Source: Bacteroidota bacterium (GTDB lineage Bacteria; Bacteroidota; Bacteroidia; Chitinophagales; Chitinophagaceae). Taken from it: a stretch of DNA of 64,000 bases. The notes under the pieces are model-generated. The model was not told where the DNA came from. It did no database searches and was given only the letters and a program-made list of their open reading frames with translations. The translations under genes were made by a program, and so were the position numbers. Numbering within the stretch: position 1 is the first letter of the stretch; each line of letters opens with the position of its first letter. This document shows, one piece after another, positions 1 through 64,000 of the stretch. Location: contig JAFDXE010000008.1 of assembly GCA_018268085.1 (NCBI GenBank), positions 62,001 to 126,000 on the forward strand, in the 5' to 3' direction.

Positions 1-485
1 TCATCAGTGGTTATACTGCGAAAGTTGCCGGAACTGAAGCTGGTGTTACTGAACCTAAATCTACATTCAGCGCTTGTTTTGGTGCCCCGTTCCTTCCATT
101 GCACCCGGGCCAGTATGCAGAAATGCTGGGTAAGAAAATGACTGAACATAATGTGAACGTGTGGATGATCAACACGGGCTGGAGCGGAGGCCCTTACGGA
201 GTAGGAAGCAGGATGAAATTACCTTATACCAGGGCAATGATCACTGCTGCACTGGAGGGTAAACTTGATAATGTTGCCTATGAAGCACATCCTGTATTTG
301 GAATGCTGATGCCGAAAGAATGTCCGGGTGTTCCTTCAGAAATATTGAATCCTCGCAATACGTGGTCAGATAAAGATGCGTATGATGCGAAAGCAAAAGA
401 TCTTGCACAACAGTTTATTAAGAATTTTGAAAAATATGCCAGTGGTGTGAGCGCAGAAATTCTTGCTGCAGCACCAAAGATCTGA
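1..485 (+). CDS. pckA: Phosphoenolpyruvate carboxykinase (ATP), C-terminal part
   Basis: This is the 3' end of a gene that begins before the window; the reading frame is open from base 3. The visible 160 residues match the C-terminal domain of ATP-dependent PEP carboxykinase, which converts oxaloacetate plus ATP to PEP and CO2 in gluconeogenesis. Recognisable stretches are [28 protein letters not shown] and [15 protein letters not shown], which carry nucleotide-binding segments of the family. The gene ends about 20 bases before a strong intrinsic terminator. The missing N-terminal part, with the P-loop, lies outside the window. Confidence 0.95.
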
Positions 486-505
486 CTTAAGATCGGGTAA
501 AATTT

Positions 506-540
506 AAAGGGATAAAGCTTTTGGCCTTATCCCTTTTTTA
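506..540 (+). terminator. Intrinsic terminator after pckA
   Basis: The arms AAAGGGATAA (506-515) and TTATCCCTTT (527-536) form a 10-bp stem, followed by more T residues. It ends the pckA transcript and faces the convergent CoA-transferase operon. Confidence 0.85.
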
Positions 541-564
541 TTGCAATGAACTTTTTGAAAAAAC

Positions 565-1221
565 TCACAATGACATCTCCGGTATATCGCCTTCCACGAT
601 GAGCTTACCTGCTGTTTTTTGTTGTATTTCTTCTACCGACACCCCCGGGGCTCTCTCCAGTAGTTTAAAAGAACCGTTTACCAGCTCCAGCACGGCAAGT
701 TCAGTAACGATCTTCTTTACACAGCGTTTACCCGTAAGCGGTAGTGTGCATTCCGGAAGCAGTTTACTTTCTCCTTTCGGGTTGGTATGCATCATGGCAA
801 CGATGATATTTTTTGCACTCGCAACCAGGTCCATAGCGCCGCCCATGCCTTTAACCATCTTTCCGGGGATTTTCCAGTTAGCGATATCGCCATTCTCACT
901 TACCTCCATGGCGCCTAATACAGTAAGATCAACTTTACCCGAGCGAATCATTCCAAAGCTCATGGCACTGTCGAAAAAGGCAGAACCCGGTAATGTAGTG
1001 ATCGTTTGCTTTCCTGCATTAATCAAATCAGCATCCTCTTCTCCTTCAAAAGGAAACGGTCCCATCCCCAGCAATCCATTCTCACTTTGCAACACCACGT
1101 TCATTCCCTTCGGAATGTAATTCGCCACCAATGTGGGAATACCGATTCCAAGATTTACATAATATCCGTCTTGTAATTCGTTTGATATACGTTGAGCTAT
1201 CTGGTATTTATCGAGTGCCAT
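565..1221 (-). CDS. scoB: 3-oxoacid CoA-transferase subunit B
   Basis: 218 residues, the normal size for the beta subunit of a two-subunit succinyl-CoA:3-ketoacid (acetoacetate) CoA-transferase. The active-site motif SENGLLG is present, with Glu47 as the residue expected to form the glutamyl-CoA thioester. The N-terminal GIGIPTLVANY and the GGAMDLV stretch are also typical. It follows the alpha subunit by 43 bases on the same strand, so the two are probably co-transcribed. The pair would interconvert acetoacetate and acetoacetyl-CoA using succinyl-CoA, in ketone-body or butyrate-type metabolism. Exact acyl specificity cannot be read from the sequence. Confidence 0.92.
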   Translation of the reverse strand: MALDKYQIAQRISNELQDGYYVNLGIGIPTLVANYIPKGMNVVLQSENGLLGMGPFPFEGEEDADLINAGKQTITTLPGSAFFDSAMSFGMIRSGKVDLTVLGAMEVSENGDIANWKIPGKMVKGMGGAMDLVASAKNIIVAMMHTNPKGESKLLPECTLPLTGKRCVKKIVTELAVLELVNGSFKLLERAPGVSVEEIQQKTAGKLIVEGDIPEMSL

Positions 1222-1264
1222 AATTGATTTGAATTTTTAATTACTGAAACCTGTGTGATCATTA

Positions 1265-1960
1265 TTATTTTTTCCGTACCGTACGCTGTTCAATTCTTTT
1301 TTCATAATTAACTCCTTTAAAAATGCGGTGAACATAAATACCCGGCGTATGGATATTGTTTGGATCCAGTTCCCCCGCAGGTACCAGTTCTTCCACTTCT
1401 GCTATGGTGATCTTACCAGCCATCGCCATCAATGGATTAAAATTCCTGGCCGTGTCTTTATAAACCAGGTTTCCGTGCTCATCTCCTTTCCATGCTTTCA
1501 CAATGGCAAAGTCTGCATCAAAGGCCATTTCCAGCAGGTAGTCTTTACCGTTAAAGTTCCTGATTTCTTTTCCCTCGGCCACTTCAGTACCTACTCCGGC
1601 GGGTGTATAGATTGCAGGCATTCCATACCCGGAAGCCATGCATCTTGTTGCAAGCGTTCCCTGGGGCACCAGTTCAACTTCCAGTTCTCCACTTAAGAGT
1701 TGTCTTTCAAACTCAGCATTTTCTCCCACGTATGAGGAGATCATTTTTTTAACCTGCTTTTGTTGCAACATCAGCCCGATTCCAAAATCATCTACACCGG
1801 CATTATTGGAAATGCACACGAGGTTCTTAGTTCCTTTTTTCACCAGTGCTGCAATACAATTTTCAGGTATGCCACACAACCCAAATCCACCGAGCATTAA
1901 TGTACTTCCATCTTTTATATCAGCTACAGCCTCTTCTGCATTTTTATAAATCTTATTCAT
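1265..1960 (-). CDS. scoA: 3-oxoacid CoA-transferase subunit A
   Basis: 231 residues, typical for the alpha subunit. The glycine-rich CoA-binding stretch [11 protein letters not shown] lies near residue 24 and [12 protein letters not shown] follows. The tail is basic ([12 protein letters not shown]). Its start overlaps the end of the upstream DUF4296 gene by 8 bases, so it may be read from the bamD-rpoZ-coaBC-porD run as its last genes. With subunit B it forms the acetoacetate:succinyl-CoA transferase. In this window it could use the acetoacetyl-CoA expected from the enzymes at 41801-44038, although those are 40 kb away. Confidence 0.92.
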
Positions 1961-2366
1961 ATTCTGGTTGTTTAACGCCTGTATTTAACGGCTTGTGAAA
2001 GTTTGGCCTCTTTGAATTATTTAATTGCTGCTGCAATTTAATGCGGTTTTGCTTTGAAATCATGCTATCCATCAGTGGATCCATGATTTCAGGATGATCG
2101 ATGTAATAATTATAACTCTTATAAAATTCTTCCCTGGTGATTTTGTAAAAACTGAATACTTTGTTTTGCAAACGGATATTCTCGAGTGTGTCGTTAATTT
2201 TATTTACCGTATCCTTTTTTACAAAGTCATTGGAATAAACATCTGCACGGATATAATCCCACAAAACAAGCTGCATTTTTTTTGGTTCGATGATGCCTTT
2301 GGGAAGGTTCTTTTTTCCACTGCAGGAAACGAATAACAGGAGAAAGAATGCAAATACGTTTCTCAT
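1953..2366 (-). CDS. DUF4296 domain lipoprotein
   Basis: 137 residues with a lipoprotein signal peptide (hydrophobic [11 protein letters not shown], probable lipidated Cys15). The mature part begins [22 protein letters not shown], the hallmark start of DUF4296, a short helical family found in Bacteroidota with no assigned biochemical role. It overlaps the porD gene by 4 bases and the CoA-transferase gene by 8, so it is translationally packed between them. In many Bacteroidota genomes this family travels with the bamD/coaBC/porD genes, which suggests an envelope role. That is inference. Confidence 0.8.
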
Positions 2367-3280
2367 TTTAACAGGTCGTCGTATTTGTTTGCATTGGTAA
2401 TGTCCAGTCTTTTCAGCAATTCCATCGCATGAGATTTGTCTTGCGGTGCTGCTTTCGCAAATATATTCCCAAGCTCGGTGAATCTGCCCTGGAAAAAAAA
2501 CTGGTTGATCATAGTGTTAGGATTGTCTTTATTGAAATTGTCTAATATGTTCAGTACATTCATCATCTCAGACCTTGCCTTAGTTTCATCTTCATATAAT
2601 TTATCCATTCCCAACCGGTAATAATTATAGTACACATCATGCATTACACTATACCGGGAGTTCGACATGTTCTCCATCAGCCAATACCTGTTCCTGATTC
2701 CGTCAAAAGGTTTCCAACCAGAAATATAGCGGCCATCCGGAGCATTGTTAACAATATTCTGTGCTTTTTGGAAATAGGCATCCCCACCGTGCGGTGAAAA
2801 AGATGCATAATCAAACCCAATTATTACATTGGCATAGTAAGCAAATACGGCAGTTAAATTCGATGCAAGTGCATCCGTACCGGTTACCCTTTTGTCGTTA
2901 AAATCCAGTTGCTGAAACTCAATGTATTTAAATGCTACATCATCATCTTTATAATTTACAATTGGCGATACGTAAGAAGTATTGAATACCGGGCGTGCAG
3001 CCTGTACCGTTAGTGACCCTTTGTAAACATTCTGATCATCGGTTGATTCAAGGTTCAGCAAAAAATTGCAGTCTATCTTTTCAACCGACTGGTAACTTTC
3101 ATTCGTCCATTTCCGGTTATTGAGAAAATTGTTGAGCGCCGTTTGTAGCGTGGTGAACACATTCCTGTTTACATTGTTACCTACTCTTGTAGTAACGATG
3201 GATACCCTCGCATTTAATTCCTGCGCATTACTGAATTGTGCAAACAGCAAAAAAACCAGGATGAACTTTATTTTAACCAT
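2363..3280 (-). CDS. porD: PorD-like protein (DUF4835), type IX secretion associated
   Basis: 305 residues with a cleavable signal peptide ending near NAQE. The N-terminal ELNARVSIV and the Trp/Asn-rich segment (FLNNRKWTNESY) identify DUF4835, annotated as PorD in the type IX secretion literature. It is expected in the periplasm or outer membrane. The gene overlaps coaBC by 8 bases and the DUF4296 gene by 4, giving a tight operon. Whether it is needed for secretion in this organism is not visible. The window has clear T9SS cargo (12426-14927 and 45191-48502), so the secretion context is consistent. Confidence 0.82.
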   Translation of the reverse strand: MVKIKFILVFLLFAQFSNAQELNARVSIVTTRVGNNVNRNVFTTLQTALNNFLNNRKWTNESYQSVEKIDCNFLLNLESTDDQNVYKGSLTVQAARPVFNTSYVSPIVNYKDDDVAFKYIEFQQLDFNDKRVTGTDALASNLTAVFAYYANVIIGFDYASFSPHGGDAYFQKAQNIVNNAPDGRYISGWKPFDGIRNRYWLMENMSNSRYSVMHDVYYNYYRLGMDKLYEDETKARSEMMNVLNILDNFNKDNPNTMINQFFFQGRFTELGNIFAKAAPQDKSHAMELLKRLDITNANKYDDLLK

Positions 3281-4466
3281 TTGAATATTTGATGATGGTA
3301 TTAATAATATCTGAGGCTACCTCTTTTTTGGATTTTGTTTCGAACTGAAATTCGCTTCCCCGATTATCAAAAATAACGATTTTGTTAGTGTCGTAACCAA
3401 AACCTGCACCGGGATCATTAAGCGAATTCAACACAATCATATCAGCATTTTTTTCATGTAACTTTTTTAATGCATGCGCTTTTTCGTTGTTGGTTTCAAG
3501 TGCGAAGCCAATTAATAACTGGCGTTCATTTTTTGTTACACCCAATGCTTTTAGAATGTCTTTTGTTTTTTGAAGATGCAGCGTTAAACTATCGCCGTTT
3601 TTTTTGATTTTTTGTGAAGAAGGTTCTTCCACCGTATAATCTGCCACCGCTGCACTCATAACCGCAATATCTACTGAAGGAAAAACATCCATGCAGGCGT
3701 TGTACATTTCTGATGCCGATTTTACTTTAACCAGGCTGATGCTGCTATTTACCGGTGTTGTAACGGGGCCGCATACCAGTGTAACGTCGGCTCCCCGCCG
3801 CTTACATTCTTCAGCAATAGCAATTCCCATTTTTCCGGATGAATGATTGCCAATAAAACGAACGGGATCAATGGCTTCATAGGTAGGGCCTGCTGTTACC
3901 AACACTTTTTTTCCTTTTAGCTCGCCCGACCTAAAAAAAAAATCGTTGATAAACTGTAAGATTTGTTCCGGCTCAGCCATTCTTCCCTCACCTTTTAATC
4001 CACTGGCCAGTTCACCGTTTTCAACCGGGATAACCTGGTTACCGTAGGATTGAATTTGCCTGATATTGTTTTTTGTTGATGGATGCAGCCACATATCTTC
4101 ATCCATTGCCGGCGCAACAATTACCGGGCAGGTGGCCGATAAATAAACAGCCATTAATAAATTATCACAAAGACCTGCAGACATTTTCGCCAGTGTATTA
4201 CAACTTAATGGTGCAATCAGCATAATATCGGCCCAACGTCCCAACAGTACGTGGTTTGCCCAGGTATTTTCGCTGGAAAGTTCACTTAAAACTTCATTTT
4301 TAGACAGGGTAGATAATGTGAGCGGCGCAATGAAGGTTGTTGCAGATGGAGTCATTACAACTTTTACCTCGGCGCCGGCTTTTATAAGCAATCGTACCAG
4401 GCTGGCAGATTTATATGCGGCAATACTGCCCGATATACCCAATAATATTTTCTTTCCTTTCAACAT
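3273..4466 (-). CDS. coaBC: Bifunctional phosphopantothenoylcysteine decarboxylase / phosphopantothenate-cysteine ligase
   Basis: 397 residues, full length for CoaBC, which makes 4'-phosphopantetheine for coenzyme A in the cytoplasm. The N-terminal CoaC flavoprotein half begins KKILLGISGSIAAYK, has the active-site His in SENTWANHVLLG and the substrate-recognition PAMDEDMW motif. The CoaB half starts near residue 184 with KKVLVTAGPTYEAIDPVRFIGNHSSGKMG and carries the KKNGD and LIGFALET segments. The ATG start is the normal family start. An intrinsic terminator hairpin lies directly before this ATG, leaving no room for a Shine-Dalgarno site, so expression may depend on read-through from rpoZ or on attenuation. 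Confidence 0.95.
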   Translation of the reverse strand: MLKGKKILLGISGSIAAYKSASLVRLLIKAGAEVKVVMTPSATTFIAPLTLSTLSKNEVLSELSSENTWANHVLLGRWADIMLIAPLSCNTLAKMSAGLCDNLLMAVYLSATCPVIVAPAMDEDMWLHPSTKNNIRQIQSYGNQVIPVENGELASGLKGEGRMAEPEQILQFINDFFFRSGELKGKKVLVTAGPTYEAIDPVRFIGNHSSGKMGIAIAEECKRRGADVTLVCGPVTTPVNSSISLVKVKSASEMYNACMDVFPSVDIAVMSAAVADYTVEEPSSQKIKKNGDSLTLHLQKTKDILKALGVTKNERQLLIGFALETNNEKAHALKKLHEKNADMIVLNSLNDPGAGFGYDTNKIVIFDNRGSEFQFETKSKKEVASDIINTIIKYSNG

Positions 4467-4490
4467 AAAAGTCCCGCTTGTTGCGGGACT
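4467..4490 (-). terminator. Hairpin terminator between rpoZ and coaBC
   Basis: AGTCCCGC (4470-4477) pairs with GCGGGACT (4483-4490) around a 5-base loop. Read on the minus strand it is followed by TTTTATG, where the last three bases are the coaBC start codon. It is therefore either the rpoZ terminator or an attenuator of coaBC. Confidence 0.75.
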
Positions 4491-4537
4491 AAATTTATAA
4501 CTTAAACGCTAAAGAGCGACACAAAAATTAGTTGTTA

Positions 4538-4879
4538 TTAGCTGAACAGGTCTTCATCATTTTTACGGAAGTACACTTTGTCTTCTGAAAATTCTGTAGT
4601 TGCCAATAAAGCCGGGTTTGGCATACGTTCGTATGCACGGGAAATTTCGATCTGCTCTTTATTTTCATGAATTTCTTCAAGGCTATCGGTATGACTCGCA
4701 AATTCTTCGAGTTTATTATGTAACTCTTCTTTAATGGTAATATTGATCTGGTTAGCTCTTTTTGCAATGATCGCAATTGACTCGTATAAATTACCGGTTC
4801 TGTCTTTAAGGTCAGAAAGTTTCTTTGGCTCAACAGAACTGCTGGTATTAGCGCTTAGCTGACGGCGAAGTTTGCTCAT
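4538..4879 (-). CDS. rpoZ: RNA polymerase omega subunit, Bacteroidota type
   Basis: 113 residues. The segment DLKDRTGNLYESIAIIAKRANQI is the conserved omega/Rpb6 core, in which the subunit clamps the beta' C-terminus. The acidic C-terminus (KNDEDLFS) is usual for this phylum. Its first 32 bases overlap the end of bamD, and coaBC follows 71 bases later. The order bamD-rpoZ-coaBC is well known in Bacteroidota and supports the call. A shifted open frame at 4528-4833 on the same strand is a shadow of this gene. Confidence 0.88.
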   Translation of the reverse strand: MSKLRRQLSANTSSSVEPKKLSDLKDRTGNLYESIAIIAKRANQINITIKEELHNKLEEFASHTDSLEEIHENKEQIEISRAYERMPNPALLATTEFSEDKVYFRKNDEDLFS

Positions 4880-5678
4880 TTTGTATTTCTTTAATTTTGT
4901 TTTGACTTAAATTACTATAATTTTCAGCATCTTTTAACCACTTACTTTGTGGATAACGATCTGCGAAATCCTGGTATTCTTCTGTTACTTTCTCAAATCG
5001 TTCTAACTGTTTTTCCGTGATACTCATTTTGGCAAACCTGTAATAGGATTTTACTACCATGTATTTATATTCTTCGCCCCTGGCAGATTCCGGAAAGGAA
5101 TTGAGTATCGTTCCAAACGCAATGGCAGATGCCCTGTATTGACCAAGATCATAATAAAGCTTTGCCGTTCTATAGTCTTTTTGTTCTAATTTCTCTCTCG
5201 ACTTATCTATAATTTCAGTTGCATCTTTCACTCTCGCTGATCCCGGGTGCGTATTGATAAAGGTTTGCATCATTGCCATTGCCTTGATCGTATTCACCTG
5301 CTCCAGTTCCAGTTTTGGCGATTGCTTGTAAAAACAAAATGCCCGCATATAATCTGCCTCTTCCGCTTTTGAGCTATTAGGGAAAACCTCTAAAAAACCT
5401 TTAAACAGGTTTTCTGCTTCCCTGTATTCTCCCAGGTAATAATAACAATAGCACCATTTGTAATACAATTCTTCAAAGCGATCCGTTCCTTTCATTAAAG
5501 GAAACAATTGCTCATATAACTGTTGTGCGTTACGATATTTTTTCTTGCCGTAATATTCTTCAGCCTTTTGGTATTTGTATTCAGGATCTTTGCTTTTCTC
5601 AACCTTACTGAACTTATTGCAGGAAGTAAAAACAAATAACGAAATGATTACGGGAACAAGAATTCTGGTCAATCTCAT
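4848..5678 (-). CDS. bamD: Outer membrane assembly lipoprotein BamD
   Basis: 276 residues from the chosen ATG. The open frame extends 20 codons further upstream, but the lipoprotein signal (MRLTRILVPVIISLFVFTSC, with Cys20 as lipidation site) begins at this ATG. The mature protein consists of tetratricopeptide-like helices: YQKAEEYYGKKKYRNAQQLY, LGEYREAENLF, and LGQYRASAIAFGTILNSFP. BamD works with BamA on the inner face of the outer membrane to insert beta-barrel proteins. A -7-like TAATTTTG (5688-5695) lies only 9 bases before the start, without a good TTTG partner. Overlap with rpoZ implies coupling. Confidence 0.88.
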   Translation of the reverse strand: MRLTRILVPVIISLFVFTSCNKFSKVEKSKDPEYKYQKAEEYYGKKKYRNAQQLYEQLFPLMKGTDRFEELYYKWCYCYYYLGEYREAENLFKGFLEVFPNSSKAEEADYMRAFCFYKQSPKLELEQVNTIKAMAMMQTFINTHPGSARVKDATEIIDKSREKLEQKDYRTAKLYYDLGQYRASAIAFGTILNSFPESARGEEYKYMVVKSYYRFAKMSITEKQLERFEKVTEEYQDFADRYPQSKWLKDAENYSNLSQNKIKEIQNEQTSPSAKR

Positions 5679-5777
5679 AAAGAAGTGCAAAATTAAAGGA
5701 TTTTGATCAAAAATGCCTGTAAATATAGAATTAACCAAAATTCAGTTGTTAAGCCTTTTATAAAGCGAAACGAATAT

Positions 5778-5804
5778 AAAAAGCCCTCCCAAAAGGGAGG
5801 GCTT
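5778..5804 (-). terminator. Intrinsic terminator after the OmpA-family gene
   Basis: AAGCCCTCCC (5781-5790) pairs with GGGAGGGCTT across a 4-base AAAA loop, with a T-run on the minus strand. It lies 35 bases beyond the stop of the OmpA-family gene and before bamD. Confidence 0.85.
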
Positions 5805-5838
5805 CATCATTGAGCAAAAAGTGGAATTAAAACTTATT

Positions 5839-7413
5839 TTAGTTTGACTTAATGTCAACAGTATTTTTATCGCCACCACCAACTTCGCAGTTAGTTGTTA
5901 TTCTGTCGGCGCTGATACCTTCTTTTTCAACCAGGTGCTTCTTGATAGCTTCAACTCTCTTCTGGCAAAGTGCCTGGGATTGTTTGCTGGTTTCAGGATA
6001 ACCATTGATGGTAATGTTACAAGTTGGGTTTGCTTTTAATTTCTCAGCCACATTGTGCAACATTGCTTTGTTATCATTGGTTAAGTTCGCACTTACTCCT
6101 TTAAATGACAGGCTTGGATAGTCTGTAGGACAAGGATTAACTACTTCAGGTTTTGGTGGATTTTTGCAACAATCAGGTTCTGGGCATTTACCAACACCAT
6201 CAGCATCTACCGGTTGGCATTCTGTAGGTGTGATCAGTTGTTTATCCTTACAATCAGGAACACCATCACCATCTGTATCTTTAGTTACACCATGTGTATC
6301 AACAGGGCAACCTGCAGGGGTATTTGGTTCACGATCCAATTGATCAACAACACCGTCACCATCAGTATCATCAACTACTGGTTTCGGGAATTTTTGATGT
6401 TTAGGATTGTTCAACTCGCTGTAAACATAATCCAATGGATTGATCCACCACAATGGTTCAACAGCTTTTGCTCCCAGGTTAATGTTTAAACCAATAGATG
6501 CATAGTTGTAAGAATCCCAGTTTCCTGTTGGAGCAGGATCACCTCCTGGTTTTTCACCCCATTGTTGTCCATCCAGTAAATCATCATGCACGAATGAATG
6601 ACGATCTTCTATTGCTAAATTGATTCTTTTTGACAATTTGATTTCGATACCTGCCAGAACTGTAGTTGACAAACGCAAGGTGTTGCTTCCCATTTTTGGT
6701 CTGCGTTCACCATTTGTTTGAGCATTAGTTTCATAGCTGTCGTCCATGCCTGCTTTCAAAGCCTTTCTTGTATCTTTTCTTCCTTTGTACGTTTGAGGAT
6801 GTGTATAAACTTCACTAAATAATGCCTGGTAGTTATCTCCATTATCATTAAACAGGTTCAGTTTAGCCTGGTAAGCTGTTGCGCCAATACCTGCACCGGC
6901 ATAAGCAACCCATGGAGATTTGTTTTTGTGGAAACGTATATTGTTCAGACTAAGAATACCTTGTATACCCAGATCCTGAACATGTGTTTTGTAATTGTAG
7001 TAAACAGGGCCATTGTAACCAGCAGCTACCCATGGTCCGTTATTCTGATATCCATCAGATGCCAGCCAGTTTAAACCTTTAGCAACGCCGTTTAAATATT
7101 GAACACGTAAAGAGAAAAGATATCCAAGTGCTTTACGTACGTGAGCAGAAAAGCCAATCGTTGGAACGTTTCCGTTTACATCGCCCATTACATTAAACAA
7201 ACCGGCAGACAAACCCACTTCCCACATATTACGTGGTTTAGAAGGAAAATTGTAGTTGTTGTTCCAGAATTCGTTTTGTTGTGGTTGTCTTTTTTTGGTA
7301 ATAATAGTGGAGTCGTAAACACTATATCCACTAGGAGGATTTTTTTGTGCAAAAGCTCCTACGGAGAGGAACATCAACACAGTTAGTAATAATTTGTACT
7401 TTTTGCTTGACAT
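5839..7413 (-). CDS. OmpA-family outer membrane protein with thrombospondin type 3 repeats
   Basis: 524 residues. Signal peptide to about residue 22 (SVGAFAQ). Residues about 40-340 form a beta-barrel-like region (GLSAGLFNVMGDVNG, YAGAGIGATAYQ). Residues 348-400 are calcium-binding type 3 repeats (DTDGDGVVDQLD, DTDGDGVPDCKD), and 426-524 form an OmpA C-terminal domain for peptidoglycan attachment. In that domain the usual GHTD is GYPE, so the Asp that normally binds diaminopimelate is replaced, while the Arg of QKRVEAIKKHL is kept. There are several Cys in the linker. It probably links the outer membrane to the cell wall. A consensus promoter lies 45-75 bases upstream and a strong terminator follows, so it is likely a well expressed single gene. 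Confidence 0.85.
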   Translation of the reverse strand: MSSKKYKLLLTVLMFLSVGAFAQKNPPSGYSVYDSTIITKKRQPQQNEFWNNNYNFPSKPRNMWEVGLSAGLFNVMGDVNGNVPTIGFSAHVRKALGYLFSLRVQYLNGVAKGLNWLASDGYQNNGPWVAAGYNGPVYYNYKTHVQDLGIQGILSLNNIRFHKNKSPWVAYAGAGIGATAYQAKLNLFNDNGDNYQALFSEVYTHPQTYKGRKDTRKALKAGMDDSYETNAQTNGERRPKMGSNTLRLSTTVLAGIEIKLSKRINLAIEDRHSFVHDDLLDGQQWGEKPGGDPAPTGNWDSYNYASIGLNINLGAKAVEPLWWINPLDYVYSELNNPKHQKFPKPVVDDTDGDGVVDQLDREPNTPAGCPVDTHGVTKDTDGDGVPDCKDKQLITPTECQPVDADGVGKCPEPDCCKNPPKPEVVNPCPTDYPSLSFKGVSANLTNDNKAMLHNVAEKLKANPTCNITINGYPETSKQSQALCQKRVEAIKKHLVEKEGISADRITTNCEVGGGDKNTVDIKSN

Positions 7414-7457
7414 AACTTAATGATTGATAGATTTCTAAATATACGATTGATTAATGG

Positions 7458-7488
7458 CAAAAATATTGAATGGAACCCAAACACCAAA
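7458..7488 (-). promoter_or_regulatory. Consensus Bacteroidota promoter of the OmpA-family gene
   Basis: On the minus strand TTTG (7485-7488), a 19-base spacer, then TATTTTTG (7458-7465). This fits the primary-sigma consensus TTTG-N19/21-TAnnTTTG exactly. The predicted start of transcription is near 7451, giving a leader of about 38 bases. Confidence 0.75.
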
Positions 7489-7671
7489 ATTTTTTAGTAT
7501 TTATTTAAGCCACGGGAACCCTAATTACATTGGATTTTCCGTATATTATAGATTTCATTTTCACCCGTTTTGCTGCATCATAAGCAGATAGGTTTTAAAA
7601 GGATCGAAGTTCGCAAAAAACAATTTCAGAAATAAAAATCCTCTGATAAGCAGTATATTGCCTTTTTTTAG

Positions 7672-8634
7672 ATGGATTTTGTAAAAAATATTATCGGGAA
7701 GGAGTTAGATACTTTTGAAAAGAAATTTTCTGAAGCTGTACAAAGTCGGGTGCCTATGCTCGACCGCATTATGAAGTTTATCATCAAACGCAAGGGCAAG
7801 CAGCTACGCCCGATGTTCGTGTTCCTGAGTGCAAGGCTTAGCGGGGAGATCAACGAAAGTACTTACCGGGCTGCAGCACTTGTGGAACTATTGCACACCG
7901 CAACCCTGGTTCATGACGATGTGGTTGATGAATCAATGGAACGAAGGGGATTTTTTTCCATCAATGCTATCTGGAAGAATAAAATTGCGGTGTTGGTTGG
8001 TGATTACCTGCTTTCTAAAGGATTATTACTTTCTACCGCAAATGATGATTTTCAGCATCTCCATATTTTATCCGAAGCAGTTAAACAAATGAGTGAAGGT
8101 GAACTGCTGCAAATGGAAAAGTCTAGAAAACTCAACCTCGATGAATCCATCTATTTCGAAATTATCAAAAACAAAACAGCATCCCTGCTTTCTTCTGCAT
8201 GCGGTGTAGGCGCTTACAGTACCAGTAAAGACGAAACCATTACCAACCGGATGAAATTATTCGGCGAAAAAGTGGGAATTGCTTTCCAGATAAAAGACGA
8301 CCTGTTTGATTATGGAAGCGAGGACATCGGTAAACCCACCGGCAACGACATCAAAGAAAAAAAACTTACCCTACCGTTGATTTACACATTAAATACGGTT
8401 GATAAAAACACCCGTCGCCAGTTAATATACATCATCAAAAACGAGAATAAAAAATCCTCCAGCGTTAAGTTTGTTATCAAAACGGTGGCAGAGGCAGGTG
8501 GTATTCGTTATGCTGAAAAGAAAATGAACGAATACAGGGATGAAGCCATCGGTTTGTTACACCAGTTTCCATCCTCCCCGGTTAGAAATGCATTGGAAGA
8601 ACTGGTTCGTTATACCACCGACAGAAAATACTGA
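7672..8634 (+). CDS. Polyprenyl diphosphate synthase (trans-isoprenyl diphosphate synthase)
   Basis: 320 residues, full length. The first aspartate-rich motif is HDDVVDESMERRG (Asp82, Asp83, Asp86) and the second KDDLFDYGSEDIGKPTGND (Asp209, Asp210, Asp213). Both bind Mg-diphosphate. GKQLRP near residue 42 binds the isopentenyl substrate. The residues before the first motif are small or aliphatic (LHTATLV), as in long-chain synthases, so a product for menaquinone side chains is more likely than farnesyl diphosphate. Chain length cannot be fixed from sequence alone. recJ follows after 2 bases, so the two are co-transcribed. Confidence 0.9.
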   Translation: MDFVKNIIGKELDTFEKKFSEAVQSRVPMLDRIMKFIIKRKGKQLRPMFVFLSARLSGEINESTYRAAALVELLHTATLVHDDVVDESMERRGFFSINAIWKNKIAVLVGDYLLSKGLLLSTANDDFQHLHILSEAVKQMSEGELLQMEKSRKLNLDESIYFEIIKNKTASLLSSACGVGAYSTSKDETITNRMKLFGEKVGIAFQIKDDLFDYGSEDIGKPTGNDIKEKKLTLPLIYTLNTVDKNTRRQLIYIIKNENKKSSSVKFVIKTVAEAGGIRYAEKKMNEYRDEAIGLLHQFPSSPVRNALEELVRYTTDRKY

Positions 8635-8636
8635 TT

Positions 8637-10346
8637 TTGGAAAAGAACTGGAATATATTAACTGCTGATGAAAAAATTGTTGATCAATTACAGCATGAAC
8701 TGGGCATCAATAAAACGATTTGCCGGATACTTTCGCAAAGAGCGATCAACAACTTTGAAGCAGCGAAAGATTACTTTCGTCCAAACCTGGACAAACTTCA
8801 TAGTCCATGGCTGATGAAAGACATGCGTAAAGCAGTTGAAAGAATCAACCAGGCGATCATCACCAGTGAAAAAATACTCGTTTTCGGAGACTATGATGTA
8901 GATGGGACTACTGCTGTTGCCTCCATGTTTCGGTTTCTTCAACAAATTCATCAACCTGCATTACTTGATTTTTATATCCCTCATCGTTATCGTGAAGGTT
9001 ACGGTGTTAGCAAAGCCGGAATCGATTTTGCATCTGCCAATGGATTCTCCCTTATCATTAGCCTCGATTGCGGAATCAAGTCGGCAGAACTTATCGCTTA
9101 TGCGAAAACGTTAGGTATTGATTTTATTGTGTGTGATCACCATTTACCGGGCGATGATATTCCCATTGCCGCCGCCATTTTAAATCCTAAACAAAAAGAT
9201 TGTGAATATCCGTATAAAGAATTATGCGGTTGCGGCGTGGGATTTAAACTTATGACTGCGCTGGCTGAATATTACTCGCTCAACAAATCGCATTATTACA
9301 AATACCTCGACCTGGTAGCGATCGCCATTGCGGCTGATATTGTACCCATGAATGGCGAAAACAGGATACTTGCCTATTTCGGCCTTGAAAAAATAAATAC
9401 GAACCCGTTGCCGGGTATTAAAGCACTGATTCAACTGGGCGGTATTAAACATAAACTTACCATAAGCAATGTTGTATTCGTAATTGCACCAAGAATAAAT
9501 GCGGCTGGAAGAATGGATGATGCCCGTAAGGCGGTACAACTTTTTATTGAAGAAGATGAAGTGAAATCATTTGAATTTGCTGAAATGCTTCATGCCGATA
9601 ACAGCGAAAGGAAAGAAGCCGACAGCAATATCACCGAAGAAGCATTGGCCATCATACGCTCAAGTTCTGAACTGGAGAAAAGACATACTTCTGTTGTTTA
9701 CCGGGAACATTGGCATAAAGGCGTGGTTGGTATTGTTGCCTCCAGGCTGATTGAACATTATTACCGGCCAACAGTGGTGCTTACTAAAAGCGGAGATGTT
9801 GTGGCTGGCAGTGCAAGAAGTGTAACGGGTTTTAATTTATACGAAGCCATTTACGCCTGCAGAGAACACCTGCTGGGATATGGAGGGCATTTTGCTGCAG
9901 CGGGATTATCTATGCTTCCTGAAAATGTGGAAGCCTTCAGCAACAAATTCAATGAAGTAGTAAGCAGCAGCATTGAAGAGCATTTACTCATTCCCGTAAT
10001 AACGATAGATGCGCCTGTCAGCTTCCCCGAAATAACACAATCCTTTTACAATATCTTACTGCAGATGGAACCTTTCGGACCGGAAAATATGCGGCCGGTT
10101 TTCATTGCACAAAAAGTAACCGATACAGGCTATTCAAGGATTGTAAAGGAGCTGCATATAAAATTTGCCGTGAGGCAAAACAATCAAACCCTTTCCGGTA
10201 TCGGGTTCAACCTGGCACATAAGTTCTATTTATTACAAATGAACAAGCCCGTCGACATTGTTTTCACACTGGATGAAAATGAATGGAACGGCGAAAAAAC
10301 CATCCAGTTAAAAGTGATTGATTTCAGGTTATCTGAAGAAAAATAA
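8637..10346 (+). CDS. recJ: Single-stranded-DNA-specific exonuclease RecJ
   Basis: 569 residues. The DHH phosphoesterase core has GDYDVDGTTA (residues 84-93), SLDCGI, and VCDHHLPGD (Asp167, His168, His169). The DHHA1 part has GGHFAAAG (from residue 416), followed by the OB-like C-terminal region. RecJ degrades 5' single-stranded DNA in recombination and mismatch repair, with Mn or Mg. The start is TTG, 2 bases after the previous stop. It is chosen because the EKNWNIL opening matches the family and the next in-frame ATG, near residue 60, would remove conserved sequence. Confidence 0.93.
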   Translation: MEKNWNILTADEKIVDQLQHELGINKTICRILSQRAINNFEAAKDYFRPNLDKLHSPWLMKDMRKAVERINQAIITSEKILVFGDYDVDGTTAVASMFRFLQQIHQPALLDFYIPHRYREGYGVSKAGIDFASANGFSLIISLDCGIKSAELIAYAKTLGIDFIVCDHHLPGDDIPIAAAILNPKQKDCEYPYKELCGCGVGFKLMTALAEYYSLNKSHYYKYLDLVAIAIAADIVPMNGENRILAYFGLEKINTNPLPGIKALIQLGGIKHKLTISNVVFVIAPRINAAGRMDDARKAVQLFIEEDEVKSFEFAEMLHADNSERKEADSNITEEALAIIRSSSELEKRHTSVVYREHWHKGVVGIVASRLIEHYYRPTVVLTKSGDVVAGSARSVTGFNLYEAIYACREHLLGYGGHFAAAGLSMLPENVEAFSNKFNEVVSSSIEEHLLIPVITIDAPVSFPEITQSFYNILLQMEPFGPENMRPVFIAQKVTDTGYSRIVKELHIKFAVRQNNQTLSGIGFNLAHKFYLLQMNKPVDIVFTLDENEWNGEKTIQLKVIDFRLSEEK

Positions 10347-10404
10347 ACAAAACAACCTTTAGTATACAGAATGGAATAATTGTAACTGTTGCATGAGTTG
10401 GAAA

Positions 10405-10436
10405 TAAAAAAGGTTACAACATAACGTTGTAACCTT
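10405..10436 (-). terminator. Intrinsic terminator after htpG
   Basis: AAGGTTACAAC (10410-10420) pairs with GTTGTAACCTT (10426-10436). On the minus strand the stem is followed by a T-run. It lies 23 bases beyond the htpG stop and may also stop recJ transcripts weakly. Confidence 0.82.
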
Positions 10437-10458
10437 ATTCATTAAACCAGTAAAGAAT

Positions 10459-12282
10459 TTAGACTTTTTCCTCCATTAATTCTACGCTCCGGCTGATAAA
10501 ACTGGTAAGACTGTTACCGGTTAGTAAACCCTGTGAGAGCAGGGCGAGGTCGGCAAGGTTCTTAACCAGCTTTTCCTGTTTATCGTTGTCTTTTTCTGCA
10601 AGTATATTTTTAAAAATGGGATGATTGCCGTTAACGGTTAAGTTTACTTCATCGGGCATGTTTGCGTACCAGGCACTCATTCCCCCTCCCATTGATGCCA
10701 TGTCTTTCATCCTGCGCATCAATTCCGGGCGGGTTGCTGTAACAGGTGCTGTTGTTTCACTCAAACCTTTTACCTCTATGTTCATGTGTAATCCGTCCTG
10801 CGGCCTGTTGAATAACGCTTTCAGTTTTTCCGCATCATCCTTACTCAACACACTTTCACCCGCTTCTGATTTATCTATCAGGTTATCCGTAATATCAGCA
10901 TCAACCCTGGTAAATTGTACATCCGGCCATTTCATTTCTACATTGTTTATAAAAGCAGCATCCACCAGTGTTTCCGCTTTTACAACCACATACCCTTTGG
11001 CTACAGCTTGTTGAATAAACACATCTTGTTGTACGGGGTTGGTAGTATATAAAATTACCTGTTTGCCTTCTTTATTTTTCTGTAATACTTCTGTTGCTTT
11101 CTTGTATTCTTCTACTGTATGAAATTTTCCGGCAGTGTCTTCCATGATGAAAAACCTGTTGGCCTTCTCCAGAAATTTATCGTCGGTCATCATACCATAT
11201 TTCACAAACAAACCAAGACTCTCCCATTTCTCTTCAAACGATGTACGGTCGCTGTTGAAGATCTCTTCCAGTTTATCCGCTACTTTTTTAGTGATGTGTG
11301 CATTGATCTTTTTTACATTCGGATCGCCCTGCAAATAACTGCGGCTAACGTTCAACGGTATATCGGGGCTATCGATCACGCCATGCAGTAACATCAGGAA
11401 TTCGGGAACAATATCTTTCACTTCATCCGTTACGAAAACCTGGTTGCTGTATAATTGTATCTTATCTTTTTGTATTTCGTAGCTCTGTTTGATTTTAGGG
11501 AAGTAAAGAATGCCGGTGAGGTTAAACGGATAATCAACATTTAGATGGATCCAGAACAACGGCGCTTCGCTGAACGGATACAGTTCTTTATAAAATTCCT
11601 GGTAATTTTCTGTAGTTAATTCCGAAGGCTTTTTAGTCCATGCAGGAACAGTATTGTTTATCTGTTTGTCTTCGAAAAAAATAGGAACCGGTAAAAACTT
11701 ACAGAATTTTTTCAGAATATCTTCAATTTTTGAAGGCTCTAAAAATTCCTGGCTTTCTTCATTCAGGTGTAATACAATATTGGTTCCTCTTTCTTCTTTA
11801 GTAGTTTCTTCCAGGGTAAACTCGGGGCTTCCATCGCATTCCCATCTAACAGCTTTTGCCCCTTCTTTAAAACTCTTTGTAAATACTTCTACCTTGTCGC
11901 TTACCATAAATGAACTGTAGAAACCCAATCCAAAGTGACCTATGATATTGGCTTCATTTTGCCCTTTATATTTTTGTAAAAATTCTTCTGCACCACTGAA
12001 TGCCACCTGGTTGAGGTATTTGTCAACTTCATCTGCGGTCATTCCAATACCCCTGTCTGCAATACTGAGTGTTTTATTGTCTTTATCAATTTTAATATCA
12101 ATCCTGAGTTCACCCAGTTCACCTTTGGCTTCTCCCAATGAAGAAAGCGTTTTCAACTTCTGTGTTGCATCTACCGCATTACTTACCAGTTCACGGATAA
12201 AAATGTCATGTTCACTGTAAAGGAATTTTTTGATGATCGGGAAGATATTCTCTGTTTGTACCCTGATATTACCTTTTTGCAT
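10459..12282 (-). CDS. htpG: Molecular chaperone HtpG (Hsp90)
   Basis: 607 residues, normal length for bacterial Hsp90. The GHKL ATPase domain shows ELVSNAVDA (Asn35), DRGIGMT and GHFGLGFYSSFM. The middle domain has SRSYLQGD and the C-terminal dimerisation domain ends in ELMEEKV. It is a cytoplasmic ATP-dependent chaperone. The upstream gap has a TACTTTTG element (12369-12376, minus strand) directly behind the terminator of the next operon. That could be its -7 box, but I see no convincing TTTG at -33. Confidence 0.96.
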   Translation of the reverse strand: MQKGNIRVQTENIFPIIKKFLYSEHDIFIRELVSNAVDATQKLKTLSSLGEAKGELGELRIDIKIDKDNKTLSIADRGIGMTADEVDKYLNQVAFSGAEEFLQKYKGQNEANIIGHFGLGFYSSFMVSDKVEVFTKSFKEGAKAVRWECDGSPEFTLEETTKEERGTNIVLHLNEESQEFLEPSKIEDILKKFCKFLPVPIFFEDKQINNTVPAWTKKPSELTTENYQEFYKELYPFSEAPLFWIHLNVDYPFNLTGILYFPKIKQSYEIQKDKIQLYSNQVFVTDEVKDIVPEFLMLLHGVIDSPDIPLNVSRSYLQGDPNVKKINAHITKKVADKLEEIFNSDRTSFEEKWESLGLFVKYGMMTDDKFLEKANRFFIMEDTAGKFHTVEEYKKATEVLQKNKEGKQVILYTTNPVQQDVFIQQAVAKGYVVVKAETLVDAAFINNVEMKWPDVQFTRVDADITDNLIDKSEAGESVLSKDDAEKLKALFNRPQDGLHMNIEVKGLSETTAPVTATRPELMRRMKDMASMGGGMSAWYANMPDEVNLTVNGNHPIFKNILAEKDNDKQEKLVKNLADLALLSQGLLTGNSLTSFISRSVELMEEKV

Positions 12283-12379
12283 GCTTAATGATTTTTGACG
12301 TTCTTTTCAAATAAAATACCAACAGGCTGATTGCTGCCAGCTTGACATTACTTCGCTGTAAAACTGCGCAAAAGTAAAT

Positions 12380-12405
12380 AAAAAAGGGCCCGGTTATGGG
12401 GCCCT
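12380..12405 (-). terminator. Intrinsic terminator after the lamin-tail protein gene
   Basis: AGGGCCC (12385-12391) pairs with GGGCCCT (12399-12405), with a T-run on the minus strand. It closes the TonB receptor/DUF5689/lamin-tail operon. Confidence 0.82.
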
Positions 12406-12425
12406 CTTCCTTAGAACTGAATTTC

Positions 12426-14927
12426 TTATTGAACCATAAATGCTTTCTGTGCTTTGTATTCTGAATTAATCACCTGGAGGTTATACAATCCAATAGGCAG
12501 GTTGCCCGGGATCGTAAAATGATAATCCATAAAATTCACCTGAACGATAAAATCTTTCTGGTAAACCAATTGACCTACCACGTTATGAATCCTAACCGAA
12601 TAATGACCAGCCTTAAGGTTATTAACACTAAAGTGTAAGCTCTGGCCACGAATTATCGGGGTTGAATAAATGATCAAACCGTCACCAATGGATGATGTGG
12701 TAAATGAATTTTGCAGACCGTAAGCAATGCCACCACTGTTTTTAGCATACGCTTTATAGTAGTAGGTGGTATTCTGAATCAACCCGGTTAACTGGCTACT
12801 GAAAGCTGTACCGCTGAGATTGGTAGATGGAACCCTTGTTCCGGACCCGTCAACAAATCCATTGATGCCACTGTATTCAATACCGTATTCTGTTACAGGG
12901 CTGCAACCGATATCAGAGATAGATCCTGATGCGGTTACTTCGCTGTGATCAATAATCGTTGCATCTCCGGTTAATACCGAAGGCGCAGTGTTATTAGCTG
13001 AAGCACTTACAGGTACAGTATAGCTGCTAACGCCAGCACCTGAAACCTGGATATTGCCATTATATGATCCTATAGCCGGCGGTGTGAATTGCACATATAC
13101 AGTGGTTGAATACGTTCCAACCGGGTGTGTAATGGTAAGACTGTTTGTAAAATTTCCTGAACCTGAAGTTGAAAAAGTAAACCCATTTAACGGGCCAACT
13201 GTGATGTCGGTAGCATTCAGGTTTGTTCCTGAAAGTACAAAAGAATTAGGGCCTACTGAAGTTCCCACGCAAGCTGCACCAAAAGCAGAAAGCGCTGTTG
13301 CAGACAATGTTGCCGGAGGCGGTGCAGATGTATTGAATGACATCTGGATACCGTAAGTGGTACCACCTGCGTTTGTAGCGTAAGCTATATAGTAATATGT
13401 TGTTCCTGGTTGTAATCCTGCAATCCCTGCTGTAAATCCGGTTCCACTCAGGTTTGAAGATGACGCCTGTGTTCCAGTGCCAGGTGTAAATCCTGAGGTG
13501 GTGCTATATTCAAATCCATAAGCAGTAACAGGCGAGCAACCCTGTGAAGAAATGGTTCCGCTCAATGTAGCCGAATTTTGTGTAATGGCACTTGGCGACC
13601 CGCTGCTAACAGTTGGTGCTCCCGAAATACCCGAACCGGTTACATTGATCGTGGCTGCGGTTGTTAATCCGCCACCGCTAACATTTAAACTTCCGTCATA
13701 GGATTGAACTGCAGTAGGCGTAAAGCTAACAAATACATCTCCGGTATAAGCTCCCGCAGGGTGTGTAATATTTAATGAGGCAGTGAAAGGTCCTCCGGAA
13801 TTGGAAGAAAAAGTATAACCTGCCAATGGTCCAACAACCAGGTCTGCTGCTGTAAGATTGGTTCCATTAATGGTAAAGGAGTTTGGTCCTGCGGTTGTAT
13901 TCAAACATACCGGGCCGAAACCTGTTAAAGAAGCCGGACTAAACGTTACTGCCGGTCCTGCTGCTGTAATACCATTTCCACTAACCGCCACCGTTACTGC
14001 AACAGTTACTCCGCCACCAATGATGCTTACATTTCCGCTTTTCGGACCTACAGACTGAGGTGTAAAACGCACGTACACGGGGGTAGATGCAAGTGTAGCT
14101 GAAGTAAATGCAACTGTTGTACTTGCTCCCCAGGTCGAATTGTTATTTGAAACCTGGAAGTCTGTTGATGGTGCAGTAATTGTTATGTTGTCGGGGAACC
14201 CGGTAAGGTTTGCTCCCGAAATATTAAAACTTTGAGAAGTAGAATTTGTACCTACCACTACATTTCCAAAATCAACAACTGTTCCTGCTGTGATGCTTGG
14301 ATTTGCCGGACCTCCTGAACAAATAACCGCAGCAGTTGCACTGTTTCTGGGTGCGGCTGTTTGAACGGTGAAATCAGAACCATTATTATCCGTATCTGTA
14401 CATCCGTTGTTGTTTCTGAATCCCGCAGTTGTTACAGCCAATACTGCTGTTGCAGCCGGACCTTCGTAGCAATTTGCAGTTCCATATCCAACGGCATCTA
14501 TCACATTGGAAGCAGGTATGGGACAGCCTGTTAATGCAGTAGTGCCATTTACCAATGCCAGCTTACCACTTGTTCCGCTTAATGCGATAGTAGGATTGGC
14601 GAAATAATCAGGAGTAGGTAAAGCAGCTCCGTTTGCACCGGCAGCGCCCATTTGAATCAGGTAATAACCTCCTGCAGGAATTGATACTGCCGGTAACGGT
14701 GAAACGCCGGTCCAGAGTCCTGTATTGGTAGCAGACGAATATTGTATCGAAAGGCCGGATAAGCTTTGAGCACTGGTAGAAACATTGTGCAACTCAACAT
14801 AGTCTGCGTTGAGGGATGCACCTGTATTTCCTCCCGCTCCATAAAACTGGCTGATCACCAAAGTTGTGGATTGAGAAAAAGAAAACAGTGAACAAAGAAC
14901 CAGTAAAAGCGTAAAAATTTTTCTCAT
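12426..14927 (-). CDS. Secreted lamin-tail domain protein with T9SS type A sorting tail
   Basis: 833 residues with a signal peptide (ends SFSFSQ). Residues about 21-200 are a lamin-tail domain (LVISQFYGAGGN, ADYVELHNVS, VIDAVGYG), often found beside secreted nucleases. Residues 210-320 form an abnormal-spindle-like beta domain. Two copies of a two-module unit follow: 328-433 plus a fibronectin III-like module 437-533, then 541-643 plus 648-745. Residues about 755-833 are a type A sorting domain (HYSVRIHNVVGQLVYQ, LPIGLYNLQVI), so it should cross the outer membrane through T9SS. No catalytic domain is visible. It is the last gene of the TonB receptor operon and may be a surface adhesin or substrate-capture protein. 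Confidence 0.82.
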   Translation of the reverse strand: MRKIFTLLLVLCSLFSFSQSTTLVISQFYGAGGNTGASLNADYVELHNVSTSAQSLSGLSIQYSSATNTGLWTGVSPLPAVSIPAGGYYLIQMGAAGANGAALPTPDYFANPTIALSGTSGKLALVNGTTALTGCPIPASNVIDAVGYGTANCYEGPAATAVLAVTTAGFRNNNGCTDTDNNGSDFTVQTAAPRNSATAAVICSGGPANPSITAGTVVDFGNVVVGTNSTSQSFNISGANLTGFPDNITITAPSTDFQVSNNNSTWGASTTVAFTSATLASTPVYVRFTPQSVGPKSGNVSIIGGGVTVAVTVAVSGNGITAAGPAVTFSPASLTGFGPVCLNTTAGPNSFTINGTNLTAADLVVGPLAGYTFSSNSGGPFTASLNITHPAGAYTGDVFVSFTPTAVQSYDGSLNVSGGGLTTAATINVTGSGISGAPTVSSGSPSAITQNSATLSGTISSQGCSPVTAYGFEYSTTSGFTPGTGTQASSSNLSGTGFTAGIAGLQPGTTYYYIAYATNAGGTTYGIQMSFNTSAPPPATLSATALSAFGAACVGTSVGPNSFVLSGTNLNATDITVGPLNGFTFSTSGSGNFTNSLTITHPVGTYSTTVYVQFTPPAIGSYNGNIQVSGAGVSSYTVPVSASANNTAPSVLTGDATIIDHSEVTASGSISDIGCSPVTEYGIEYSGINGFVDGSGTRVPSTNLSGTAFSSQLTGLIQNTTYYYKAYAKNSGGIAYGLQNSFTTSSIGDGLIIYSTPIIRGQSLHFSVNNLKAGHYSVRIHNVVGQLVYQKDFIVQVNFMDYHFTIPGNLPIGLYNLQVINSEYKAQKAFMVQ
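12693..13946 (-). repeat. Two-copy internal repeat in the lamin-tail protein
   Basis: The coding segments 13329-13946 and 12693-13307 encode two copies of about 205 residues. Each is a beta module with GPNSF...GTNL and SFTP/QFTP motifs, followed by a fibronectin III-like module with CSPVT-YG-EYS and TTYYY-AYA-N. The copies have diverged, so this is an old domain duplication. Confidence 0.75.
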
Positions 14928-14967
14928 AAAAAGTTTTTAGAATGTTCAATTACCATAGATAACTGAA

Positions 14968-14998
14968 CAAAGAGCCATCGTTAGCGAATGGCTCTTTG
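14968..14998 (-). terminator. Hairpin between the DUF5689 and lamin-tail genes
   Basis: CAAAGAGCCAT (14968-14978) pairs with ATGGCTCTTTG (14988-14998). There is no long T-run after the stem on the minus strand, so it may only reduce expression of the last gene or stabilise the upstream mRNA. Confidence 0.6.
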
Positions 14999-15014
14999 AT
15001 AAGTTTCGTTCAAA

Positions 15015-16460
15015 TTAGTTTCCGATAATTTTGATATTATCGATTTCCCATGCGGAAGTATGATCACTGTTCGTTCCGGAAGGATCTGCTCCTTCGTTCT
15101 TAAATGCGATATATATTGTTCCGCTGATGCTACTCAGATCAATATTTCCTGAATTGGTATAGCTTGTTGGGAAAGCAGAGCCTGTTGTGGTTCCCGGTGA
15201 TAGTGTAACACCGGTAAAATCTGTCCAGGTAACACCTGCAGCCCATGGATTTCCTGTGCCGGTATAATTGGTAGAATACATTACTCTTAAGGTTGAAGAA
15301 ACATCAACACCTGTGCCTGTATAATTGCTCATCCTGAAATCCTGCTTTGTATCAAAAGTCAGTGTTTCAGTAGTAGTATTGTTCAGGTTTATACCCTTCG
15401 TAACCAGCCAGGTTGAAGTTGTTGGAATGTTAGCTCCAAACGGACTTACGTAAGCATATTTATTAGAGCTGAAAATTCTATTGGTATAAGTATATGATCC
15501 GGTGATCTCAGCAAGATTCTGCCATCCCGGGATGCTGATCTGGCTGTACGGTGAAGTTGTATTTGCAGGATAAGATTCGAAATTTTCGAACAACAGTGCG
15601 TTTGACGGAGCACTTCCGCAACGTGCGTTTACAAACTGAACGTCTGATGTATCACGCAACAACAATTGTTTGTCTACAGTGCTGGAAGTTGGTGTAGACC
15701 TGTATACAGTATAAATACTGGTGATGCTTCCGTTTCCTTTTGGTAAAGGCACTGCGGTAAAATTAGCATAAGCGCTGTTACGTACGATCAGTGAAGAACC
15801 GGAACAGTTTTTAATGGTACGGTTCTCTGTGTTCTTATAAGCTGAAGTATCAGAATATGTTTTAGAAGTATCGCCCGGGATGAATTCAAAATCCTGTAAC
15901 TGAACAAGTGCATTGATGTAACGGTCCTGCATACTTGTTCCGAGGTCAGATGGCGTTACAGCGATCGGAGCAACCGGGTTGTTAATTGAACCACCTACAA
16001 TGTGATTATCGATATCTGCCGGTAAAATTCCCTGAACTCCGGGAATGCCCTGGTCGTTCGTTAATACACCCAATTGCATGGTACCATGGTAATCGGTAAG
16101 GCACAGACCGTTACAACGAACCCAGATTTTACGTCCTACCGGGAAACTGCTGTACACGCTGCTGGCCTCAAGCATTATCTGCATAGCGCCTGTTGTATCC
16201 TGTATAAATATTTGTTTGTAAAGATTACCACTTTTATCGTTGGCGGTAACTACTCCTGAAATAATAATATCAGAATTGATAACATCATAAGCTCCTCCGG
16301 TGGTATGTATCGCTTTAAGGGTAGCAATGGTAGTATTGGCAACAACGTTCACATCGTCTGTTGGTCCCGGTGGCTGATCATAAGATTTCTTACAAGCACT
16401 CATCGTACCGATAGAGGCTAGGAATAAGATCCCGGAAAAAAGCTTCACAATTTTGTTCAT
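15015..16460 (-). CDS. DUF5689 lipoprotein with choice-of-anchor J-like C-terminal domain
   Basis: 481 residues. Lipoprotein signal (FLASIGTMSACKK, lipid on Cys23). Residues about 35-275 match DUF5689, with an OB-fold-like segment (IISGVVTANDKSGNLYKQIFIQD, then VGRKIWVRCNGLCL). Residues about 290-481 look like a choice-of-anchor J/MAM-like beta sandwich (LLFENFESYP, IPGWQNL, DHTSAWEIDNIKI). It lies 30 bases after the TonB receptor gene, the place where a SusD-like surface lipoprotein usually sits, but it is not SusD-like. It may bind the substrate for that receptor. The OB-like part would suit a nucleic acid ligand, which is inference. Confidence 0.78.
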   Translation of the reverse strand: MNKIVKLFSGILFLASIGTMSACKKSYDQPPGPTDDVNVVANTTIATLKAIHTTGGAYDVINSDIIISGVVTANDKSGNLYKQIFIQDTTGAMQIMLEASSVYSSFPVGRKIWVRCNGLCLTDYHGTMQLGVLTNDQGIPGVQGILPADIDNHIVGGSINNPVAPIAVTPSDLGTSMQDRYINALVQLQDFEFIPGDTSKTYSDTSAYKNTENRTIKNCSGSSLIVRNSAYANFTAVPLPKGNGSITSIYTVYRSTPTSSTVDKQLLLRDTSDVQFVNARCGSAPSNALLFENFESYPANTTSPYSQISIPGWQNLAEITGSYTYTNRIFSSNKYAYVSPFGANIPTTSTWLVTKGINLNNTTTETLTFDTKQDFRMSNYTGTGVDVSSTLRVMYSTNYTGTGNPWAAGVTWTDFTGVTLSPGTTTGSAFPTSYTNSGNIDLSSISGTIYIAFKNEGADPSGTNSDHTSAWEIDNIKIIGN

Positions 16461-16490
16461 AAATGTATTTTTAAAAAGTTTGTTTATTAA

Positions 16491-19070
16491 TTAGAATCTC
16501 AACGCTACGCCTGCAAGGAAATTGATGCCGTAAGCGTAGTAATATTTATCAGCAAATTTTTGAGGATCTCTTTCTGCAAAGTCAAAACGCAATTGTTCGT
16601 ATCCTCCGGAAACAATTGTTCTGTTATTCAGAATATTATTTACACCGGCAGTAAACACCAGGAAGGTTCTTTTCTTCAGGCTTTTGAACTTCTTGTTCAT
16701 CAACCATGAATATCCTATAAGTGCATCGAGTGTATGTTGTGCTTTTAACTGCGTTTGATCTGTGATACTGTGCCATTCTGCTGAATTCGGATCCAACCCA
16801 TCGGTTGCAGCTTTGGTTCTGCGAACAGGGCTGTATTGCAAATACATCTGGTCGAAATAATTAAAGGTTGCCGCTACCCACCAGAATTTTGGTGAACGGT
16901 AATTCAACCCGATTGAATAGGCCTGCTGTGGTGTTGCCACATAAAAATCTTTTGTGTAGATCACCTGGTTATTTACCACTGTTGCACTGTTATCTTCTGT
17001 TACAATTGCATTTTGTTCAGTGGTGTATTTAAATCTTCCCACAGATGCTGCTGCATTTAAGGTTAAGCCTTTGTAAAGAATTACTTCTGTTCCAAATTCT
17101 ACCCCTAAATGTTCTTTACCAATATTGTTAAGGGAATAATTTCCGAGTGTTCTTTGCAGATCATCATAGAAGGTAATGATATCCAAGCCATTTTTAAAGC
17201 GTGTATAGTATCCCGTTATGCGTGCTTTTACTTTTGGTGCTATGATCACGTAACCACCTTCAAATGAATATATGTGCTCAGATTTAATATCCGGCCTTAC
17301 TTCGTTACGGGTACGTGGAGACAGGAATGCGTTTTCAAAGAAAGGCGCTCTTGTTTCATAAGTACCGTTTACAAATAAATAGTTGTGAGGTGTAACCAGG
17401 TACGTTAAACCTGCTTTGAATGAATAATTGTAAAAATTCTGCTCATCAGATTTCCCCTGTGAGTTATCAGGGAATAAACCGTTACGTACATTTCCTACCC
17501 TGTAATATTTGGTATAGGTTTGAGCGCCGGCAACGAAGAAGTTGATTTTACGCAATTTTACATTTGCCTGGATCCATCCTGTTGCTCTTTGAATATTGAT
17601 GTTATAGTTGTAACCATATTTATCTCCTTCACGAACGATCCTGTTCGGATGGTTCAGGTCATTCTGGCCCGCGTTCGGATTAGCAGGAAAATCTCTTTCA
17701 GCAAACTGGTCAACATCTACCCAGAAATCGCCACCCAATAAATCCTTTACTTTTTTGTAATAATTATTAGACTGTGCTTCAAATGTTAAACCGGCAGTAA
17801 GATCCACATGACTATTTACCGCTGTATTGTAAGTGGTGTTGGCGTTAAAACGATTGGTATGTGTTACTCTTTCGCTCACTATATATAAAGACCTTTTTCC
17901 GGATACAGTGTTGCCTGCAATGCCATTTACATTTTGAATGGTTTCGTAGTTTGCGTAATTGGTGTTATACAGCGCATCCCAGTTAATCTGGCGCCTGTTA
18001 ACATTATTTTGAATGAGGCTCAGTACCTGTGCAGCCAAAACCGGGTCATCCTGGTAGCTTGGCAGGTAACGGTAATAATCCGGTCTTGGATCCGGAACAT
18101 TAAACCAATCTAAACCAGACGTACTGCGGAACCCGCTTGAAAATGAAGCTGCCGTAACGAGATTGGATTTTTCAGATATCTTCCAGTCGTGCGTAAGAAT
18201 CGCAAAAGGCTGTGAAGTTGTGCCCATTACTGCGTTTCTTTTCTTACCATTCTGGTAGCCCCAGTTTGGATTGTAATACGTATCTCCCGTTATGTTCCTT
18301 GATTCCTGCAATGTGGCAGCCTGGCGGCCCGTTGTGGTTGGTGTTGCAAACGCAACCAATGATAAAATATGACGGGAGTTGATTCTCTTATCTATACCTG
18401 CATAAAATGACCAGCCATCATAAGATGTACCATCAGCATATCCCTCTTCTGCCCACCTGCGTGAACCGGAAACACTGAAAGCCCATCCTTTTTTTGTCCA
18501 GCCCGTAGAACGGGTGAGCATAATCCTGTTATTATACGTACGATTTGAATACGCATAACTGATGGAAGTTTGTTTACGCTGCCTGAATGCACGTGTATCG
18601 ATATTGGTGATACCACCGATACCGCCAAAACCATAATTCACGCCTTGTAAACCAGGAGTGTACTGGCGATTACGCAATACATCATTCAAACCACCCCATA
18701 ATCCATAAGGTGTAAAACCATTATCCAGGTTTTCCATTGGCACACCATTCATGTAAGTGCTGAAATGATCTGCATCATAACCACGGATCCTGAAACGAAC
18801 TACACTGAAGTTGAATGAAGCTGCATTAATAAACGGATTTCTGCCTGAATTGATCTGGGAAGTCAGATTTTGAGCACTCCCATCCTGTTCGTCATTTTCA
18901 TCAAGGGAAACAACCGGGATATTATCAAGAACAGCATCTTTTGTTTCGTCGAGCGTAGTATCAACCGCCGCTGTTCGGGGATCTTTAACAGGCTCCTGCG
19001 CAAGGGCCAGATTTGCCGAAACCACTACGAGAAGCAAGCTGGCAAAAACCCTTAATTTGTGTTTAAGCAT
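16491..19070 (-). CDS. TonB-dependent outer membrane receptor
   Basis: 859 residues. Signal peptide ends at NLALAQ. An acidic linker (residues about 28-65) precedes a plug domain with FRIRGYDADHFSTYMNGVPMEN and YGFGGIGGITNIDTR, followed by a 22-strand barrel ending in a C-terminal Phe (ALRF). The N-terminal carboxypeptidase-like beta domain common in SusC proteins is absent, so it is closer to classical TonB receptors. It imports a ligand across the outer membrane using the proton gradient through TonB/ExbB/ExbD; an ExbB/ExbD pair lies at 52076-53217. It is first in an operon with the DUF5689 lipoprotein and the lamin-tail protein. A secreted S1/P1 nuclease is divergent. The ligand is unknown. 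Confidence 0.88.
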   Translation of the reverse strand: MLKHKLRVFASLLLVVVSANLALAQEPVKDPRTAAVDTTLDETKDAVLDNIPVVSLDENDEQDGSAQNLTSQINSGRNPFINAASFNFSVVRFRIRGYDADHFSTYMNGVPMENLDNGFTPYGLWGGLNDVLRNRQYTPGLQGVNYGFGGIGGITNIDTRAFRQRKQTSISYAYSNRTYNNRIMLTRSTGWTKKGWAFSVSGSRRWAEEGYADGTSYDGWSFYAGIDKRINSRHILSLVAFATPTTTGRQAATLQESRNITGDTYYNPNWGYQNGKKRNAVMGTTSQPFAILTHDWKISEKSNLVTAASFSSGFRSTSGLDWFNVPDPRPDYYRYLPSYQDDPVLAAQVLSLIQNNVNRRQINWDALYNTNYANYETIQNVNGIAGNTVSGKRSLYIVSERVTHTNRFNANTTYNTAVNSHVDLTAGLTFEAQSNNYYKKVKDLLGGDFWVDVDQFAERDFPANPNAGQNDLNHPNRIVREGDKYGYNYNINIQRATGWIQANVKLRKINFFVAGAQTYTKYYRVGNVRNGLFPDNSQGKSDEQNFYNYSFKAGLTYLVTPHNYLFVNGTYETRAPFFENAFLSPRTRNEVRPDIKSEHIYSFEGGYVIIAPKVKARITGYYTRFKNGLDIITFYDDLQRTLGNYSLNNIGKEHLGVEFGTEVILYKGLTLNAAASVGRFKYTTEQNAIVTEDNSATVVNNQVIYTKDFYVATPQQAYSIGLNYRSPKFWWVAATFNYFDQMYLQYSPVRRTKAATDGLDPNSAEWHSITDQTQLKAQHTLDALIGYSWLMNKKFKSLKKRTFLVFTAGVNNILNNRTIVSGGYEQLRFDFAERDPQKFADKYYYAYGINFLAGVALRF

Positions 19071-19242
19071 GATTAGAATTGATTAAAAAAAACGCAATTT
19101 AGTGCATTTATTGGTGCTAAAATGAAAAAATTGTTATTATAGTATGATATTTAAAATAAAAATTGTAGCTGCAAGCCATTCTTTTGAAATAACCGGACAA
19201 AATTCAACTAAATAATTTTTAGCTTTACTAAAATTTATACAC

Positions 19243-20040
19243 ATGAAAAGAAATGTACTATGTGTGGTACTTTGTTTAATACTCTCTGCATCAAACACAT
19301 GTATGGCCTGGGGCCGCAAAGGTCATGAACTGGTGGCAGAAATTGCATTTCGTTTCATGGATGATTCAACCAAAAAGATCGTTCAGCAATTTCTGGGAAA
19401 TATGACGATCCAGGAAGCTTCAACCTGGATGGATGATGAACGTTCCAACAGTTTCTACAATTATATGCGCACCTGGCATTATGTAAATGTTGAAAAAGGC
19501 GGCACCTATAAACCTACTTCTGAAAGGGATATAATTACAGTGCTGCACTCAGCTATAAAGGAAATTAAAAACTATAAAAATGTTTCAAAGAAGGATATCA
19601 GGCGTGACCTGCTACTCATCTTTCACCTGGTAGGCGACCTGCACCAGCCTTTGCATGTTGGATATGGGAGCGACAAAGGTGGCAATGATATTGATGTTCA
19701 TTCGCCCGCCATGTCGGGAAATTTGCATGCCATCTGGGATTCGCAAATTATCGATGCCAAAGGAATCACTATCGACTCCTGCATGAAAATGCTACCGTTT
19801 CTTTCTGATATGGATATTAAACAGGTTCAAAAGATAGATGTGCTGAGCTGGATGAACCAGTCACGCAGCCACCTGGAAGGCGTGTACAATTTTAAAAACA
19901 ATGTACTTCCGGACGACTACCTTTCCGTTAATGTTCCCATTATTGAAAAACAACTGTTGATTGGCGGTATGCGACTGGCGAGTGTACTCAATGATGCTTT
20001 CGGTCCCGGGGCGATGGTGATCATGCCCTCCAAATCATAG
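19243..20040 (+). CDS. Secreted S1/P1-type nuclease
   Basis: 265 residues. Signal peptide cleavage after CMA would leave Trp23 as the first mature residue, as required in S1/P1 nucleases, where the N-terminal Trp and a nearby His (WGRKGHE) bind zinc. Further metal-ligand motifs are STWMDDERS, TWHYVNV, LVGDLHQPLHVG, GGNDIDVH and NLHAIWDSQII. The family uses three zinc ions to cleave single-stranded DNA and RNA and may remove 3' phosphates. It should act in the periplasm or outside the cell. It is divergent from the TonB receptor operon across 172 bases, which suggests joint use in nucleic acid scavenging. Confidence 0.9.
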   Translation: MKRNVLCVVLCLILSASNTCMAWGRKGHELVAEIAFRFMDDSTKKIVQQFLGNMTIQEASTWMDDERSNSFYNYMRTWHYVNVEKGGTYKPTSERDIITVLHSAIKEIKNYKNVSKKDIRRDLLLIFHLVGDLHQPLHVGYGSDKGGNDIDVHSPAMSGNLHAIWDSQIIDAKGITIDSCMKMLPFLSDMDIKQVQKIDVLSWMNQSRSHLEGVYNFKNNVLPDDYLSVNVPIIEKQLLIGGMRLASVLNDAFGPGAMVIMPSKS

Positions 20041-20217
20041 AACTGCTTTTAAATTAAAGATCTCTTAGCGGCTATTCATTACAGTTAGCCAATTGCACAT
20101 AACTAACGATTACCAAAACCGAACATCAGGGAAATTGGTTAAGCGACCGGCTTTTTTCTTTATTATCGCTTCTACATTTGAACAGAGCGAATCAGCCAGG
20201 TATATGGCGGAGGGAAT

Positions 20218-20261
20218 AACGCTTCTGCAACCTTTGATCAAAATTTTGTAGCGTTTTTTTT
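20218..20261 (+). terminator. Possible terminator after the S1/P1 nuclease gene
   Basis: AACGCT (20218-20223) can pair with AGCGTT (20250-20255), followed by eight T. The loop is long and the site is about 180 bases beyond the stop, so support is moderate. The rest of 20041-20272 holds nothing else I can recognise. Confidence 0.4.
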
Positions 20262-20272
20262 ATGCATTGAAA

Positions 20273-21010
20273 TTATTCTACAATCGTCACATCATCAGGG
20301 TGCAATAGCGGTATATTTTTAAAACGCAAAATGATATTACCGGTTGTTACCACATCTTTCTGGCAATAAACAGCTATGCGTTTGAGATTTTTTTCACGTT
20401 CTTCTGCTGTAGCATTCCAATAAAGATCCCCTACCATACTACCATCAATATCATCTTTGGAAGATGGAACGCCCATCGCAACTGCCAGTAATTTCAATGA
20501 AGTAAAATTTTTATAATCACCGAACCTCCAGTATTGAAATGTATCTACAATGTTTGTTTCCCAGGGCTTCATATTCTGGAAATCGAGAAAGTGCGGAATA
20601 GGCATATTGTTAATGAGCAGGCGCCGGCAAATGAACGGGATATCAAACTCTTTGATATTATGCCCGGCAAAACACCATTTATTATTGATGCTTTCAATTT
20701 TAGCAATGGTATTTAAAAATTCCTGTAATATTTTTTTCTCATCATCACCGTAAAAAGATTTGATGCGCATGTGCAGGGTAGTTTCTTTATTGAAATAGCC
20801 GATGCTGATACAAATAATCTTTGCAAATTCTGCCATTACACCTGCACGTACAGGATAAAATTCTGCCGGCGTAATTCCCTCGGGCACAACCCTGTTTACT
20901 TTTTCTTCCCACAATTGCTTCCAGTCATCATTCATCGCATCAAACGAAGGAAATGCAGACGCTGTTTCAATATCTATTACAATTAAATTTTCAGGCCGGA
21001 TCTGTTGCAT
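20273..21010 (-). CDS. PolB-like 3'-5' exonuclease
   Basis: 245 residues from the ATG chosen here. A TTG start 13 codons earlier is possible but lies almost against the upstream terminator. The DEDD exonuclease motifs are all present: VIDIETA (Exo I, about residue 13), GHNIKEFDIPF (Exo II) and YCQKDVVTT (Exo III, the YxxxD form). This matches the predicted PolB-like 3'-5' exonuclease family (PF10108), a free-standing proofreading-type domain without a polymerase. It would remove nucleotides from 3' ends with two metal ions in the cytoplasm. No partner gene is adjacent. Confidence 0.85.
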   Translation of the reverse strand: MQQIRPENLIVIDIETASAFPSFDAMNDDWKQLWEEKVNRVVPEGITPAEFYPVRAGVMAEFAKIICISIGYFNKETTLHMRIKSFYGDDEKKILQEFLNTIAKIESINNKWCFAGHNIKEFDIPFICRRLLINNMPIPHFLDFQNMKPWETNIVDTFQYWRFGDYKNFTSLKLLAVAMGVPSSKDDIDGSMVGDLYWNATAEEREKNLKRIAVYCQKDVVTTGNIILRFKNIPLLHPDDVTIVE

Positions 21011-21047
21011 ATCGCATTTATTTTTTTCAAAGTACAATTTCTTATTC

Positions 21048-21072
21048 AAAAAAAATCCCGCAAAAAGCGGGA
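21048..21072 (-). terminator. Intrinsic terminator after the outer membrane protein gene
   Basis: TCCCGC (21056-21061) pairs with GCGGGA (21067-21072) around a 5-base loop, followed by eight T on the minus strand. The stem has the same core sequence as the one before coaBC. Confidence 0.85.
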
Positions 21073-21093
21073 CTGAAATTTATTTAGTTATAC

Positions 21094-21726
21094 TTAAATA
21101 GTTACACCCAGGAAAATCTGTATGGATTGATTTTTCCATGATTCTTTAGAACCGGTAACCGCTTTGTTATTGATATCCGTTAAACCATATTTATATCTTG
21201 CACCCAAATGAATAACCGGGAGCTGTATCCAAAGTCCACCCATAATACTCCATTCACTTTTTTTATAGATCTCCTTGTTGGCAGCAAGGCTATCTACCTT
21301 TTGTTTCAGGAGAAAACCATAAGCAGGGCCGGCTTGTAATTTTACCCTCCGGCTCTCCCCCACGTTCACATTGAGCAATACCGGAATTTCAAGGTAATTA
21401 AGCTTTGCCTTGTGCTGGTCTCCGCCTCCGAATAAATCATCGGAAATATCACTGGCGTCTTTTGTTAATTCTGAGGATGCCTGTACAAAATTTACTTCCG
21501 GTTGTACACCAAATCGTTTATTGAGATTGAACTGCAAAAATGCTCCAGCCTGGAAATTATAGCTAAATCCCTTTTTATAAGATTGTCCCTGGAATTTATT
21601 TACGTTTACACCGGCCTTTGCCCCAAACCGGAAAAAGTTTTCATGTTCTGCTTCAATGGTAGCCTGCCCATAAGAAAAAGATGAAATAAAAAAGGAAAGC
21701 ATTAAAATATATCGCTGCATTTTCAA
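21094..21726 (-). CDS. Small outer membrane beta-barrel protein
   Basis: 210 residues. A signal peptide ends at SSFSYGQ. Alternating beta strands and the motifs FGAKAGVNVNKF, GFSYNFQAGAFLQFN, RFGVQPEVNF and YLEIPVLLN are typical of the PorT-like/OMP beta-barrel family (PF13568) of Bacteroidota. These are eight-stranded barrels of unknown or varied function. ATG codons at residue 1 and residue 3 are both possible. It is followed by a strong terminator, so it is probably transcribed alone. Confidence 0.8.
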   Translation of the reverse strand: MKMQRYILMLSFFISSFSYGQATIEAEHENFFRFGAKAGVNVNKFQGQSYKKGFSYNFQAGAFLQFNLNKRFGVQPEVNFVQASSELTKDASDISDDLFGGGDQHKAKLNYLEIPVLLNVNVGESRRVKLQAGPAYGFLLKQKVDSLAANKEIYKKSEWSIMGGLWIQLPVIHLGARYKYGLTDINNKAVTGSKESWKNQSIQIFLGVTI

Positions 21727-21800
21727 AAGAATTAGTTAGGCGCTTATTTCCGCCATAATTGTGCCATGAAGATTAAAGATAATAGCTTTCTCTTTCAGGC

Positions 21801-21832
21801 ATAAAAAAATCCTGCGTTAATTAATACGCAGG
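21801..21832 (-). terminator. Intrinsic terminator after the YXWGXW-like gene
   Basis: CCTGCGT (21811-21817) pairs with ACGCAGG (21826-21832), with seven T on the minus strand. It ends the gene at 21858-22157. Confidence 0.85.
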
Positions 21833-21857
21833 AAACAAGTATGCAGTTGCTCCATCA

Positions 21858-22157
21858 TCACCTGGCCCAATGCCCGGGAATCCAAACCCAACCGCCATGC
21901 CGCCTTTTCCAATGCCCTTCTTTCCAAACCCTGAACCTGCGGGGTGGTTCCGCCCAATAGCCATCAACATACACATAAGAACCGCCACGCCAAACATACT
22001 CCCCACCAACCCATACATGCCGGGGCCCGGGCGCTACTGGCCTGACGCTTACAACGGGTGCCGTCGGTCGTACCTTAATAATAACCTGGGCTCCGGATTC
22101 AACTGAAGCGGTAAACAAAATTGCTATGAACAATAAAAATTTATACATCCATTTCAT
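21858..22157 (-). CDS. YXWGXW-repeat-like small secreted protein
   Basis: 99 residues with a signal peptide ending near VESGAQ. The mature part is rich in Trp, Tyr, Gly and Arg, with repeats of the type HVWVGGEYVW, GSYVYVDGYW, WKEGHWKRRHGGWVWIPGHW. This fits the YXWGXW family (PF12779), short exported proteins of unknown function, strongly basic in this case. An overlapping open frame at 21821-22018 on the same strand is a shadow. The downstream terminator and signal peptide support this frame. Confidence 0.75.
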   Translation of the reverse strand: MKWMYKFLLFIAILFTASVESGAQVIIKVRPTAPVVSVRPVAPGPRHVWVGGEYVWRGGSYVYVDGYWAEPPRRFRVWKEGHWKRRHGGWVWIPGHWAR

Positions 22158-22305
22158 TATTGAAATATTTTATTTTCATTTCAGACTACAGGCATTCACG
22201 TTAGTTTAACCAGGTATAAAATTTAAGGTAACATGTTGTGCAAAGATTAACTTTATGCGTAAATCAGATCTTTACTTTTACTTTTCATCGCACAATCATT
22301 TTTAC

Positions 22306-23259
22306 ATGAAAAATTTTATTTACCTGTTGATGTCCTTTTCGCTACTGATTATTATTCCATCAGTTTATGCACAAACAGACAGTAGTTTTTCTGAATCGCC
22401 CATCGTTTTACACACAACAACCGGCGATATTTCAGGTACATTAACAACCGTAAACAAAGCTGAACGAACACCGGTAGTATTGATCATTGCAGGATCCGGC
22501 CCAACAGATCGCAACGGAAATAATTCGATGATGAAAAATAACAGCCTTAAACAAGTGGCATATGCATTGGCAACGGCCGGCATTGCCTCCGTTCGTTATG
22601 ACAAAAGAGGAGTTGCTGCAAGCACAACAGCAGGAAAAAAAGAAGCTGATCTTCGCTTCGATCATTACATTAAAGATGCAGTGGCCTGGGTTGAGCTACT
22701 CAAAAAAGACAAACGATTTACTTCTATAACCATTGCAGGTCACAGCGAAGGTTCATTGATTGGAATGATTGCCGCTTCGCATGCAGATAAATTTATTTCC
22801 ATTGCAGGTGCCGGGCAATCTGCGTATGTATTATTGAAAGAACAACTCAGCAAACAACCTGCAGCAATAAAAGATGCGAGTTATGCTATATTAGATAGTT
22901 TGAATAAAGGACATATGGTAAAAGATGTGGATCCAAAACTGGCGATGTTATTCAGGGAAAGTGTACAGCCGTATATGATCAGTTGGTTTAAATATGATCC
23001 GCAGGTTGAAATTAAAAAATTGAAGATACCGGTATTGATCATCCAGGGAACGAACGATTTGCAGGTTAATGAAGCTGAGGCTCAACTATTGGTCAAAGCG
23101 AATCCGGCGGCGAAATTAGTTGTGATACAAAAGATGAACCATGTGCTGAAAATAATTGATGGAGATACAAATGAAAATATGAAGTCGTATAACAATCCCG
23201 ACCTGGCCATTGCTCCTGAACTTACATCAGCTATGATTGATTTTATACATAAAAAGTAA
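22306..23259 (+). CDS. Exported alpha/beta hydrolase
   Basis: 317 residues from the ATG at the signal peptide (MKNFIYLLMSFSLLIIIPSVYAQ). An open frame begins 17 codons earlier but would place extra polar residues before the signal. The fold features are a Gly-rich oxyanion region (IAGSGPTDRNGNN), the nucleophile elbow GHSEGS, an acidic residue in QGTNDLQV and the catalytic His in KMNHVLK. It resembles periplasmic serine hydrolases of the dienelactone hydrolase/S33 group. The substrate is unknown. It is convergent with the membrane protein gene, with only 5 bases between stops. Confidence 0.82.
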   Translation: MKNFIYLLMSFSLLIIIPSVYAQTDSSFSESPIVLHTTTGDISGTLTTVNKAERTPVVLIIAGSGPTDRNGNNSMMKNNSLKQVAYALATAGIASVRYDKRGVAASTTAGKKEADLRFDHYIKDAVAWVELLKKDKRFTSITIAGHSEGSLIGMIAASHADKFISIAGAGQSAYVLLKEQLSKQPAAIKDASYAILDSLNKGHMVKDVDPKLAMLFRESVQPYMISWFKYDPQVEIKKLKIPVLIIQGTNDLQVNEAEAQLLVKANPAAKLVVIQKMNHVLKIIDGDTNENMKSYNNPDLAIAPELTSAMIDFIHKK

Positions 23260-23264
23260 GCAAT

Positions 23265-24416
23265 TTAATAATCACCGCTTGCACCGCCGCCACCAAAACT
23301 ACCGCCGCCAAATTGCGTTCCTGATGATTGCTGCTGGCCGAATGTTTCTGCAATAACCAGCGATTCTATTTGCTTTTTAAAAAGACTGTCATCGTGTGTT
23401 GTGTTAGCTGTAAATCCGGATTTTGGAACAGCTAAATAACGGATAAGCCACCACGAAATAAATATCAGTACTGAACCTGAAATAACCAACACGGTTTCAA
23501 TAGCCATCAAAGCATAATAGTTACGAATAGTAAATACCATTGCTGCAACCAGTATAAGACCGGTTCTAAATAACACCATATCTTTTTTCTGAATCCCGAT
23601 TGCCAGGTAAAGCAGCGGAATGATGATTGTGCTTATCCAGAATACAAAACCATAAGGAATGGATTGGCCTGGCTGCAACTGCAGATCGAACATTACATTA
23701 CTCATTTCCCGTACTGCAAAATAATTTCCTGCAACGTATAATGTAACAAGAGACAACGCTTCAACTACAACCAGGCACTTATCATAAACTAACAAATTTT
23801 CAGTTACGGCCTTTTTCTTAACAAAGAAATATACGAAGAGTGATACGAGCATAATTGCAAATGGCGCAAAGGATTTAGCAATAACAAATGATGCGGTTGT
23901 AAAATCAAAAATAACAACCAACAGGGAGAGAAAACAAACTGCAGCCAGGAGCCTGTCGGCATATCTTATCACACTAATTCCTGTTAAAAAAAAAGTAAGT
24001 AAGTACATAACCGAATTTCCAGGTTCAAAAGCAATGTTTACCCCCGCGAGAATCGAAATGATTCCTCCATATAATAACGCATCATCAATACCGGATTGAT
24101 AGTGTCGTTTCTCCCTGATTGTGTACTCGAGCGCAGCAATGCTCAGTGCAGCGAAAATGAAAAAGATTATCCCGGCATTTTTTTCAATATCCTGTATGGA
24201 TAACAATGCAAACAATCCAAATGAAAAAGACATGATGATATACGTTAAGACAAACAGCCCTACCCTTATAAAAAAGTCTGCTGTGTAAAAATGAGAAGGA
24301 TAAGCCTGCAATACCGCCTCTACTTCTGCAGGTACCAGCAATCCCTTTTTCCCTGCGCTGATTGCAGCCTGCTTAATACGCAGATTCTTAAACGATGTTG
24401 AATTATATGCAATCAT
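23265..24416 (-). CDS. Multi-pass membrane protein with Gly-rich C-terminal tail
   Basis: 383 residues. About 90 residues of cytoplasmic-type N-terminus are followed by some nine or ten hydrophobic segments (for example FVLTYIIMSFSFGLFALLSI and TVLVISGSVLIFISWWLI). The last 20 residues are a Gly/Ser/Phe tail (FGGGSFGGGGASGDY), similar to the tails of TPM-type proteins. The start overlaps the upstream membrane gene by ATGA, implying translational coupling. I do not recognise a catalytic motif. The pair may form a complex in the inner membrane, and function is unknown. Confidence 0.75.
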   Translation of the reverse strand: MIAYNSTSFKNLRIKQAAISAGKKGLLVPAEVEAVLQAYPSHFYTADFFIRVGLFVLTYIIMSFSFGLFALLSIQDIEKNAGIIFFIFAALSIAALEYTIREKRHYQSGIDDALLYGGIISILAGVNIAFEPGNSVMYLLTFFLTGISVIRYADRLLAAVCFLSLLVVIFDFTTASFVIAKSFAPFAIMLVSLFVYFFVKKKAVTENLLVYDKCLVVVEALSLVTLYVAGNYFAVREMSNVMFDLQLQPGQSIPYGFVFWISTIIIPLLYLAIGIQKKDMVLFRTGLILVAAMVFTIRNYYALMAIETVLVISGSVLIFISWWLIRYLAVPKSGFTANTTHDDSLFKKQIESLVIAETFGQQQSSGTQFGGGSFGGGGASGDY

Positions 24417-25396
24417 TTCTTTGAAATCATTTTATTATGTTTCATCAGGAATAAAATCATACCCACCCCGGAACCGATAAAGTAAAAAAAGCCCAGGTAC
24501 ACCATTGCCATACCATCCGAAGAAATAGTATCAAGCAAACGAACTATTACATACGACAAACCAATATAGCAGTAGAGCGTTATTACCAGCAATACATAAA
24601 ATGATTTTTCTGCTAATGCATACCTGTAAAAATAAAAGCCTGCCGCAGCTAAACCCAAAAAGCAAAGCAGGTAAACCGGTTCAAATTCAATAAATGATGC
24701 CAGCAGTGCCACAAATAAAATGTGCATACCAAAATTCAGGTAAGTAAAATGAAAATGTGCTTTTATATTTTTTTTCCTGGATAGCCCGGCCACTGCGATA
24801 AGTAAAATACCCAGTGCCATTGACGTTAAGATAATATGACTACTGTTGAAATTATTTTGTTCGAGCAGGTGCAGGGGCGTTATGCTTATTCCAACCCAGG
24901 CAGCAAAATTTACAATCGCAAGACTGAGTACGCCAATGTGGTCAAAATAATAGGCTGTAAAGAATAACAGGAGGGCCGGGATCAGGGTTGCAAGTCCATA
25001 CCGCGTTCCGAAAATATTGTACTGGAATTGCAGGTAAGCGATCAATGTTACGAAAGTAATACAGCCTAACAGTAATACATAATCGAAAAAAGCATTTGGC
25101 GGCAACACTTTATTAAATGAAAAAGCCAGCCTCTTTTTAAAACAATAAAAATAACAACCTGCACAAATTGCCGCAATAGACATTACGATTACCGTATGGC
25201 TTAACTGATCAAAATTTTTATAAATGAGTATTCCCAATCCACCTGTTAGCAGTAATATGCCTAGGTACAAGATCAATCTGAGTTCCCAATGAACTGAGAT
25301 CAGCGAATGGCGAGACTCGTTCCTGATCTTTTCCATGGAACTATCGGTTAGCAATCCCTCCCGGTACAGCCTTTCAAAAATTATGATGTTCATCAA
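24413..25396 (-). CDS. DUF2157-like multi-pass membrane protein
   Basis: 327 residues. A soluble N-terminal stretch (RLYREGLLTDSSMEKIRNES) is followed by about ten transmembrane segments starting at residue 40 (LILYLGILLLTGGLGILIY). This organisation, with a short helical N-terminus and then many membrane segments, fits DUF2157/DUF4401-type proteins of unknown function. It is the first of a coupled pair with the gene at 23265-24416. No transporter signature is visible. Confidence 0.72.
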   Translation of the reverse strand: MMNIIIFERLYREGLLTDSSMEKIRNESRHSLISVHWELRLILYLGILLLTGGLGILIYKNFDQLSHTVIVMSIAAICAGCYFYCFKKRLAFSFNKVLPPNAFFDYVLLLGCITFVTLIAYLQFQYNIFGTRYGLATLIPALLLFFTAYYFDHIGVLSLAIVNFAAWVGISITPLHLLEQNNFNSSHIILTSMALGILLIAVAGLSRKKNIKAHFHFTYLNFGMHILFVALLASFIEFEPVYLLCFLGLAAAGFYFYRYALAEKSFYVLLVITLYCYIGLSYVIVRLLDTISSDGMAMVYLGFFYFIGSGVGMILFLMKHNKMISKK

Positions 25397-25474
25397 AGTA
25401 AAGGTATTAAATAAGCCTTGGTCTGAACGGTTAGATTAATAAACGGAAGCGCCTGTTCAATTAAAGGTATCAAT

Positions 25475-25502
25475 AAGTAGCTGCCGGCATCAGCAGCTAC
25501 TT
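25475..25502 (-). terminator. Intrinsic terminator after the MATE gene
   Basis: AAGTAGCTGC (25475-25484) pairs with GCAGCTACTT (25493-25502). The stem lies 9 bases beyond the MATE stop on the minus strand; the T-run after it is short. Confidence 0.7.
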
Positions 25503-25510
25503 AAAAACTT

Positions 25511-26926
25511 TTAAATCCTTTTCAATTTCCATTTTCCCTTTCTGAATAAAATACAGGAAGTAATGGTTATCGCCGTTTCGGCTACGGGAATGGCAATGAA
25601 AACACCCAATGGCCCCAATCCGAATTGCTTTGCCAGCAGGTAAGCCAATGGTATCTGGAAACACCAGAAACAAAATAGATTGATAACGGTAGGTGTGCGT
25701 GTATCTCCTGCTCCGTTGAATGCATTTACCATCACCATGCCGATGCCATAAAATAAATACCCGGCACTCACAATTCTTACCGCGTCAATTGCATACACTT
25801 TTACAACGGGGTCTTGCGTAAAAAATGAAATAACCGGGTTGGCGAATGCGATAAGAATAAAAGAAACTGTTCCCATGAAAATGGCGTTGTATTTAGCCGT
25901 ACGGATAACAGATTCTTCTGCCCTGCCGGGTTGTTGGGCGCCGAGGTTTTGCCCTACCAACGTTGCTGCAGCATTACTCATTCCCCAGGCGGGTAAAATA
26001 AAAAATACAACGATACGAATAGCGATCTGGTATCCTGCTGAAGCTGCACTATGGCCAGTGCTGGCAACAAGGGCTGCAAGAACAATCCAGCTCCCGGAGC
26101 CAATTAAAAACTGTAGTGTGGCGGGCCAGGCAATATCGATTACCGACTTCATTATTTTTTTGTCGGGTAAGAGATGTTTAACGGTAATCTTCAATAAATG
26201 TTTGCCATTAAACAAATGATACAACTGGTACAGCACACCAACGCTTCTGCCGATAGTGGTTGCCATGGCAGCACCGGCAATACCAAATGCAGGAACCGGC
26301 CCAAATCCCCGAATGAACAAGGGACATAAAATAATATTGCAAATGTTGGCAAGCCATAAACTCTTCATCGCCATCATTGCATTGCCTGCGCCCCTGAAAA
26401 TACCATTGATTAAAAACAACAGCATGATCACCATACTACCGCCTATGACTATACGCGTATAATTGATGCCTTCACTGATGGCTTCGGGTTCAGCACCCAT
26501 GATTTTAAGAATATCAGCAGCAAAAATAAAACCTGCGATACTAAGCAATAAGGTTATGAATACTGAAACGATAATGGATTGCATCCCTGCAGTTGCGGCA
26601 GCCTCAGGATCTTTCTCTCCTACCCGCCGGGCTACCAACGCAGTTGCAGCCATACTAATGCCAATTGCAATTGAATATACTATCGTGATAACAGACTCCG
26701 TTAATCCAACGATCGACGTTGCGTGTTTTCCCAAATGACTCACAAAGAAAATATCCACTACTGCAAATACACTTTCCATCGACATTTCCAGCATCATAGG
26801 AATAGCCAATAAAATTACTGCACGGCGAATACTACCGGTTGTGAAATCCATCTCCTCTCCTTTCAAAGCTTGACGGATTAGTGAATAAATACCTGATAAA
26901 CGATATGATGATTTGTATGAATTCAT
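25511..26926 (-). CDS. MATE family efflux transporter
   Basis: 471 residues with twelve predicted membrane segments in two homologous halves. Family signatures are the start of helix 1 (AIPMMLEMSMESVFAVVDIFFVSHLG), ARRVGEKDPEAA after helix 2 and VGQNLGAQQPGRAEES in the second half. The N-terminal LIRQALKGEEMDFTTGSIRRA is shared by Bacteroidota members. It would export cationic drugs or metabolites using Na+ or H+. It appears to be a single gene: its terminator follows, and upstream (26927-27198) I find no gene and no convincing promoter. Confidence 0.9.
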   Translation of the reverse strand: MNSYKSSYRLSGIYSLIRQALKGEEMDFTTGSIRRAVILLAIPMMLEMSMESVFAVVDIFFVSHLGKHATSIVGLTESVITIVYSIAIGISMAATALVARRVGEKDPEAAATAGMQSIIVSVFITLLLSIAGFIFAADILKIMGAEPEAISEGINYTRIVIGGSMVIMLLFLINGIFRGAGNAMMAMKSLWLANICNIILCPLFIRGFGPVPAFGIAGAAMATTIGRSVGVLYQLYHLFNGKHLLKITVKHLLPDKKIMKSVIDIAWPATLQFLIGSGSWIVLAALVASTGHSAASAGYQIAIRIVVFFILPAWGMSNAAATLVGQNLGAQQPGRAEESVIRTAKYNAIFMGTVSFILIAFANPVISFFTQDPVVKVYAIDAVRIVSAGYLFYGIGMVMVNAFNGAGDTRTPTVINLFCFWCFQIPLAYLLAKQFGLGPLGVFIAIPVAETAITITSCILFRKGKWKLKRI

Positions 26927-27198
26927 ACAGAAATAAATTAAAAATGATAAAAATAATGACAGGGAAGTATAACAGACCTGCTGCTATCGGGTGAAGTGTA
27001 CACGTTTCTGCAAAAGCGGAAACAAATCAGGAAATCATATTCGTAGAATTGAAGACCGCAAAGATTGGGAAATTCAATTTCAGTTCAAAAAAAAATTTAA
27101 TGAATGGCAGATAGGTGGGACAGAAGGAAAATTACACCAGAATGGATATTCGGGAAACAATTTGTTTTATAAATGAAATGCGTAATTAAGAAAGGTAC

Positions 27199-27846
27199 TT
27201 ATGATTTCTTTTTAAAATCCCCTCTTTTCCATGCTTTAATGAAATCGGCCCAGGCAAAAGGATTGAAAATATTTTGCGGAGCAACTTGTCCGGAATAGTA
27301 CAATTTTTTCTGAGCCTGTCGCATGTATTGGTTCGTCGCTTCCCTGCCATCAACAGGCAGTGTAGACATCATTGCACGGCGGGTAGCTTCATTGTTATTT
27401 TCACGGGCGATGGTTATTTCATCATCAGGAACTTTGGTATTTACAAAATCCCTTTCAAATTGTTCCCTGGTTGGCCTTGGTTTAATAATGGTAGCGGGGA
27501 GATAAATAGTATCATTAACCATCAACTGTATAATGCTGTGCTGGTTTCCCTTGAGGTCGAGCGGAATGGTCACCATCTTATTCTTAAAGCCAACGCTGGA
27601 AAATTCAATGGAATCTCCTTTTAATACAACGATGCTGAATACGCCCTGTTCGTTTGAAATGGTTCCCCTGTTCTGTCCTTTTACAACAATACTAACAGAT
27701 GGAATCCCTTTAAGGCTATCGGCCGTCATCACAACACCATATAACTGTACCACTGAATCTTTAAAATGTTCAAATTGCGCAAGGGCCGATTTGGAAAAAA
27801 AACTGAAGCTTATAATAAGAAGGAGTATGTAGATTTTTCTATTCAT
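27199..27846 (-). CDS. Secreted protein with carboxypeptidase regulatory-like domain
   Basis: 215 residues from the ATG that begins a clear signal peptide (RKIYILLLIISFSFFSKSALAQ). The open frame runs 34 codons further upstream, but a consensus promoter lies in that extension. The domain at about residues 30-120 matches the CarboxypepD_reg-like beta sandwich: LYGVVMTADSLKGIPSVSIVVKGQNRGTISNEQGVFSI and SSVGFKNKMVTI. The C-terminal half is helical and charged (PRPTREQFERDF, KAWKRGDFKKKS) and not recognised. It is not attached to a TonB receptor, so it is a free-standing envelope protein of unknown function. Confidence 0.8.
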   Translation of the reverse strand: MNRKIYILLLIISFSFFSKSALAQFEHFKDSVVQLYGVVMTADSLKGIPSVSIVVKGQNRGTISNEQGVFSIVVLKGDSIEFSSVGFKNKMVTIPLDLKGNQHSIIQLMVNDTIYLPATIIKPRPTREQFERDFVNTKVPDDEITIARENNNEATRRAMMSTLPVDGREATNQYMRQAQKKLYYSGQVAPQNIFNPFAWADFIKAWKRGDFKKKS

Positions 27847-27902
27847 GTAAATATGCTCATTCCACCAGTTAACCGGGTTATAATGCTGAAACCGATGTTT
27901 CT

Positions 27903-27935
27903 CAAAAGTACAACATTTCGTAAATGATAAACAAA
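27903..27935 (-). promoter_or_regulatory. Consensus promoter for the gene at 27199-27846
   Basis: On the minus strand TTTG (27932-27935), a 21-base spacer, and TACTTTTG (27903-27910). It gives a leader of about 50 bases and supports the downstream start codon chosen for the gene. A plus-strand TATTTTTG (27953-27960) could serve the divergent apbC but has no TTTG partner. Confidence 0.7.
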
Positions 27936-27994
27936 GTACGGGCTTCAATGTTTATTTTTGCGGTCCGTAATTCTTTTTAACAAATAATTGAACG

Positions 27995-29095
27995 ATGACA
28001 AAAGAAGATATAATAAAAGCATTGAGCAATGTGCAGGAACCGGATTTGGGTAAAGACCTGGTAACACTGAACATGGTGAAGGATATTGTTATTGAGGGAA
28101 ATAAAGTTTCGTTTACTGTTGTGCTTACCACGCCGGCATGTCCGCTAAAGGATATGATCATGAATGCGTGTATCAATGCAATAAAATTGCTGGTGAATAA
28201 ATCTGCCGAGGTAACTGTAAACTTTACCAGTAATACCAGTACTAACCGTAAAGATGCAAAAACATTGCTTTCAGGTGTAAAAAATATCATTGCTGTTGTG
28301 AGTGGCAAAGGCGGTGTGGGTAAAAGTACGGTGGCCGCAAACCTGGCACTTGCACTTGCAGAAGGGGGTGCAAAAGTAGGTTTGATGGATGCAGATATTT
28401 ATGGCCCTAGTCAGCATATTATGTTTGGCATACGCGGGGAACGACCGATGATGAAAGATAACGGCGACGGTAAGGGGCTGATTTTACCGATTGAAAAATT
28501 CGGGATCAAGGTAATGAGCATCGGGTTGTTGATAGATGAAAAACAAGCGGTGATATGGCGGGGACCAATGGTGAGCAGCGCCATCAGGCAGTTTGTTACC
28601 GATGTGGATTGGGGCGAACTCGACTACCTGATCATTGATATGCCTCCCGGCACCGGCGATATTCACCTTACCATTGTGCAAACGGTTCCGGTTACCGGTG
28701 TGATCGTTGTTACCACGCCGCAACTGGTGGCATTGGCAGACGCTAAAAAAGGAGTTGCTATGTTTAACCAGGCACAGCTAAAAGTGCCCATCATCGGCCT
28801 GGTGGAAAACATGAGCTATTTTACGCCTGCGGAACTGCCCGAAAATAAATATTACATTTTTGGAAAAGAGGGTGGTAAAAATTTATGTGATGAATTTGAT
28901 CTTCCGTTCCTTGGAGAAATTCCACTTGTTCAATCCATCCGTGAAGGCGGAGATATCGGCGTACCAATAATGGTAAGCGATGATTTCGTAAGCCGGAAAG
29001 CATTTGAAGCATTTGCGGGTAACGCTGCCCGTGGTATCGCTATGAGAAATGCCAATATGCCTGCAACAGAAATCCAGATGGCCGTTGTTAATTAA
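27995..29095 (+). CDS. apbC: Mrp/NBP35-type iron-sulfur carrier ATPase
   Basis: 366 residues. N-terminal MIP18/DUF59 domain (residues 1-80, with TPACPLKDM around Cys49), then a deviant Walker A P-loop GKGGVGKST (104-112), DADIYGPSQH, and DMPPGTGD. It delivers Fe-S clusters or assists their transfer in the cytoplasm. The CxxC pair that binds the bridging cluster in most Mrp proteins would follow ENMSYF, but here the sequence is ENMSYFTPAELPENKYYIFG with no cysteines. That appears normal for this phylum but means cluster binding may differ. Confidence 0.9.
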   Translation: MTKEDIIKALSNVQEPDLGKDLVTLNMVKDIVIEGNKVSFTVVLTTPACPLKDMIMNACINAIKLLVNKSAEVTVNFTSNTSTNRKDAKTLLSGVKNIIAVVSGKGGVGKSTVAANLALALAEGGAKVGLMDADIYGPSQHIMFGIRGERPMMKDNGDGKGLILPIEKFGIKVMSIGLLIDEKQAVIWRGPMVSSAIRQFVTDVDWGELDYLIIDMPPGTGDIHLTIVQTVPVTGVIVVTTPQLVALADAKKGVAMFNQAQLKVPIIGLVENMSYFTPAELPENKYYIFGKEGGKNLCDEFDLPFLGEIPLVQSIREGGDIGVPIMVSDDFVSRKAFEAFAGNAARGIAMRNANMPATEIQMAVVN

Positions 29096-29112
29096 AACAA
29101 GGTTGTAATCAA

Positions 29113-29874
29113 TCAGAATGTTGTATTGGTTTTGCATCCGAGTTTTTCCTGAATACTTCCGAATTTGTAGGATGCGCCAACTGTTACACTCATGTAATGA
29201 TCCTGTAATGTGGGATTGGCGGCGTAACTAAATCCATCTACATAATCGTTGCGCATAAACCGGTAAGCCCCTTCCAGGTTACAAACTATGCGATCTGAAA
29301 TATGGTAACGAATGCCGGCTCCGGCAGGAATAACGGGAATAACCTTTTGTGAAGACGTACTGATATCTTTTACCAGGCCAACGCCCACTTCCGAATGTTC
29401 TCCGAAATAAGTCCAGTTCACCCTGCTATAATCTTTTTGTGTATTGACTACAGAAGCACCGGCGCCCACAAAAACATAAGGTTCGTACCGTACCGCTTCG
29501 TAATTGGTTCCGAATAGATTCCAGTGAAAGGAGATATTTAACTCTTTAACAGAGGCACTAAATGCAAAATTTCTTTGCTGTCTCCATTCAGGTAACGGAT
29601 AAATAGATTCATTTGCGCCAAGCCTTGCTACAACAAACAGTATTCTCACCGCAAATGATTTACTGATGATCCTCGCCCCGGAAATTCCTATTCCCGGCTG
29701 CACCGTTTCTGCCGATCCGAGGCGATGGGGAGTAAGATCTCCCTGGTACATATATATCCCTGCATTAATACCCACTTCATATTTTGGAATCCTGTAAGGC
29801 TGTGCAGGAGATTCCTGCGTAAACAACATAAAAAAACCAACAATTGCCCGGGGAGTAATGTTTCGTACTATCAT
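29113..29874 (-). CDS. Outer membrane beta-barrel protein, DUF6089-like
   Basis: 253 residues from the ATG of the signal peptide (RNITPRAIVGFFMLFTQESPAQ); the open frame extends 11 codons further. The mature part begins YEVGINAGIYMYQGDLTP, typical of the DUF6089-like outer membrane family. Repeated aromatic and Gly beta strands follow (YEPYVFVGAGASV, VIPAGAGIRYHIS, NLEGAYRFMRNDYVDGF). Ligand and role are unknown. It converges on apbC, 17 bases apart. Confidence 0.75.
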   Translation of the reverse strand: MIVRNITPRAIVGFFMLFTQESPAQPYRIPKYEVGINAGIYMYQGDLTPHRLGSAETVQPGIGISGARIISKSFAVRILFVVARLGANESIYPLPEWRQQRNFAFSASVKELNISFHWNLFGTNYEAVRYEPYVFVGAGASVVNTQKDYSRVNWTYFGEHSEVGVGLVKDISTSSQKVIPVIPAGAGIRYHISDRIVCNLEGAYRFMRNDYVDGFSYAANPTLQDHYMSVTVGASYKFGSIQEKLGCKTNTTF

Positions 29875-29968
29875 TGAATGCAGATTTAAGTAAATAAAAA
29901 AATTCAATGTAGCGTTTACCGATAGCTATAATTGTTGGTTTAATAAATGGATGCCTGAATTACAATGC

Positions 29969-30001
29969 AAAAAAAGCAGGGTTTATTGTGAACGATAAAC
30001 C
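29969..30001 (-). terminator. Probable terminator after the ACMSD gene
   Basis: GGTTTAT (29980-29986) pairs with ATAAACC (29995-30001). On the minus strand a CTGC and a T-run follow. It lies about 85 bases beyond the ACMSD stop, and the remainder of 29875-30085 holds nothing else. Confidence 0.5.
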
Positions 30002-30085
30002 AGCCTAACAAAGATTTAACAGCTTAAGCGGACTTTGAAATTAATATCAACCAGTATGGGATAATATGCAGAACCCGGTAAGTTT

Positions 30086-31084
30086 TTAAGAAGGCAACGA
30101 AATACCCAGCCAGTTGCAGGCATTGGTAAAAAGTAATTTATCAGACTGTTCGCTGCTAAAATTCATCGAACTTATGAGTTTACCGGGATGATGCTCTCCT
30201 AACGGAAAAGGATAGTCGCTTCCAAGGCAGATATGATCGATGCCCATTACATCTATGATAAATTGCATTGCTTTTTCATCATGCACCAGGCTATCAATCC
30301 AGAATTTGCCGATATAATTACGGGGATTGATATTGTTGTCGATGGCAACCAGGTCGGGCCGAACATTAAAACCATGTTCAATTCTTCCAATGGTTAACGG
30401 GAAAGAACCACCGCCATGTGCAAAAGCCAGGCGGAGTTTTGGGAATTTCTCCATTACCGAACCAAAGATCATAGAACAGATGGCACGGGATGTTTCCGCA
30501 GGCATTCCCACCAGCCAGGGCAGCCAGTATTTTTGCATCTGTTGCTCACCCATCATCTCCCAGGGATGTACAAAAATGGCACAACCTAATTCTTCTGCTC
30601 TTTTATAAAATGGGATAAAATAGTCATCCCCCAGGTTTTTACCGTTGATATTACTCCCGATTTCGAGGCCGGGCATTTTTAATTCCTGTACACATCTTTC
30701 CATTTCAACAATGGCAAGATCTATATCCTGCAAAGGCACAGTACCAATTCCAATAAAACGTTTGCTGTTTTTTGCAACAGTGTCTGCAATATGATCATTA
30801 AAAAAACGGGAAGTCTCTAAACCATCTCCGGGTTTTGCCCAGTAATTAAACAACACAGGTATCGTTGATAAAACCTGTACATCCACGGTAGTGGCATCCA
30901 TTTCTTTTATCCGCAAGGATGCATCAAAACAATTTTCTTCCACTTCCCTGAATAACTTATCTCCTTTCATCATGCAGGCTTTACAATTCCGGTGTTCGAG
31001 GTGTATAAAATCCCCGTAACCGAATTTCTTTACCCAGTTCGGCATAACCGAAGGCATGATATGTGTGTGAATGTCGATTTTCAT
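30086..31084 (-). CDS. 2-amino-3-carboxymuconate-6-semialdehyde decarboxylase (ACMSD)
   Basis: 332 residues. Amidohydrolase-fold decarboxylase that turns ACMS into 2-aminomuconate semialdehyde and so diverts the kynurenine pathway from quinolinate to catabolism. The metal ligands are all visible: His6 and His8 (DIHTHIMP), His173 (FVHPWEMMG) and Asp290 (LGSDYPFPLGE), with His223 (FAHGGGSFP) as the catalytic His. Spacing follows the characterised Pseudomonas enzyme closely. It lies 99 bases after the 3-hydroxyanthranilate dioxygenase gene, whose product is its substrate. Cytoplasmic. Confidence 0.93.
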   Translation of the reverse strand: MKIDIHTHIMPSVMPNWVKKFGYGDFIHLEHRNCKACMMKGDKLFREVEENCFDASLRIKEMDATTVDVQVLSTIPVLFNYWAKPGDGLETSRFFNDHIADTVAKNSKRFIGIGTVPLQDIDLAIVEMERCVQELKMPGLEIGSNINGKNLGDDYFIPFYKRAEELGCAIFVHPWEMMGEQQMQKYWLPWLVGMPAETSRAICSMIFGSVMEKFPKLRLAFAHGGGSFPLTIGRIEHGFNVRPDLVAIDNNINPRNYIGKFWIDSLVHDEKAMQFIIDVMGIDHICLGSDYPFPLGEHHPGKLISSMNFSSEQSDKLLFTNACNWLGISLPS

Positions 31085-31183
31085 AAAGAGCAGTAAGAAA
31101 CAGGGTGATTGGCAACGATACCGTACGCTGCCATTTCATTAAGCGTAAGTGTAATTTATTATTTCAGATATATAGTCCTTCAA

Positions 31184-31708
31184 TTAACCTTTTCGCACCG
31201 GGGGAGCCATTACAGCGCCGCATTTGGAGCAGGTTCTTTTAGTAACATCACTGTAAAAACCTTCCATTACCGGTGGCAATTGTTTTACAATATCTGATAC
31301 ATGCAAATGTTCTTCATACAATTTATTACCGCAATTTTCGCAATACCATAAAAAACCGTCTTCTTCAGATTCCCTCACTTTTTCAATCACCAACCCAACG
31401 GTGTTTGGCCCTCGTTGTGGCGAATGCGGTGTTTTCGGTGGCAATAAAAACATTTCACCCTCTTTTATTGCTATATCTCTTGGTTTGCCGTCTTCAATTA
31501 TCTTAACGACTACATCTCCTTCCACCTGGTAATACAATTCTTCCGTTTCATTGTAGTGATAATCTTTACGTGAATTCGGCCCCCCAACCACCATTACAAT
31601 AAAATTCTCCGCATCCTTATAAATACACTGGTTGCCTACAGGTGGTTTCAACTGGTCACGATGATCATCAATCCATTTTTTCAGGTTAAATGCCGGTGCA
31701 ATTGCCAT
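31184..31708 (-). CDS. nbaC: 3-hydroxyanthranilate 3,4-dioxygenase
   Basis: 174 residues. Cupin-fold ring-cleavage enzyme that makes ACMS from 3-hydroxyanthranilate with O2. The catalytic iron ligands His51, Glu57 and His95 and the substrate-binding Arg47 and Arg99 are in the expected places (NSRKDYHYNETEE, PPKTPHSPQR). The second, rubredoxin-like iron site of bacterial enzymes is intact: Cys123/Cys126 (WYCENCG) and Cys160/Cys163 (RTCSKCG). It is the first gene of the minus arm of the kynurenine locus, divergent from the dehydrogenase gene across 151 bases. Confidence 0.95.
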   Translation of the reverse strand: MAIAPAFNLKKWIDDHRDQLKPPVGNQCIYKDAENFIVMVVGGPNSRKDYHYNETEELYYQVEGDVVVKIIEDGKPRDIAIKEGEMFLLPPKTPHSPQRGPNTVGLVIEKVRESEEDGFLWYCENCGNKLYEEHLHVSDIVKQLPPVMEGFYSDVTKRTCSKCGAVMAPPVRKG

Positions 31709-31859
31709 AACAATAAATTTAGAACCGTAAGTTATGAAAATACCGTTTAAATGACTCAGCCGTTTTACAGTTGCACCTTCTGCAATGATTGATTTTTTTT
31801 ATGGATGATATCTGTTTCACATCAGCAGCCAAACCTCAAAAATTATTTACCTTTAACAC

Positions 31860-33317
31860 ATGCAATTAGCCATTCCCCAGCAACTCCGGAATTTTATAGA
31901 TGGACAGTTCAGCAACCCGATCGAAGGAAAATATATAGATAATGTAAATCCTGCAACCGGCAAGGTTTACGGCCAGATTCCCAACAGTACTGCAAAAGAT
32001 ATTGAATGTGCAGTTGAGGCCGCAAAAAAAGCTTTCCCCGCATGGTCGGTTTCAACAAATGAATACCGCTTTACAATATTGAATCGAATTGCCGAATTGA
32101 TCGATGAAAACCTTGAAGCACTTGCATTGGCTGAATCTAACGACAATGGTAAACCATTGTGGTTAAGTAAGTCTGTTGACATTCCACGTGCCTCTTCCAA
32201 CTTTCGTTTTTTTGCAACCGGCATCATGCATTTTGCTGCTGAAAGTCATAGCATGGAAGACAAAGCCATCAATTATACGCTTCGTCAGCCAATAGGTATT
32301 GTGGGGTGCATCTCCCCCTGGAATCTTCCATTGTATTTATTCACCTGGAAAATTGTACCGGCATTAGCCGCAGGTAATTGTGTTATTGCAAAACCATCCG
32401 AGGTAACTCCCGTTAGCGCATACCTGCTGTCTGAAATATGTAAAGAAGCAGGATTACCAAACGGCGTGCTCAACATTGTACATGGTGATGGCCCCAATTG
32501 TGGGGAAGCTATTGTTAAACACCCGATGATAAAGGCTATATCATTTACCGGTAGTACAAGGGCTGGTGAACGAATAGCCGCTATTGCAGCACCTATGTTT
32601 AAAAAATTATCATTGGAACTGGGAGGAAAAAATCCCAATATCATTTTTGCAGATTGCGACTGGGATAAAATGATGAAGACAACCATCCGTTCATCATTCA
32701 GTAACCAGGGGCAAATTTGTTTATGCGGCAGCAGGATCTTAATTGAATCATCTGTTTATGAAAAATTTAAAAAGGAATTTGTTGAACGTGTAAAAAAACT
32801 GAGTGTAGGTGATCCGCTTAACGAGTCATTAAGGCAAGGTGCGGTAGTAAGCAAAGTTCATTTTGATAAAGTGATGCATTGTATTGAAACTGCCAAACAG
32901 GAAGGAGGTACAATATTGTGCGGCGGGCATGCAGTTCATCCCGAAGGCAGGTGTGCAGAGGGTTACTTCATTGAGCCAACAGTTATTGAAGGACTGGGAC
33001 CTTCCTGTAAAACCAACCAGGAAGAAATTTTCGGACCGGTAGTTACCCTTCAATCATTCAATACAACAGAAGAGGCTTTGTCGCTGGCAAACGCAACTGC
33101 TTACGGGCTTGCGTGTACGATATGGACCCAGGACATTTCAAAAGCCAATATTGTTGCAGGAAAAATGGAAAGCGGCATCGTATGGGTGAACTGCTGGTTG
33201 CATCGTGATTTAAGAACGCCCTTCGGTGGCGTGAAAAACAGCGGTGTAGGCAGAGAAGGTGGCTGGGATGCGCTGCGGTTTTTTACAGAAGCAAAAAATG
33301 TGTGCATAGAATTTTAA
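31860..33317 (+). CDS. 2-aminomuconate semialdehyde dehydrogenase
   Basis: 485 residues, aldehyde dehydrogenase superfamily. Active-site residues: Asn155 (SPWNLPLY), Glu253 (SLELGGKN) and catalytic Cys287 (NQGQICLCG), with the NAD-binding FTGST at about 229. Arg110 (VDIPRASSN) sits where the substrate-binding Arg of characterised 2-aminomuconate semialdehyde dehydrogenases lies. Aldehyde dehydrogenases are hard to split by sequence alone. The context, directly divergent from the two enzymes making 2-aminomuconate semialdehyde, makes this substrate likely. NAD-dependent oxidation gives 2-aminomuconate. Confidence 0.88.
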   Translation: MQLAIPQQLRNFIDGQFSNPIEGKYIDNVNPATGKVYGQIPNSTAKDIECAVEAAKKAFPAWSVSTNEYRFTILNRIAELIDENLEALALAESNDNGKPLWLSKSVDIPRASSNFRFFATGIMHFAAESHSMEDKAINYTLRQPIGIVGCISPWNLPLYLFTWKIVPALAAGNCVIAKPSEVTPVSAYLLSEICKEAGLPNGVLNIVHGDGPNCGEAIVKHPMIKAISFTGSTRAGERIAAIAAPMFKKLSLELGGKNPNIIFADCDWDKMMKTTIRSSFSNQGQICLCGSRILIESSVYEKFKKEFVERVKKLSVGDPLNESLRQGAVVSKVHFDKVMHCIETAKQEGGTILCGGHAVHPEGRCAEGYFIEPTVIEGLGPSCKTNQEEIFGPVVTLQSFNTTEEALSLANATAYGLACTIWTQDISKANIVAGKMESGIVWVNCWLHRDLRTPFGGVKNSGVGREGGWDALRFFTEAKNVCIEF

Positions 33318-33343
33318 ACAATTCATTTATCATATAAAAGTAT

Positions 33344-33757
33344 ATGAGTAACATCGTAAATACAGAAACAGCAGCAAAACCACTGGGCGCTTATCCACAC
33401 GCCAGGAAAGTTGGAAACCTGTTGTTTCTTTCGGGTATTGGTAGCCGTAATGCAACAGACAATACGATACCCGGACTAAAACTGGATGCGAATGGAAATA
33501 TCGTTTCTTATGACGTAGAAGCAGAATGCCGTTCAGTTTTTGCCAATGTAAAAGCGGTACTGGAAGCCAGCGGGAGTAGTTGGGATAAGATCGTAGATGT
33601 AACCGTTTTTTTAACCAACATGAAAAAAGATTTTCCTGTTTACAATAAAATCTACGGCGAATATTTTAAAGATGTGAACGCATGCAGAACAACAGTAGAA
33701 GTGAAAAGTCTGCCAACACCCATTTGTATTGAATTAAAAGTTATTGCTACAATATAA
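33344..33757 (+). CDS. RidA-family deaminase, probably 2-aminomuconate deaminase
   Basis: 137 residues of the RidA/YjgF family. KPLGAYPHARKVGNLLFLSGIGSR resembles the start of the NbaF-type 2-aminomuconate deaminases more than housekeeping RidA, which begins with an APAAIGPYSQ-type motif. The conserved Arg is in NACRTTVEV. It lies 26 bases after the dehydrogenase and 5 before kynureninase, so operon membership is clear. It would convert 2-aminomuconate to 4-oxalocrotonate with ammonia release. A general enamine deaminase role is the alternative. Confidence 0.82.
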   Translation: MSNIVNTETAAKPLGAYPHARKVGNLLFLSGIGSRNATDNTIPGLKLDANGNIVSYDVEAECRSVFANVKAVLEASGSSWDKIVDVTVFLTNMKKDFPVYNKIYGEYFKDVNACRTTVEVKSLPTPICIELKVIATI

Positions 33758-33762
33758 AAAAC

Positions 33763-35061
33763 ATGGATACAAAAACAGGACTGGATTTAAAGTATAAGAA
33801 CACACCTGAATATGCAAAATTTCTCGATGAAAATGATCCGCTGAAACAATTCAGGGATCAGTTTTATATTCCAATGGTAAATGGAAAAGAATCCGTTTAC
33901 TTCACTGGTAACTCATTAGGCCTCGAACCCAAACATACACAGGAATATGTATTAAACGAATTGGAAGACTGGGCCAATTATGGTGTGGAAGGACATTTCC
34001 ATGCAAGAAATCCCTGGGTGAGTTACCATGAGTTGTTCCCTGAATTATTAGCAGACATCACTGGCGGGCTGCCGGAAGAGATCGTAGTGATGAACCAGCT
34101 TACGGTAAATCTCCACCTGTTAATGATCAGTTTTTACAGGCCAACCAAAAAAAGATTTAAGATTATCTGTGAAGCCAAAGCATTCCCTTCCGATCAATAT
34201 GCCATACGCTCACAGGTAAAGATTCATGGTTTCGATCCTGATAAAACAATCATTGAAGTAGAACCAAGGCCAGGTGAACATACCATTCGTACAAAAGACA
34301 TCTTAAAGACAATTAAAAAGCACGGAAAGAAAACAGCACTGGTATTATTCGGCGGTGTGAATTATTACACCGGCCAGGTATTTGACATGGAAACCATTTG
34401 CAAAGCAGCTCATGAACAAGGCGCTTTATGCGGTTTTGATCTAGCACATGCAGCGGGCAATATTAAGTTAAACCTTCACGACTGGAATATCGATTTTGCC
34501 TGCTGGTGCAGTTATAAATACCTTAACAGCGGACCGGGCGGCGTTGCAGGTGCGTTTGTGCATAAACGCCATATTGCAGATAAAAATCTTAACCGGCTGG
34601 CGGGATGGTGGGGCCATGATAAAGACAACAGGTTTAAAATGGAAAAAGAATTCCAACCCATACCCACGGCTGAAGGATGGCAACTCAGCAATGCACCTGT
34701 GCTAAGCATGTCGGCACACAAAGCATCGCTCGATATTTTCAAACAGGCCGGGATGGAGAACCTGGTAAACAAAGGAAAAGCGCTGAGCAACTACCTCTTG
34801 TATGTACTTGATGATATCAACAAACGGGCGCCGGAGAAAATAATTGAAATCATTACACCCAGGAATGAAAATGAAAGAGGCTGCCAGGTATCCATGCTGA
34901 TGCTGAAAAATGGAAAAGAAATTTTTAATGCATTGATCAAAGCCGGTGTAATTGCAGACTGGAGGGAGCCAAATGTAATTAGAATTGCACCGGTACCGTT
35001 ATACAACAGTTTTGAGGATGTTTACAAATTCGGTGAGATCATTTCTTCCGTGATACAATAA
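33763..35061 (+). CDS. kynU: Kynureninase
   Basis: 432 residues, fold type I PLP enzyme. The PLP Lys is Lys252 (CSYKYLNSGPGG), with Asp226 and His229 (GFDLAHAAG) contacting the cofactor. YFTGNSLGL near residue 46 is the family's N-terminal signature. It hydrolyses 3-hydroxykynurenine to 3-hydroxyanthranilate and alanine, and may also accept kynurenine. It is placed between the deaminase and kynurenine 3-monooxygenase genes, with gaps of 5 and 29 bases. Confidence 0.95.
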   Translation: MDTKTGLDLKYKNTPEYAKFLDENDPLKQFRDQFYIPMVNGKESVYFTGNSLGLEPKHTQEYVLNELEDWANYGVEGHFHARNPWVSYHELFPELLADITGGLPEEIVVMNQLTVNLHLLMISFYRPTKKRFKIICEAKAFPSDQYAIRSQVKIHGFDPDKTIIEVEPRPGEHTIRTKDILKTIKKHGKKTALVLFGGVNYYTGQVFDMETICKAAHEQGALCGFDLAHAAGNIKLNLHDWNIDFACWCSYKYLNSGPGGVAGAFVHKRHIADKNLNRLAGWWGHDKDNRFKMEKEFQPIPTAEGWQLSNAPVLSMSAHKASLDIFKQAGMENLVNKGKALSNYLLYVLDDINKRAPEKIIEIITPRNENERGCQVSMLMLKNGKEIFNALIKAGVIADWREPNVIRIAPVPLYNSFEDVYKFGEIISSVIQ

Positions 35062-35090
35062 CAGGTAAGCAATTGCCACAATCAAATTAT

Positions 35091-36443
35091 ATGTCAAAAA
35101 ATATTACCATTATCGGCGCCGGGTTGGTTGGTTCATTACTCGGTATTTATTTGTCGAAGAAAGGAAATAAGGTTACCATTTATGAACGCAGACCTGACAT
35201 GCGTAAAGCATCTATCAGTGCTGGCAGGTCCATCAACCTGGCATTGAGCGATCGCGGTATAAAAGCATTGGAGGAAGTAGGCATTATGGATGAGATCAGG
35301 AAGATCGCCATTCCCATGCACGGACGACAAATGCACCTGGCTGATGGAAGCAAACCTTTTCAGCCATACGGAAAAGAAGGACAGTTTATCAACTCTGTGT
35401 CGAGAGGAGAACTGAATTGCAAATTGATGGACCTTGCTGAACAACACGATGTAACTATATTTTTCAATCACCGCTGCGATTCGATCGACTGGAATAACAA
35501 TCATATCCAGTTTACAAAAACAACCGACAATTCACAATCTATTGTTGCATCAGACATAATTTTCGGTAGTGATGGTGCCTATTCGGCTGCAAGACTCGCC
35601 CACCAGTTACAGCACGACAGGTTTCAATACCAGCAATACTATATAGACTTTGGTTACAAAGAACTATTGATTCCACCGGGCAAAGACGGCAGTTTCCTGT
35701 TAGATAAAAACGCATTGCATATCTGGCCAAGAGGAAACTATATGATGATCGCATTGCCGAATATGGATGGAAGTTTCACCTGCACTCTTTTCTTCCCCTT
35801 TGAAGGGAACCCATCCTTTCAAACACTGGATACAAAAGAAAAAGTACAGTCATTTTTTGAATCAACTTTTGGTGACGTATGCTCGCTGATGCCAACGCTG
35901 CAGGAAGACTTTTTTAACAATCCCACTTCTTCTCTCGTAACGGTAAAATGTTTCCCATGGGTAAGGACAGATAAATTTGCATTGATTGGTGATGCTGCTC
36001 ATGCCATCGTTCCTTTTTTCGGACAGGGCATGAATTGCGGATTTGAAGACTGTTCTGTTTTGAATGCACTGATAGAAAAATATAACGACGACTGGACTAC
36101 CATCCTCCATGAATTTCAGCTATCCCGTAAGCCGGATTCCGATGCCATTGCAGACCTGGCCATCAACAACTTTATAGAAATGCGGGATAAAGTTGCTGAT
36201 CCTAAATTTTTACTCCAGAAAAAAATTGAAGCAAACGTAAGTAAAAAATATCCGGGCAGATGGATACCTGCCTATTCACAGGTAACATTTAGTCCGCACA
36301 TACGATATAGTGAAGCATTAAAAAACGGCAGCAGGCAGGAAAAAATCATGCAGGAAATAATGAGTATGCCGGGTATTGAAAATAAGTGGGATAAAGAAGA
36401 GGTGGAACAAATGATCATAAAAAAAATGGACGAACAATTATAG
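35091..36443 (+). CDS. kmo: Kynurenine 3-monooxygenase
   Basis: 450 residues from the ATG; an upstream in-frame TTG (35073) is less likely because the FAD-binding strand begins immediately after this ATG (NITIIGAGLVGSLLG). The second FAD motif is LIGDAAHAIVPFFGQGMNCGFED and the substrate region has AGRSINLALSDRG. The C-terminus (YPGRWIPAYSQVTFSPHIRYSEA) is typical of bacterial KMO, which is a peripheral protein. It hydroxylates kynurenine with NADPH and O2. Last gene of the plus arm of the locus. Confidence 0.95.
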   Translation: MSKNITIIGAGLVGSLLGIYLSKKGNKVTIYERRPDMRKASISAGRSINLALSDRGIKALEEVGIMDEIRKIAIPMHGRQMHLADGSKPFQPYGKEGQFINSVSRGELNCKLMDLAEQHDVTIFFNHRCDSIDWNNNHIQFTKTTDNSQSIVASDIIFGSDGAYSAARLAHQLQHDRFQYQQYYIDFGYKELLIPPGKDGSFLLDKNALHIWPRGNYMMIALPNMDGSFTCTLFFPFEGNPSFQTLDTKEKVQSFFESTFGDVCSLMPTLQEDFFNNPTSSLVTVKCFPWVRTDKFALIGDAAHAIVPFFGQGMNCGFEDCSVLNALIEKYNDDWTTILHEFQLSRKPDSDAIADLAINNFIEMRDKVADPKFLLQKKIEANVSKKYPGRWIPAYSQVTFSPHIRYSEALKNGSRQEKIMQEIMSMPGIENKWDKEEVEQMIIKKMDEQL

Positions 36444-36450
36444 AAAAAAA

Positions 36451-36479
36451 AATCCTGGTTCCTGTTTTATAAAACCAGG
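36451..36479. terminator. Hairpin between kmo and pyrF
   Basis: CCTGGTT (36454-36460) pairs with AACCAGG (36473-36479). The A-rich flank lies before it on the plus strand, so the T-run falls on the minus strand although both neighbouring genes are on plus. It may be a weak or bidirectional terminator. Confidence 0.4.
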
Positions 36480-36496
36480 CTGTTAAAAAACTGACT

Positions 36497-37297
36497 ATGC
36501 ACCGGAATGTACTGGTTGAAGAGATACAAAAAAAGCGTTCATACCTTACCGTTGGCCTTGATACCGACCCCGACAAATTACCCTTGCATATAAAAGAATT
36601 ACCCAATGCTGTTTTTGAATTCAATAAGCAGATAATTGATGCAACCAGAGACCTTTGTATTGCCTATAAAATTAATACAGCTTTTTATGAAGCACAAGGC
36701 ACTAAGGGCTGGCAGGCAATGGAAGAAACGTTACACTACATTCCCTCTACCCATTTCAAAATTGCGGACGCAAAACGGGCTGATATTGGCAATACCTCAT
36801 CGTACTATGCAAAGGCCTTTTTCGAAACGCTGCCATTCGACGCCATTACCGTTGCACCTTATATGGGTGAAGACAGCATCCGCCCTTTTTTAGAGTATGA
36901 AAATAAATGGGCTATTGTACTCGGGCTCACCAGCAATAAAGGAGCGTCAGATTTTGAATTGCAGCCGTCGGGTAACGAATTGCTGTACCAGAAGGTATTG
37001 CGAACGGTAAGTTCCTGGGGCAATAAAAATAACCTGATGTTTGTTGTAGGCGCTACCAAAGCATCCGAATTATCGCAGGTAAGGGAAATTATTCCCGATC
37101 ATTTTCTATTGGTTCCTGGTGTTGGTTTCCAGGGTGGCAGTCTTTCTGAAGTTTCAAAATACGGAATGAATAAGGATTGTGGATTGCTCGTTAATGCCTC
37201 CCGTGCCATTATATACGCAGGCAATAAAGAAAATTTTGCAAGCGAAGCCCGTGAAATTGCCCTTCAATACCAGGCAGAAATGAGTTCATTGATGTAA
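36497..37297 (+). CDS. pyrF: Orotidine 5'-phosphate decarboxylase
   Basis: 266 residues, matching the longer class of bacterial OMP decarboxylases. The catalytic Asp-Lys-Asp array is in DAKRADIGNTS (Asp91, Lys93, Asp96); TVGLDTDPDKLP is the first strand and LVPGVGFQGG the phosphate-binding loop. It performs the last step of UMP synthesis in the cytoplasm. It follows kmo by 53 bases with a hairpin between, so it may be partly co-transcribed but has no link to tryptophan breakdown. Confidence 0.94.
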   Translation: MHRNVLVEEIQKKRSYLTVGLDTDPDKLPLHIKELPNAVFEFNKQIIDATRDLCIAYKINTAFYEAQGTKGWQAMEETLHYIPSTHFKIADAKRADIGNTSSYYAKAFFETLPFDAITVAPYMGEDSIRPFLEYENKWAIVLGLTSNKGASDFELQPSGNELLYQKVLRTVSSWGNKNNLMFVVGATKASELSQVREIIPDHFLLVPGVGFQGGSLSEVSKYGMNKDCGLLVNASRAIIYAGNKENFASEAREIALQYQAEMSSLM

Positions 37298-37373
37298 TAC
37301 ATTTCCCCTGTGTTAAAAACAGCCGGTAACTTAAATTTATGCTTTGTTCTTAATTTCATTTCCTAAACTCCTG

Positions 37374-37934
37374 ATGAATATGATGAAATTTTTCCTGTCG
37401 GTTGCTATACTTTTTTCCTTTTCATTTTCCTATTCCCAGGAAATTATTCCTACAGCAGAATCACTGTTGAATACAGCTTATGAAACGGCAGCAAAAGAAC
37501 ATAAAAATGTATTTGTTATTTTCCAGGCAAGCTGGTGTGGCTGGTGTAAAAAAATGGACGTAGCAATGAACGATGCAAGCTGCAGGAAAATATTCCAGGG
37601 GAGCTACGTGATCGTACACCTCACTACAGATGAATCTAAAGATAAAAAGGAACTGGAAAATGCCGGCGCTGCTACCTTAAAAAGTGAATGGATGGGAAAA
37701 AACGCGTTGCCACCATTTTGGGTTATTCTCGACAAAGACGGTAATGTACTCACAGATAGTTATGTTCGAAAAAAAGATAACCCGGACAATACCGCCGCAC
37801 AAAACATTGGATGTCCTTCTACCGATGAAGAAATAACGGCCTTCCTGTCTAAATTAAGGAAAACATCTACGATCACAGATGCTAAGCTTGAAACAATAGG
37901 TAAGCGATTTAAAAAGAATAAACAAACATTATAA
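37374..37934 (+). CDS. Exported thioredoxin-like protein
   Basis: 186 residues from the first ATG (the open frame starts with a TTG ten codons earlier). A signal peptide (MMKFFLSVAILFSFSFSYSQ) is followed by a thioredoxin fold with the redox motif QASWCGWCKKMD and the cis-Pro region NALPPFWVILDKDG. The CGWC pair and Lys-Lys-Met context resemble the thiol:disulfide proteins of the DUF255/thioredoxin-7 group. It would act in the periplasm as a disulfide reductase or isomerase. Its last 6 bases overlap the convergent SGNH hydrolase gene. Confidence 0.83.
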   Translation: MNMMKFFLSVAILFSFSFSYSQEIIPTAESLLNTAYETAAKEHKNVFVIFQASWCGWCKKMDVAMNDASCRKIFQGSYVIVHLTTDESKDKKELENAGAATLKSEWMGKNALPPFWVILDKDGNVLTDSYVRKKDNPDNTAAQNIGCPSTDEEITAFLSKLRKTSTITDAKLETIGKRFKKNKQTL

Positions 37935-38537
37935 AGTGGCGGCAACAGCCTTTGCCAACTTTTCTGCCCACTTCGCATATTCCTTACCGGAAGGATGAAG
38001 TCTGTCTCCTGCCAGGTATTCGTCATTTGCGCCATCGATACGTTGCGATTGTGTAATATCTAAGTAAGTACAATTATATGATTCCGTAATTTTTCTGCAG
38101 GCGTTATTATATGCATCTATTGCTGCAGCTATTGCCGTAACATCCCTGCCGGAAGCGAATGGTGTAACACCCCAATCAGGAATACTCACAACAAAAACCC
38201 TGCTGCTGTCATTGCCGGCAAAATGAATGGCAGTTTTTAATAAGGCTTCAAATTCAGTTTGGTAACGCTCAACAGTTCTTCCCCGATACTGGTTGTTCAC
38301 ACCTATAAGCAAACTCACAACATTGTATTGCGGAAGCAAAGAAGAGGCAGTTATTCCTTCAGACAATTCATCGGTAGTCCAGCCGGTTTTTGCAACAATT
38401 TCCGGCGCAGCAAAACGAATATCCGGAAATTGCCTGCGCAATATTTGAATCAACTGGTAAGGAAAACTTTCAAAAACGGGCACTTGTTCACCAATGGTAT
38501 AACTATCACCCAAAGCCAGGTATGTAAGAAGTTGCAT
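37929..38537 (-). CDS. SGNH/GDSL-type hydrolase
   Basis: 202 residues. Block I LALGDSYTIG (nucleophile Ser12), block III GVNNQYRGR and block V DRLHPSGKEYAKW (catalytic Asp/His) are all present. No signal peptide is visible, so it is probably cytoplasmic. The family includes lipases, esterases and acyl-hydrolases. The substrate is not indicated. Its start codon touches the stop of the upstream membrane protein gene (TGATG), suggesting coupling. Confidence 0.85.
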   Translation of the reverse strand: MQLLTYLALGDSYTIGEQVPVFESFPYQLIQILRRQFPDIRFAAPEIVAKTGWTTDELSEGITASSLLPQYNVVSLLIGVNNQYRGRTVERYQTEFEALLKTAIHFAGNDSSRVFVVSIPDWGVTPFASGRDVTAIAAAIDAYNNACRKITESYNCTYLDITQSQRIDGANDEYLAGDRLHPSGKEYAKWAEKLAKAVAATL

Positions 38538-38995
38538 CAGCTTATTTTTTTAATCATATTCCTGCAAACAAGCAATGGTATCAGGCCTATGATTCCAAAA
38601 CTGCAGTCAATGAAAATATGAAAGAAAGGAATATACCGGGCAGGACCGGCAATAAATGCCATTGGTATTACTGCAATGCATGAAATGATTCCCCAGTTGA
38701 TCACCCACACATTCCTAACGGGATGGCGTAGGGGCCCAATGAAAGCCAATGCTATAATAAAATGAGCAAAAGCCAGCCAGTCGTAACCATAAGCCAGCAT
38801 CGGGTAATTTTTATTTGTTGTTGAAATTGCATCGTAGCAGGTGCGTAGCCAGTCTTCTGCAAAACCGGGAACCATAGAAGGATGATCGAGTAACCACTTT
38901 AATTCTGATTCTATGGGAATTGCAGTTATTCCTGCCAGCACCGAACAGATCATAAACACGATGATCAGTGCTCGTATTTGATTGATTATGGTCAT
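38537..38995 (-). CDS. Small membrane protein of unknown function
   Basis: 152 residues with about four hydrophobic segments (RALIIVFMICSVLAGI, WLAFAHFIIALAFIG, WGIISCIAVIPMAFIAG, CSFGIIGLIPLLVC). I do not recognise the family. It shares one base with the stop of the YciI-like gene upstream and one base with the SGNH hydrolase downstream, so all three are likely translated from one mRNA. The loop after the first segment is rich in Trp, Asp and Tyr. Confidence 0.7.
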   Translation of the reverse strand: MTIINQIRALIIVFMICSVLAGITAIPIESELKWLLDHPSMVPGFAEDWLRTCYDAISTTNKNYPMLAYGYDWLAFAHFIIALAFIGPLRHPVRNVWVINWGIISCIAVIPMAFIAGPARYIPFFHIFIDCSFGIIGLIPLLVCRNMIKKIS

Positions 38996-39432
38996 TAGTT
39001 AGAAGGTTTGTCGGGTTTTCCGTGCTTAAAACTTCCAATTGGCTCTGCATACCAGGGCACAATATCCACATCAAATATACCTGCTGCCACTGCAGGATCT
39101 GTTGCAACAAGTTTCTCTACTTCCTCTTTGGTTTTACAATCAAATATAAACAGACCCCGCCACTTAAAATCATTTTTACCAAACGGGCCGGCAACTTTCA
39201 ATACGCCTTCATTGTACAGCTTTACGATGTTGTTCATGTGACCTTCAAATAGCTTAGCCCGCTCTGCAGAATCTGCAACATCTTTCTTTCCCGTTTTCAA
39301 TACCACCAGCCAGAACTGTTCTATCCTGCCCGCCGGATCATCACCAGCTTTTTGTTTGTTTTGTGCATACACCGGTTGCAAAAAAAATGCAAGCAATAAA
39401 ATGAAGAATGCCGATGTAAAAAATGATTTCAT
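38995..39432 (-). CDS. Exported YciI-like domain protein
   Basis: 145 residues from the ATG at the signal peptide (KSFFTSAFFILLLAFFLQPVYAQ). The open frame extends 18 codons upstream, but that region contains the terminator of the neighbouring gene. The mature part resembles YciI/DGPF-like ferredoxin-fold proteins: EQFWLVVLKTGKK, HMNNIVKLYNEGVLKVAGPF, FIFDCKTKEEVEKLVATDPAV and DVDIVPWYAE. YciI proteins are usually cytoplasmic, so the signal peptide is noteworthy. Function is unknown. Confidence 0.75.
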   Translation of the reverse strand: MKSFFTSAFFILLLAFFLQPVYAQNKQKAGDDPAGRIEQFWLVVLKTGKKDVADSAERAKLFEGHMNNIVKLYNEGVLKVAGPFGKNDFKWRGLFIFDCKTKEEVEKLVATDPAVAAGIFDVDIVPWYAEPIGSFKHGKPDKPSN

Positions 39433-39450
39433 TTTTTCTTTAAAAATACA

Positions 39451-39476
39451 AAAGGCCCGTAACATTACGGACCTTT
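39451..39476 (-). terminator. Intrinsic terminator after the DUF4097-like gene
   Basis: AAAGGCCCGTAA (39451-39462) pairs with TTACGGACCTTT (39465-39476) with one G-T pair, then a T-rich tail on the minus strand. It closes the sigma/anti-sigma/DUF4097 operon. Confidence 0.78.
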
Positions 39477-39488
39477 CTTTACTCATGG

Positions 39489-40505
39489 CTATAAACTTAC
39501 CGTTTTCGATTTTCGCTTTTCTTTGTGCTTATCATCATCATCATCTCCGGAACCCTGCCCGAGAATAACCGTACCGAAACTACTCTTTACTTTTACAGGT
39601 ACATTTCCAGCGCCCGATTTGCCGGAGTATTCCTTGTCGAACTTTGGCCCCCGCTCCTGGTCATCTTCATCTGAATTGAACTTCACCTGCGTACGGTTTT
39701 TAAAAGATCCGTAACTGGTAGAAATTGTATAGGATGCCGAGAGATCATCAGCCGGCATCAATTGCACAGAAGAATAATTTGCCTCTACCTCAAGTTTTGA
39801 AAGATTGTTTTCCAGCTTCACCTGCACCTTATTTGAAAATTCAAGGTCCAGTTTAATGTTACCCGACAAACCGCCGAACGTTGCATTGGAATACTTAATG
39901 TTTATATCACCCCCCGTAATGTTACCGAATGTTGCCTTTCCAAATTCAACATTCAGTTCTTTTACATTCAACAGGTTCCCTGTTATGAGTTTTCCAAACT
40001 TACTATCAATGTCTACCGCACCTTTAAAATCAGGTATAATGGTTGCTCCGAATTCATTCTTAATTTTCAACGGATTCCCGGCGGGCATAGCAACAGTATA
40101 ATTGATACGCATGGTACTCTTGTTACTACCGTTCCCATTCATGTCCTTTAGATTGGTAACGAATGAAATCTCGCCGGCTTTTCTTGAATCATCTACTGTA
40201 ATCCTATCCATCAGCTTTTGCGCATACGCCTCCGTGTTAGCAGACACTTCAATGTTTACATCCACTTTAATTTCATTTTTATCCCAGGTGCTGATGTTTA
40301 CTTCACCAAAGGAATTCTGAATATTCAGCTTATCCGAAACTGATACACTGAAACTTTTGTTCACCGATTTCTTTTTTACATACCCGTATTTTTTTTCTTT
40401 GCTTTCTTTTTCGGTATCATCATCATTTTTTTGTGCAAACAATGAAGCTGATACAAACACAATACCTGTTAACAGCAAACAACCGGTTTTAAATATTTTT
40501 TTCAT
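39489..40505 (-). CDS. Exported DUF4097-like beta-helical protein
   Basis: 338 residues. Signal peptide to about residue 25 (FVSASLFAQ). The rest is a run of short beta strands resembling the DUF4097/adhesin-head type of repeat: LNIQNSFGEVNISTWDKNEIKVDVNIEV, IKNEFGATIIPDF, IDSKFGKLITGN, VEFGKATFGNI and SSFGTVILGQG. The C-terminus is a charged tail (GDDDDDKHKEKRKSK). Genes of this kind often follow ECF sigma/anti-sigma pairs, and its start overlaps the anti-sigma gene by 17 bases. It may be the envelope sensor or effector of that pair. Function is inferred from context only. Confidence 0.75.
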   Translation of the reverse strand: MKKIFKTGCLLLTGIVFVSASLFAQKNDDDTEKESKEKKYGYVKKKSVNKSFSVSVSDKLNIQNSFGEVNISTWDKNEIKVDVNIEVSANTEAYAQKLMDRITVDDSRKAGEISFVTNLKDMNGNGSNKSTMRINYTVAMPAGNPLKIKNEFGATIIPDFKGAVDIDSKFGKLITGNLLNVKELNVEFGKATFGNITGGDINIKYSNATFGGLSGNIKLDLEFSNKVQVKLENNLSKLEVEANYSSVQLMPADDLSASYTISTSYGSFKNRTQVKFNSDEDDQERGPKFDKEYSGKSGAGNVPVKVKSSFGTVILGQGSGDDDDDKHKEKRKSKTVSL

Positions 40506-41049
40506 GGCTATACTCTTTTGATTGTTTAATTTGTTTGAGAATATTTAATTGCTGATTCAAAACACTGAGCTGCAGTTGCAGGTTCTGAATCATGGCTTCT
40601 ACCAGCATCTCTTTATTAGGTGTAACCCTGAGTTGCGTTTTCAAAGCTTTATAAGCACTATCCAATTGGGTAATATCATTTGTAAATTTGTTGTACAATT
40701 CCGGTTGTTCACGGGCAACATTTTTCAATTCTTCCTGTTTCAATACAATCATCCTGGTAAACTCATTTACTTCAGGTATAAGCATATTATCCGCATCCAG
40801 TTTTCCTGCAATCGCAGCCGGCGTAACATCGGTTTTTACAGAAGAAAAATAATAAACAATTACGATGGAGATAATCAGCATTGCCGCGGCAGCCACGCTC
40901 CATTTTGCAAATGGAATGGTACGTACACTTCCGGTATTGTTTAATGTAGGTACAACTGTTTTTTCAATTTGATTCCAAACATCCCCGGAAGGCCTTGCAT
41001 CATCAAATGCATTCCTGTTATCCCTGATAAATTCTTCGAGCATGCTCAT
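40489..41049 (-). CDS. Membrane-bound anti-sigma factor-like protein
   Basis: 186 residues. The N-terminal cytoplasmic part (residues 1-45, DNRNAFDDARPSGDVWNQIEK) resembles the helical anti-sigma start in Bacteroidota. One transmembrane helix spans about residues 50-69 (WSVAAAAMLIISIVIVYYF). A coiled-coil-like periplasmic part follows (ELKNVAREQPELYNKF, LQLQLSVLNQQLNILKQI). It overlaps the sigma gene by ATGA. No Cys/His zinc motif is visible. It should hold the sigma factor at the membrane until a signal arrives. Confidence 0.75.
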   Translation of the reverse strand: MSMLEEFIRDNRNAFDDARPSGDVWNQIEKTVVPTLNNTGSVRTIPFAKWSVAAAAMLIISIVIVYYFSSVKTDVTPAAIAGKLDADNMLIPEVNEFTRMIVLKQEELKNVAREQPELYNKFTNDITQLDSAYKALKTQLRVTPNKEMLVEAMIQNLQLQLSVLNQQLNILKQIKQSKEYSHEKNI

Positions 41050-41603
41050 GATTTACATTTTAATAGTTGAACTAATTTTTGTTTCGCCCGTATATATTGC
41101 GAGCGGGTGGTGGATGTTGCCACCTGTAAAATTTCCGCTATTTCCTCATGATCATATCCTTCAAATAAATACAGGTTCAAAACGGTTCGGTATCCATCGG
41201 GCAAAAGCATCATCGCTTTTTTTACCTTTTCAATGCTCAATTCAATTGCCTGTTCATCCGCTTCAACGATATCCTGCTGAGCATGTTCCGATAGCCGGTC
41301 GATATCTACCCAATCCACTTTTCTTTTTCTCAACTGGTTTATCGAACGATTCACACATATTGTTTTCAGCCATCCGCCAAAACTGGTACGGTATTCAAAT
41401 TGATGAAGGTTGCGGAATGCCTCCGTAAAACTTTCCTGCAACACATCTTCTGCCTCCTCAACATTATTCAGTATGCGCAAACAGGTGTTATACATTGCAA
41501 CAGCATATTTCTCATACAGGATCCTGTATGCCGAATGGTCGCCGCTTTTGCAACGTTCCACCCATTCATAACGGTATAATTTTGTGGCTGTTTCCAAATA
41601 CAT
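41046..41603 (-). CDS. ECF-type RNA polymerase sigma factor
   Basis: 185 residues with sigma-70 regions 2 and 4 and no region 3. Region 2 has ILNNVEEAEDVLQESFTEAFRNLHQFEY and FGGWLKTICVNRSINQLRKRK. Region 4 has LPDGYRTVLNLYLFEGYDHEEIAEILQVATSTTRSQYIRAKQKL, the DNA-binding helix-turn-helix. It is the first gene of an operon with its probable anti-sigma factor and a DUF4097-like exported protein. Target promoters are not known. Confidence 0.92.
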   Translation of the reverse strand: MYLETATKLYRYEWVERCKSGDHSAYRILYEKYAVAMYNTCLRILNNVEEAEDVLQESFTEAFRNLHQFEYRTSFGGWLKTICVNRSINQLRKRKVDWVDIDRLSEHAQQDIVEADEQAIELSIEKVKKAMMLLPDGYRTVLNLYLFEGYDHEEIAEILQVATSTTRSQYIRAKQKLVQLLKCKS

Positions 41604-41800
41604 GGTTTATTAAAGTGACAAAAGAATGTTTCCAATGTTGCATCAGCGCCCGAAAAACAAAAAATCTGCATTCAGATGAAGCGAGTTATATTTGCGAAAA
41701 ATTGAGCAAAAGCTCCGTTTTGCCGGGTAATCTTCAGAGCGATTTTATTAGCGTTCGTTGGTAACAGGCTCTAAAAATCAACAATAAATTTTTATTCGAT

Positions 41801-42985
41801 ATGGCTGCCAAAACAGACAATTTTCAATCTCCGGATTATTTTAAACTCGACGAACTTTTAACGGAAGAACACAAATTGATCCGTGAAAGCGTACGTAACT
41901 ATGTAAAAAAAGAAATCTCACCGATTATTGAGGAATACGCACAGAAAGCAGAATTTCCACAACACATCGTAAAACAATTGGGCGACCTGGGTTGCTTCGG
42001 TCCTACGGTGCCGGAACAATACGGTGGTGGCGGACTGGATTATATTTCTTATGGACTGATGATGCAGGAACTGGAGCGAGGCGACAGCGGTGTTCGTTCA
42101 ACTGCATCGGTTCAGGGAAGCCTGGTGATGTTCCCGATCTATCAATATGGCAACGAAGAACAACGCAATAAATATCTTCCTAAACTGGCGAGCGGCGAAT
42201 GGCTGGGCTGTTTCGGATTAACAGAACCCAATCATGGAAGTGACCCTGCAGGTATGCTTACAAACATTAAAGACGCCGGAGATCACGTGATATTGAATGG
42301 CGCAAAAATGTGGATCAGCAATGCACCTTTTTCCCAGGTTGCTGTGGTATGGGCAAAAGATGAAGCCGGTGATATCCGTGGCGTAATTGTAGAAAGAGGA
42401 ATGGAAGGTTTTACCACACCCACCACTCATGGAAAATGGAGCTTAAGGGCAAGCGCAACCGGTGAGCTGGTTTTCGATAATGTAAAAGTTCCGAAAGAAA
42501 ATATATTACCAAATGTAAAAGGATTGAAAGGCCCGTTGGGTTGCCTTACAAAAGCCCGTTACGGAATTGCCTGGGGTGCAATAGGCGCAGCAATGGATTG
42601 CTACCACACCGCACTCGAGTACAGCAAAGAAAGAATTCAATTTGGTAAACCCATCGGAAGCTTCCAGTTGCAACAAAAAAAACTGGCAGAAATGGTTACG
42701 GAAATTACAAAAGCACAATTGCTCAACTGGCGTTTGGGTGTATTAATGAATGAAGGAAAAGTAACTCCACAACAGGTAAGTATGGCAAAAAGAAACGCCT
42801 GCGAAGTGGCAACGAATATTTGCAGAGACGCCCGGCAAATGCTTGGTGGCATGGGCATCACCGGCGAATACCCGGTAATGCGCCACATGATGAACCTCGA
42901 AAGTGTAATAACTTACGAAGGCACACACGACATTCACCTGCTGATCACCGGTATGGATGTAACAGGAATCAACGCTTTTAAATAA
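41801..42985 (+). CDS. gcdH: Acyl-CoA dehydrogenase, glutaryl-CoA dehydrogenase type
   Basis: 394 residues. FAD-dependent acyl-CoA dehydrogenase with catalytic base Glu373 (TYEGTHDIHLL) and the Arg99-Ser100 pair (GDSGVRSTASVQGSLVM), characteristic of glutaryl-CoA dehydrogenase, where the Arg binds the substrate's terminal carboxylate. FGLTEPNHGSDP and MWISNAPFSQVAVVWAK are family motifs. It would oxidise and decarboxylate glutaryl-CoA to crotonyl-CoA in lysine or tryptophan catabolism. Only a -7-like TATATTTG (41687-41694) is visible upstream. The 3-hydroxybutyryl-CoA dehydrogenase gene follows 165 bases later. Confidence 0.88.
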   Translation: MAAKTDNFQSPDYFKLDELLTEEHKLIRESVRNYVKKEISPIIEEYAQKAEFPQHIVKQLGDLGCFGPTVPEQYGGGGLDYISYGLMMQELERGDSGVRSTASVQGSLVMFPIYQYGNEEQRNKYLPKLASGEWLGCFGLTEPNHGSDPAGMLTNIKDAGDHVILNGAKMWISNAPFSQVAVVWAKDEAGDIRGVIVERGMEGFTTPTTHGKWSLRASATGELVFDNVKVPKENILPNVKGLKGPLGCLTKARYGIAWGAIGAAMDCYHTALEYSKERIQFGKPIGSFQLQQKKLAEMVTEITKAQLLNWRLGVLMNEGKVTPQQVSMAKRNACEVATNICRDARQMLGGMGITGEYPVMRHMMNLESVITYEGTHDIHLLITGMDVTGINAFK

Positions 42986-43150
42986 GGCATTTGTTGAATA
43001 GATACATGTGCACCAGCAGTGAACCACCTCGCAACATCGTTGTGTCACTCACTTGTACCACATACCCCTATTCAGCCAGCAACCAATTCATGTAATTCGT
43101 GTGAATGTCATTCGTGTTCTAAAAATTAAGATCGCTCTAAAATACGCTAT

Positions 43151-44038
43151 ATGAAAAATGTTTCCGTTATCGGCGCCGGTACAATGGGAAATGGAATTGC
43201 CCACGTATTCGCCCAATCAGGTTTCACCGTTACATTAATAGATGTGAATCCTTCGCAACTACAAAGAGCGATGGATACTATCAATAAAAACCTCGACAGG
43301 CAGCTTACAAAAGGCACTATAACCGAAGACCAGAAAAAATCTACGCTTGCAAATATCACTACCACTTCTGATGTTGCCATTGGTGTACAATCAGCCGAAC
43401 TTGTGGTAGAAGCCGCAACAGAGAACATTACGCTTAAACTTGAAATATTTAAACAGATAGATCTGTTCGCTCCTTCCGGATGTATATTGGCAACCAATAC
43501 CTCTTCTATCTCCATAACTAAAATAGCCGCAACTACAAAAAGGCCTGAACTGGTTATCGGGATGCATTTCATGAACCCGGTTCCCGTAATGAAGCTGGTT
43601 GAGATCATCAACGGTTATGCAACTAAAAAAGAAGTAACAGAAACAATTGTTGCATTAAGCAAACAGCTTGGAAAAATTCCCTGCACCGTAAACGATTATC
43701 CGGGATTTATTGCCAACCGCATCTTAATGCCCATGATCAATGAAGCGATTTATAGTTTATTTGAAGGTGTGGCGGGTGTGGAAGAAATTGATACCGTTAT
43801 GAAATTAGGCATGGCTCACCCAATGGGACCATTACAACTGGCAGATTTTATCGGCCTGGATGTTTGCCTCAGCATATTAAGGGTTTTACATGAAGGCTTT
43901 GGTAATCCTAAATATGCCCCGTGCCCGCTACTGGTAAATATGGTAACTGCCGGGAACCTGGGTGCAAAAAGCGGCGAAGGATTTTATGTGTACACTGCCG
44001 GCAGTAAGGAACTCGTGGTAAGCAACAGTTTCAAATAA
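43151..44038 (+). CDS. hbd: 3-hydroxybutyryl-CoA dehydrogenase
   Basis: 295 residues. Rossmann NAD(P) motif GAGTMGNG (residues 8-15), catalytic His/Glu region GMHFMNPVPVMKLVEII and the C-terminal domain signature NDYPGFIANRILMPMINEAI followed by GVEEIDTVMKLGMAHPMGPLQLADFIGLD. It interconverts 3-hydroxybutyryl-CoA and acetoacetyl-CoA. With the dehydrogenase upstream it lies on the crotonyl-CoA to acetoacetyl-CoA route; the hydratase needed between them is not in the window. A strong terminator follows. Confidence 0.94.
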   Translation: MKNVSVIGAGTMGNGIAHVFAQSGFTVTLIDVNPSQLQRAMDTINKNLDRQLTKGTITEDQKKSTLANITTTSDVAIGVQSAELVVEAATENITLKLEIFKQIDLFAPSGCILATNTSSISITKIAATTKRPELVIGMHFMNPVPVMKLVEIINGYATKKEVTETIVALSKQLGKIPCTVNDYPGFIANRILMPMINEAIYSLFEGVAGVEEIDTVMKLGMAHPMGPLQLADFIGLDVCLSILRVLHEGFGNPKYAPCPLLVNMVTAGNLGAKSGEGFYVYTAGSKELVVSNSFK

Positions 44039-44066
44039 AGAAAACCAACCAATGATATGTAAACAG

Positions 44067-44095
44067 CAGGTGATTGAACATCACCTGTTTTTTTT
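44067..44095 (+). terminator. Intrinsic terminator after hbd
   Basis: CAGGTGAT (44067-44074) pairs with ATCACCTG (44080-44087) around TGAAC, followed by eight T. One of the cleanest terminators in the window. Confidence 0.92.
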
Positions 44096-44160
44096 GCGCC
44101 CTGCTTTATACATCATTTGTAAATTACAATAAGGCACAACAACCAATTAAATTAACGTGT

Positions 44161-44775
44161 ATGGGAAAATTCATAAAAGAGATAGACAATTATATTGATA
44201 AATCCGCAGCATTTGCCCAACCCATTCTAATGCACTTACGTGAACTGGTACACGAAGTTTGCCCCGACGTGGAAGAAAAAATAAAATGGGGCTTTCCTCA
44301 TTTTGATTATAAAGGAGAAATGATGTGCAGCATGGCAGCATTTAAGCAACATGCGGTAATGGGCTTCTGGAAAGCATCCATTATGAAAGATAAATCACTG
44401 GGCAACATGGCAAAGTCGGAACAGGCAATGGGCCACCTCGGAAAAATTACTTCACTTAAAGATCTTCCATCCGATAAAAAACTCACTTCCTACATTAAAG
44501 AAGCCATGCAGTTAAATGAACTGGGTATTAAATTGCCTGCAAGGCCAAAATCAACAGAAAAAAAAGTACTGGTTATTCCCGATTATTTTTTAAAAGCGAT
44601 GGCAAAGAATAAAAAGGCAAAGCAGGTGTTTGACAATTTTGCTTACTCCCATAAAAAAGAATATGTGGAGTGGATCACAGATGCAAAAACAGAAGCTACA
44701 AGAGATAAACGAATGAAAACTGCCATTGAATGGATTGCTGAAGGCAAGGGCAGGAACTGGCAATACAAGCGTTGA
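44161..44775 (+). CDS. YdeI/OmpD-associated family protein with DUF1801 domain
   Basis: 204 residues from the ATG after the hbd terminator; the open frame extends into the terminator and is ignored there. The N-terminal DUF1801 part has VEEKIKWGFPHFDYKGEMMCSM. The C-terminal part (FDNFAYSHKKEYVEWITDAKTEATRDKRMKTAIEWIAEGK) is the bacteriocin-protection/YdeI motif. These proteins are small, cytoplasmic and poorly understood. It converges on the MmcQ-like gene, 21 bases apart. Confidence 0.82.
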   Translation: MGKFIKEIDNYIDKSAAFAQPILMHLRELVHEVCPDVEEKIKWGFPHFDYKGEMMCSMAAFKQHAVMGFWKASIMKDKSLGNMAKSEQAMGHLGKITSLKDLPSDKKLTSYIKEAMQLNELGIKLPARPKSTEKKVLVIPDYFLKAMAKNKKAKQVFDNFAYSHKKEYVEWITDAKTEATRDKRMKTAIEWIAEGKGRNWQYKR

Positions 44776-44796
44776 TGAAACGTAGCTTTGCATTCC

Positions 44797-45114
44797 TCAT
44801 TTGATTAGCCCGAATGAATTCCGGATCATTTCCAATACCATTTTCGAGGGTAGCTGCCCGTTTACAATAATCGTATTCCAGTGTTTTTTATTCATGTGGT
44901 AACCGGGCAAAACGGAATCCGGGAATTCTTCTCTTAACTCGATTGCCCTGTCCGGCTCGCATTTAACATTAAAGCGCAGGGGTTCTGCATCGAGTGACAG
45001 CAGTAAAAAAATTTTCCCTTTTACCTTAAACACCAATGTATTTTCTCCAAAAGGAAATCCCTCTTCTACCTTTCCCAGGCTTAATGCATATTCACGTATT
45101 GTTTCAATATCCAT
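44797..45114 (-). CDS. MmcQ/YjbR family protein
   Basis: 105 residues from the ATG that fits the family start (DIETIREYALSLGKVEEGFPFGENTLVFKV). An extension of 11 codons upstream is open but runs into a terminator. WNTIIVNGQLPSKMVLEMIRNSFGLI is the typical C-terminal segment of the CyaY-like fold. The family is called DNA-binding on weak grounds. No function can be assigned. Confidence 0.85.
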   Translation of the reverse strand: MDIETIREYALSLGKVEEGFPFGENTLVFKVKGKIFLLLSLDAEPLRFNVKCEPDRAIELREEFPDSVLPGYHMNKKHWNTIIVNGQLPSKMVLEMIRNSFGLIK

Positions 45115-45147
45115 TGTAAAAAGTATGACCCTTGTATTAAATAACAA

Positions 45148-45167
45148 AGCCTTCCGGCTGGAAGGCT
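45148..45167 (-). terminator. Intrinsic terminator after the T9SS type B protein gene
   Basis: AGCCTTCC (45148-45155) pairs with GGAAGGCT (45160-45167) around GGCT, with a T-rich tail on the minus strand. Confidence 0.82.
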
Positions 45168-45190
45168 CTGTTACCTATTTTATTTCATGA

Positions 45191-48100
45191 TTAACGAAGT
45201 AATGTAAGATCTGTTCTTACCGTTCTTGATTTACCATTTCTGAATTTAAATTCAACGATAGCATAGTAAGTTCCATCAGGTAATTCTTTACCCTTGTATT
45301 TACCATCCCATAAATTCCTGTAGTCTTTAGATTCGAACACCCTTGAACCATACCTGTTAAATACCGCTACGGTTACATTAGTGAGGCAAGAGTATGAATC
45401 GTACACCAGCCACATATCATTTATTCCGTCTCCGTTTGGTGAGAATGCATTTCTTACATTTTCACAACCTACGTTTGGAATTACATTAACGGTAAGCTGA
45501 TCCGTTGCTGTACAACCATTGGTATTGGTAACGGTGATCTGGTAAGTAGTTGTACCATCCTGGATTACCGGTGTAACAACCGGGTTAAGTACATTCGTAG
45601 CACTCAATCCGGTAGCTGGTGTCCACAAAATTGTAGATAAGTTAGGATTTGATCCTGTTACAATTGCGGTAGCCTGTTCGCTTTGACCGGCAATAATATC
45701 CAAAGGACCTCCTGCATCAACGGTAAGATTCTTATCAATCCTGATAGTTACTTTAGCTGAATCTGTACACACACCATAGGTTACATACACCGTATATAAT
45801 GTAGTATCTGTTGGCGATGCAATGGTAGAAGCACTGGTTGGTGCACTTAAGCCTGTAGAAGGAGACCATGTATAAGAATCTCCCGGAACTGAACTGTTTG
45901 CCGTTAAGGTAACAGACTGGTTCAGACATAATGTTGTATCCGGACGAACAGTTACCGGGTATAAGTCATCAGTAAATGTTACTACCAATGGTGCTGATTC
46001 TGAAGTACAACCCAATGAATCAAGAACTGTAATTGTGTATGTTCCTGGGTTTACGGTAAATGTATTACCCGGCTGGAATGCACCCGGTATTGAACTGATT
46101 CCATATTGGAACTGGCTACCAACCCCTGTTGGATCAGTAACGGTAATCTGCCCTGGAACTGTACAGGTTGCATTACCTGTTGAAGCAACATTAAAACGAA
46201 CGGTATCTACAACCAGGGTAACCAGAGCCGTATCAGTACACCCTGTGGTATTACTTGTTACCACTACCTGGTAAACACCGCTGGTATCAGCCGCTGAAGG
46301 ATTTCCTACAGAACTTCCATCTGGATAGTGACTCCAGGATGTTGTTAATCCAGTGGTATCATATACTGTTTCAAGGTCTTTTGTAGAGCCTTTACAGATA
46401 TATACTGTTGTGTCGTTACCGATATTCGGGCGAGGCGCTACCACTACTGAAGTTTGTGCAAAACAAGTACTTCCTAGTGGACCCGGAATTGTTGCCGTTA
46501 CGGTATAAATATAAGTTCCCGGTTCGTCTGGCACCTGAACGCCAACAGGATTTTGCTGGGTAGAAAGACCTGTGTTCAAATTGAAACAGTTAGGTCCGTT
46601 CCACTGATAGTTAGCACCGGTAACTGTTGAAGCTGTAAGATTGATCAGTGATCCCGGGCAGGCCGGTCCGCTGTTGCCTGCAGTTAAAGTACAAACGATA
46701 TTACAGTTGGTTGATCCTGTTCCGCCATTTTGATAGAAGGTAACAGAACCTGCCTGGTTAGAGAAGTTAGTAATTAACAGCACATACACATCACCTACCT
46801 GGCCATTGGTTAGTGTTGCCGTTTCTGTTCCGGCTGTTGAATAGCTACAGCTTACGATATTATTAGCCGCAAGGTTACCGCAGCTTGCAGGAAGATTAGG
46901 GAATGGTCCCCAAAGAACGTAGTCAACGTCCACTATCTGACCTGCTGTATTTGTTTGTTGAATAAGGATATTAATATTACCGGCAGTTTGAACCTGGAAA
47001 TAATACCATGCCGGATTTGGTGTAGAACCAAGGCAACCATAAATACCACCGCCACCTAAGGAAGGAACGTTAGTACTATTAGGATAAGTGTACGTTTGGC
47101 TTGAGCAGAAAGACTGCGCACCCAAACAGTTGCCACCCGGAGGAGGCGGAGGTGGAATGCTTGCACAGATACCGAATGTACCTGGGTTATCATTTCCATA
47201 TTCCCAGAACCTCACATATACAGTACTACCTGGAGTTAAACTGGTAAGGCTTAATCTTGGCATCAAACCATTAGCACTACCATCATCATCGCAGCCAATT
47301 AACTGGAGGTTATCGCAGGTACCCCTGTAAACCGCCATACCACCATCTGTGATAACACCTGTTTGTGTATCCAGGATTAATTTTCCATCGCAGGGAACCG
47401 TTACTTTAAACCAAACATCACCTCCCTGGTAATTTGCACAACCCGGGGCCGGTGCACCGTTTGTTCCGGTTGCACTTTGTGTAGAGAAAGTTTGGTAATT
47501 ACAAACATTTGAAGCACTTAATTGAATAGCATTACAAGGTTCATCATTTGCCGGAGGTGGCGGTGGAATTGTTACACAAATTCCGAATGAACCCGTATTA
47601 CCGGTAATTCCATTCGACCAGAAACGAATCCAGATGGTACTACCCGGAGTAAGACTTGTAGCTACAATTTTAGGCATGTTTCCATTTGGACTACTATTAT
47701 CATCACAGGCAATCAACTGTAGGTTATCGCAAGTGCCCCTGTAAATGGCCATTCCTCCGTCGGTAACTTCACCAACCTGTGTATCAAAACTAAGTGAACC
47801 ACCAGCAGGAACTGTTACAGTAAACCAAACATCGCCGCCTGTATAATTGGCACAACCCGGAGCAGGTACACCTGCAGAAGATGTGGCGCCATCATCGGTA
47901 AATGTTTGATAGTTACAAGTTGTAGTTGGTGTAGGTAATGCTGTTGCGTTACAAGGATCATCATAAGCAGGTGGAGGGCCAGGATATTTCACACAGATCC
48001 CGAAGGTTCCAAATGTATTTCCACCGTATTCCCAGCACCTGATCCAAATGGTAGATCCAACGGTAAGGCTGTTATTGGTGATCAATGACATTAAACCCGG

Positions 48101-48502
48101 ACCTGAATCATCATCACATGCAATCAATTGAAGATTATCGCATGTACCCCTGTATATGGCCATACCCAAATCGGTAATACCACCAGCCAGTGTACTAAAA
48201 GTAAGGTTTCCGTTAGACGCTGCAGGAACAACTACCTGGAACCAGATGTCGCCTCCCTGGTAATTCGCACATCCGGGAGCAGGCGCACCAGCTGTTGCAG
48301 TAGCACCGGTATTATCAAAAGTCTGGTAATTACAAATTACATCCGGGGTAAGTGGAATAGCGTTACAAGGATCATCGTTACCAGGCTGAGCAAAACTACT
48401 CATGGCAAGGCCGATGATTAACGTAACCATTAACATGAATTGTTTTCCGGCAGTTTTTAAAAGCAATTGAAAACTATTAATGGTGGGTATAGTTAACTGC
48501 AT
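45191..48502 (-). CDS. Large secreted repeat protein with T9SS type B (gliding-associated) C-terminal domain
   Basis: 1103 residues. A signal peptide after a longer N-terminus ends near AMSSFAQ. Residues 43-457 are three tandem copies of a 138-residue module (DDPCN, GCANYQGGD-WF, YRGTCDNLQLI-CDD, GSTIWIR, GTFGIC) separated by proline runs. Residues 458-605 hold another beta domain (NPAWYYFQVQ, DVDYVLWGPF), followed by several Ig/PKD-like domains to about 1010. The last 90 residues are a CHU-type sorting domain (NAFSPNGDGINDMWLV, FNRYGSRVFESKDY, LPDGTYYAIVEF). It should be exported by T9SS and attached to or released from the surface. Its SprF partner lies upstream. Confidence 0.85.
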   Translation of the reverse strand: MQLTIPTINSFQLLLKTAGKQFMLMVTLIIGLAMSSFAQPGNDDPCNAIPLTPDVICNYQTFDNTGATATAGAPAPGCANYQGGDIWFQVVVPAASNGNLTFSTLAGGITDLGMAIYRGTCDNLQLIACDDDSGPGLMSLITNNSLTVGSTIWIRCWEYGGNTFGTFGICVKYPGPPPAYDDPCNATALPTPTTTCNYQTFTDDGATSSAGVPAPGCANYTGGDVWFTVTVPAGGSLSFDTQVGEVTDGGMAIYRGTCDNLQLIACDDNSSPNGNMPKIVATSLTPGSTIWIRFWSNGITGNTGSFGICVTIPPPPPANDEPCNAIQLSASNVCNYQTFSTQSATGTNGAPAPGCANYQGGDVWFKVTVPCDGKLILDTQTGVITDGGMAVYRGTCDNLQLIGCDDDGSANGLMPRLSLTSLTPGSTVYVRFWEYGNDNPGTFGICASIPPPPPPGGNCLGAQSFCSSQTYTYPNSTNVPSLGGGGIYGCLGSTPNPAWYYFQVQTAGNINILIQQTNTAGQIVDVDYVLWGPFPNLPASCGNLAANNIVSCSYSTAGTETATLTNGQVGDVYVLLITNFSNQAGSVTFYQNGGTGSTNCNIVCTLTAGNSGPACPGSLINLTASTVTGANYQWNGPNCFNLNTGLSTQQNPVGVQVPDEPGTYIYTVTATIPGPLGSTCFAQTSVVVAPRPNIGNDTTVYICKGSTKDLETVYDTTGLTTSWSHYPDGSSVGNPSAADTSGVYQVVVTSNTTGCTDTALVTLVVDTVRFNVASTGNATCTVPGQITVTDPTGVGSQFQYGISSIPGAFQPGNTFTVNPGTYTITVLDSLGCTSESAPLVVTFTDDLYPVTVRPDTTLCLNQSVTLTANSSVPGDSYTWSPSTGLSAPTSASTIASPTDTTLYTVYVTYGVCTDSAKVTIRIDKNLTVDAGGPLDIIAGQSEQATAIVTGSNPNLSTILWTPATGLSATNVLNPVVTPVIQDGTTTYQITVTNTNGCTATDQLTVNVIPNVGCENVRNAFSPNGDGINDMWLVYDSYSCLTNVTVAVFNRYGSRVFESKDYRNLWDGKYKGKELPDGTYYAIVEFKFRNGKSRTVRTDLTLLR
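47132..48376 (-). repeat. Three tandem 138-residue modules in the T9SS protein
   Basis: Units at 47963-48376, 47546-47962 and 47132-47545 code for modules of 138, 139 and 138 residues. Each has seven or eight shared blocks, including GTCDNLQLI and PGCANY. Lengths are almost equal and order is exact, so they arose by tandem duplication, with moderate later divergence. Confidence 0.85.
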
Positions 48503-48548
48503 ATTTTGATTGATTTAATGTTTTTAAGGTTTATTGGTGGTTTAGGGA

Positions 48549-49448
48549 TTATTTTTTTGAAAGATCAAATTGTAAACCTACTTCGTGTGCACCAGAACCT
48601 GAAGTAAAGATGCTGATCGGACTTGTATAATAATCATAAGAGTAAGTTGCACTAATTCTTTGCAGAATTTTGAAACCGGCCTGAATGCTCCAGAATTGCC
48701 TTACTCTCCAGTTTAATCCCCACCATATTTTATCCTGGTAATTTAATTTCGCTCCCAGGTCAAATTCAGTTGGTGCATGTTCTATTACCCTTACCATTGC
48801 ATTCGGGATTACATAAATATCATCACCTGTTTGCAATTTATAATTTGCAGTAAAATTCCAGTGGCGGTATAATTTTCCATGAGTATACGCTCCCGGAACA
48901 TCTGCAATCTTTATCCTTGATCCTACGATCTGCTGCGCTGCTGCCCCAACACTTAATTTACTGTTGGTCCAATATAAACCAGCGCCTGCATCAAACAAAA
49001 ATTTACTGCTTGCTCCGCCCAATAATGGATCATTTGGAATAGATGATTCAATTTTTGCTTTATCGATGGCATATTGCATACCTCTTACTTCAATACCAAT
49101 TCCGAACTTACTTTTCTCGTTTTTAGAAATAATATGATAAGAGTAAGCCAATTGCAAACCCGTTCTGCTGGTTGGCCCGGTTTCATCCCTGTAAACATAT
49201 CCGCCGATTCCCGCTTTCAGTTTCTTCAGATCTGCATCTGCATACACCATATACGTACGTGGATTACCAGGGAAAGAAGACCATTGACTCCTGTAGGAAA
49301 TACCTGCCATAGCATTGCCTGCAATACCCGCTGCTGCAGGATTGTACATAAGGTTATGCTGTAAAAACTGGCTGGTAAAATGTAACTGCTGCGCTTTTGC
49401 TGCTGCTATTCCTGTAATAAGGGCAATAGATAGTAGAACTTTTCTCAT
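48549..49448 (-). CDS. sprF: PorP/SprF family type IX secretion membrane protein
   Basis: 299 residues. Signal peptide ends at AAAKAQ. HFTSQFLQHNLMYNPAAAGIAGNAMAG is the standard PorP/SprF opening, and GISYRSQW and FDAGAGLYWTNSKLSVGAA continue the beta-barrel pattern. These outer membrane proteins work with particular type B T9SS cargo, as SprF does for SprB in Flavobacterium. The gene sits 46 bases upstream of the large type B cargo gene and is probably co-transcribed with it. Confidence 0.9.
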   Translation of the reverse strand: MRKVLLSIALITGIAAAKAQQLHFTSQFLQHNLMYNPAAAGIAGNAMAGISYRSQWSSFPGNPRTYMVYADADLKKLKAGIGGYVYRDETGPTSRTGLQLAYSYHIISKNEKSKFGIGIEVRGMQYAIDKAKIESSIPNDPLLGGASSKFLFDAGAGLYWTNSKLSVGAAAQQIVGSRIKIADVPGAYTHGKLYRHWNFTANYKLQTGDDIYVIPNAMVRVIEHAPTEFDLGAKLNYQDKIWWGLNWRVRQFWSIQAGFKILQRISATYSYDYYTSPISIFTSGSGAHEVGLQFDLSKK

Positions 49449-49541
49449 AATAAAATTTCTAATTTCTGTGTAAGTAGGAGTTAAAATTATAGAAAAATGT
49501 TAACAATAAGGTTAAATTTCACTTTTTTTATTCGACAAACA

Positions 49542-50138
49542 TCAGATCGCTTTATATTCCAGGCCATTCATTTCTTTCAGCCGAAAAATCAACTCTTCCG
49601 CCCTGTTTTTGGGTATCCCGATACGCATCAGCGAGAACAATTGCTGTTCATGTTCAAGTACGGTACAATTGTATTGCCTGATCAACTGCATAACCGTATT
49701 CATTAATGTATAATCAAATTGAAGTGAATACATTATTTCTACCTGCTTTTGAATAATAGGTACTGTTTGCAGCACCAGTGCTGTGGATGTTTTGTACGCA
49801 TTGATCAATCCCGGTACACCCAGTAATGTACCGCCGAAATACCGTACAACAATAACTGCTGTATTGGTTAGTTGTTTACTGTCGATCTGGCCTAGAATGG
49901 GCTTTCCTGCAGTACCTGATGGCTCACCATCATCGGAAGAACGAAAATTATCTCCATTCAATCCCAACCGGTAAGCAAAACAATGATGCACGGCTTTAGC
50001 ATGTTCTTTTTTTAAAGCCTGCAGGTGTTTTTTAAACTGATCGGCATTGTCTACCGGGTATGCATAAGCGATGAATTTACTTCCCCTGTCTTTAAACTCT
50101 GCCGAGCCGCTTTTATCTATTGTTTGATAGAAATCCAT
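49542..50138 (-). CDS. YigZ/IMPACT family protein
   Basis: 198 residues. The IMPACT N-terminal motif is present: EFKDRGSKFIAYAYPV, HHCFAYRLG and SSDDGEPSGTAGKPILGQI, then VVRYFGGTLLGVPGLINAYKTS. The C-terminal part is a DUF1949-like ferredoxin fold. The family may affect translation or ribosome function. Details are unknown. It lies 13 bases after ribD, on the same strand. Confidence 0.9.
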   Translation of the reverse strand: MDFYQTIDKSGSAEFKDRGSKFIAYAYPVDNADQFKKHLQALKKEHAKAVHHCFAYRLGLNGDNFRSSDDGEPSGTAGKPILGQIDSKQLTNTAVIVVRYFGGTLLGVPGLINAYKTSTALVLQTVPIIQKQVEIMYSLQFDYTLMNTVMQLIRQYNCTVLEHEQQLFSLMRIGIPKNRAEELIFRLKEMNGLEYKAI

Positions 50139-50151
50139 TTAGTATTGCCTG

Positions 50152-51198
50152 TTAATATTCATACTTGCTGTAATAATATATATCGTCTGTAAGCAGTTGA
50201 TCTTTTTTCAACAATGCCGCACTGTCAATAACAGGTGCTTTAATTCCATCCGTGATCAGCATTTCCCTGTTTACAATCATACGGGCTTCATCCCACAAGC
50301 CTTCTTCAATATAAGAGTTTATAAGCTTTGTTCCTCCTTCAATGATCACCGAATTGATCTTGAGCTTATACAGTGCTTTTGACAGCTCAACAGGAATTGT
50401 ATTTGCTCCATCGTACTTGATATAATGTATGTTGGCTTCCTGCGATTCCCTGATGGTATTCAGTATTATCGTTGGGGCTGCTTCATTAAATATATTTAAG
50501 GAAGATGGCAGTTTCAATGCTGCATCCAGTACTACCCGTACCGGGTTGCGCCCCGGCCATAACCTCGTTGTTAACGATGGATCGTCGTATAACGCGGTAT
50601 TAGTACCTACCATAATAGCAGCTTCTTCGCTTCTCCATTTGTGTACAAGCCTGTCGGTTATTTCATTGCTTATTTTTACGGATCTGTAATTTGGCCCGGC
50701 AATCATGGCATTATTACTCTGTGCCCATTTTAAAATAATGTAAGGTCGCTGCTTAGTATGAAAAGTAAAGAAACGCCGGTTTAACCAGGCAGCTTCCTTT
50801 TCCATCACCTGAACCTGCACATCGATCCCGGCAGCCTTAAGTTTTTCTATTCCTGTGCCATTTACTTTTTCAAAAGGATCAGTACAGGCAATCACAACCC
50901 TGGGTATTTTTTGTTGTATAATAAGCTCTGTGCAGGGAGGTGTTTTGCCGTAATGATTGCAGGGTTCAAGTGAAACATATAATGTACTTTCTTTCACCAG
51001 ATGTTGTTGATCTGCCGCTACGCTGGCAATACAATTTACTTCTGCATGTGCCTGTCCGTATTGCCGATGATATCCCTCACCAATTATCCTGTTGTTGTGA
51101 ACCAATACAGCACCAACCAGCGGATTAGGCGCCACATTTCCCGAGGCTCGCTGCGCAAGATCAAGGCAACGCTGCATGTATATATCCTGGTTGTTCAA
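50152..51198 (-). CDS. ribD: Bifunctional riboflavin biosynthesis protein RibD
   Basis: 348 residues. The N-terminal cytidine-deaminase-like domain has the zinc ligands His51 (HAEVNCI) and Cys80/Cys89 (EPCNHYGKTPPC). The C-terminal half, from about residue 145 (PYIILKWAQS), is the NADPH-dependent reductase with VGTNTALYDDPSLTTR and SVIIEGGTKLINS. It performs two consecutive steps from the GTP cyclohydrolase product in riboflavin synthesis. It is divergent from prmC across 42 bases that hold a symmetrical inverted repeat. Confidence 0.95.
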   Translation of the reverse strand: MNNQDIYMQRCLDLAQRASGNVAPNPLVGAVLVHNNRIIGEGYHRQYGQAHAEVNCIASVAADQQHLVKESTLYVSLEPCNHYGKTPPCTELIIQQKIPRVVIACTDPFEKVNGTGIEKLKAAGIDVQVQVMEKEAAWLNRRFFTFHTKQRPYIILKWAQSNNAMIAGPNYRSVKISNEITDRLVHKWRSEEAAIMVGTNTALYDDPSLTTRLWPGRNPVRVVLDAALKLPSSLNIFNEAAPTIILNTIRESQEANIHYIKYDGANTIPVELSKALYKLKINSVIIEGGTKLINSYIEEGLWDEARMIVNREMLITDGIKAPVIDSAALLKKDQLLTDDIYYYSKYEY

Positions 51199-51199
51199 C

Positions 51200-51240
51200 G
51201 GCGCAAAAGTAAGGATAGAAAAATAAACTAAGTTTGCGCC
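51200..51240. promoter_or_regulatory. Inverted repeat with two outward -7-like elements between ribD and prmC
   Basis: GGCGCAAA (51200-51207) and TTTGCGCC (51233-51240) are exact inverse copies. Each arm forms part of a -7-like box: TACTTTTG on minus (51204-51211) and TAAGTTTG on plus (51229-51236). Neither has a clear TTTG at -33. The plus box ends 4 bases before the prmC GTG start. Confidence 0.5.
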
Positions 51241-52092
51241 GTGACGGTTAAAGAACTATACAGATTTTTTTTACACGAGTTATCAAATACCAGTTTCCGG
51301 GAAGATGCAACAGCCATTAGTTCTATCATTTTTGAAGAGGTTGCAGGAATTGATAAAAAACATCTCATTCAAAATCCCGGTGCCATTCTTCCTGAAGATG
51401 TAGTTGAGCGCATCCAACATTGCCTGTCGGAATTAAAAAACAATAAACCTGTACAATACATTACCGGTTATTGCTGGTTTTACAATATGAAGCTTAGGGT
51501 TAACCCGAATGTACTGATACCACGCCCTGAAACAGAAGAGCTTGCCAAAGCAGTTATTGAGTATGCATCAAAAAAACAACGGTCAGCCATACTCGATATT
51601 GGCACTGGTAGTGGTTGTATAGCCATCGCCATAAAAAAAAATGTACCAGGCGCAACAGTTACGGCAATTGATATCAGTAAGGAAGCACTTGAAACTGCTG
51701 CTGCAAATGCATTGGCAGAAAATGCAAGCATCCAGTTATTGCAAACAGATATCCTCTCTCCCATAAGCCGGCAGCAACTTGATGTGTACGATGTAATTGT
51801 AAGTAATCCGCCATACATTCCATTGCAGGAATCAGCTACGATGGATAAAAACGTAACTGCGTATGAACCGCACCTGGCTTTGTTTGTAGATAACAACAAG
51901 CCTTTGGTTTTTTATGAAGCCATCTGTGCATTTGCGGAAGAACATTTGAAAAATGACGGTGTGGTATTCCTGGAAACCCATGAACAACTTGCCGGATCTG
52001 TAGCAAAATTATTTTCTCACCACTATGAAAGTCATGTCATCAAAGATATGTTTGGAAAAGAGAGAATGGTAATGGCTATTCGTTGCCGGTAA
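51241..52092 (+). CDS. prmC: Peptide chain release factor N5-glutamine methyltransferase
   Basis: 283 residues. The SAM-binding motif is DIGTGSGCIAI (119-129), and the Gln-binding NPPY motif is at residues 189-192 (SNPPYIPLQE). NVLIPRPETEEL is the family's mid-domain signature. It methylates the GGQ glutamine of release factors. The start codon is GTG, chosen because TVKELYRFFLHEL aligns with normal family starts. The upstream -7-like box implies a very short or absent leader. The 3' end overlaps the convergent exbD by 17 bases. Confidence 0.93.
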   Translation: MTVKELYRFFLHELSNTSFREDATAISSIIFEEVAGIDKKHLIQNPGAILPEDVVERIQHCLSELKNNKPVQYITGYCWFYNMKLRVNPNVLIPRPETEELAKAVIEYASKKQRSAILDIGTGSGCIAIAIKKNVPGATVTAIDISKEALETAAANALAENASIQLLQTDILSPISRQQLDVYDVIVSNPPYIPLQESATMDKNVTAYEPHLALFVDNNKPLVFYEAICAFAEEHLKNDGVVFLETHEQLAGSVAKLFSHHYESHVIKDMFGKERMVMAIRCR

Positions 52093-52483
52093 CCGTTGCA
52101 GAAGTGGTAGCGCCTAATCTCCTGGCTACTTTCATCACCCGAACAATTTCTCCCCACTGTGCTATAGAATCTGCATTGATAACTACTGCAGGTTTAATGC
52201 TGTCGCCTTCGTTTATGTATTTACGTAACACAGATTCCAGTGAATCAGCAATGATCTTTTTTGATCCCACGTATAGGTTTTTGTCTTTATCAACACTCAC
52301 TACAACACTCTGTTTTTGTTTCGTGTCGCTTTTGGCTTTGGGCACGCTCATTTTAATTACATTGGGATTAGCCAATGTGGAGATCATTAAAAAGAACATC
52401 AGTAGTATGAAGAGAATATCATTCAGCGGACCTGTGTCTACTTCTGAATGCTGATCCCGGAATTTTGTTTTTCTAAGACTCAT
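52076..52483 (-). CDS. exbD: ExbD/TolR biopolymer transport protein
   Basis: 135 residues. One N-terminal membrane helix (PLNDILFILLMFFLMISTLAN) contains the conserved Asp near its start (GPLNDILF), which carries the proton in ExbB/ExbD motors. The periplasmic domain follows (SVDKDKNLYVGSKKI, VINADSIAQWGEIVRVMK). It lies 56 bases after exbB. It would energise TonB-dependent receptors such as the one at 16491-19070, or a Tol-like system. No TonB gene is next to it. Confidence 0.9.
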   Translation of the reverse strand: MSLRKTKFRDQHSEVDTGPLNDILFILLMFFLMISTLANPNVIKMSVPKAKSDTKQKQSVVVSVDKDKNLYVGSKKIIADSLESVLRKYINEGDSIKPAVVINADSIAQWGEIVRVMKVARRLGATTSATVTGNE

Positions 52484-52539
52484 GATAAAATGTTTCTACA
52501 TCATCCTCATTATTAAATTCGATACCCTGCATAAGCAGT

Positions 52540-53217
52540 TTATCTTGTTGGCTCCTGCAATATGTCGATGAATTCACTGCTGGCAGATTCCATCAGGTTT
52601 GCAATACGGTTGATTTGTGTATCGAGATAACTGTAACCCATAAATGCCAGCATACCAATGATCAATCCGCTGGCAGATGTAATCAATTTAATGTACATCG
52701 CATCTGCAATCTGGCTAATGGATGGATTGCTGATGGTAGCAAATTCTTTCAACAGGATAACAAGCCCGATGATGGTTCCTACAAATCCGAAGAGTGGTGC
52801 AATGCGTGCGATCACGGAAATGATACCAAGATTTTTTTCCATTTTATACATTTCCAGCTTGCCTACATTTTCCATACTTTTTTCAATAGCATCGATAGGT
52901 TTGCCGATTCGCTGAATGCCTTTATCGATCATACGGGCAACCGGTGTATTCGTATTCTTACTGAGGTTCCTGGCAGCAGCTACGTTACCGGTGCTGATAT
53001 TATCCCTGATGATCCGCATAAAATTTTCATCTACTTTCTGTGCTCTCCTGATTACCATCAGTCTTTCAATAAAAAAGAAAATGACCATGGCAAACAAAAT
53101 GCCGAGCGGAATCATTATCGGTCCACCCTTGCTTAACATTCCCCATACGGATTCAACTTTTGCTCCTGATGCCGATGCTGTGCTTAAACTATCAACCTGT
53201 AAAAAAATATCGAACAT
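52540..53217 (-). CDS. exbB: MotA/TolQ/ExbB proton channel protein
   Basis: 225 residues with three membrane segments: about 35-52 (PIMIPLGILFAMVIFFFIE), 130-152 (IISVIARIAPLFGFVGTIIGLVILL) and 180-202 (LITSASGLIIGMLAFMGYSYL). The PLFGFVGTIIG motif and the basic cytoplasmic loop with ARMIDKGIQRIG are family features. It forms the pentameric proton channel with ExbD. It is 87 bases after the cupin gene, so it may be in the same transcript as the SPFH and cupin genes. Confidence 0.9.
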   Translation of the reverse strand: MFDIFLQVDSLSTASASGAKVESVWGMLSKGGPIMIPLGILFAMVIFFFIERLMVIRRAQKVDENFMRIIRDNISTGNVAAARNLSKNTNTPVARMIDKGIQRIGKPIDAIEKSMENVGKLEMYKMEKNLGIISVIARIAPLFGFVGTIIGLVILLKEFATISNPSISQIADAMYIKLITSASGLIIGMLAFMGYSYLDTQINRIANLMESASSEFIDILQEPTR

Positions 53218-53304
53218 GTGTAAAAATTAAATACTGTTTAAAATAAATGCTGATTGCAATACAACGAAACTTATTCAGCAATGCAATCTAACGAATTGTT
53301 AATG

Positions 53305-53667
53305 TTACTCCGTTTCCCTGTTCACTGTTTGAATGGAAAATGCCGGTAAACATACTGACCAGTATTCACATTCTTCATTAAAAGGATTGCTATAACGGAC
53401 ACGGCTATTCTTTTTTATAAGGATACTTTGTCCTGCGCTTACTTCAATACGCTCTCCATCAACTTCAAATAATTTCCTGCCCCTGCTTACCAATGTATAT
53501 TCATCAAATTCGAGTTGTTGAAAAGGTTCGCTCCATCCGGGTGGTGCAATCATGTGTGCAATGCTTAAGTGAGCATCTCCCGAACTGGCGTGCCCGAAAT
53601 GTTCTTCAATTAATTTTCCATCGGTGGTTGGAACAACAAAAGGATTTTCCTGTTTGATAAAGCCCAT
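53305..53667 (-). CDS. Small cupin-domain protein
   Basis: 120 residues, a single cupin barrel. Conserved-type segments are MIAPPGWSEPFQQLEFDEYTLVSRGRKLFEVDGERIEVSAGQSILI and NPFNEECEYWSVCLPAF. The metal-binding HxH is absent: the first motif reads with Gln/Glu (FQQLEFDE), so metal binding is uncertain. It lies 16 bases after the SPFH gene on the same strand. Function is unknown. Confidence 0.8.
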   Translation of the reverse strand: MGFIKQENPFVVPTTDGKLIEEHFGHASSGDAHLSIAHMIAPPGWSEPFQQLEFDEYTLVSRGRKLFEVDGERIEVSAGQSILIKKNSRVRYSNPFNEECEYWSVCLPAFSIQTVNRETE

Positions 53668-53683
53668 CTGGTTACGATCTGAT

Positions 53684-54610
53684 TTATTTATTGCCTGGTA
53701 ATTGTTGCATGGCCATGATGTGTTTCATTGTTTGTTCCATACCCTGGCTGCTTCCATCGAGAAATATTACATTTCCTTTTCCGTATTCGGCAAAATTCTT
53801 AATTGCTTCTGTCCACATACTGAATAAAATCACGTTTGTATCGAGGTTTGCCTGTTTCATTTGCTCAGCAGCCTGGCTCATACCCCTTGCTACTTCCTCC
53901 CGGAATAAGGCCACGCCCTGTCCTCTCAATTGTGCCGCCTGCCTTTCTGCTTCTGCTGCGATCTTAATTGCATTTCCTTCTGCTTCTGCAGATTTTGTTT
54001 TGGTAATGAGCAAAGCCTGTCCTTCATTTTCTGCCGCTGCTTTCAGGTTATTGCTGGCAACCACTTTGCTCATGCTGTTCATGATGGCTTCATCGAATGT
54101 GATATCGTTGATCTGCAAATCCTGCAGGTGATAACCCCATGTTTCAAGTGTAATATCTACCTGTTCTTTTACATTCTCAACAATATCTCTTCGTACGCTT
54201 AATATCTCCGCCTGTTTTTTTGTTGCAACAAATGCCCGTATGCTTCCTTCCACCGTTCGGATGAGTGCCTGCATCAGGTCTTTGTCACTAATAAATTTAA
54301 ACGCAACATTCTTAATCGTTTCTTCATCTACATTTAATACCGAATACAACAACATAGATTTGAAATACACATTGGCCTGGTCGAGTGTTACGGCCTGGAA
54401 TTCGAGTTCAACGGAACGATTCTGAATACTTACTTTTTTGTGAATTTGTTCCAGCAGGGGAATTTTAAAATTCAATCCGGGGCGCATTACCCTGCGGTAT
54501 TTCCCGAACATGGTTACAACACCTACAAATCCCTGGTTAATCGTTACAAAACAACTGAGAACGATCAGCACTAAAAGAATCAACCATCCATAACTTGTTA
54601 TAAATTCCAT
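53684..54610 (-). CDS. SPFH/band 7 membrane protein (stomatin-like)
   Basis: 308 residues. One N-terminal membrane segment (WLILLVLIVLSCFVTINQGF) is followed by the SPFH domain, residues about 25-190 (VTMFGKYRRVMRPGLNFKIPLL, SVELEFQAVTLDQANVYFKSMLLY). A coiled-coil region rich in Ala and Glu follows (AEAEGNAIKIAAEAERQAAQLRGQGVALFREEVARGM). These scaffold proteins organise membrane domains and often regulate proteases. It leads a possible four-gene transcript with the cupin and ExbB/ExbD genes. Confidence 0.88.
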   Translation of the reverse strand: MEFITSYGWLILLVLIVLSCFVTINQGFVGVVTMFGKYRRVMRPGLNFKIPLLEQIHKKVSIQNRSVELEFQAVTLDQANVYFKSMLLYSVLNVDEETIKNVAFKFISDKDLMQALIRTVEGSIRAFVATKKQAEILSVRRDIVENVKEQVDITLETWGYHLQDLQINDITFDEAIMNSMSKVVASNNLKAAAENEGQALLITKTKSAEAEGNAIKIAAEAERQAAQLRGQGVALFREEVARGMSQAAEQMKQANLDTNVILFSMWTEAIKNFAEYGKGNVIFLDGSSQGMEQTMKHIMAMQQLPGNK

Positions 54611-54714
54611 ATCTTTTAATTTGGAATGAAGGTACGGTGAACAACAGAATTAAGATTGATTATTTATACACGAATGTGAGGAGCTGTTGCTATTTACTGA
54701 ATTAATCTATACCT

Positions 54715-56202
54715 CTACTTTCTCTCCTCATCTTTCTCTGTAAACAAACCCTCATGAAGAACAAATATTTTATAACCGATCCGCAATGCTTCTCCTTCCC
54801 GTATTAACGACAATGCATTCAAGTCCTGTTCTGCCAAATGAACGGAACCTTTTGTTTTCCTGGCGAGGTTTAGATAATCTGGATTTATAAAATAAGGATC
54901 TGCGCCACAGAGAATAATTCTTACGGGTTTGCGGAGTGATGTTACCAGCGCCATATCCTTAACAGGTGCTTTATTGTCTGCAATCAAAACCTGGAAATCC
55001 CGATCAGGAAATTCTCTTTCGCCTGCAATCAGTGCTTCAATATCATTTTCCGGCCTGTCGCCACCACTACCTTTCTCCATTGTTTCCCGGATGAGTTTTT
55101 TTACAGCAGCAAACGAATTGCATTCTTTAGCATAAATACCGCCGGTTCTTCCTATGATTTTTTCTGCATCCGGTCTTTCATCACCGTCATTGAAAAAAAC
55201 ATAACTGCTGGTAACACTATCGGTAGAATAATTTTTGATCCACCATAATAACTGGGTGGAATACGGATACATGCTTACTGTTACATCGCCAACAATCGTA
55301 TAATTCTTCCAACGCAACCGTCTGAATATTTTTAACAGGGTGGAATCGGGTATAATCGGTGCACGCGATACACTTAGCGTATCCTTAACCGTTATTTCCC
55401 GGGTGAGCGAGGGCATGTGAACAGGCATCACACTATCTCCCACCTGGTGATAATAGAGATTTATCCAGGGCGTCCAGTCGTATGCTTTGTATGCAGCCTT
55501 TGTAATCAGTCCACGTTTTAACGCCTGTTTCGGTGAAATAACCACAACAGAATCACGGGGCGATCTTTTCGTTCTATCGTAGCCTGTAGCACCTACATCG
55601 TAAGGTTTGGGTTCATATTTCACCGGGCCTGTTGGCCTGGATATTTGCCCGCGTTTTAATTTAAGCATGAGCAGGATACTATCCTTTTCGGCTTTACTTA
55701 CTGTATGTTCAGTAATTACAGATGAGTCTTTTTCAAGCAACTCAACAACATCATCAAAATGATCTATATCTTCCTTCATGGTAGTTGTTGTTTGCCTGGT
55801 TGCAAAGCGTACTACCAAACCATGAAACATTGTTTCTGCTTTTTCTTTTTCAGCGCCGTTTAACTGGCGAAGTATATGAACCTTTGTAATGCTGCTTTTT
55901 TTAATAAATGGAAACCGCTGTAAAAAGGAATGCAGGCGTTGTTGATTCAGCACCGTTAATGATAACCGGGAAGGATAATCTGTACACACAATATCGATAA
56001 AAAAATTCCCGGCTGTTAAAAGTGCAGTTGTATCTCCGTAAATATTGAGAATAGATGACTGGCCATAGGGCATTTCCAGTACAATGGTTTTGTTTTCTAT
56101 AGCTGTTGAGGGAAGAGAATATTGATCAATCCTGGTTGTTTTTTGGGCGATACCAGTAGTTATTAAACAAAGTAGAGCGAGCGTAAAGAGGGGTTTTTTC
56201 AT
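54715..56202 (-). CDS. Exported protein with VWA-like C-terminal domain
   Basis: 495 residues. Signal peptide ends at TTGIAQ. Residues 25-295 contain no domain I recognise; they have beta-rich and helical parts with Lys/Asp-rich linkers. Residues about 300-480 look like a von Willebrand factor A domain: the metal site DVTVSM (Asp306, Thr308, Ser310, in place of the usual DxSxS), VFFNDGDER and GSGGDRPENDIEAL, which would supply the third MIDAS contact. VWA domains bind proteins in a metal-dependent way. The gene is alone, with an empty 270-base gap upstream. Confidence 0.65.
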   Translation of the reverse strand: MKKPLFTLALLCLITTGIAQKTTRIDQYSLPSTAIENKTIVLEMPYGQSSILNIYGDTTALLTAGNFFIDIVCTDYPSRLSLTVLNQQRLHSFLQRFPFIKKSSITKVHILRQLNGAEKEKAETMFHGLVVRFATRQTTTTMKEDIDHFDDVVELLEKDSSVITEHTVSKAEKDSILLMLKLKRGQISRPTGPVKYEPKPYDVGATGYDRTKRSPRDSVVVISPKQALKRGLITKAAYKAYDWTPWINLYYHQVGDSVMPVHMPSLTREITVKDTLSVSRAPIIPDSTLLKIFRRLRWKNYTIVGDVTVSMYPYSTQLLWWIKNYSTDSVTSSYVFFNDGDERPDAEKIIGRTGGIYAKECNSFAAVKKLIRETMEKGSGGDRPENDIEALIAGEREFPDRDFQVLIADNKAPVKDMALVTSLRKPVRIILCGADPYFINPDYLNLARKTKGSVHLAEQDLNALSLIREGEALRIGYKIFVLHEGLFTEKDEERK

Positions 56203-56472
56203 ACGACTCCGATAAATAAATATACTATTTGTTTTTAACTAAGAAGGAAGGCGGATGGGATAATGAGCAGATGTGCTGAGTAGAAAATGAGCAAATGTGA
56301 AGATTGTTTGTACCTTTTCTATCTTCTATTCGTTCTGAATAAAAATAAATAAGTGGCTATATACATCAGCCAATAGGATAGTTACCTGATGTGATGGTGC
56401 AATAGTAGATTATACCTCATTTCTCCTTTCCGTTTTTGAGGCAATATTGTAAATGATCGTACAATCCAACAC

Positions 56473-57723
56473 CTAACTTTTTTCTTCCCAAATCATACAC
56501 AGATGAACGATCGTTTCCGCAGCTTTCATCATATCGTTAACGCCAATCCACTCAAGTTTACTATGTATGTTTTGCATACCGGTAAATATATTCGGACAGG
56601 GAAGTCCCATATAACTCAGCCGGCTGCCATCTGTTCCGCCGCGGATACTTTCTGTTTTTACAGCAAGACCCGTTCGCTGTATCGCTTCTGCTGCATAGGT
56701 TACAATTTCCGGGTGTTTATCCAATACCTCTTTCATGTTACGGTATTGTTCCTGTTGAATGTATTCCATCGATGTACCGGGATATTTTGCCACTATGCCT
56801 TCAGCAATTTTTTTCAGCCGATTATGATGTGCTGTTAATCCCGCTGTTGTAAAATCTCTTACTATAAATCCAATGGTTGCTTTTTCTGCAATCCCATTTA
56901 TAGAAACCGGGTGCACAAATCCTTCCTTTTTTTCTGTTGTTTCCGGACTCCATTCAGTTTTTGGTAAAGCATCCAGTATTTCACCGGCAATTTTTATTGC
57001 ATTGATCAATACATCTTTTGCATAACCCGGATGAACAATTACTCCATGAATAACGATGCTTGCGCCATCAGCACTAAACGTTTCGTCTTCCAAACAACCG
57101 GCTTCTCCTCCATCCAATGTGTATCCAACTGTTGCACCCAGTTTTTTCATATCAATCTTTGCGGTGCCTTTTCCTACTTCCTCGTCCGGGGTGAATACAA
57201 TTTTAATGTCGCCATGTTTTATTTCCGGGTGGCTCACGAGGTATTGTACTGCTTCCATAATAACTGCAACGCCGCTCTTATCATCGGCGCCCAGTAAAGT
57301 ATTTCCACTGGCGGTTATGATATCTCCGCCTATTTGTGTTTCCAGGTATGCACAATCCTTTACCCGCAATACCTGTGTGGCATCATCGGGCAAAACGATA
57401 TCGGCACCTGAATAATTTTTATGAAGTATTGGTTTAACATTCGTACCGCTGCAATCGGGCGCAGTATCTACGTGTGCACAAAAACAAACAGATGGAATAT
57501 TTTTTTTATCGCTCGTTGCCGGAACGGTTGCATATACATATCCAAATGCATCGAGTTCAACATCCTTCAGTCCCATGGCTTTTAACTCTTCTGATAATAT
57601 CCTGCTAAGATTTTTTTGCTTTTCTGTTGTTGGAAATGATTCAGATACCGGATCACTTTGTGTGTCTACCTGAACATAACGCATGAATCGGTCGGTGAGC
57701 GCTGCCTGGTTGATTTGGATCAT
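56473..57723 (-). CDS. pepT: Peptidase T (aminotripeptidase)
   Basis: 416 residues from the ATG that matches the family (IQINQAALTDRFMRYVQVDTQSDP). The open frame runs 23 codons further upstream into the terminator region of the next gene, so that extension is rejected. M20 metallopeptidase metal ligands: His84 and Asp86 (CAHVDTAPD), Asp147 (LLGADDKSG), Glu181/Glu182 (FTPDEEVGKG), Asp204 (YTLDGGEAG) and a late His (GMQNIHSKLEW). It releases N-terminal residues from tripeptides in the cytoplasm. Confidence 0.95.
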   Translation of the reverse strand: MIQINQAALTDRFMRYVQVDTQSDPVSESFPTTEKQKNLSRILSEELKAMGLKDVELDAFGYVYATVPATSDKKNIPSVCFCAHVDTAPDCSGTNVKPILHKNYSGADIVLPDDATQVLRVKDCAYLETQIGGDIITASGNTLLGADDKSGVAVIMEAVQYLVSHPEIKHGDIKIVFTPDEEVGKGTAKIDMKKLGATVGYTLDGGEAGCLEDETFSADGASIVIHGVIVHPGYAKDVLINAIKIAGEILDALPKTEWSPETTEKKEGFVHPVSINGIAEKATIGFIVRDFTTAGLTAHHNRLKKIAEGIVAKYPGTSMEYIQQEQYRNMKEVLDKHPEIVTYAAEAIQRTGLAVKTESIRGGTDGSRLSYMGLPCPNIFTGMQNIHSKLEWIGVNDMMKAAETIVHLCMIWEEKS

Positions 57724-57777
57724 AGTTTGTTTTTTTGAAGGCGTAAAATTAAAGAATAAGAATTTTAACGGGGAATA

Positions 57778-57807
57778 AAAAAAGCAGTCCACTTTCGTAA
57801 ACTGCTT
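57778..57807 (-). terminator. Intrinsic terminator after the FKBP gene
   Basis: On the minus strand AAGCAGTTTAC and GTGGACTGCTT form an 11-bp stem (with G-T pairs) around GAAA, then a T-run. It lies 22 bases past the FKBP stop. Confidence 0.85.
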
Positions 57808-57828
57808 CCTCTTACTGTATGCTGTATC

Positions 57829-58257
57829 TTATATGATCTCTACCAATTCAATATCGAATACGAGTTCCTGCCCGGCAAGAAAATGATTTGCATCCAGTAC
57901 AATTACTTCATCTTTTATTTCTTTAACCACTACCGGAACGGGGTAACCTTCCTGGTTGCTGAGTGTCAACTGCATTCCAACTTCCAGTTTCATATCTGCA
58001 GGTACATTTTCTTTAGGAAATGCAATAACTGCTTCTTCACTTCTTTCGCCATACCCTTCTTCTGCAGTAATGTTCACAGTTTTTTTATCTCCTATAGACA
58101 TTCCCGGCAATGCAGCATCAAAACCCCTGATCATTTGCCCGGCGCCTACCGTAAATTCCAGTGGCTCACGTCCTGCAGACGAATCAAATTGTTCTCCTGA
58201 TACCAGTTTACCGGTGTAATGCACTCTCACTACATCACCATCTTTAACCTTTTGCAT
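57829..58257 (-). CDS. FKBP-type peptidyl-prolyl isomerase, SlyD-like
   Basis: 142 residues. FKBP domain with VHYTGKLVSGEQFDSS and MIRGFDAALPGMSIGDKK, interrupted by the insert-in-flap chaperone domain (EEGYGERSEEAVIAFPKENVP). The segment VLDANHFLAGQELVFDIELV closes it, as in SlyD. The metal-binding His/Cys-rich tail of E. coli SlyD is absent. It is a cytoplasmic prolyl isomerase with chaperone activity. Confidence 0.92.
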   Translation of the reverse strand: MQKVKDGDVVRVHYTGKLVSGEQFDSSAGREPLEFTVGAGQMIRGFDAALPGMSIGDKKTVNITAEEGYGERSEEAVIAFPKENVPADMKLEVGMQLTLSNQEGYPVPVVVKEIKDEVIVLDANHFLAGQELVFDIELVEII

Positions 58258-58350
58258 AATTGTTTTTTTTTTGATGAGAAGCCGCAGTTTGCGTACGGCT
58301 GTTGTCTGAACGATTTAAGCGGGCAGACTAATATTGTTTGAAATGAACAA

Positions 58351-58381
58351 CAAAAATACAAAAGCCCGCCTATATTAAAAA
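58351..58381 (-). promoter_or_regulatory. Candidate promoter of the FKBP gene
   Basis: On the minus strand TTTT (58378-58381), a 19-base spacer, and TATTTTTG (58351-58358). The -7 box is perfect and the -33 box differs by one base. The region also has GCGGGC/GCCCGC arms (58319-58324 and 58364-58369), which may be chance. Confidence 0.45.
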
Positions 58382-58400
58382 CTTTAAAGAACTTTGGCCA

Positions 58401-59630
58401 ATGATACGAACTGCAATTCTTATATGGATTTTTGGTGTGATATCCACTTGTATCTGCAAAGCACAGGTGATCACCGGTGCCGAACGGATACCAGTGTACT
58501 TACCGATGCTGGAAAATAAACGTGTTGGCATCTTTGCCAATCAAACAAGCGTAATTGCACATACACATATCGTTGATACTTTGCTGAAAAGGGGTATCAA
58601 CATTGTAAAGATCTTCAGCCCGGAGCACGGCTTCAGGGGTACGGCTGATGCAGGCGCCCATGTTGGTAATTCAACTGATAAAAAAACAGGTGTACCCATT
58701 GTTAGTTTATATGGCGACCATAAAAAACCAACTTTGGAAGATGTGAAAGACCTGGATGTGCTCGTGTATGATATCCAGGATGTAGGCGTTCGCTTTTATA
58801 CTTATATATCCTCGCTGCAATATTTCCTGGAAGCTGCCATTGAATTGCATAAACCATTGCTGATACTTGACCGGCCGAACCCGAATGGATTTTATGTAGA
58901 TGGCCCTGTACTCGATCCGAAATTTAAAAGTTTTGTTGGCATGCAACCCGTACCGGTAGTGTATGGAATGACGATTGGCGAGTATGCTTTAATGTTAGCT
59001 GGTGAAAACTGGTTATCGCCGGAGGCAAACCGGATAAATACATATAATACATCTACGCAGCCAACAGCCGACACGCCATTTCATGTACAGGTGATCAAAT
59101 GCAGGAATTATGATCATAACACGAAATATACTTTACCGGTAAACCCTTCACCTAATTTAAAAGAGATGCAGGCTGTGTACCTGTATCCTTCTACCTGTTT
59201 TTTTGAAGGAACGGTAGTAAGCGAAGGACGGGGTACAGATAAACCCTTTGAAATATTCGGGCATCCTTCCCTGCCTAAAAATCTGTATTCATTTACGCCT
59301 AAACCCAATGAAGGATCAAAAAGCAGTAAGTGTTTTTACCAGCAATGTTATGGCTGGAATGTTTCGGGAACAACCAGTGAAGTACTGGCTGCACTGGATG
59401 GAAAGATCCGGTTAAGTTACCTGCTGAATGCGTACAAATTATTTCCCGGTAAAGACAGTTTCTTTTTAAAAAATAATTTCTTCCATTCACTCGCCGGAAA
59501 TGATTTGCTGATGAAACAGGTGAAGGAAAACATGACGGAGGAACAAATCCGGAAAAGCTGGCAAACTGATCTCGAAAAATTTAAAGCCATTCGTAAAAAG
59601 TATTTATTGTATACTGATTTTGAAGACTAG
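58401..59630 (+). CDS. DUF1343 protein, NamZ-type exo-beta-N-acetylmuramidase
   Basis: 409 residues with a signal peptide (ILIWIFGVISTCICKAQ). The DUF1343/NamZ signature is clear: RVGIFANQTSVIAHTHIVDTL, IFSPEHGFRGTADAGAHVGN, LYGDHKKPTLEDVKDLDVLVYDIQDVGVRFYTYISSL and LDRPNPN. NamZ enzymes remove N-acetylmuramic acid from non-reducing ends of peptidoglycan fragments. The signal peptide suits cell-wall recycling or scavenging in the periplasm. The assignment to muramidase activity is by family. Confidence 0.88.
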   Translation: MIRTAILIWIFGVISTCICKAQVITGAERIPVYLPMLENKRVGIFANQTSVIAHTHIVDTLLKRGINIVKIFSPEHGFRGTADAGAHVGNSTDKKTGVPIVSLYGDHKKPTLEDVKDLDVLVYDIQDVGVRFYTYISSLQYFLEAAIELHKPLLILDRPNPNGFYVDGPVLDPKFKSFVGMQPVPVVYGMTIGEYALMLAGENWLSPEANRINTYNTSTQPTADTPFHVQVIKCRNYDHNTKYTLPVNPSPNLKEMQAVYLYPSTCFFEGTVVSEGRGTDKPFEIFGHPSLPKNLYSFTPKPNEGSKSSKCFYQQCYGWNVSGTTSEVLAALDGKIRLSYLLNAYKLFPGKDSFFLKNNFFHSLAGNDLLMKQVKENMTEEQIRKSWQTDLEKFKAIRKKYLLYTDFED

Positions 59631-59675
59631 CAGATAGAATTTAGCTGCATTTTAATTCACTCCTACTAAAAAGCG

Positions 59676-60674
59676 ATGATCGAAAAACATAAAGAAAAGC
59701 AGGTGGTGCCGGCTGCAACCGCATTTCCATTTGGTGGTACTGCAAAAAAAGAATTGCGAATGGTGTTCATGGGTACACCTGATTTTGCAGTTGCCTCATT
59801 AGATAAACTGGTTAAGGCCGGATACAATGTTGTTGGCGTGGTTACTGCACCCGATAAACCTGCAGGCCGGGGAATGGAATTGCAACAGAGCGCAGTAAAA
59901 AAATATGCAGTTGAACATCAATTAACGGTATTGCAGCCGGAAAAATTAAAAGACCCGGCATTCATTGATCAACTTCGTTTGCTACAGGCCGACGTGCAAA
60001 TAGTTGTTGCTTTCAGAATGCTTCCGGAAATAGTATGGAATATGCCGCCCCTTGGAACCATAAATGTTCATGGATCGCTCCTGCCGCAATACCGGGGCGC
60101 AGCACCAATTAACTGGGCAGTAATAAACGGGGAAACCCGTACCGGTGTAACAACCTTTAAACTTAAACATGAAATTGATACCGGGAATATCCTGTTGCAG
60201 GAAAGTTTTGATATTGGTGAAAATGATGATGCCGGTAAAGTGCACGACAGGATGAAAGAGATCGGTGCTGCTCTTTTAATTAAAACAATGCAGGGGCTTG
60301 AAACCGGTACACTCAAAGAAATTCCACAACAAAATATTACAGGAGAAGACAGCATTAAACATGCTCCTAAAATTTTTACGGAAACCTGCCAGATCAACTG
60401 GAACAATACAGTGAATAATGTATATAACCTGATAAGGGGTTTATCGCCATACCCAACCGCATTCACTACCTTACAACATAAAAAACTGAAAATATTTTCA
60501 GCATCTAAGTTGCTGAAACATCCTGCCATTCCCGCCGGCTACATTGATACAGATCAAAAAAGCTACCTGCGCTTTGCCTGTGCAGACGGATATATTGATG
60601 TAAAAGAATTACAGTTAGAAGGAAAGAAGCGAATGAAAACGGAGGATTTTTTAAGGGGATTCAGATTTGAATAG
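59676..60674 (+). CDS. fmt: Methionyl-tRNA formyltransferase
   Basis: 332 residues. Core motifs: MVFMGTPDFAVASLDKL, VTAPDKPAGRG, VVAFRMLPEIVW, the catalytic INVHGSLLPQYRGAAPINWAVINGE (Asn/His), and the C-terminal domain with GLSPYPTAF. It formylates Met-tRNA for initiation. The start is the ATG at 59676, leaving an unusual 28-residue N-terminal extension. Starting at the later ATG (59760) would remove the residues before the first beta strand that homologues normally have (KELR before MVFMGTP), so the longer form is preferred. Confidence 0.93.
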   Translation: MIEKHKEKQVVPAATAFPFGGTAKKELRMVFMGTPDFAVASLDKLVKAGYNVVGVVTAPDKPAGRGMELQQSAVKKYAVEHQLTVLQPEKLKDPAFIDQLRLLQADVQIVVAFRMLPEIVWNMPPLGTINVHGSLLPQYRGAAPINWAVINGETRTGVTTFKLKHEIDTGNILLQESFDIGENDDAGKVHDRMKEIGAALLIKTMQGLETGTLKEIPQQNITGEDSIKHAPKIFTETCQINWNNTVNNVYNLIRGLSPYPTAFTTLQHKKLKIFSASKLLKHPAIPAGYIDTDQKSYLRFACADGYIDVKELQLEGKKRMKTEDFLRGFRFE

Positions 60675-60848
60675 CTAATGAGCAAAACACATCACCTGCT
60701 TATTACCTGATTACTGCTGCCGGGTAAAATATTGTGTTTTCCTTCATAACGCCTTTTAATCCAATTTTCTTAACGGCATTATTATAAGGCGGTGAATTAT
60801 TTTTTTTCGAACAGCAACAACGAACTGATCAGCTATTCAAACATTGAT

Positions 60849-62009
60849 TTATTTCCCCTTCAACTTACTCATCAACTCATTACTTATTGCCGCTTTAGGA
60901 ACCACAAGCGTAACGGTATTGATGGCAAAATAAGATTCGGAAATATTCATGTATCCATTACATGGACCAACATTTCCCCAGGAATTTTTTACGATAAAAA
61001 ATGTTTTTCCGCCTTTAGATTTTTCTATGCCGGTAATATGCATCAGGTGATCATCCTGTGTAACGAGTTCTTCATACAACTGCTGGCGAATGGCGGGATC
61101 CCACTTTGCTTCTGTTACATCAGCCGTTAATGTATCATTGGAAATTTTTGCATCAGCATCAAAGTATAATCCCAATCCCTTTTTTGTACGGAAGCCATTG
61201 TTGCTTACATCAGCATCCCACATTAACGTGTAGCCGCTGTTGACAGCCGATTTGGCTACTTCAATCATTTCATTCAACGGCAGGTTGTAGTAATAACCAT
61301 TGCTGAAGTTATCTGGAACCTGCACAATAAATGGTTTATAATATGGCTCATGCGTAAATGATGTAATATTTACATAGTCGCCGGCATCAAACTTCATCAC
61401 ATCTTTTGCAAATTGTTTGGCTGTATATTTTTTACCGTTGTATGTAAAATCAGCAGGAACAACTCCCATATACTGATCAAGTATCCTGTTATACCCATCA
61501 AGCCATGTATCTGAAAGTGGTTTGTCGGTGGTTTTTAAAATTTCATCCAGGTAATCTTTTAATTCTTTAGCCAGTTTAGTATGATCAAGCGTTTTTTGTC
61601 CGCCGGTTAATCCGCTGTATGCATCATCGGGCATGGCTCCGTATAATTCGATAGCCCTTACGAGGTCGTGGCCAAGTCCTCCTTCACCAAACTGCGCATG
61701 TCCCTGGCGTAAAACATAGTTCTTCGCTTTTTCTATGTATATATTTCTTACTGTAAACATTTCGCTCAGATCGAAGTTGCCGATATGGTTTTTCAGCAAC
61801 TGGCTTTCAACAAGCGATGTGGTGGAGAAGGCCCAACAGGTTCCGGTCATCGATTGATTTTTCACCGGTGTTGCATCATTATTTTTGATCACCGTGAATT
61901 CAGCCGTTGGAATAAAAGTTGGTTTTGCATCAGCTATACCAACATTTGTTTGTGCAAACACAATGGCTGTGTTTACAATTGCCGCAAAAAATAAAAAGAA
62001 CTTTTTCAT
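60849..62009 (-). CDS. Exported C1 cysteine peptidase (bleomycin hydrolase/aminopeptidase C type)
   Basis: 386 residues. Signal peptide (MKKFFLFFAAIVNTAIVFAQ). The papain-type catalytic centre is Gln52 and Cys58 (NQSMTGTCWAFSTT), His in DDHLMHITGIEKS and Asn in IVKNSWGNVG. The insertions and length fit the C1B bleomycin hydrolase group, which is usually cytoplasmic; the signal peptide places this one in the periplasm or outside. It follows the LysM protein gene by 11 bases on the same strand. Confidence 0.88.
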   Translation of the reverse strand: MKKFFLFFAAIVNTAIVFAQTNVGIADAKPTFIPTAEFTVIKNNDATPVKNQSMTGTCWAFSTTSLVESQLLKNHIGNFDLSEMFTVRNIYIEKAKNYVLRQGHAQFGEGGLGHDLVRAIELYGAMPDDAYSGLTGGQKTLDHTKLAKELKDYLDEILKTTDKPLSDTWLDGYNRILDQYMGVVPADFTYNGKKYTAKQFAKDVMKFDAGDYVNITSFTHEPYYKPFIVQVPDNFSNGYYYNLPLNEMIEVAKSAVNSGYTLMWDADVSNNGFRTKKGLGLYFDADAKISNDTLTADVTEAKWDPAIRQQLYEELVTQDDHLMHITGIEKSKGGKTFFIVKNSWGNVGPCNGYMNISESYFAINTVTLVVPKAAISNELMSKLKGK

Positions 62010-62020
62010 ATTTTTAAATT

Positions 62021-62950
62021 TCAGTAATTCAATAATGCTTCAAAATTATTTTCACCGGCGCCCAGTTCATCTGCTGCTGCATTGCTGAGCCTGATCGCAA
62101 TTCCTGCATTTTGTTTCAAATCGGGAATCACATCCAGCACTTTCGCATACACAACTTTCTGGTTGCTTTTATTGGTGATCTTAATAATAGAACCCGCAGG
62201 TGCTGTATTGTGCAGGCAATAATATTTTCCATCTTCCCAACCACTCGAACTTTTGAACACTGCCGCTGTTCCTGATTCTTCTTTCATGCTTTTGTTCGCG
62301 GAAAGCTGTTCCTGGTACAGGCTTTTAAAATAACCTCCATTGAAATTTTTGCCGGTGACTTTTGAGGGTTCTGGTGATTTTACAGGCGCAGTCATTACAG
62401 GTTCCGCCGGTTTTGTTTCCGTAACAACTACAGGTTTTTCCTTTACAGGCTCCTCTTTTTTTATTTCGGTAACTACAGGCTTTTTCTCCGCTACGGGTTC
62501 TGTTACCACAGGTGCGGAAACTTTTTCTTTTTTAAATCCAACGATCAGGTTCATGCCTTCACTTAAACCATCTGAATTTAATTTGTTCCATTTTTTAATA
62601 TCATCAATGCTGGCTCCGGGATATAATTTACTGATATGATACAACGTTTCCTTTTTCCCTACTTTGTGATATACAGGCACCGATGTAGTTGTTATGTCTG
62701 CGGATTTTGGGTTCACCGGCGCCGGTTTACCCGCTGTCGCTTTTCCTGTTGGCGGAATTTTTATTACCTGTCCGATGGTTAAACCTGTTTCAATTGTGAG
62801 GTTGTTATAAGCTGCCAGTTCTCTTGGAGGCACATTGTATTTCCTGGCAACGGAATACAGGGTTTCTTTCGGCTCAACAGTATGCGTTGATTGTGCCTGG
62901 GCAAACACCGGTATTAAAAATAACAGGATAATAAGTTTCTTCATAGACAA
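62021..62950 (-). CDS. Exported LysM protein with RlpA-like C-terminal domain
   Basis: 309 residues. Signal peptide ends at VFAQAQ. Two LysM domains: residues about 23-67 (HTVEPKETLYSVARKYNV, GLTIGQVIKIP) and 95-140 (HKVGKKETLYHISKLYPG). A Pro/Lys/Glu/Val-rich spacer at about 145-195 follows. The C-terminal ~100 residues resemble the double-psi barrel of RlpA (NTAPAGSIIKITNKSNQKVVYAKVLDVIP, IRLSNAAADELG) but lack the catalytic Asp/His motif. LysM binds peptidoglycan. It is probably a cell-wall-anchored structural or regulatory protein. Confidence 0.85.
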   Translation of the reverse strand: MSMKKLIILLFLIPVFAQAQSTHTVEPKETLYSVARKYNVPPRELAAYNNLTIETGLTIGQVIKIPPTGKATAGKPAPVNPKSADITTTSVPVYHKVGKKETLYHISKLYPGASIDDIKKWNKLNSDGLSEGMNLIVGFKKEKVSAPVVTEPVAEKKPVVTEIKKEEPVKEKPVVVTETKPAEPVMTAPVKSPEPSKVTGKNFNGGYFKSLYQEQLSANKSMKEESGTAAVFKSSSGWEDGKYYCLHNTAPAGSIIKITNKSNQKVVYAKVLDVIPDLKQNAGIAIRLSNAAADELGAGENNFEALLNY

Positions 62951-62996
62951 AATTATGTTTGCAAAGATGCGGAATTTACACGGTTATTGAACTGTT

Positions 62997-64000
62997 TTAC
63001 TTGTTAAGAATCCGCCAGTCTTTAGGATAATAATTGTTCACCCTGTTGGGTAGTATTTTTATCCATCCCAATGTTACCTGCCGGAATTTTACCAATGTCC
63101 AACCTTTACCTGTAGTGCCCAATCCGAAATCTGCCCTTCGTAAATATTGTAATGCACTTGCTTCATCCAGTTCGATAGATGGAATGATTGCAGTCGTTAA
63201 TTCACTTAGCGCAAACTCATGATCGGGAATGAGTTCATTTCGTACAACCGTTCCCGTTTTAACACCTGCTTTCTTTATGTACATAGAAGATTGCAGTATC
63301 AGCAGATCTTCCGCTACATTTTCCGGCATTGCAATAATATCGTTCATCCATTTACATAAAGAAAACCTGTCGGCATTTTTGATAAGCGGTAGTATAACGG
63401 CAAGTTCATCCTTCGACGGCAACTGTACTTTATTCTTTACCTGGCGGGATGTGGGAGAATCATCTGCACTTTCTTTTCTGAAGGCAGCAATAAAAAATCC
63501 TTCGCCTTTTATTTTATCCGGATAAAATCGATAACCCGGAGCTTTGTGTTTTGCAGAAATTGTTTCTACAATACCCGGATGATTCAGTTGCAGTGTTAAC
63601 GGCACTATATGCTGATCAGTAACAGATAACAACCAATCGCAAATCTGTTCATCTTCTTCTGCAGAATAAGAACAGGTTGAATATATTAATACACCTCCCT
63701 GTTTAAGCGCAGGTAACACATCTGCCAGGATACGTTGTTGCCGCTGGCTGCACAATTGCACGTTATCAATACTCCATTCATGTATTGCATCGGGATCTTT
63801 TCTGAATAATCCGCTTCCGCTACAGGGAGCATCTGCAACGATCACATCAAAATAGCCTTTGAGTTTTTGAAAATCTTTCGGATCATTATTTGTAACGATC
63901 ACATTCGCAGCACCCCACTTGGTTATATTTTCCGATAAAATATTCACACGTGTTTTTATTACTTCATTACTCACAAGTAAACTGCCAGGGCTGATCAACG
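62997..64000 (-). CDS. RsmF-type rRNA cytosine-C5 methyltransferase, C-terminal part
   Basis: This gene starts outside the window; 334 codons are visible. Its in-frame sequence at the edge reads ISPGSLLVSNEVIKTR, part of the SAM-binding region. The catalytic motifs are DAPCSGSGLFRKD (motif IV Cys) and STCSYSAEEDEQ (motif VI Cys), typical of NOL1/NOP2/Sun family m5C methyltransferases. The C-terminal ~170 residues match the extra domains of the RsmF-like Bacteroidota proteins (GLGTTGKGWTLVKF). It is likely to modify 16S rRNA. Confidence 0.9.
   Translation of the reverse strand, partial: LISPGSLLVSNEVIKTRVNILSENITKWGAANVIVTNNDPKDFQKLKGYFDVIVADAPCSGSGLFRKDPDAIHEWSIDNVQLCSQRQQRILADVLPALKQGGVLIYSTCSYSAEEDEQICDWLLSVTDQHIVPLTLQLNHPGIVETISAKHKAPGYRFYPDKIKGEGFFIAAFRKESADDSPTSRQVKNKVQLPSKDELAVILPLIKNADRFSLCKWMNDIIAMPENVAEDLLILQSSMYIKKAGVKTGTVVRNELIPDHEFALSELTTAIIPSIELDEASALQYLRRADFGLGTTGKGWTLVKFRQVTLGWIKILPNRVNNYYPKDWRILNK

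Follow-up and report, generated by a model that had tools for sequence, protein, structure and literature searches.

In Bacteroidota, DNA must cross the outer membrane although no standard machinery for its uptake can be recognised, and how it does so is an open question. It bears on a locus in a Chitinophagaceae genome (contig JAFDXE010000008.1; the 64,000-nucleotide stretch that we analyzed is referred to as the window), in which genes for a TonB-dependent receptor, a DUF5689 lipoprotein and a lamin-tail protein lie divergent from a gene for a secreted S1/P1 nuclease. A first-pass annotation had interpreted these genes as a system that captures, cuts and takes up nucleic acid for scavenging. 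That the locus takes up nucleic acid is well supported, and DNA import for natural transformation fits better than nutrient scavenging. We consider it probable that the receptor and the DUF5689 lipoprotein work at the outer membrane as one stage of a machine, powered by TonB, that takes up DNA for natural transformation.

Organization of the locus

An ORF check of the window confirmed all four open reading frames of the first-pass annotation, with their coordinates and strands. The TonB-dependent receptor (16491..19070, minus strand, 859 aa) is followed after 30 bp by the DUF5689 lipoprotein (15015..16460, minus strand, 481 aa) and, after a further 87 bp, by a secreted protein to which Pfam and NCBIfam assigned lamin-tail, choice-of-anchor-D and fn3 domains (12426..14927, minus strand, 833 aa). 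This spacing fits the minus-strand operon that had been proposed. The S1/P1 nuclease (19243..20040, plus strand, 265 aa) was identified by Pfam and PDB matches and has a Sec signal peptide; its start and that of the receptor diverge across a 172-bp intergenic region (19071..19242). A pattern search of this region for the strict Bacteroidota promoter TTTG-N17-22-TANNTTTG found none, and Rfam and tRNA scans gave no match in the window.

The pair in Riemerella anatipestifer

Searching full-text literature for DUF5689 led to a study that had screened R. anatipestifer transposon mutants for genes of natural transformation (PMC8459023). There, RA0C_RS04915, an outer-membrane barrel, and RA0C_RS04920, which combines DUF5689 with a choice-of-anchor J domain, are adjacent genes of one operon. 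Markerless deletion of either gene yielded no transformants, making each essential for transformation in that species, and the transformation frequencies of the deletion mutants were below detection, as were those of ComEC and DprA insertions. Transformation also required ComEC, DprA, ComF, RecA, an HHH protein and a DUF1343 protein (PMC8459023). Mutations in tonBA and tonBB lower R. anatipestifer transformation, that in tonBA without an iron defect (PMC8383284). The authors of that study suggest impaired nutrient transport as an explanation of the tonBA effect; we infer that TonB powers DNA entry.

Our scan of genome contigs returned, among its matches, R. anatipestifer CCUG25054 (L223). It also returned R. 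columbina (L187), a species that is transformable as well (PMC7965970). In L223 the genes run comEC, a small ORF, a carboxyltransferase and an EEP nuclease, followed in divergent orientation by the receptor and DUF5689. This order agrees with the published RS04895 (ComEC), RS04915 and RS04920, and by position the EEP gene should then be RS04910. Gene order and description were our grounds for equating the L223 receptor with RS04915. When the window receptor was searched against the whole L223 genome, the receptor at the comEC locus scored highest (E 2.7e-111; next match 3e-24), and the reverse search returned the window receptor as the single match (E 5.5e-112). Judged by these reciprocal best matches, the window receptor is orthologous to RA0C_RS04915 and is a candidate outer-membrane DNA channel. 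The two are 31-35% identical, a level at which the substrate could differ from that of R. anatipestifer.

The predicted structure of the receptor is a clear TonB-dependent plug and barrel (mean pLDDT 88; VIA Z 28.5 to BtuB), with only a marginal match to Pfam Plug (E 0.0012). Its nearest solved folds were BtuB, FecA, FhuA and PqqU; SusC was absent from the best 50 PDB matches, and the model is compatible with a SusC-like structure all the same.

Targeted searches of the window genome found ComEC, two DprA-family genes, a membrane-anchored protein with two HHH motifs, NamZ/DUF1343 and an EEP nuclease. The NamZ gene is in the window (58401..59630, plus strand; PF07075, 250 bits; PF20732, 112 bits). 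It belongs to the same family as RA0C_RS09020, which is essential for R. anatipestifer transformation (PMC8459023), and at about 38 kb from the locus it is a genome-level component outside the operon. As a point against a role in transformation, F. johnsoniae possesses the R. anatipestifer homologues and yet could not be transformed in the conditions that were tried (PMC8459023).

The DUF5689 lipoprotein

The window genome has one DUF5689 gene. Its product matched Pfam DUF5689 over residues 41-274 (E 5e-59) and aligned over its full length with the L223 protein (27% identity), making it the counterpart of RA0C_RS04920. The lipobox cysteine, Cys23, was invariant in 45 orthologues. NCBIfam NF052645 (M949_1556 lipoprotein) also matched over the full length, at 211.8 bits, under the curated cut-off of 475 bits. 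In the structural model (pLDDT 89), the C-terminus (284-481) resembled cleaved-adhesin and Eph-type jellyrolls (VIA Z 13-14 for matches spanning these residues).

The first-pass annotation had seen an OB-like segment in DUF5689, and fold comparison lent this weak support. Foldseek matched the whole model to five chains of HIN-200, whose tandem OB domains bind DNA, with E values of 2e-5 to 8e-4 and low TM-scores (0.14-0.40); one dsDNA and one ssDNA complex were among these low-TM matches. A tRNA_anti-codon OB profile matched 2 of the 45 orthologues (best E 0.0036). We take the HIN-200 matches as a hint of tandem OB folds in the predicted structure, short of proof of DNA binding. The lipoprotein had also been placed in the position usual for SusD. 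It does hold that position but has no SusD domain; at E 0.001, Pfam and NCBIfam reported DUF5689 alone and neither SusC nor SusD. The DUF5689 search also matched the B. subtilis control genome, presumably through YhcR, an OB-containing nuclease.

Co-occurrence and range of the pair

Across 392 Bacteroidota genomes, the receptor (E < 1e-50) and strong DUF5689 (E < 1e-30) were found in the same 66 of 66 genomes and never apart. Fisher's p of 1e-76 is not a true probability because the genomes are related; the pairing is nonetheless far beyond chance. Absence was joint too: neither gene was found in several members of the window's own family. In 154 of 156 receptor loci, the next gene was DUF5689. 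For L037, L042 and L055, where the two genes do not adjoin, the same genome has the receptor at another place.

PMC8459023 describes the pair as widespread in Flavobacteriaceae and the receptor as restricted to them. The window genome belongs to a different family from the Flavobacteriaceae-type and Weeksellaceae genomes of our sample. The presence of the pair in further families, the window's own included, and its strict co-occurrence are new, as are the conserved divergent EEP slot and its S1/P1 substitution described below. The passages found in PMC8459023 hold no discussion of the conserved divergent EEP nuclease. We found no later papers on RS04915 outside preprints and most subscription journals, so an earlier description elsewhere is possible.

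The nuclease slot

The S1/P1 nuclease of the window matched its Pfam family above the cut-off (S1-P1_nuclease, E 2.4e-50, 172 bits). The zinc ligands had been described as intact, and we found all nine positions, assigned from motifs: W23, H28, D65, H79, H128, D132, H138, H162 and D166. W23 is the first residue past the predicted signal peptide.

To see what occupies this position in other genomes, we examined 40 strong-DUF5689 loci selected by their score, 39 receptor loci from the family to which the window belongs and a further 80 loci, most of them from Weeksellaceae. An EEP homologue lay near the receptor (up to 3 genes upstream or 4 downstream) in 141 of 156 receptor loci and was its divergent neighbour in 137; S1/P1 was a near neighbour in one. 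Weeksellaceae weigh heavily in these counts. Leaving out the 80 loci gives 74/76 for DUF5689 and 62/76 for EEP, and several misses fall at the ends of contigs. The two slot EEPs that we scanned, those of L058 and L223, belong to PF19580. That of L058 begins with a signal peptide and, by eye, keeps the EVEN, NHWPSR, GDLNDDP and SDHFP motifs. Thus, DUF5689 genes do sit beside a conserved nuclease neighbour in other genomes, contrary to what would have counted against the first-pass reading, but the neighbour is of the EEP family. S1/P1 as a general conserved partner is ruled out by its single occurrence in 156 loci; in the window it is a local substitution where relatives have a divergent EEP.

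The single EEP homologue of the window genome is on another contig (C11) and is 42% identical to that of L058. Simple relocation of the EEP from the slot to C11 was not established. In FastTree trees, the window genome's EEP groups with those of L139 and L140 (support 98), whereas its receptor groups weakly with L123 and L128, and this difference makes transfer or paralogy possible.

The S1/P1 gene can be read either as a functional replacement for the EEP or as a bystander. As a bystander, it would be an unrelated neighbour left by the receptor after loss or movement of the EEP, with only the receptor and lipoprotein functionally linked, and we rate the chance of this a shade short of even. 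In L124, from another genus of the family, the receptor is divergent from an EEP gene, followed by a secreted protein and an S1/P1 gene oriented as in the window; loss of the EEP and the intervening gene from such an order would give that of the window. L124 is also the only other lineage in the locus survey with S1/P1 near the receptor, the gene being elsewhere or absent in other genomes. Against a bystander, a secreted nuclease does sit in the nuclease slot. By coordinates, S1/P1 falls within 10 kb of the receptor only in the window genome and G514 among the family members sampled, and the G514 protein (48% identity), the second-closest homologue that we found in the family, is likewise at the locus. 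The bystander reading covers the nuclease alone and is compatible with DNA uptake by the pair.

The lamin-tail gene

The first-pass annotation had included the lamin-tail gene in the locus, and it proved to be lineage-specific. Within the 156 receptor loci, only L045, L110 and L111 have a lamin-tail-like neighbour adjoining DUF5689; the L111 neighbour has an LTD in common with the window protein (Pfam LTD, E 3e-10), whereas those of L045 and L110 have only the repeats. By eye, the C-terminal ~85 aa of the window protein resemble a T9SS sorting domain, for which Pfam and NCBIfam gave no match. In L036 the DUF5689 orthologue itself carries an LTD. This fusion and the domain associations of the extracellular nucleases ExeM and Xds link DUF5689, LTD and EEP with nucleic acid.

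A proposed model for DNA uptake

Both the function of the pair in the window organism and the role of the nuclease are, in what follows, inferred. The surface lipoprotein would use its tandem OB-like DUF5689 domain to bind DNA outside the cell, and its place on the receptor would be like that of SusD or BtuG on theirs. TonB and the proton motive force would then open the plug, and DNA would pass through the receptor to the periplasm. A periplasmic or secreted slot nuclease (EEP in most relatives, S1/P1 in the window, whose genome still has an unlinked EEP copy) would probably trim the DNA or remove one strand. Finally, the membrane-anchored HHH protein, ComEC and DprA, which the window genome encodes at other places, would carry ssDNA inward. 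The lamin-tail protein may be an optional surface accessory.

A broader version, in which the receptor, lipoprotein and slot nuclease together are a TonB-driven DNA importer conserved across the class Bacteroidia and the nuclease, whether EEP or the S1/P1 of the window, converts imported dsDNA into transforming ssDNA, is one we put forward only tentatively. PMC8459023 assigns the dsDNA-to-ssDNA step to "an unidentified protein", and the conserved nuclease adjoining the pair offers itself as a candidate for it. The transformation genes found in that study, whose screen of 3,000 mutants was probably non-saturating, did not include the EEP gene (RS04910 by position). For the window there is a further consideration: S1/P1 enzymes classically favour single strands and RNA, which makes them an awkward fit with dsDNA conversion.

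The capture and uptake of nucleic acid proposed in the first-pass annotation gained from the Riemerella orthology and the conserved secreted nuclease neighbour. Scavenging we retain only as a rival, because what has been published for the pair is an effect on transformation and not on growth with DNA. If the secreted nuclease digested DNA or RNA and the pair imported oligonucleotides as a source of phosphorus, nitrogen or nucleosides, Riemerella transformation would be a by-product. In its favour, the conserved neighbour is a secreted nuclease, a nutritional use of extracellular nucleases is known elsewhere (PMC6085458), and R. anatipestifer transformation is influenced by phosphate. We nevertheless regard scavenging as unlikely, as what is known of mutants in the pair is that they no longer transform and, by inspection, the immediate neighbours included no recurrent phosphatases, nucleosidases or transporters for nucleosides or phosphate. 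Our literature search found nothing on DNA as a nutrient with TonB receptors.

That the receptor imports another ligand (a metal chelate, cofactor or peptide), with transformation needing it indirectly for energy or competence, is very improbable: iron limitation does lower R. anatipestifer transformation and the nearest solved folds are BtuB, FecA, FhuA and PqqU, but all TonB receptors share the plug-barrel fold, which thus says little about ligand, and against it stand transformation frequencies of the deletion mutants below detection, like those of ComEC and DprA insertions (PMC8459023), the nuclease neighbour and a partner with OB-like folds.

From the occurrence of the pair beyond Flavobacteriaceae and Weeksellaceae we predict that many species not known as transformable are competent, which bears on gene exchange and genetic tools. 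What the slot demands of a nuclease would be put to a natural test by the swap in the window.

Comparison with known systems

The closest known system is RS04915/RS04920 of R. anatipestifer, where the need for the pair in transformation has been shown; the window pair is known from sequence. The two share an orthologous receptor, a DUF5689 lipoprotein encoded just after it in the same orientation, an adhesin-type jellyroll at the lipoprotein C-terminus and a divergent secreted nuclease gene; the lone DUF5689 gene of the window genome is a further point of agreement. They differ in that the window receptor lacks an N-terminal CarboxypepD_reg domain, the slot holds S1/P1 instead of EEP, there is an extra lamin-tail gene and comEC is not nearby.

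With SusC/SusD and BtuB/BtuG the locus shares a TonB receptor encoded together with a surface-type lipoprotein. It has no SusD domain or SusC family match, and its lipoprotein is instead OB-like with a jellyroll. ExeM and Xds contain the same kinds of domain, an LTD, an OB-fold region and an EEP nuclease, fused in one chain, and removal of the OB region abolishes or nearly abolishes their activity (PMC6085458, PMC6746945); in the window the parts are separate genes tied to a TonB receptor, with S1/P1 in the slot. Compared with S1/P1 nucleases of solved structure (PDB 3w52, 8qjl, 5fb9), the window protein has the same domain, ligand residues and mature N-terminal Trp, and its gene differs in its setting, beside a putative DNA-uptake pair.

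Genes flanking the receptor-DUF5689 pair

The window also carries convergent genes (8637-12282) for RecJ (8637-10346, + strand) and HtpG (10459-12282, - strand). HtpG was the next gene after DUF5689 in 9 of 76 other loci, and RecJ was found past HtpG in two loci, L043 and L053; receptor-DUF5689-HtpG-RecJ may therefore represent an old gene order into which the lamin-tail gene was inserted. A gene for a predicted 3'-5' exonuclease (DNA_pol_B_exo2; 20273-21049, - strand), probably cytoplasmic, adjoins the S1/P1 gene on the opposite strand.

Many orthologous DUF5689 lipoproteins are ~650-750 aa long (loci L044, L051, L058, L107 and others), several of them carrying two tandem DUF5689 domains, and locus L036 encodes a single DUF5689/lamin-tail fusion lipoprotein (9570-10946) immediately 3' of the receptor gene. 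Two genomes gave receptor matches in two pieces, G222 in separate frames (contig C19, 401591-404093) and G328 (contig C53, 211571-214135), possibly through frameshift, decay or sequencing error.

In R. anatipestifer CCUG25054 (L223), ordinary-looking type II CRISPR genes (15661-21103), comprising a Cas9-sized ORF of 1400 aa and cas1- and cas2-like ORFs, are located just past the DUF5689 gene. The window also encodes a NamZ/DUF1343 family protein (58401-59630, + strand), which lies ~38 kb from the receptor-DUF5689 pair, so that their linkage may be due to chance; its R. anatipestifer relative within that family, RS09020, is, like the pair, required for transformation there (PMC8459023).
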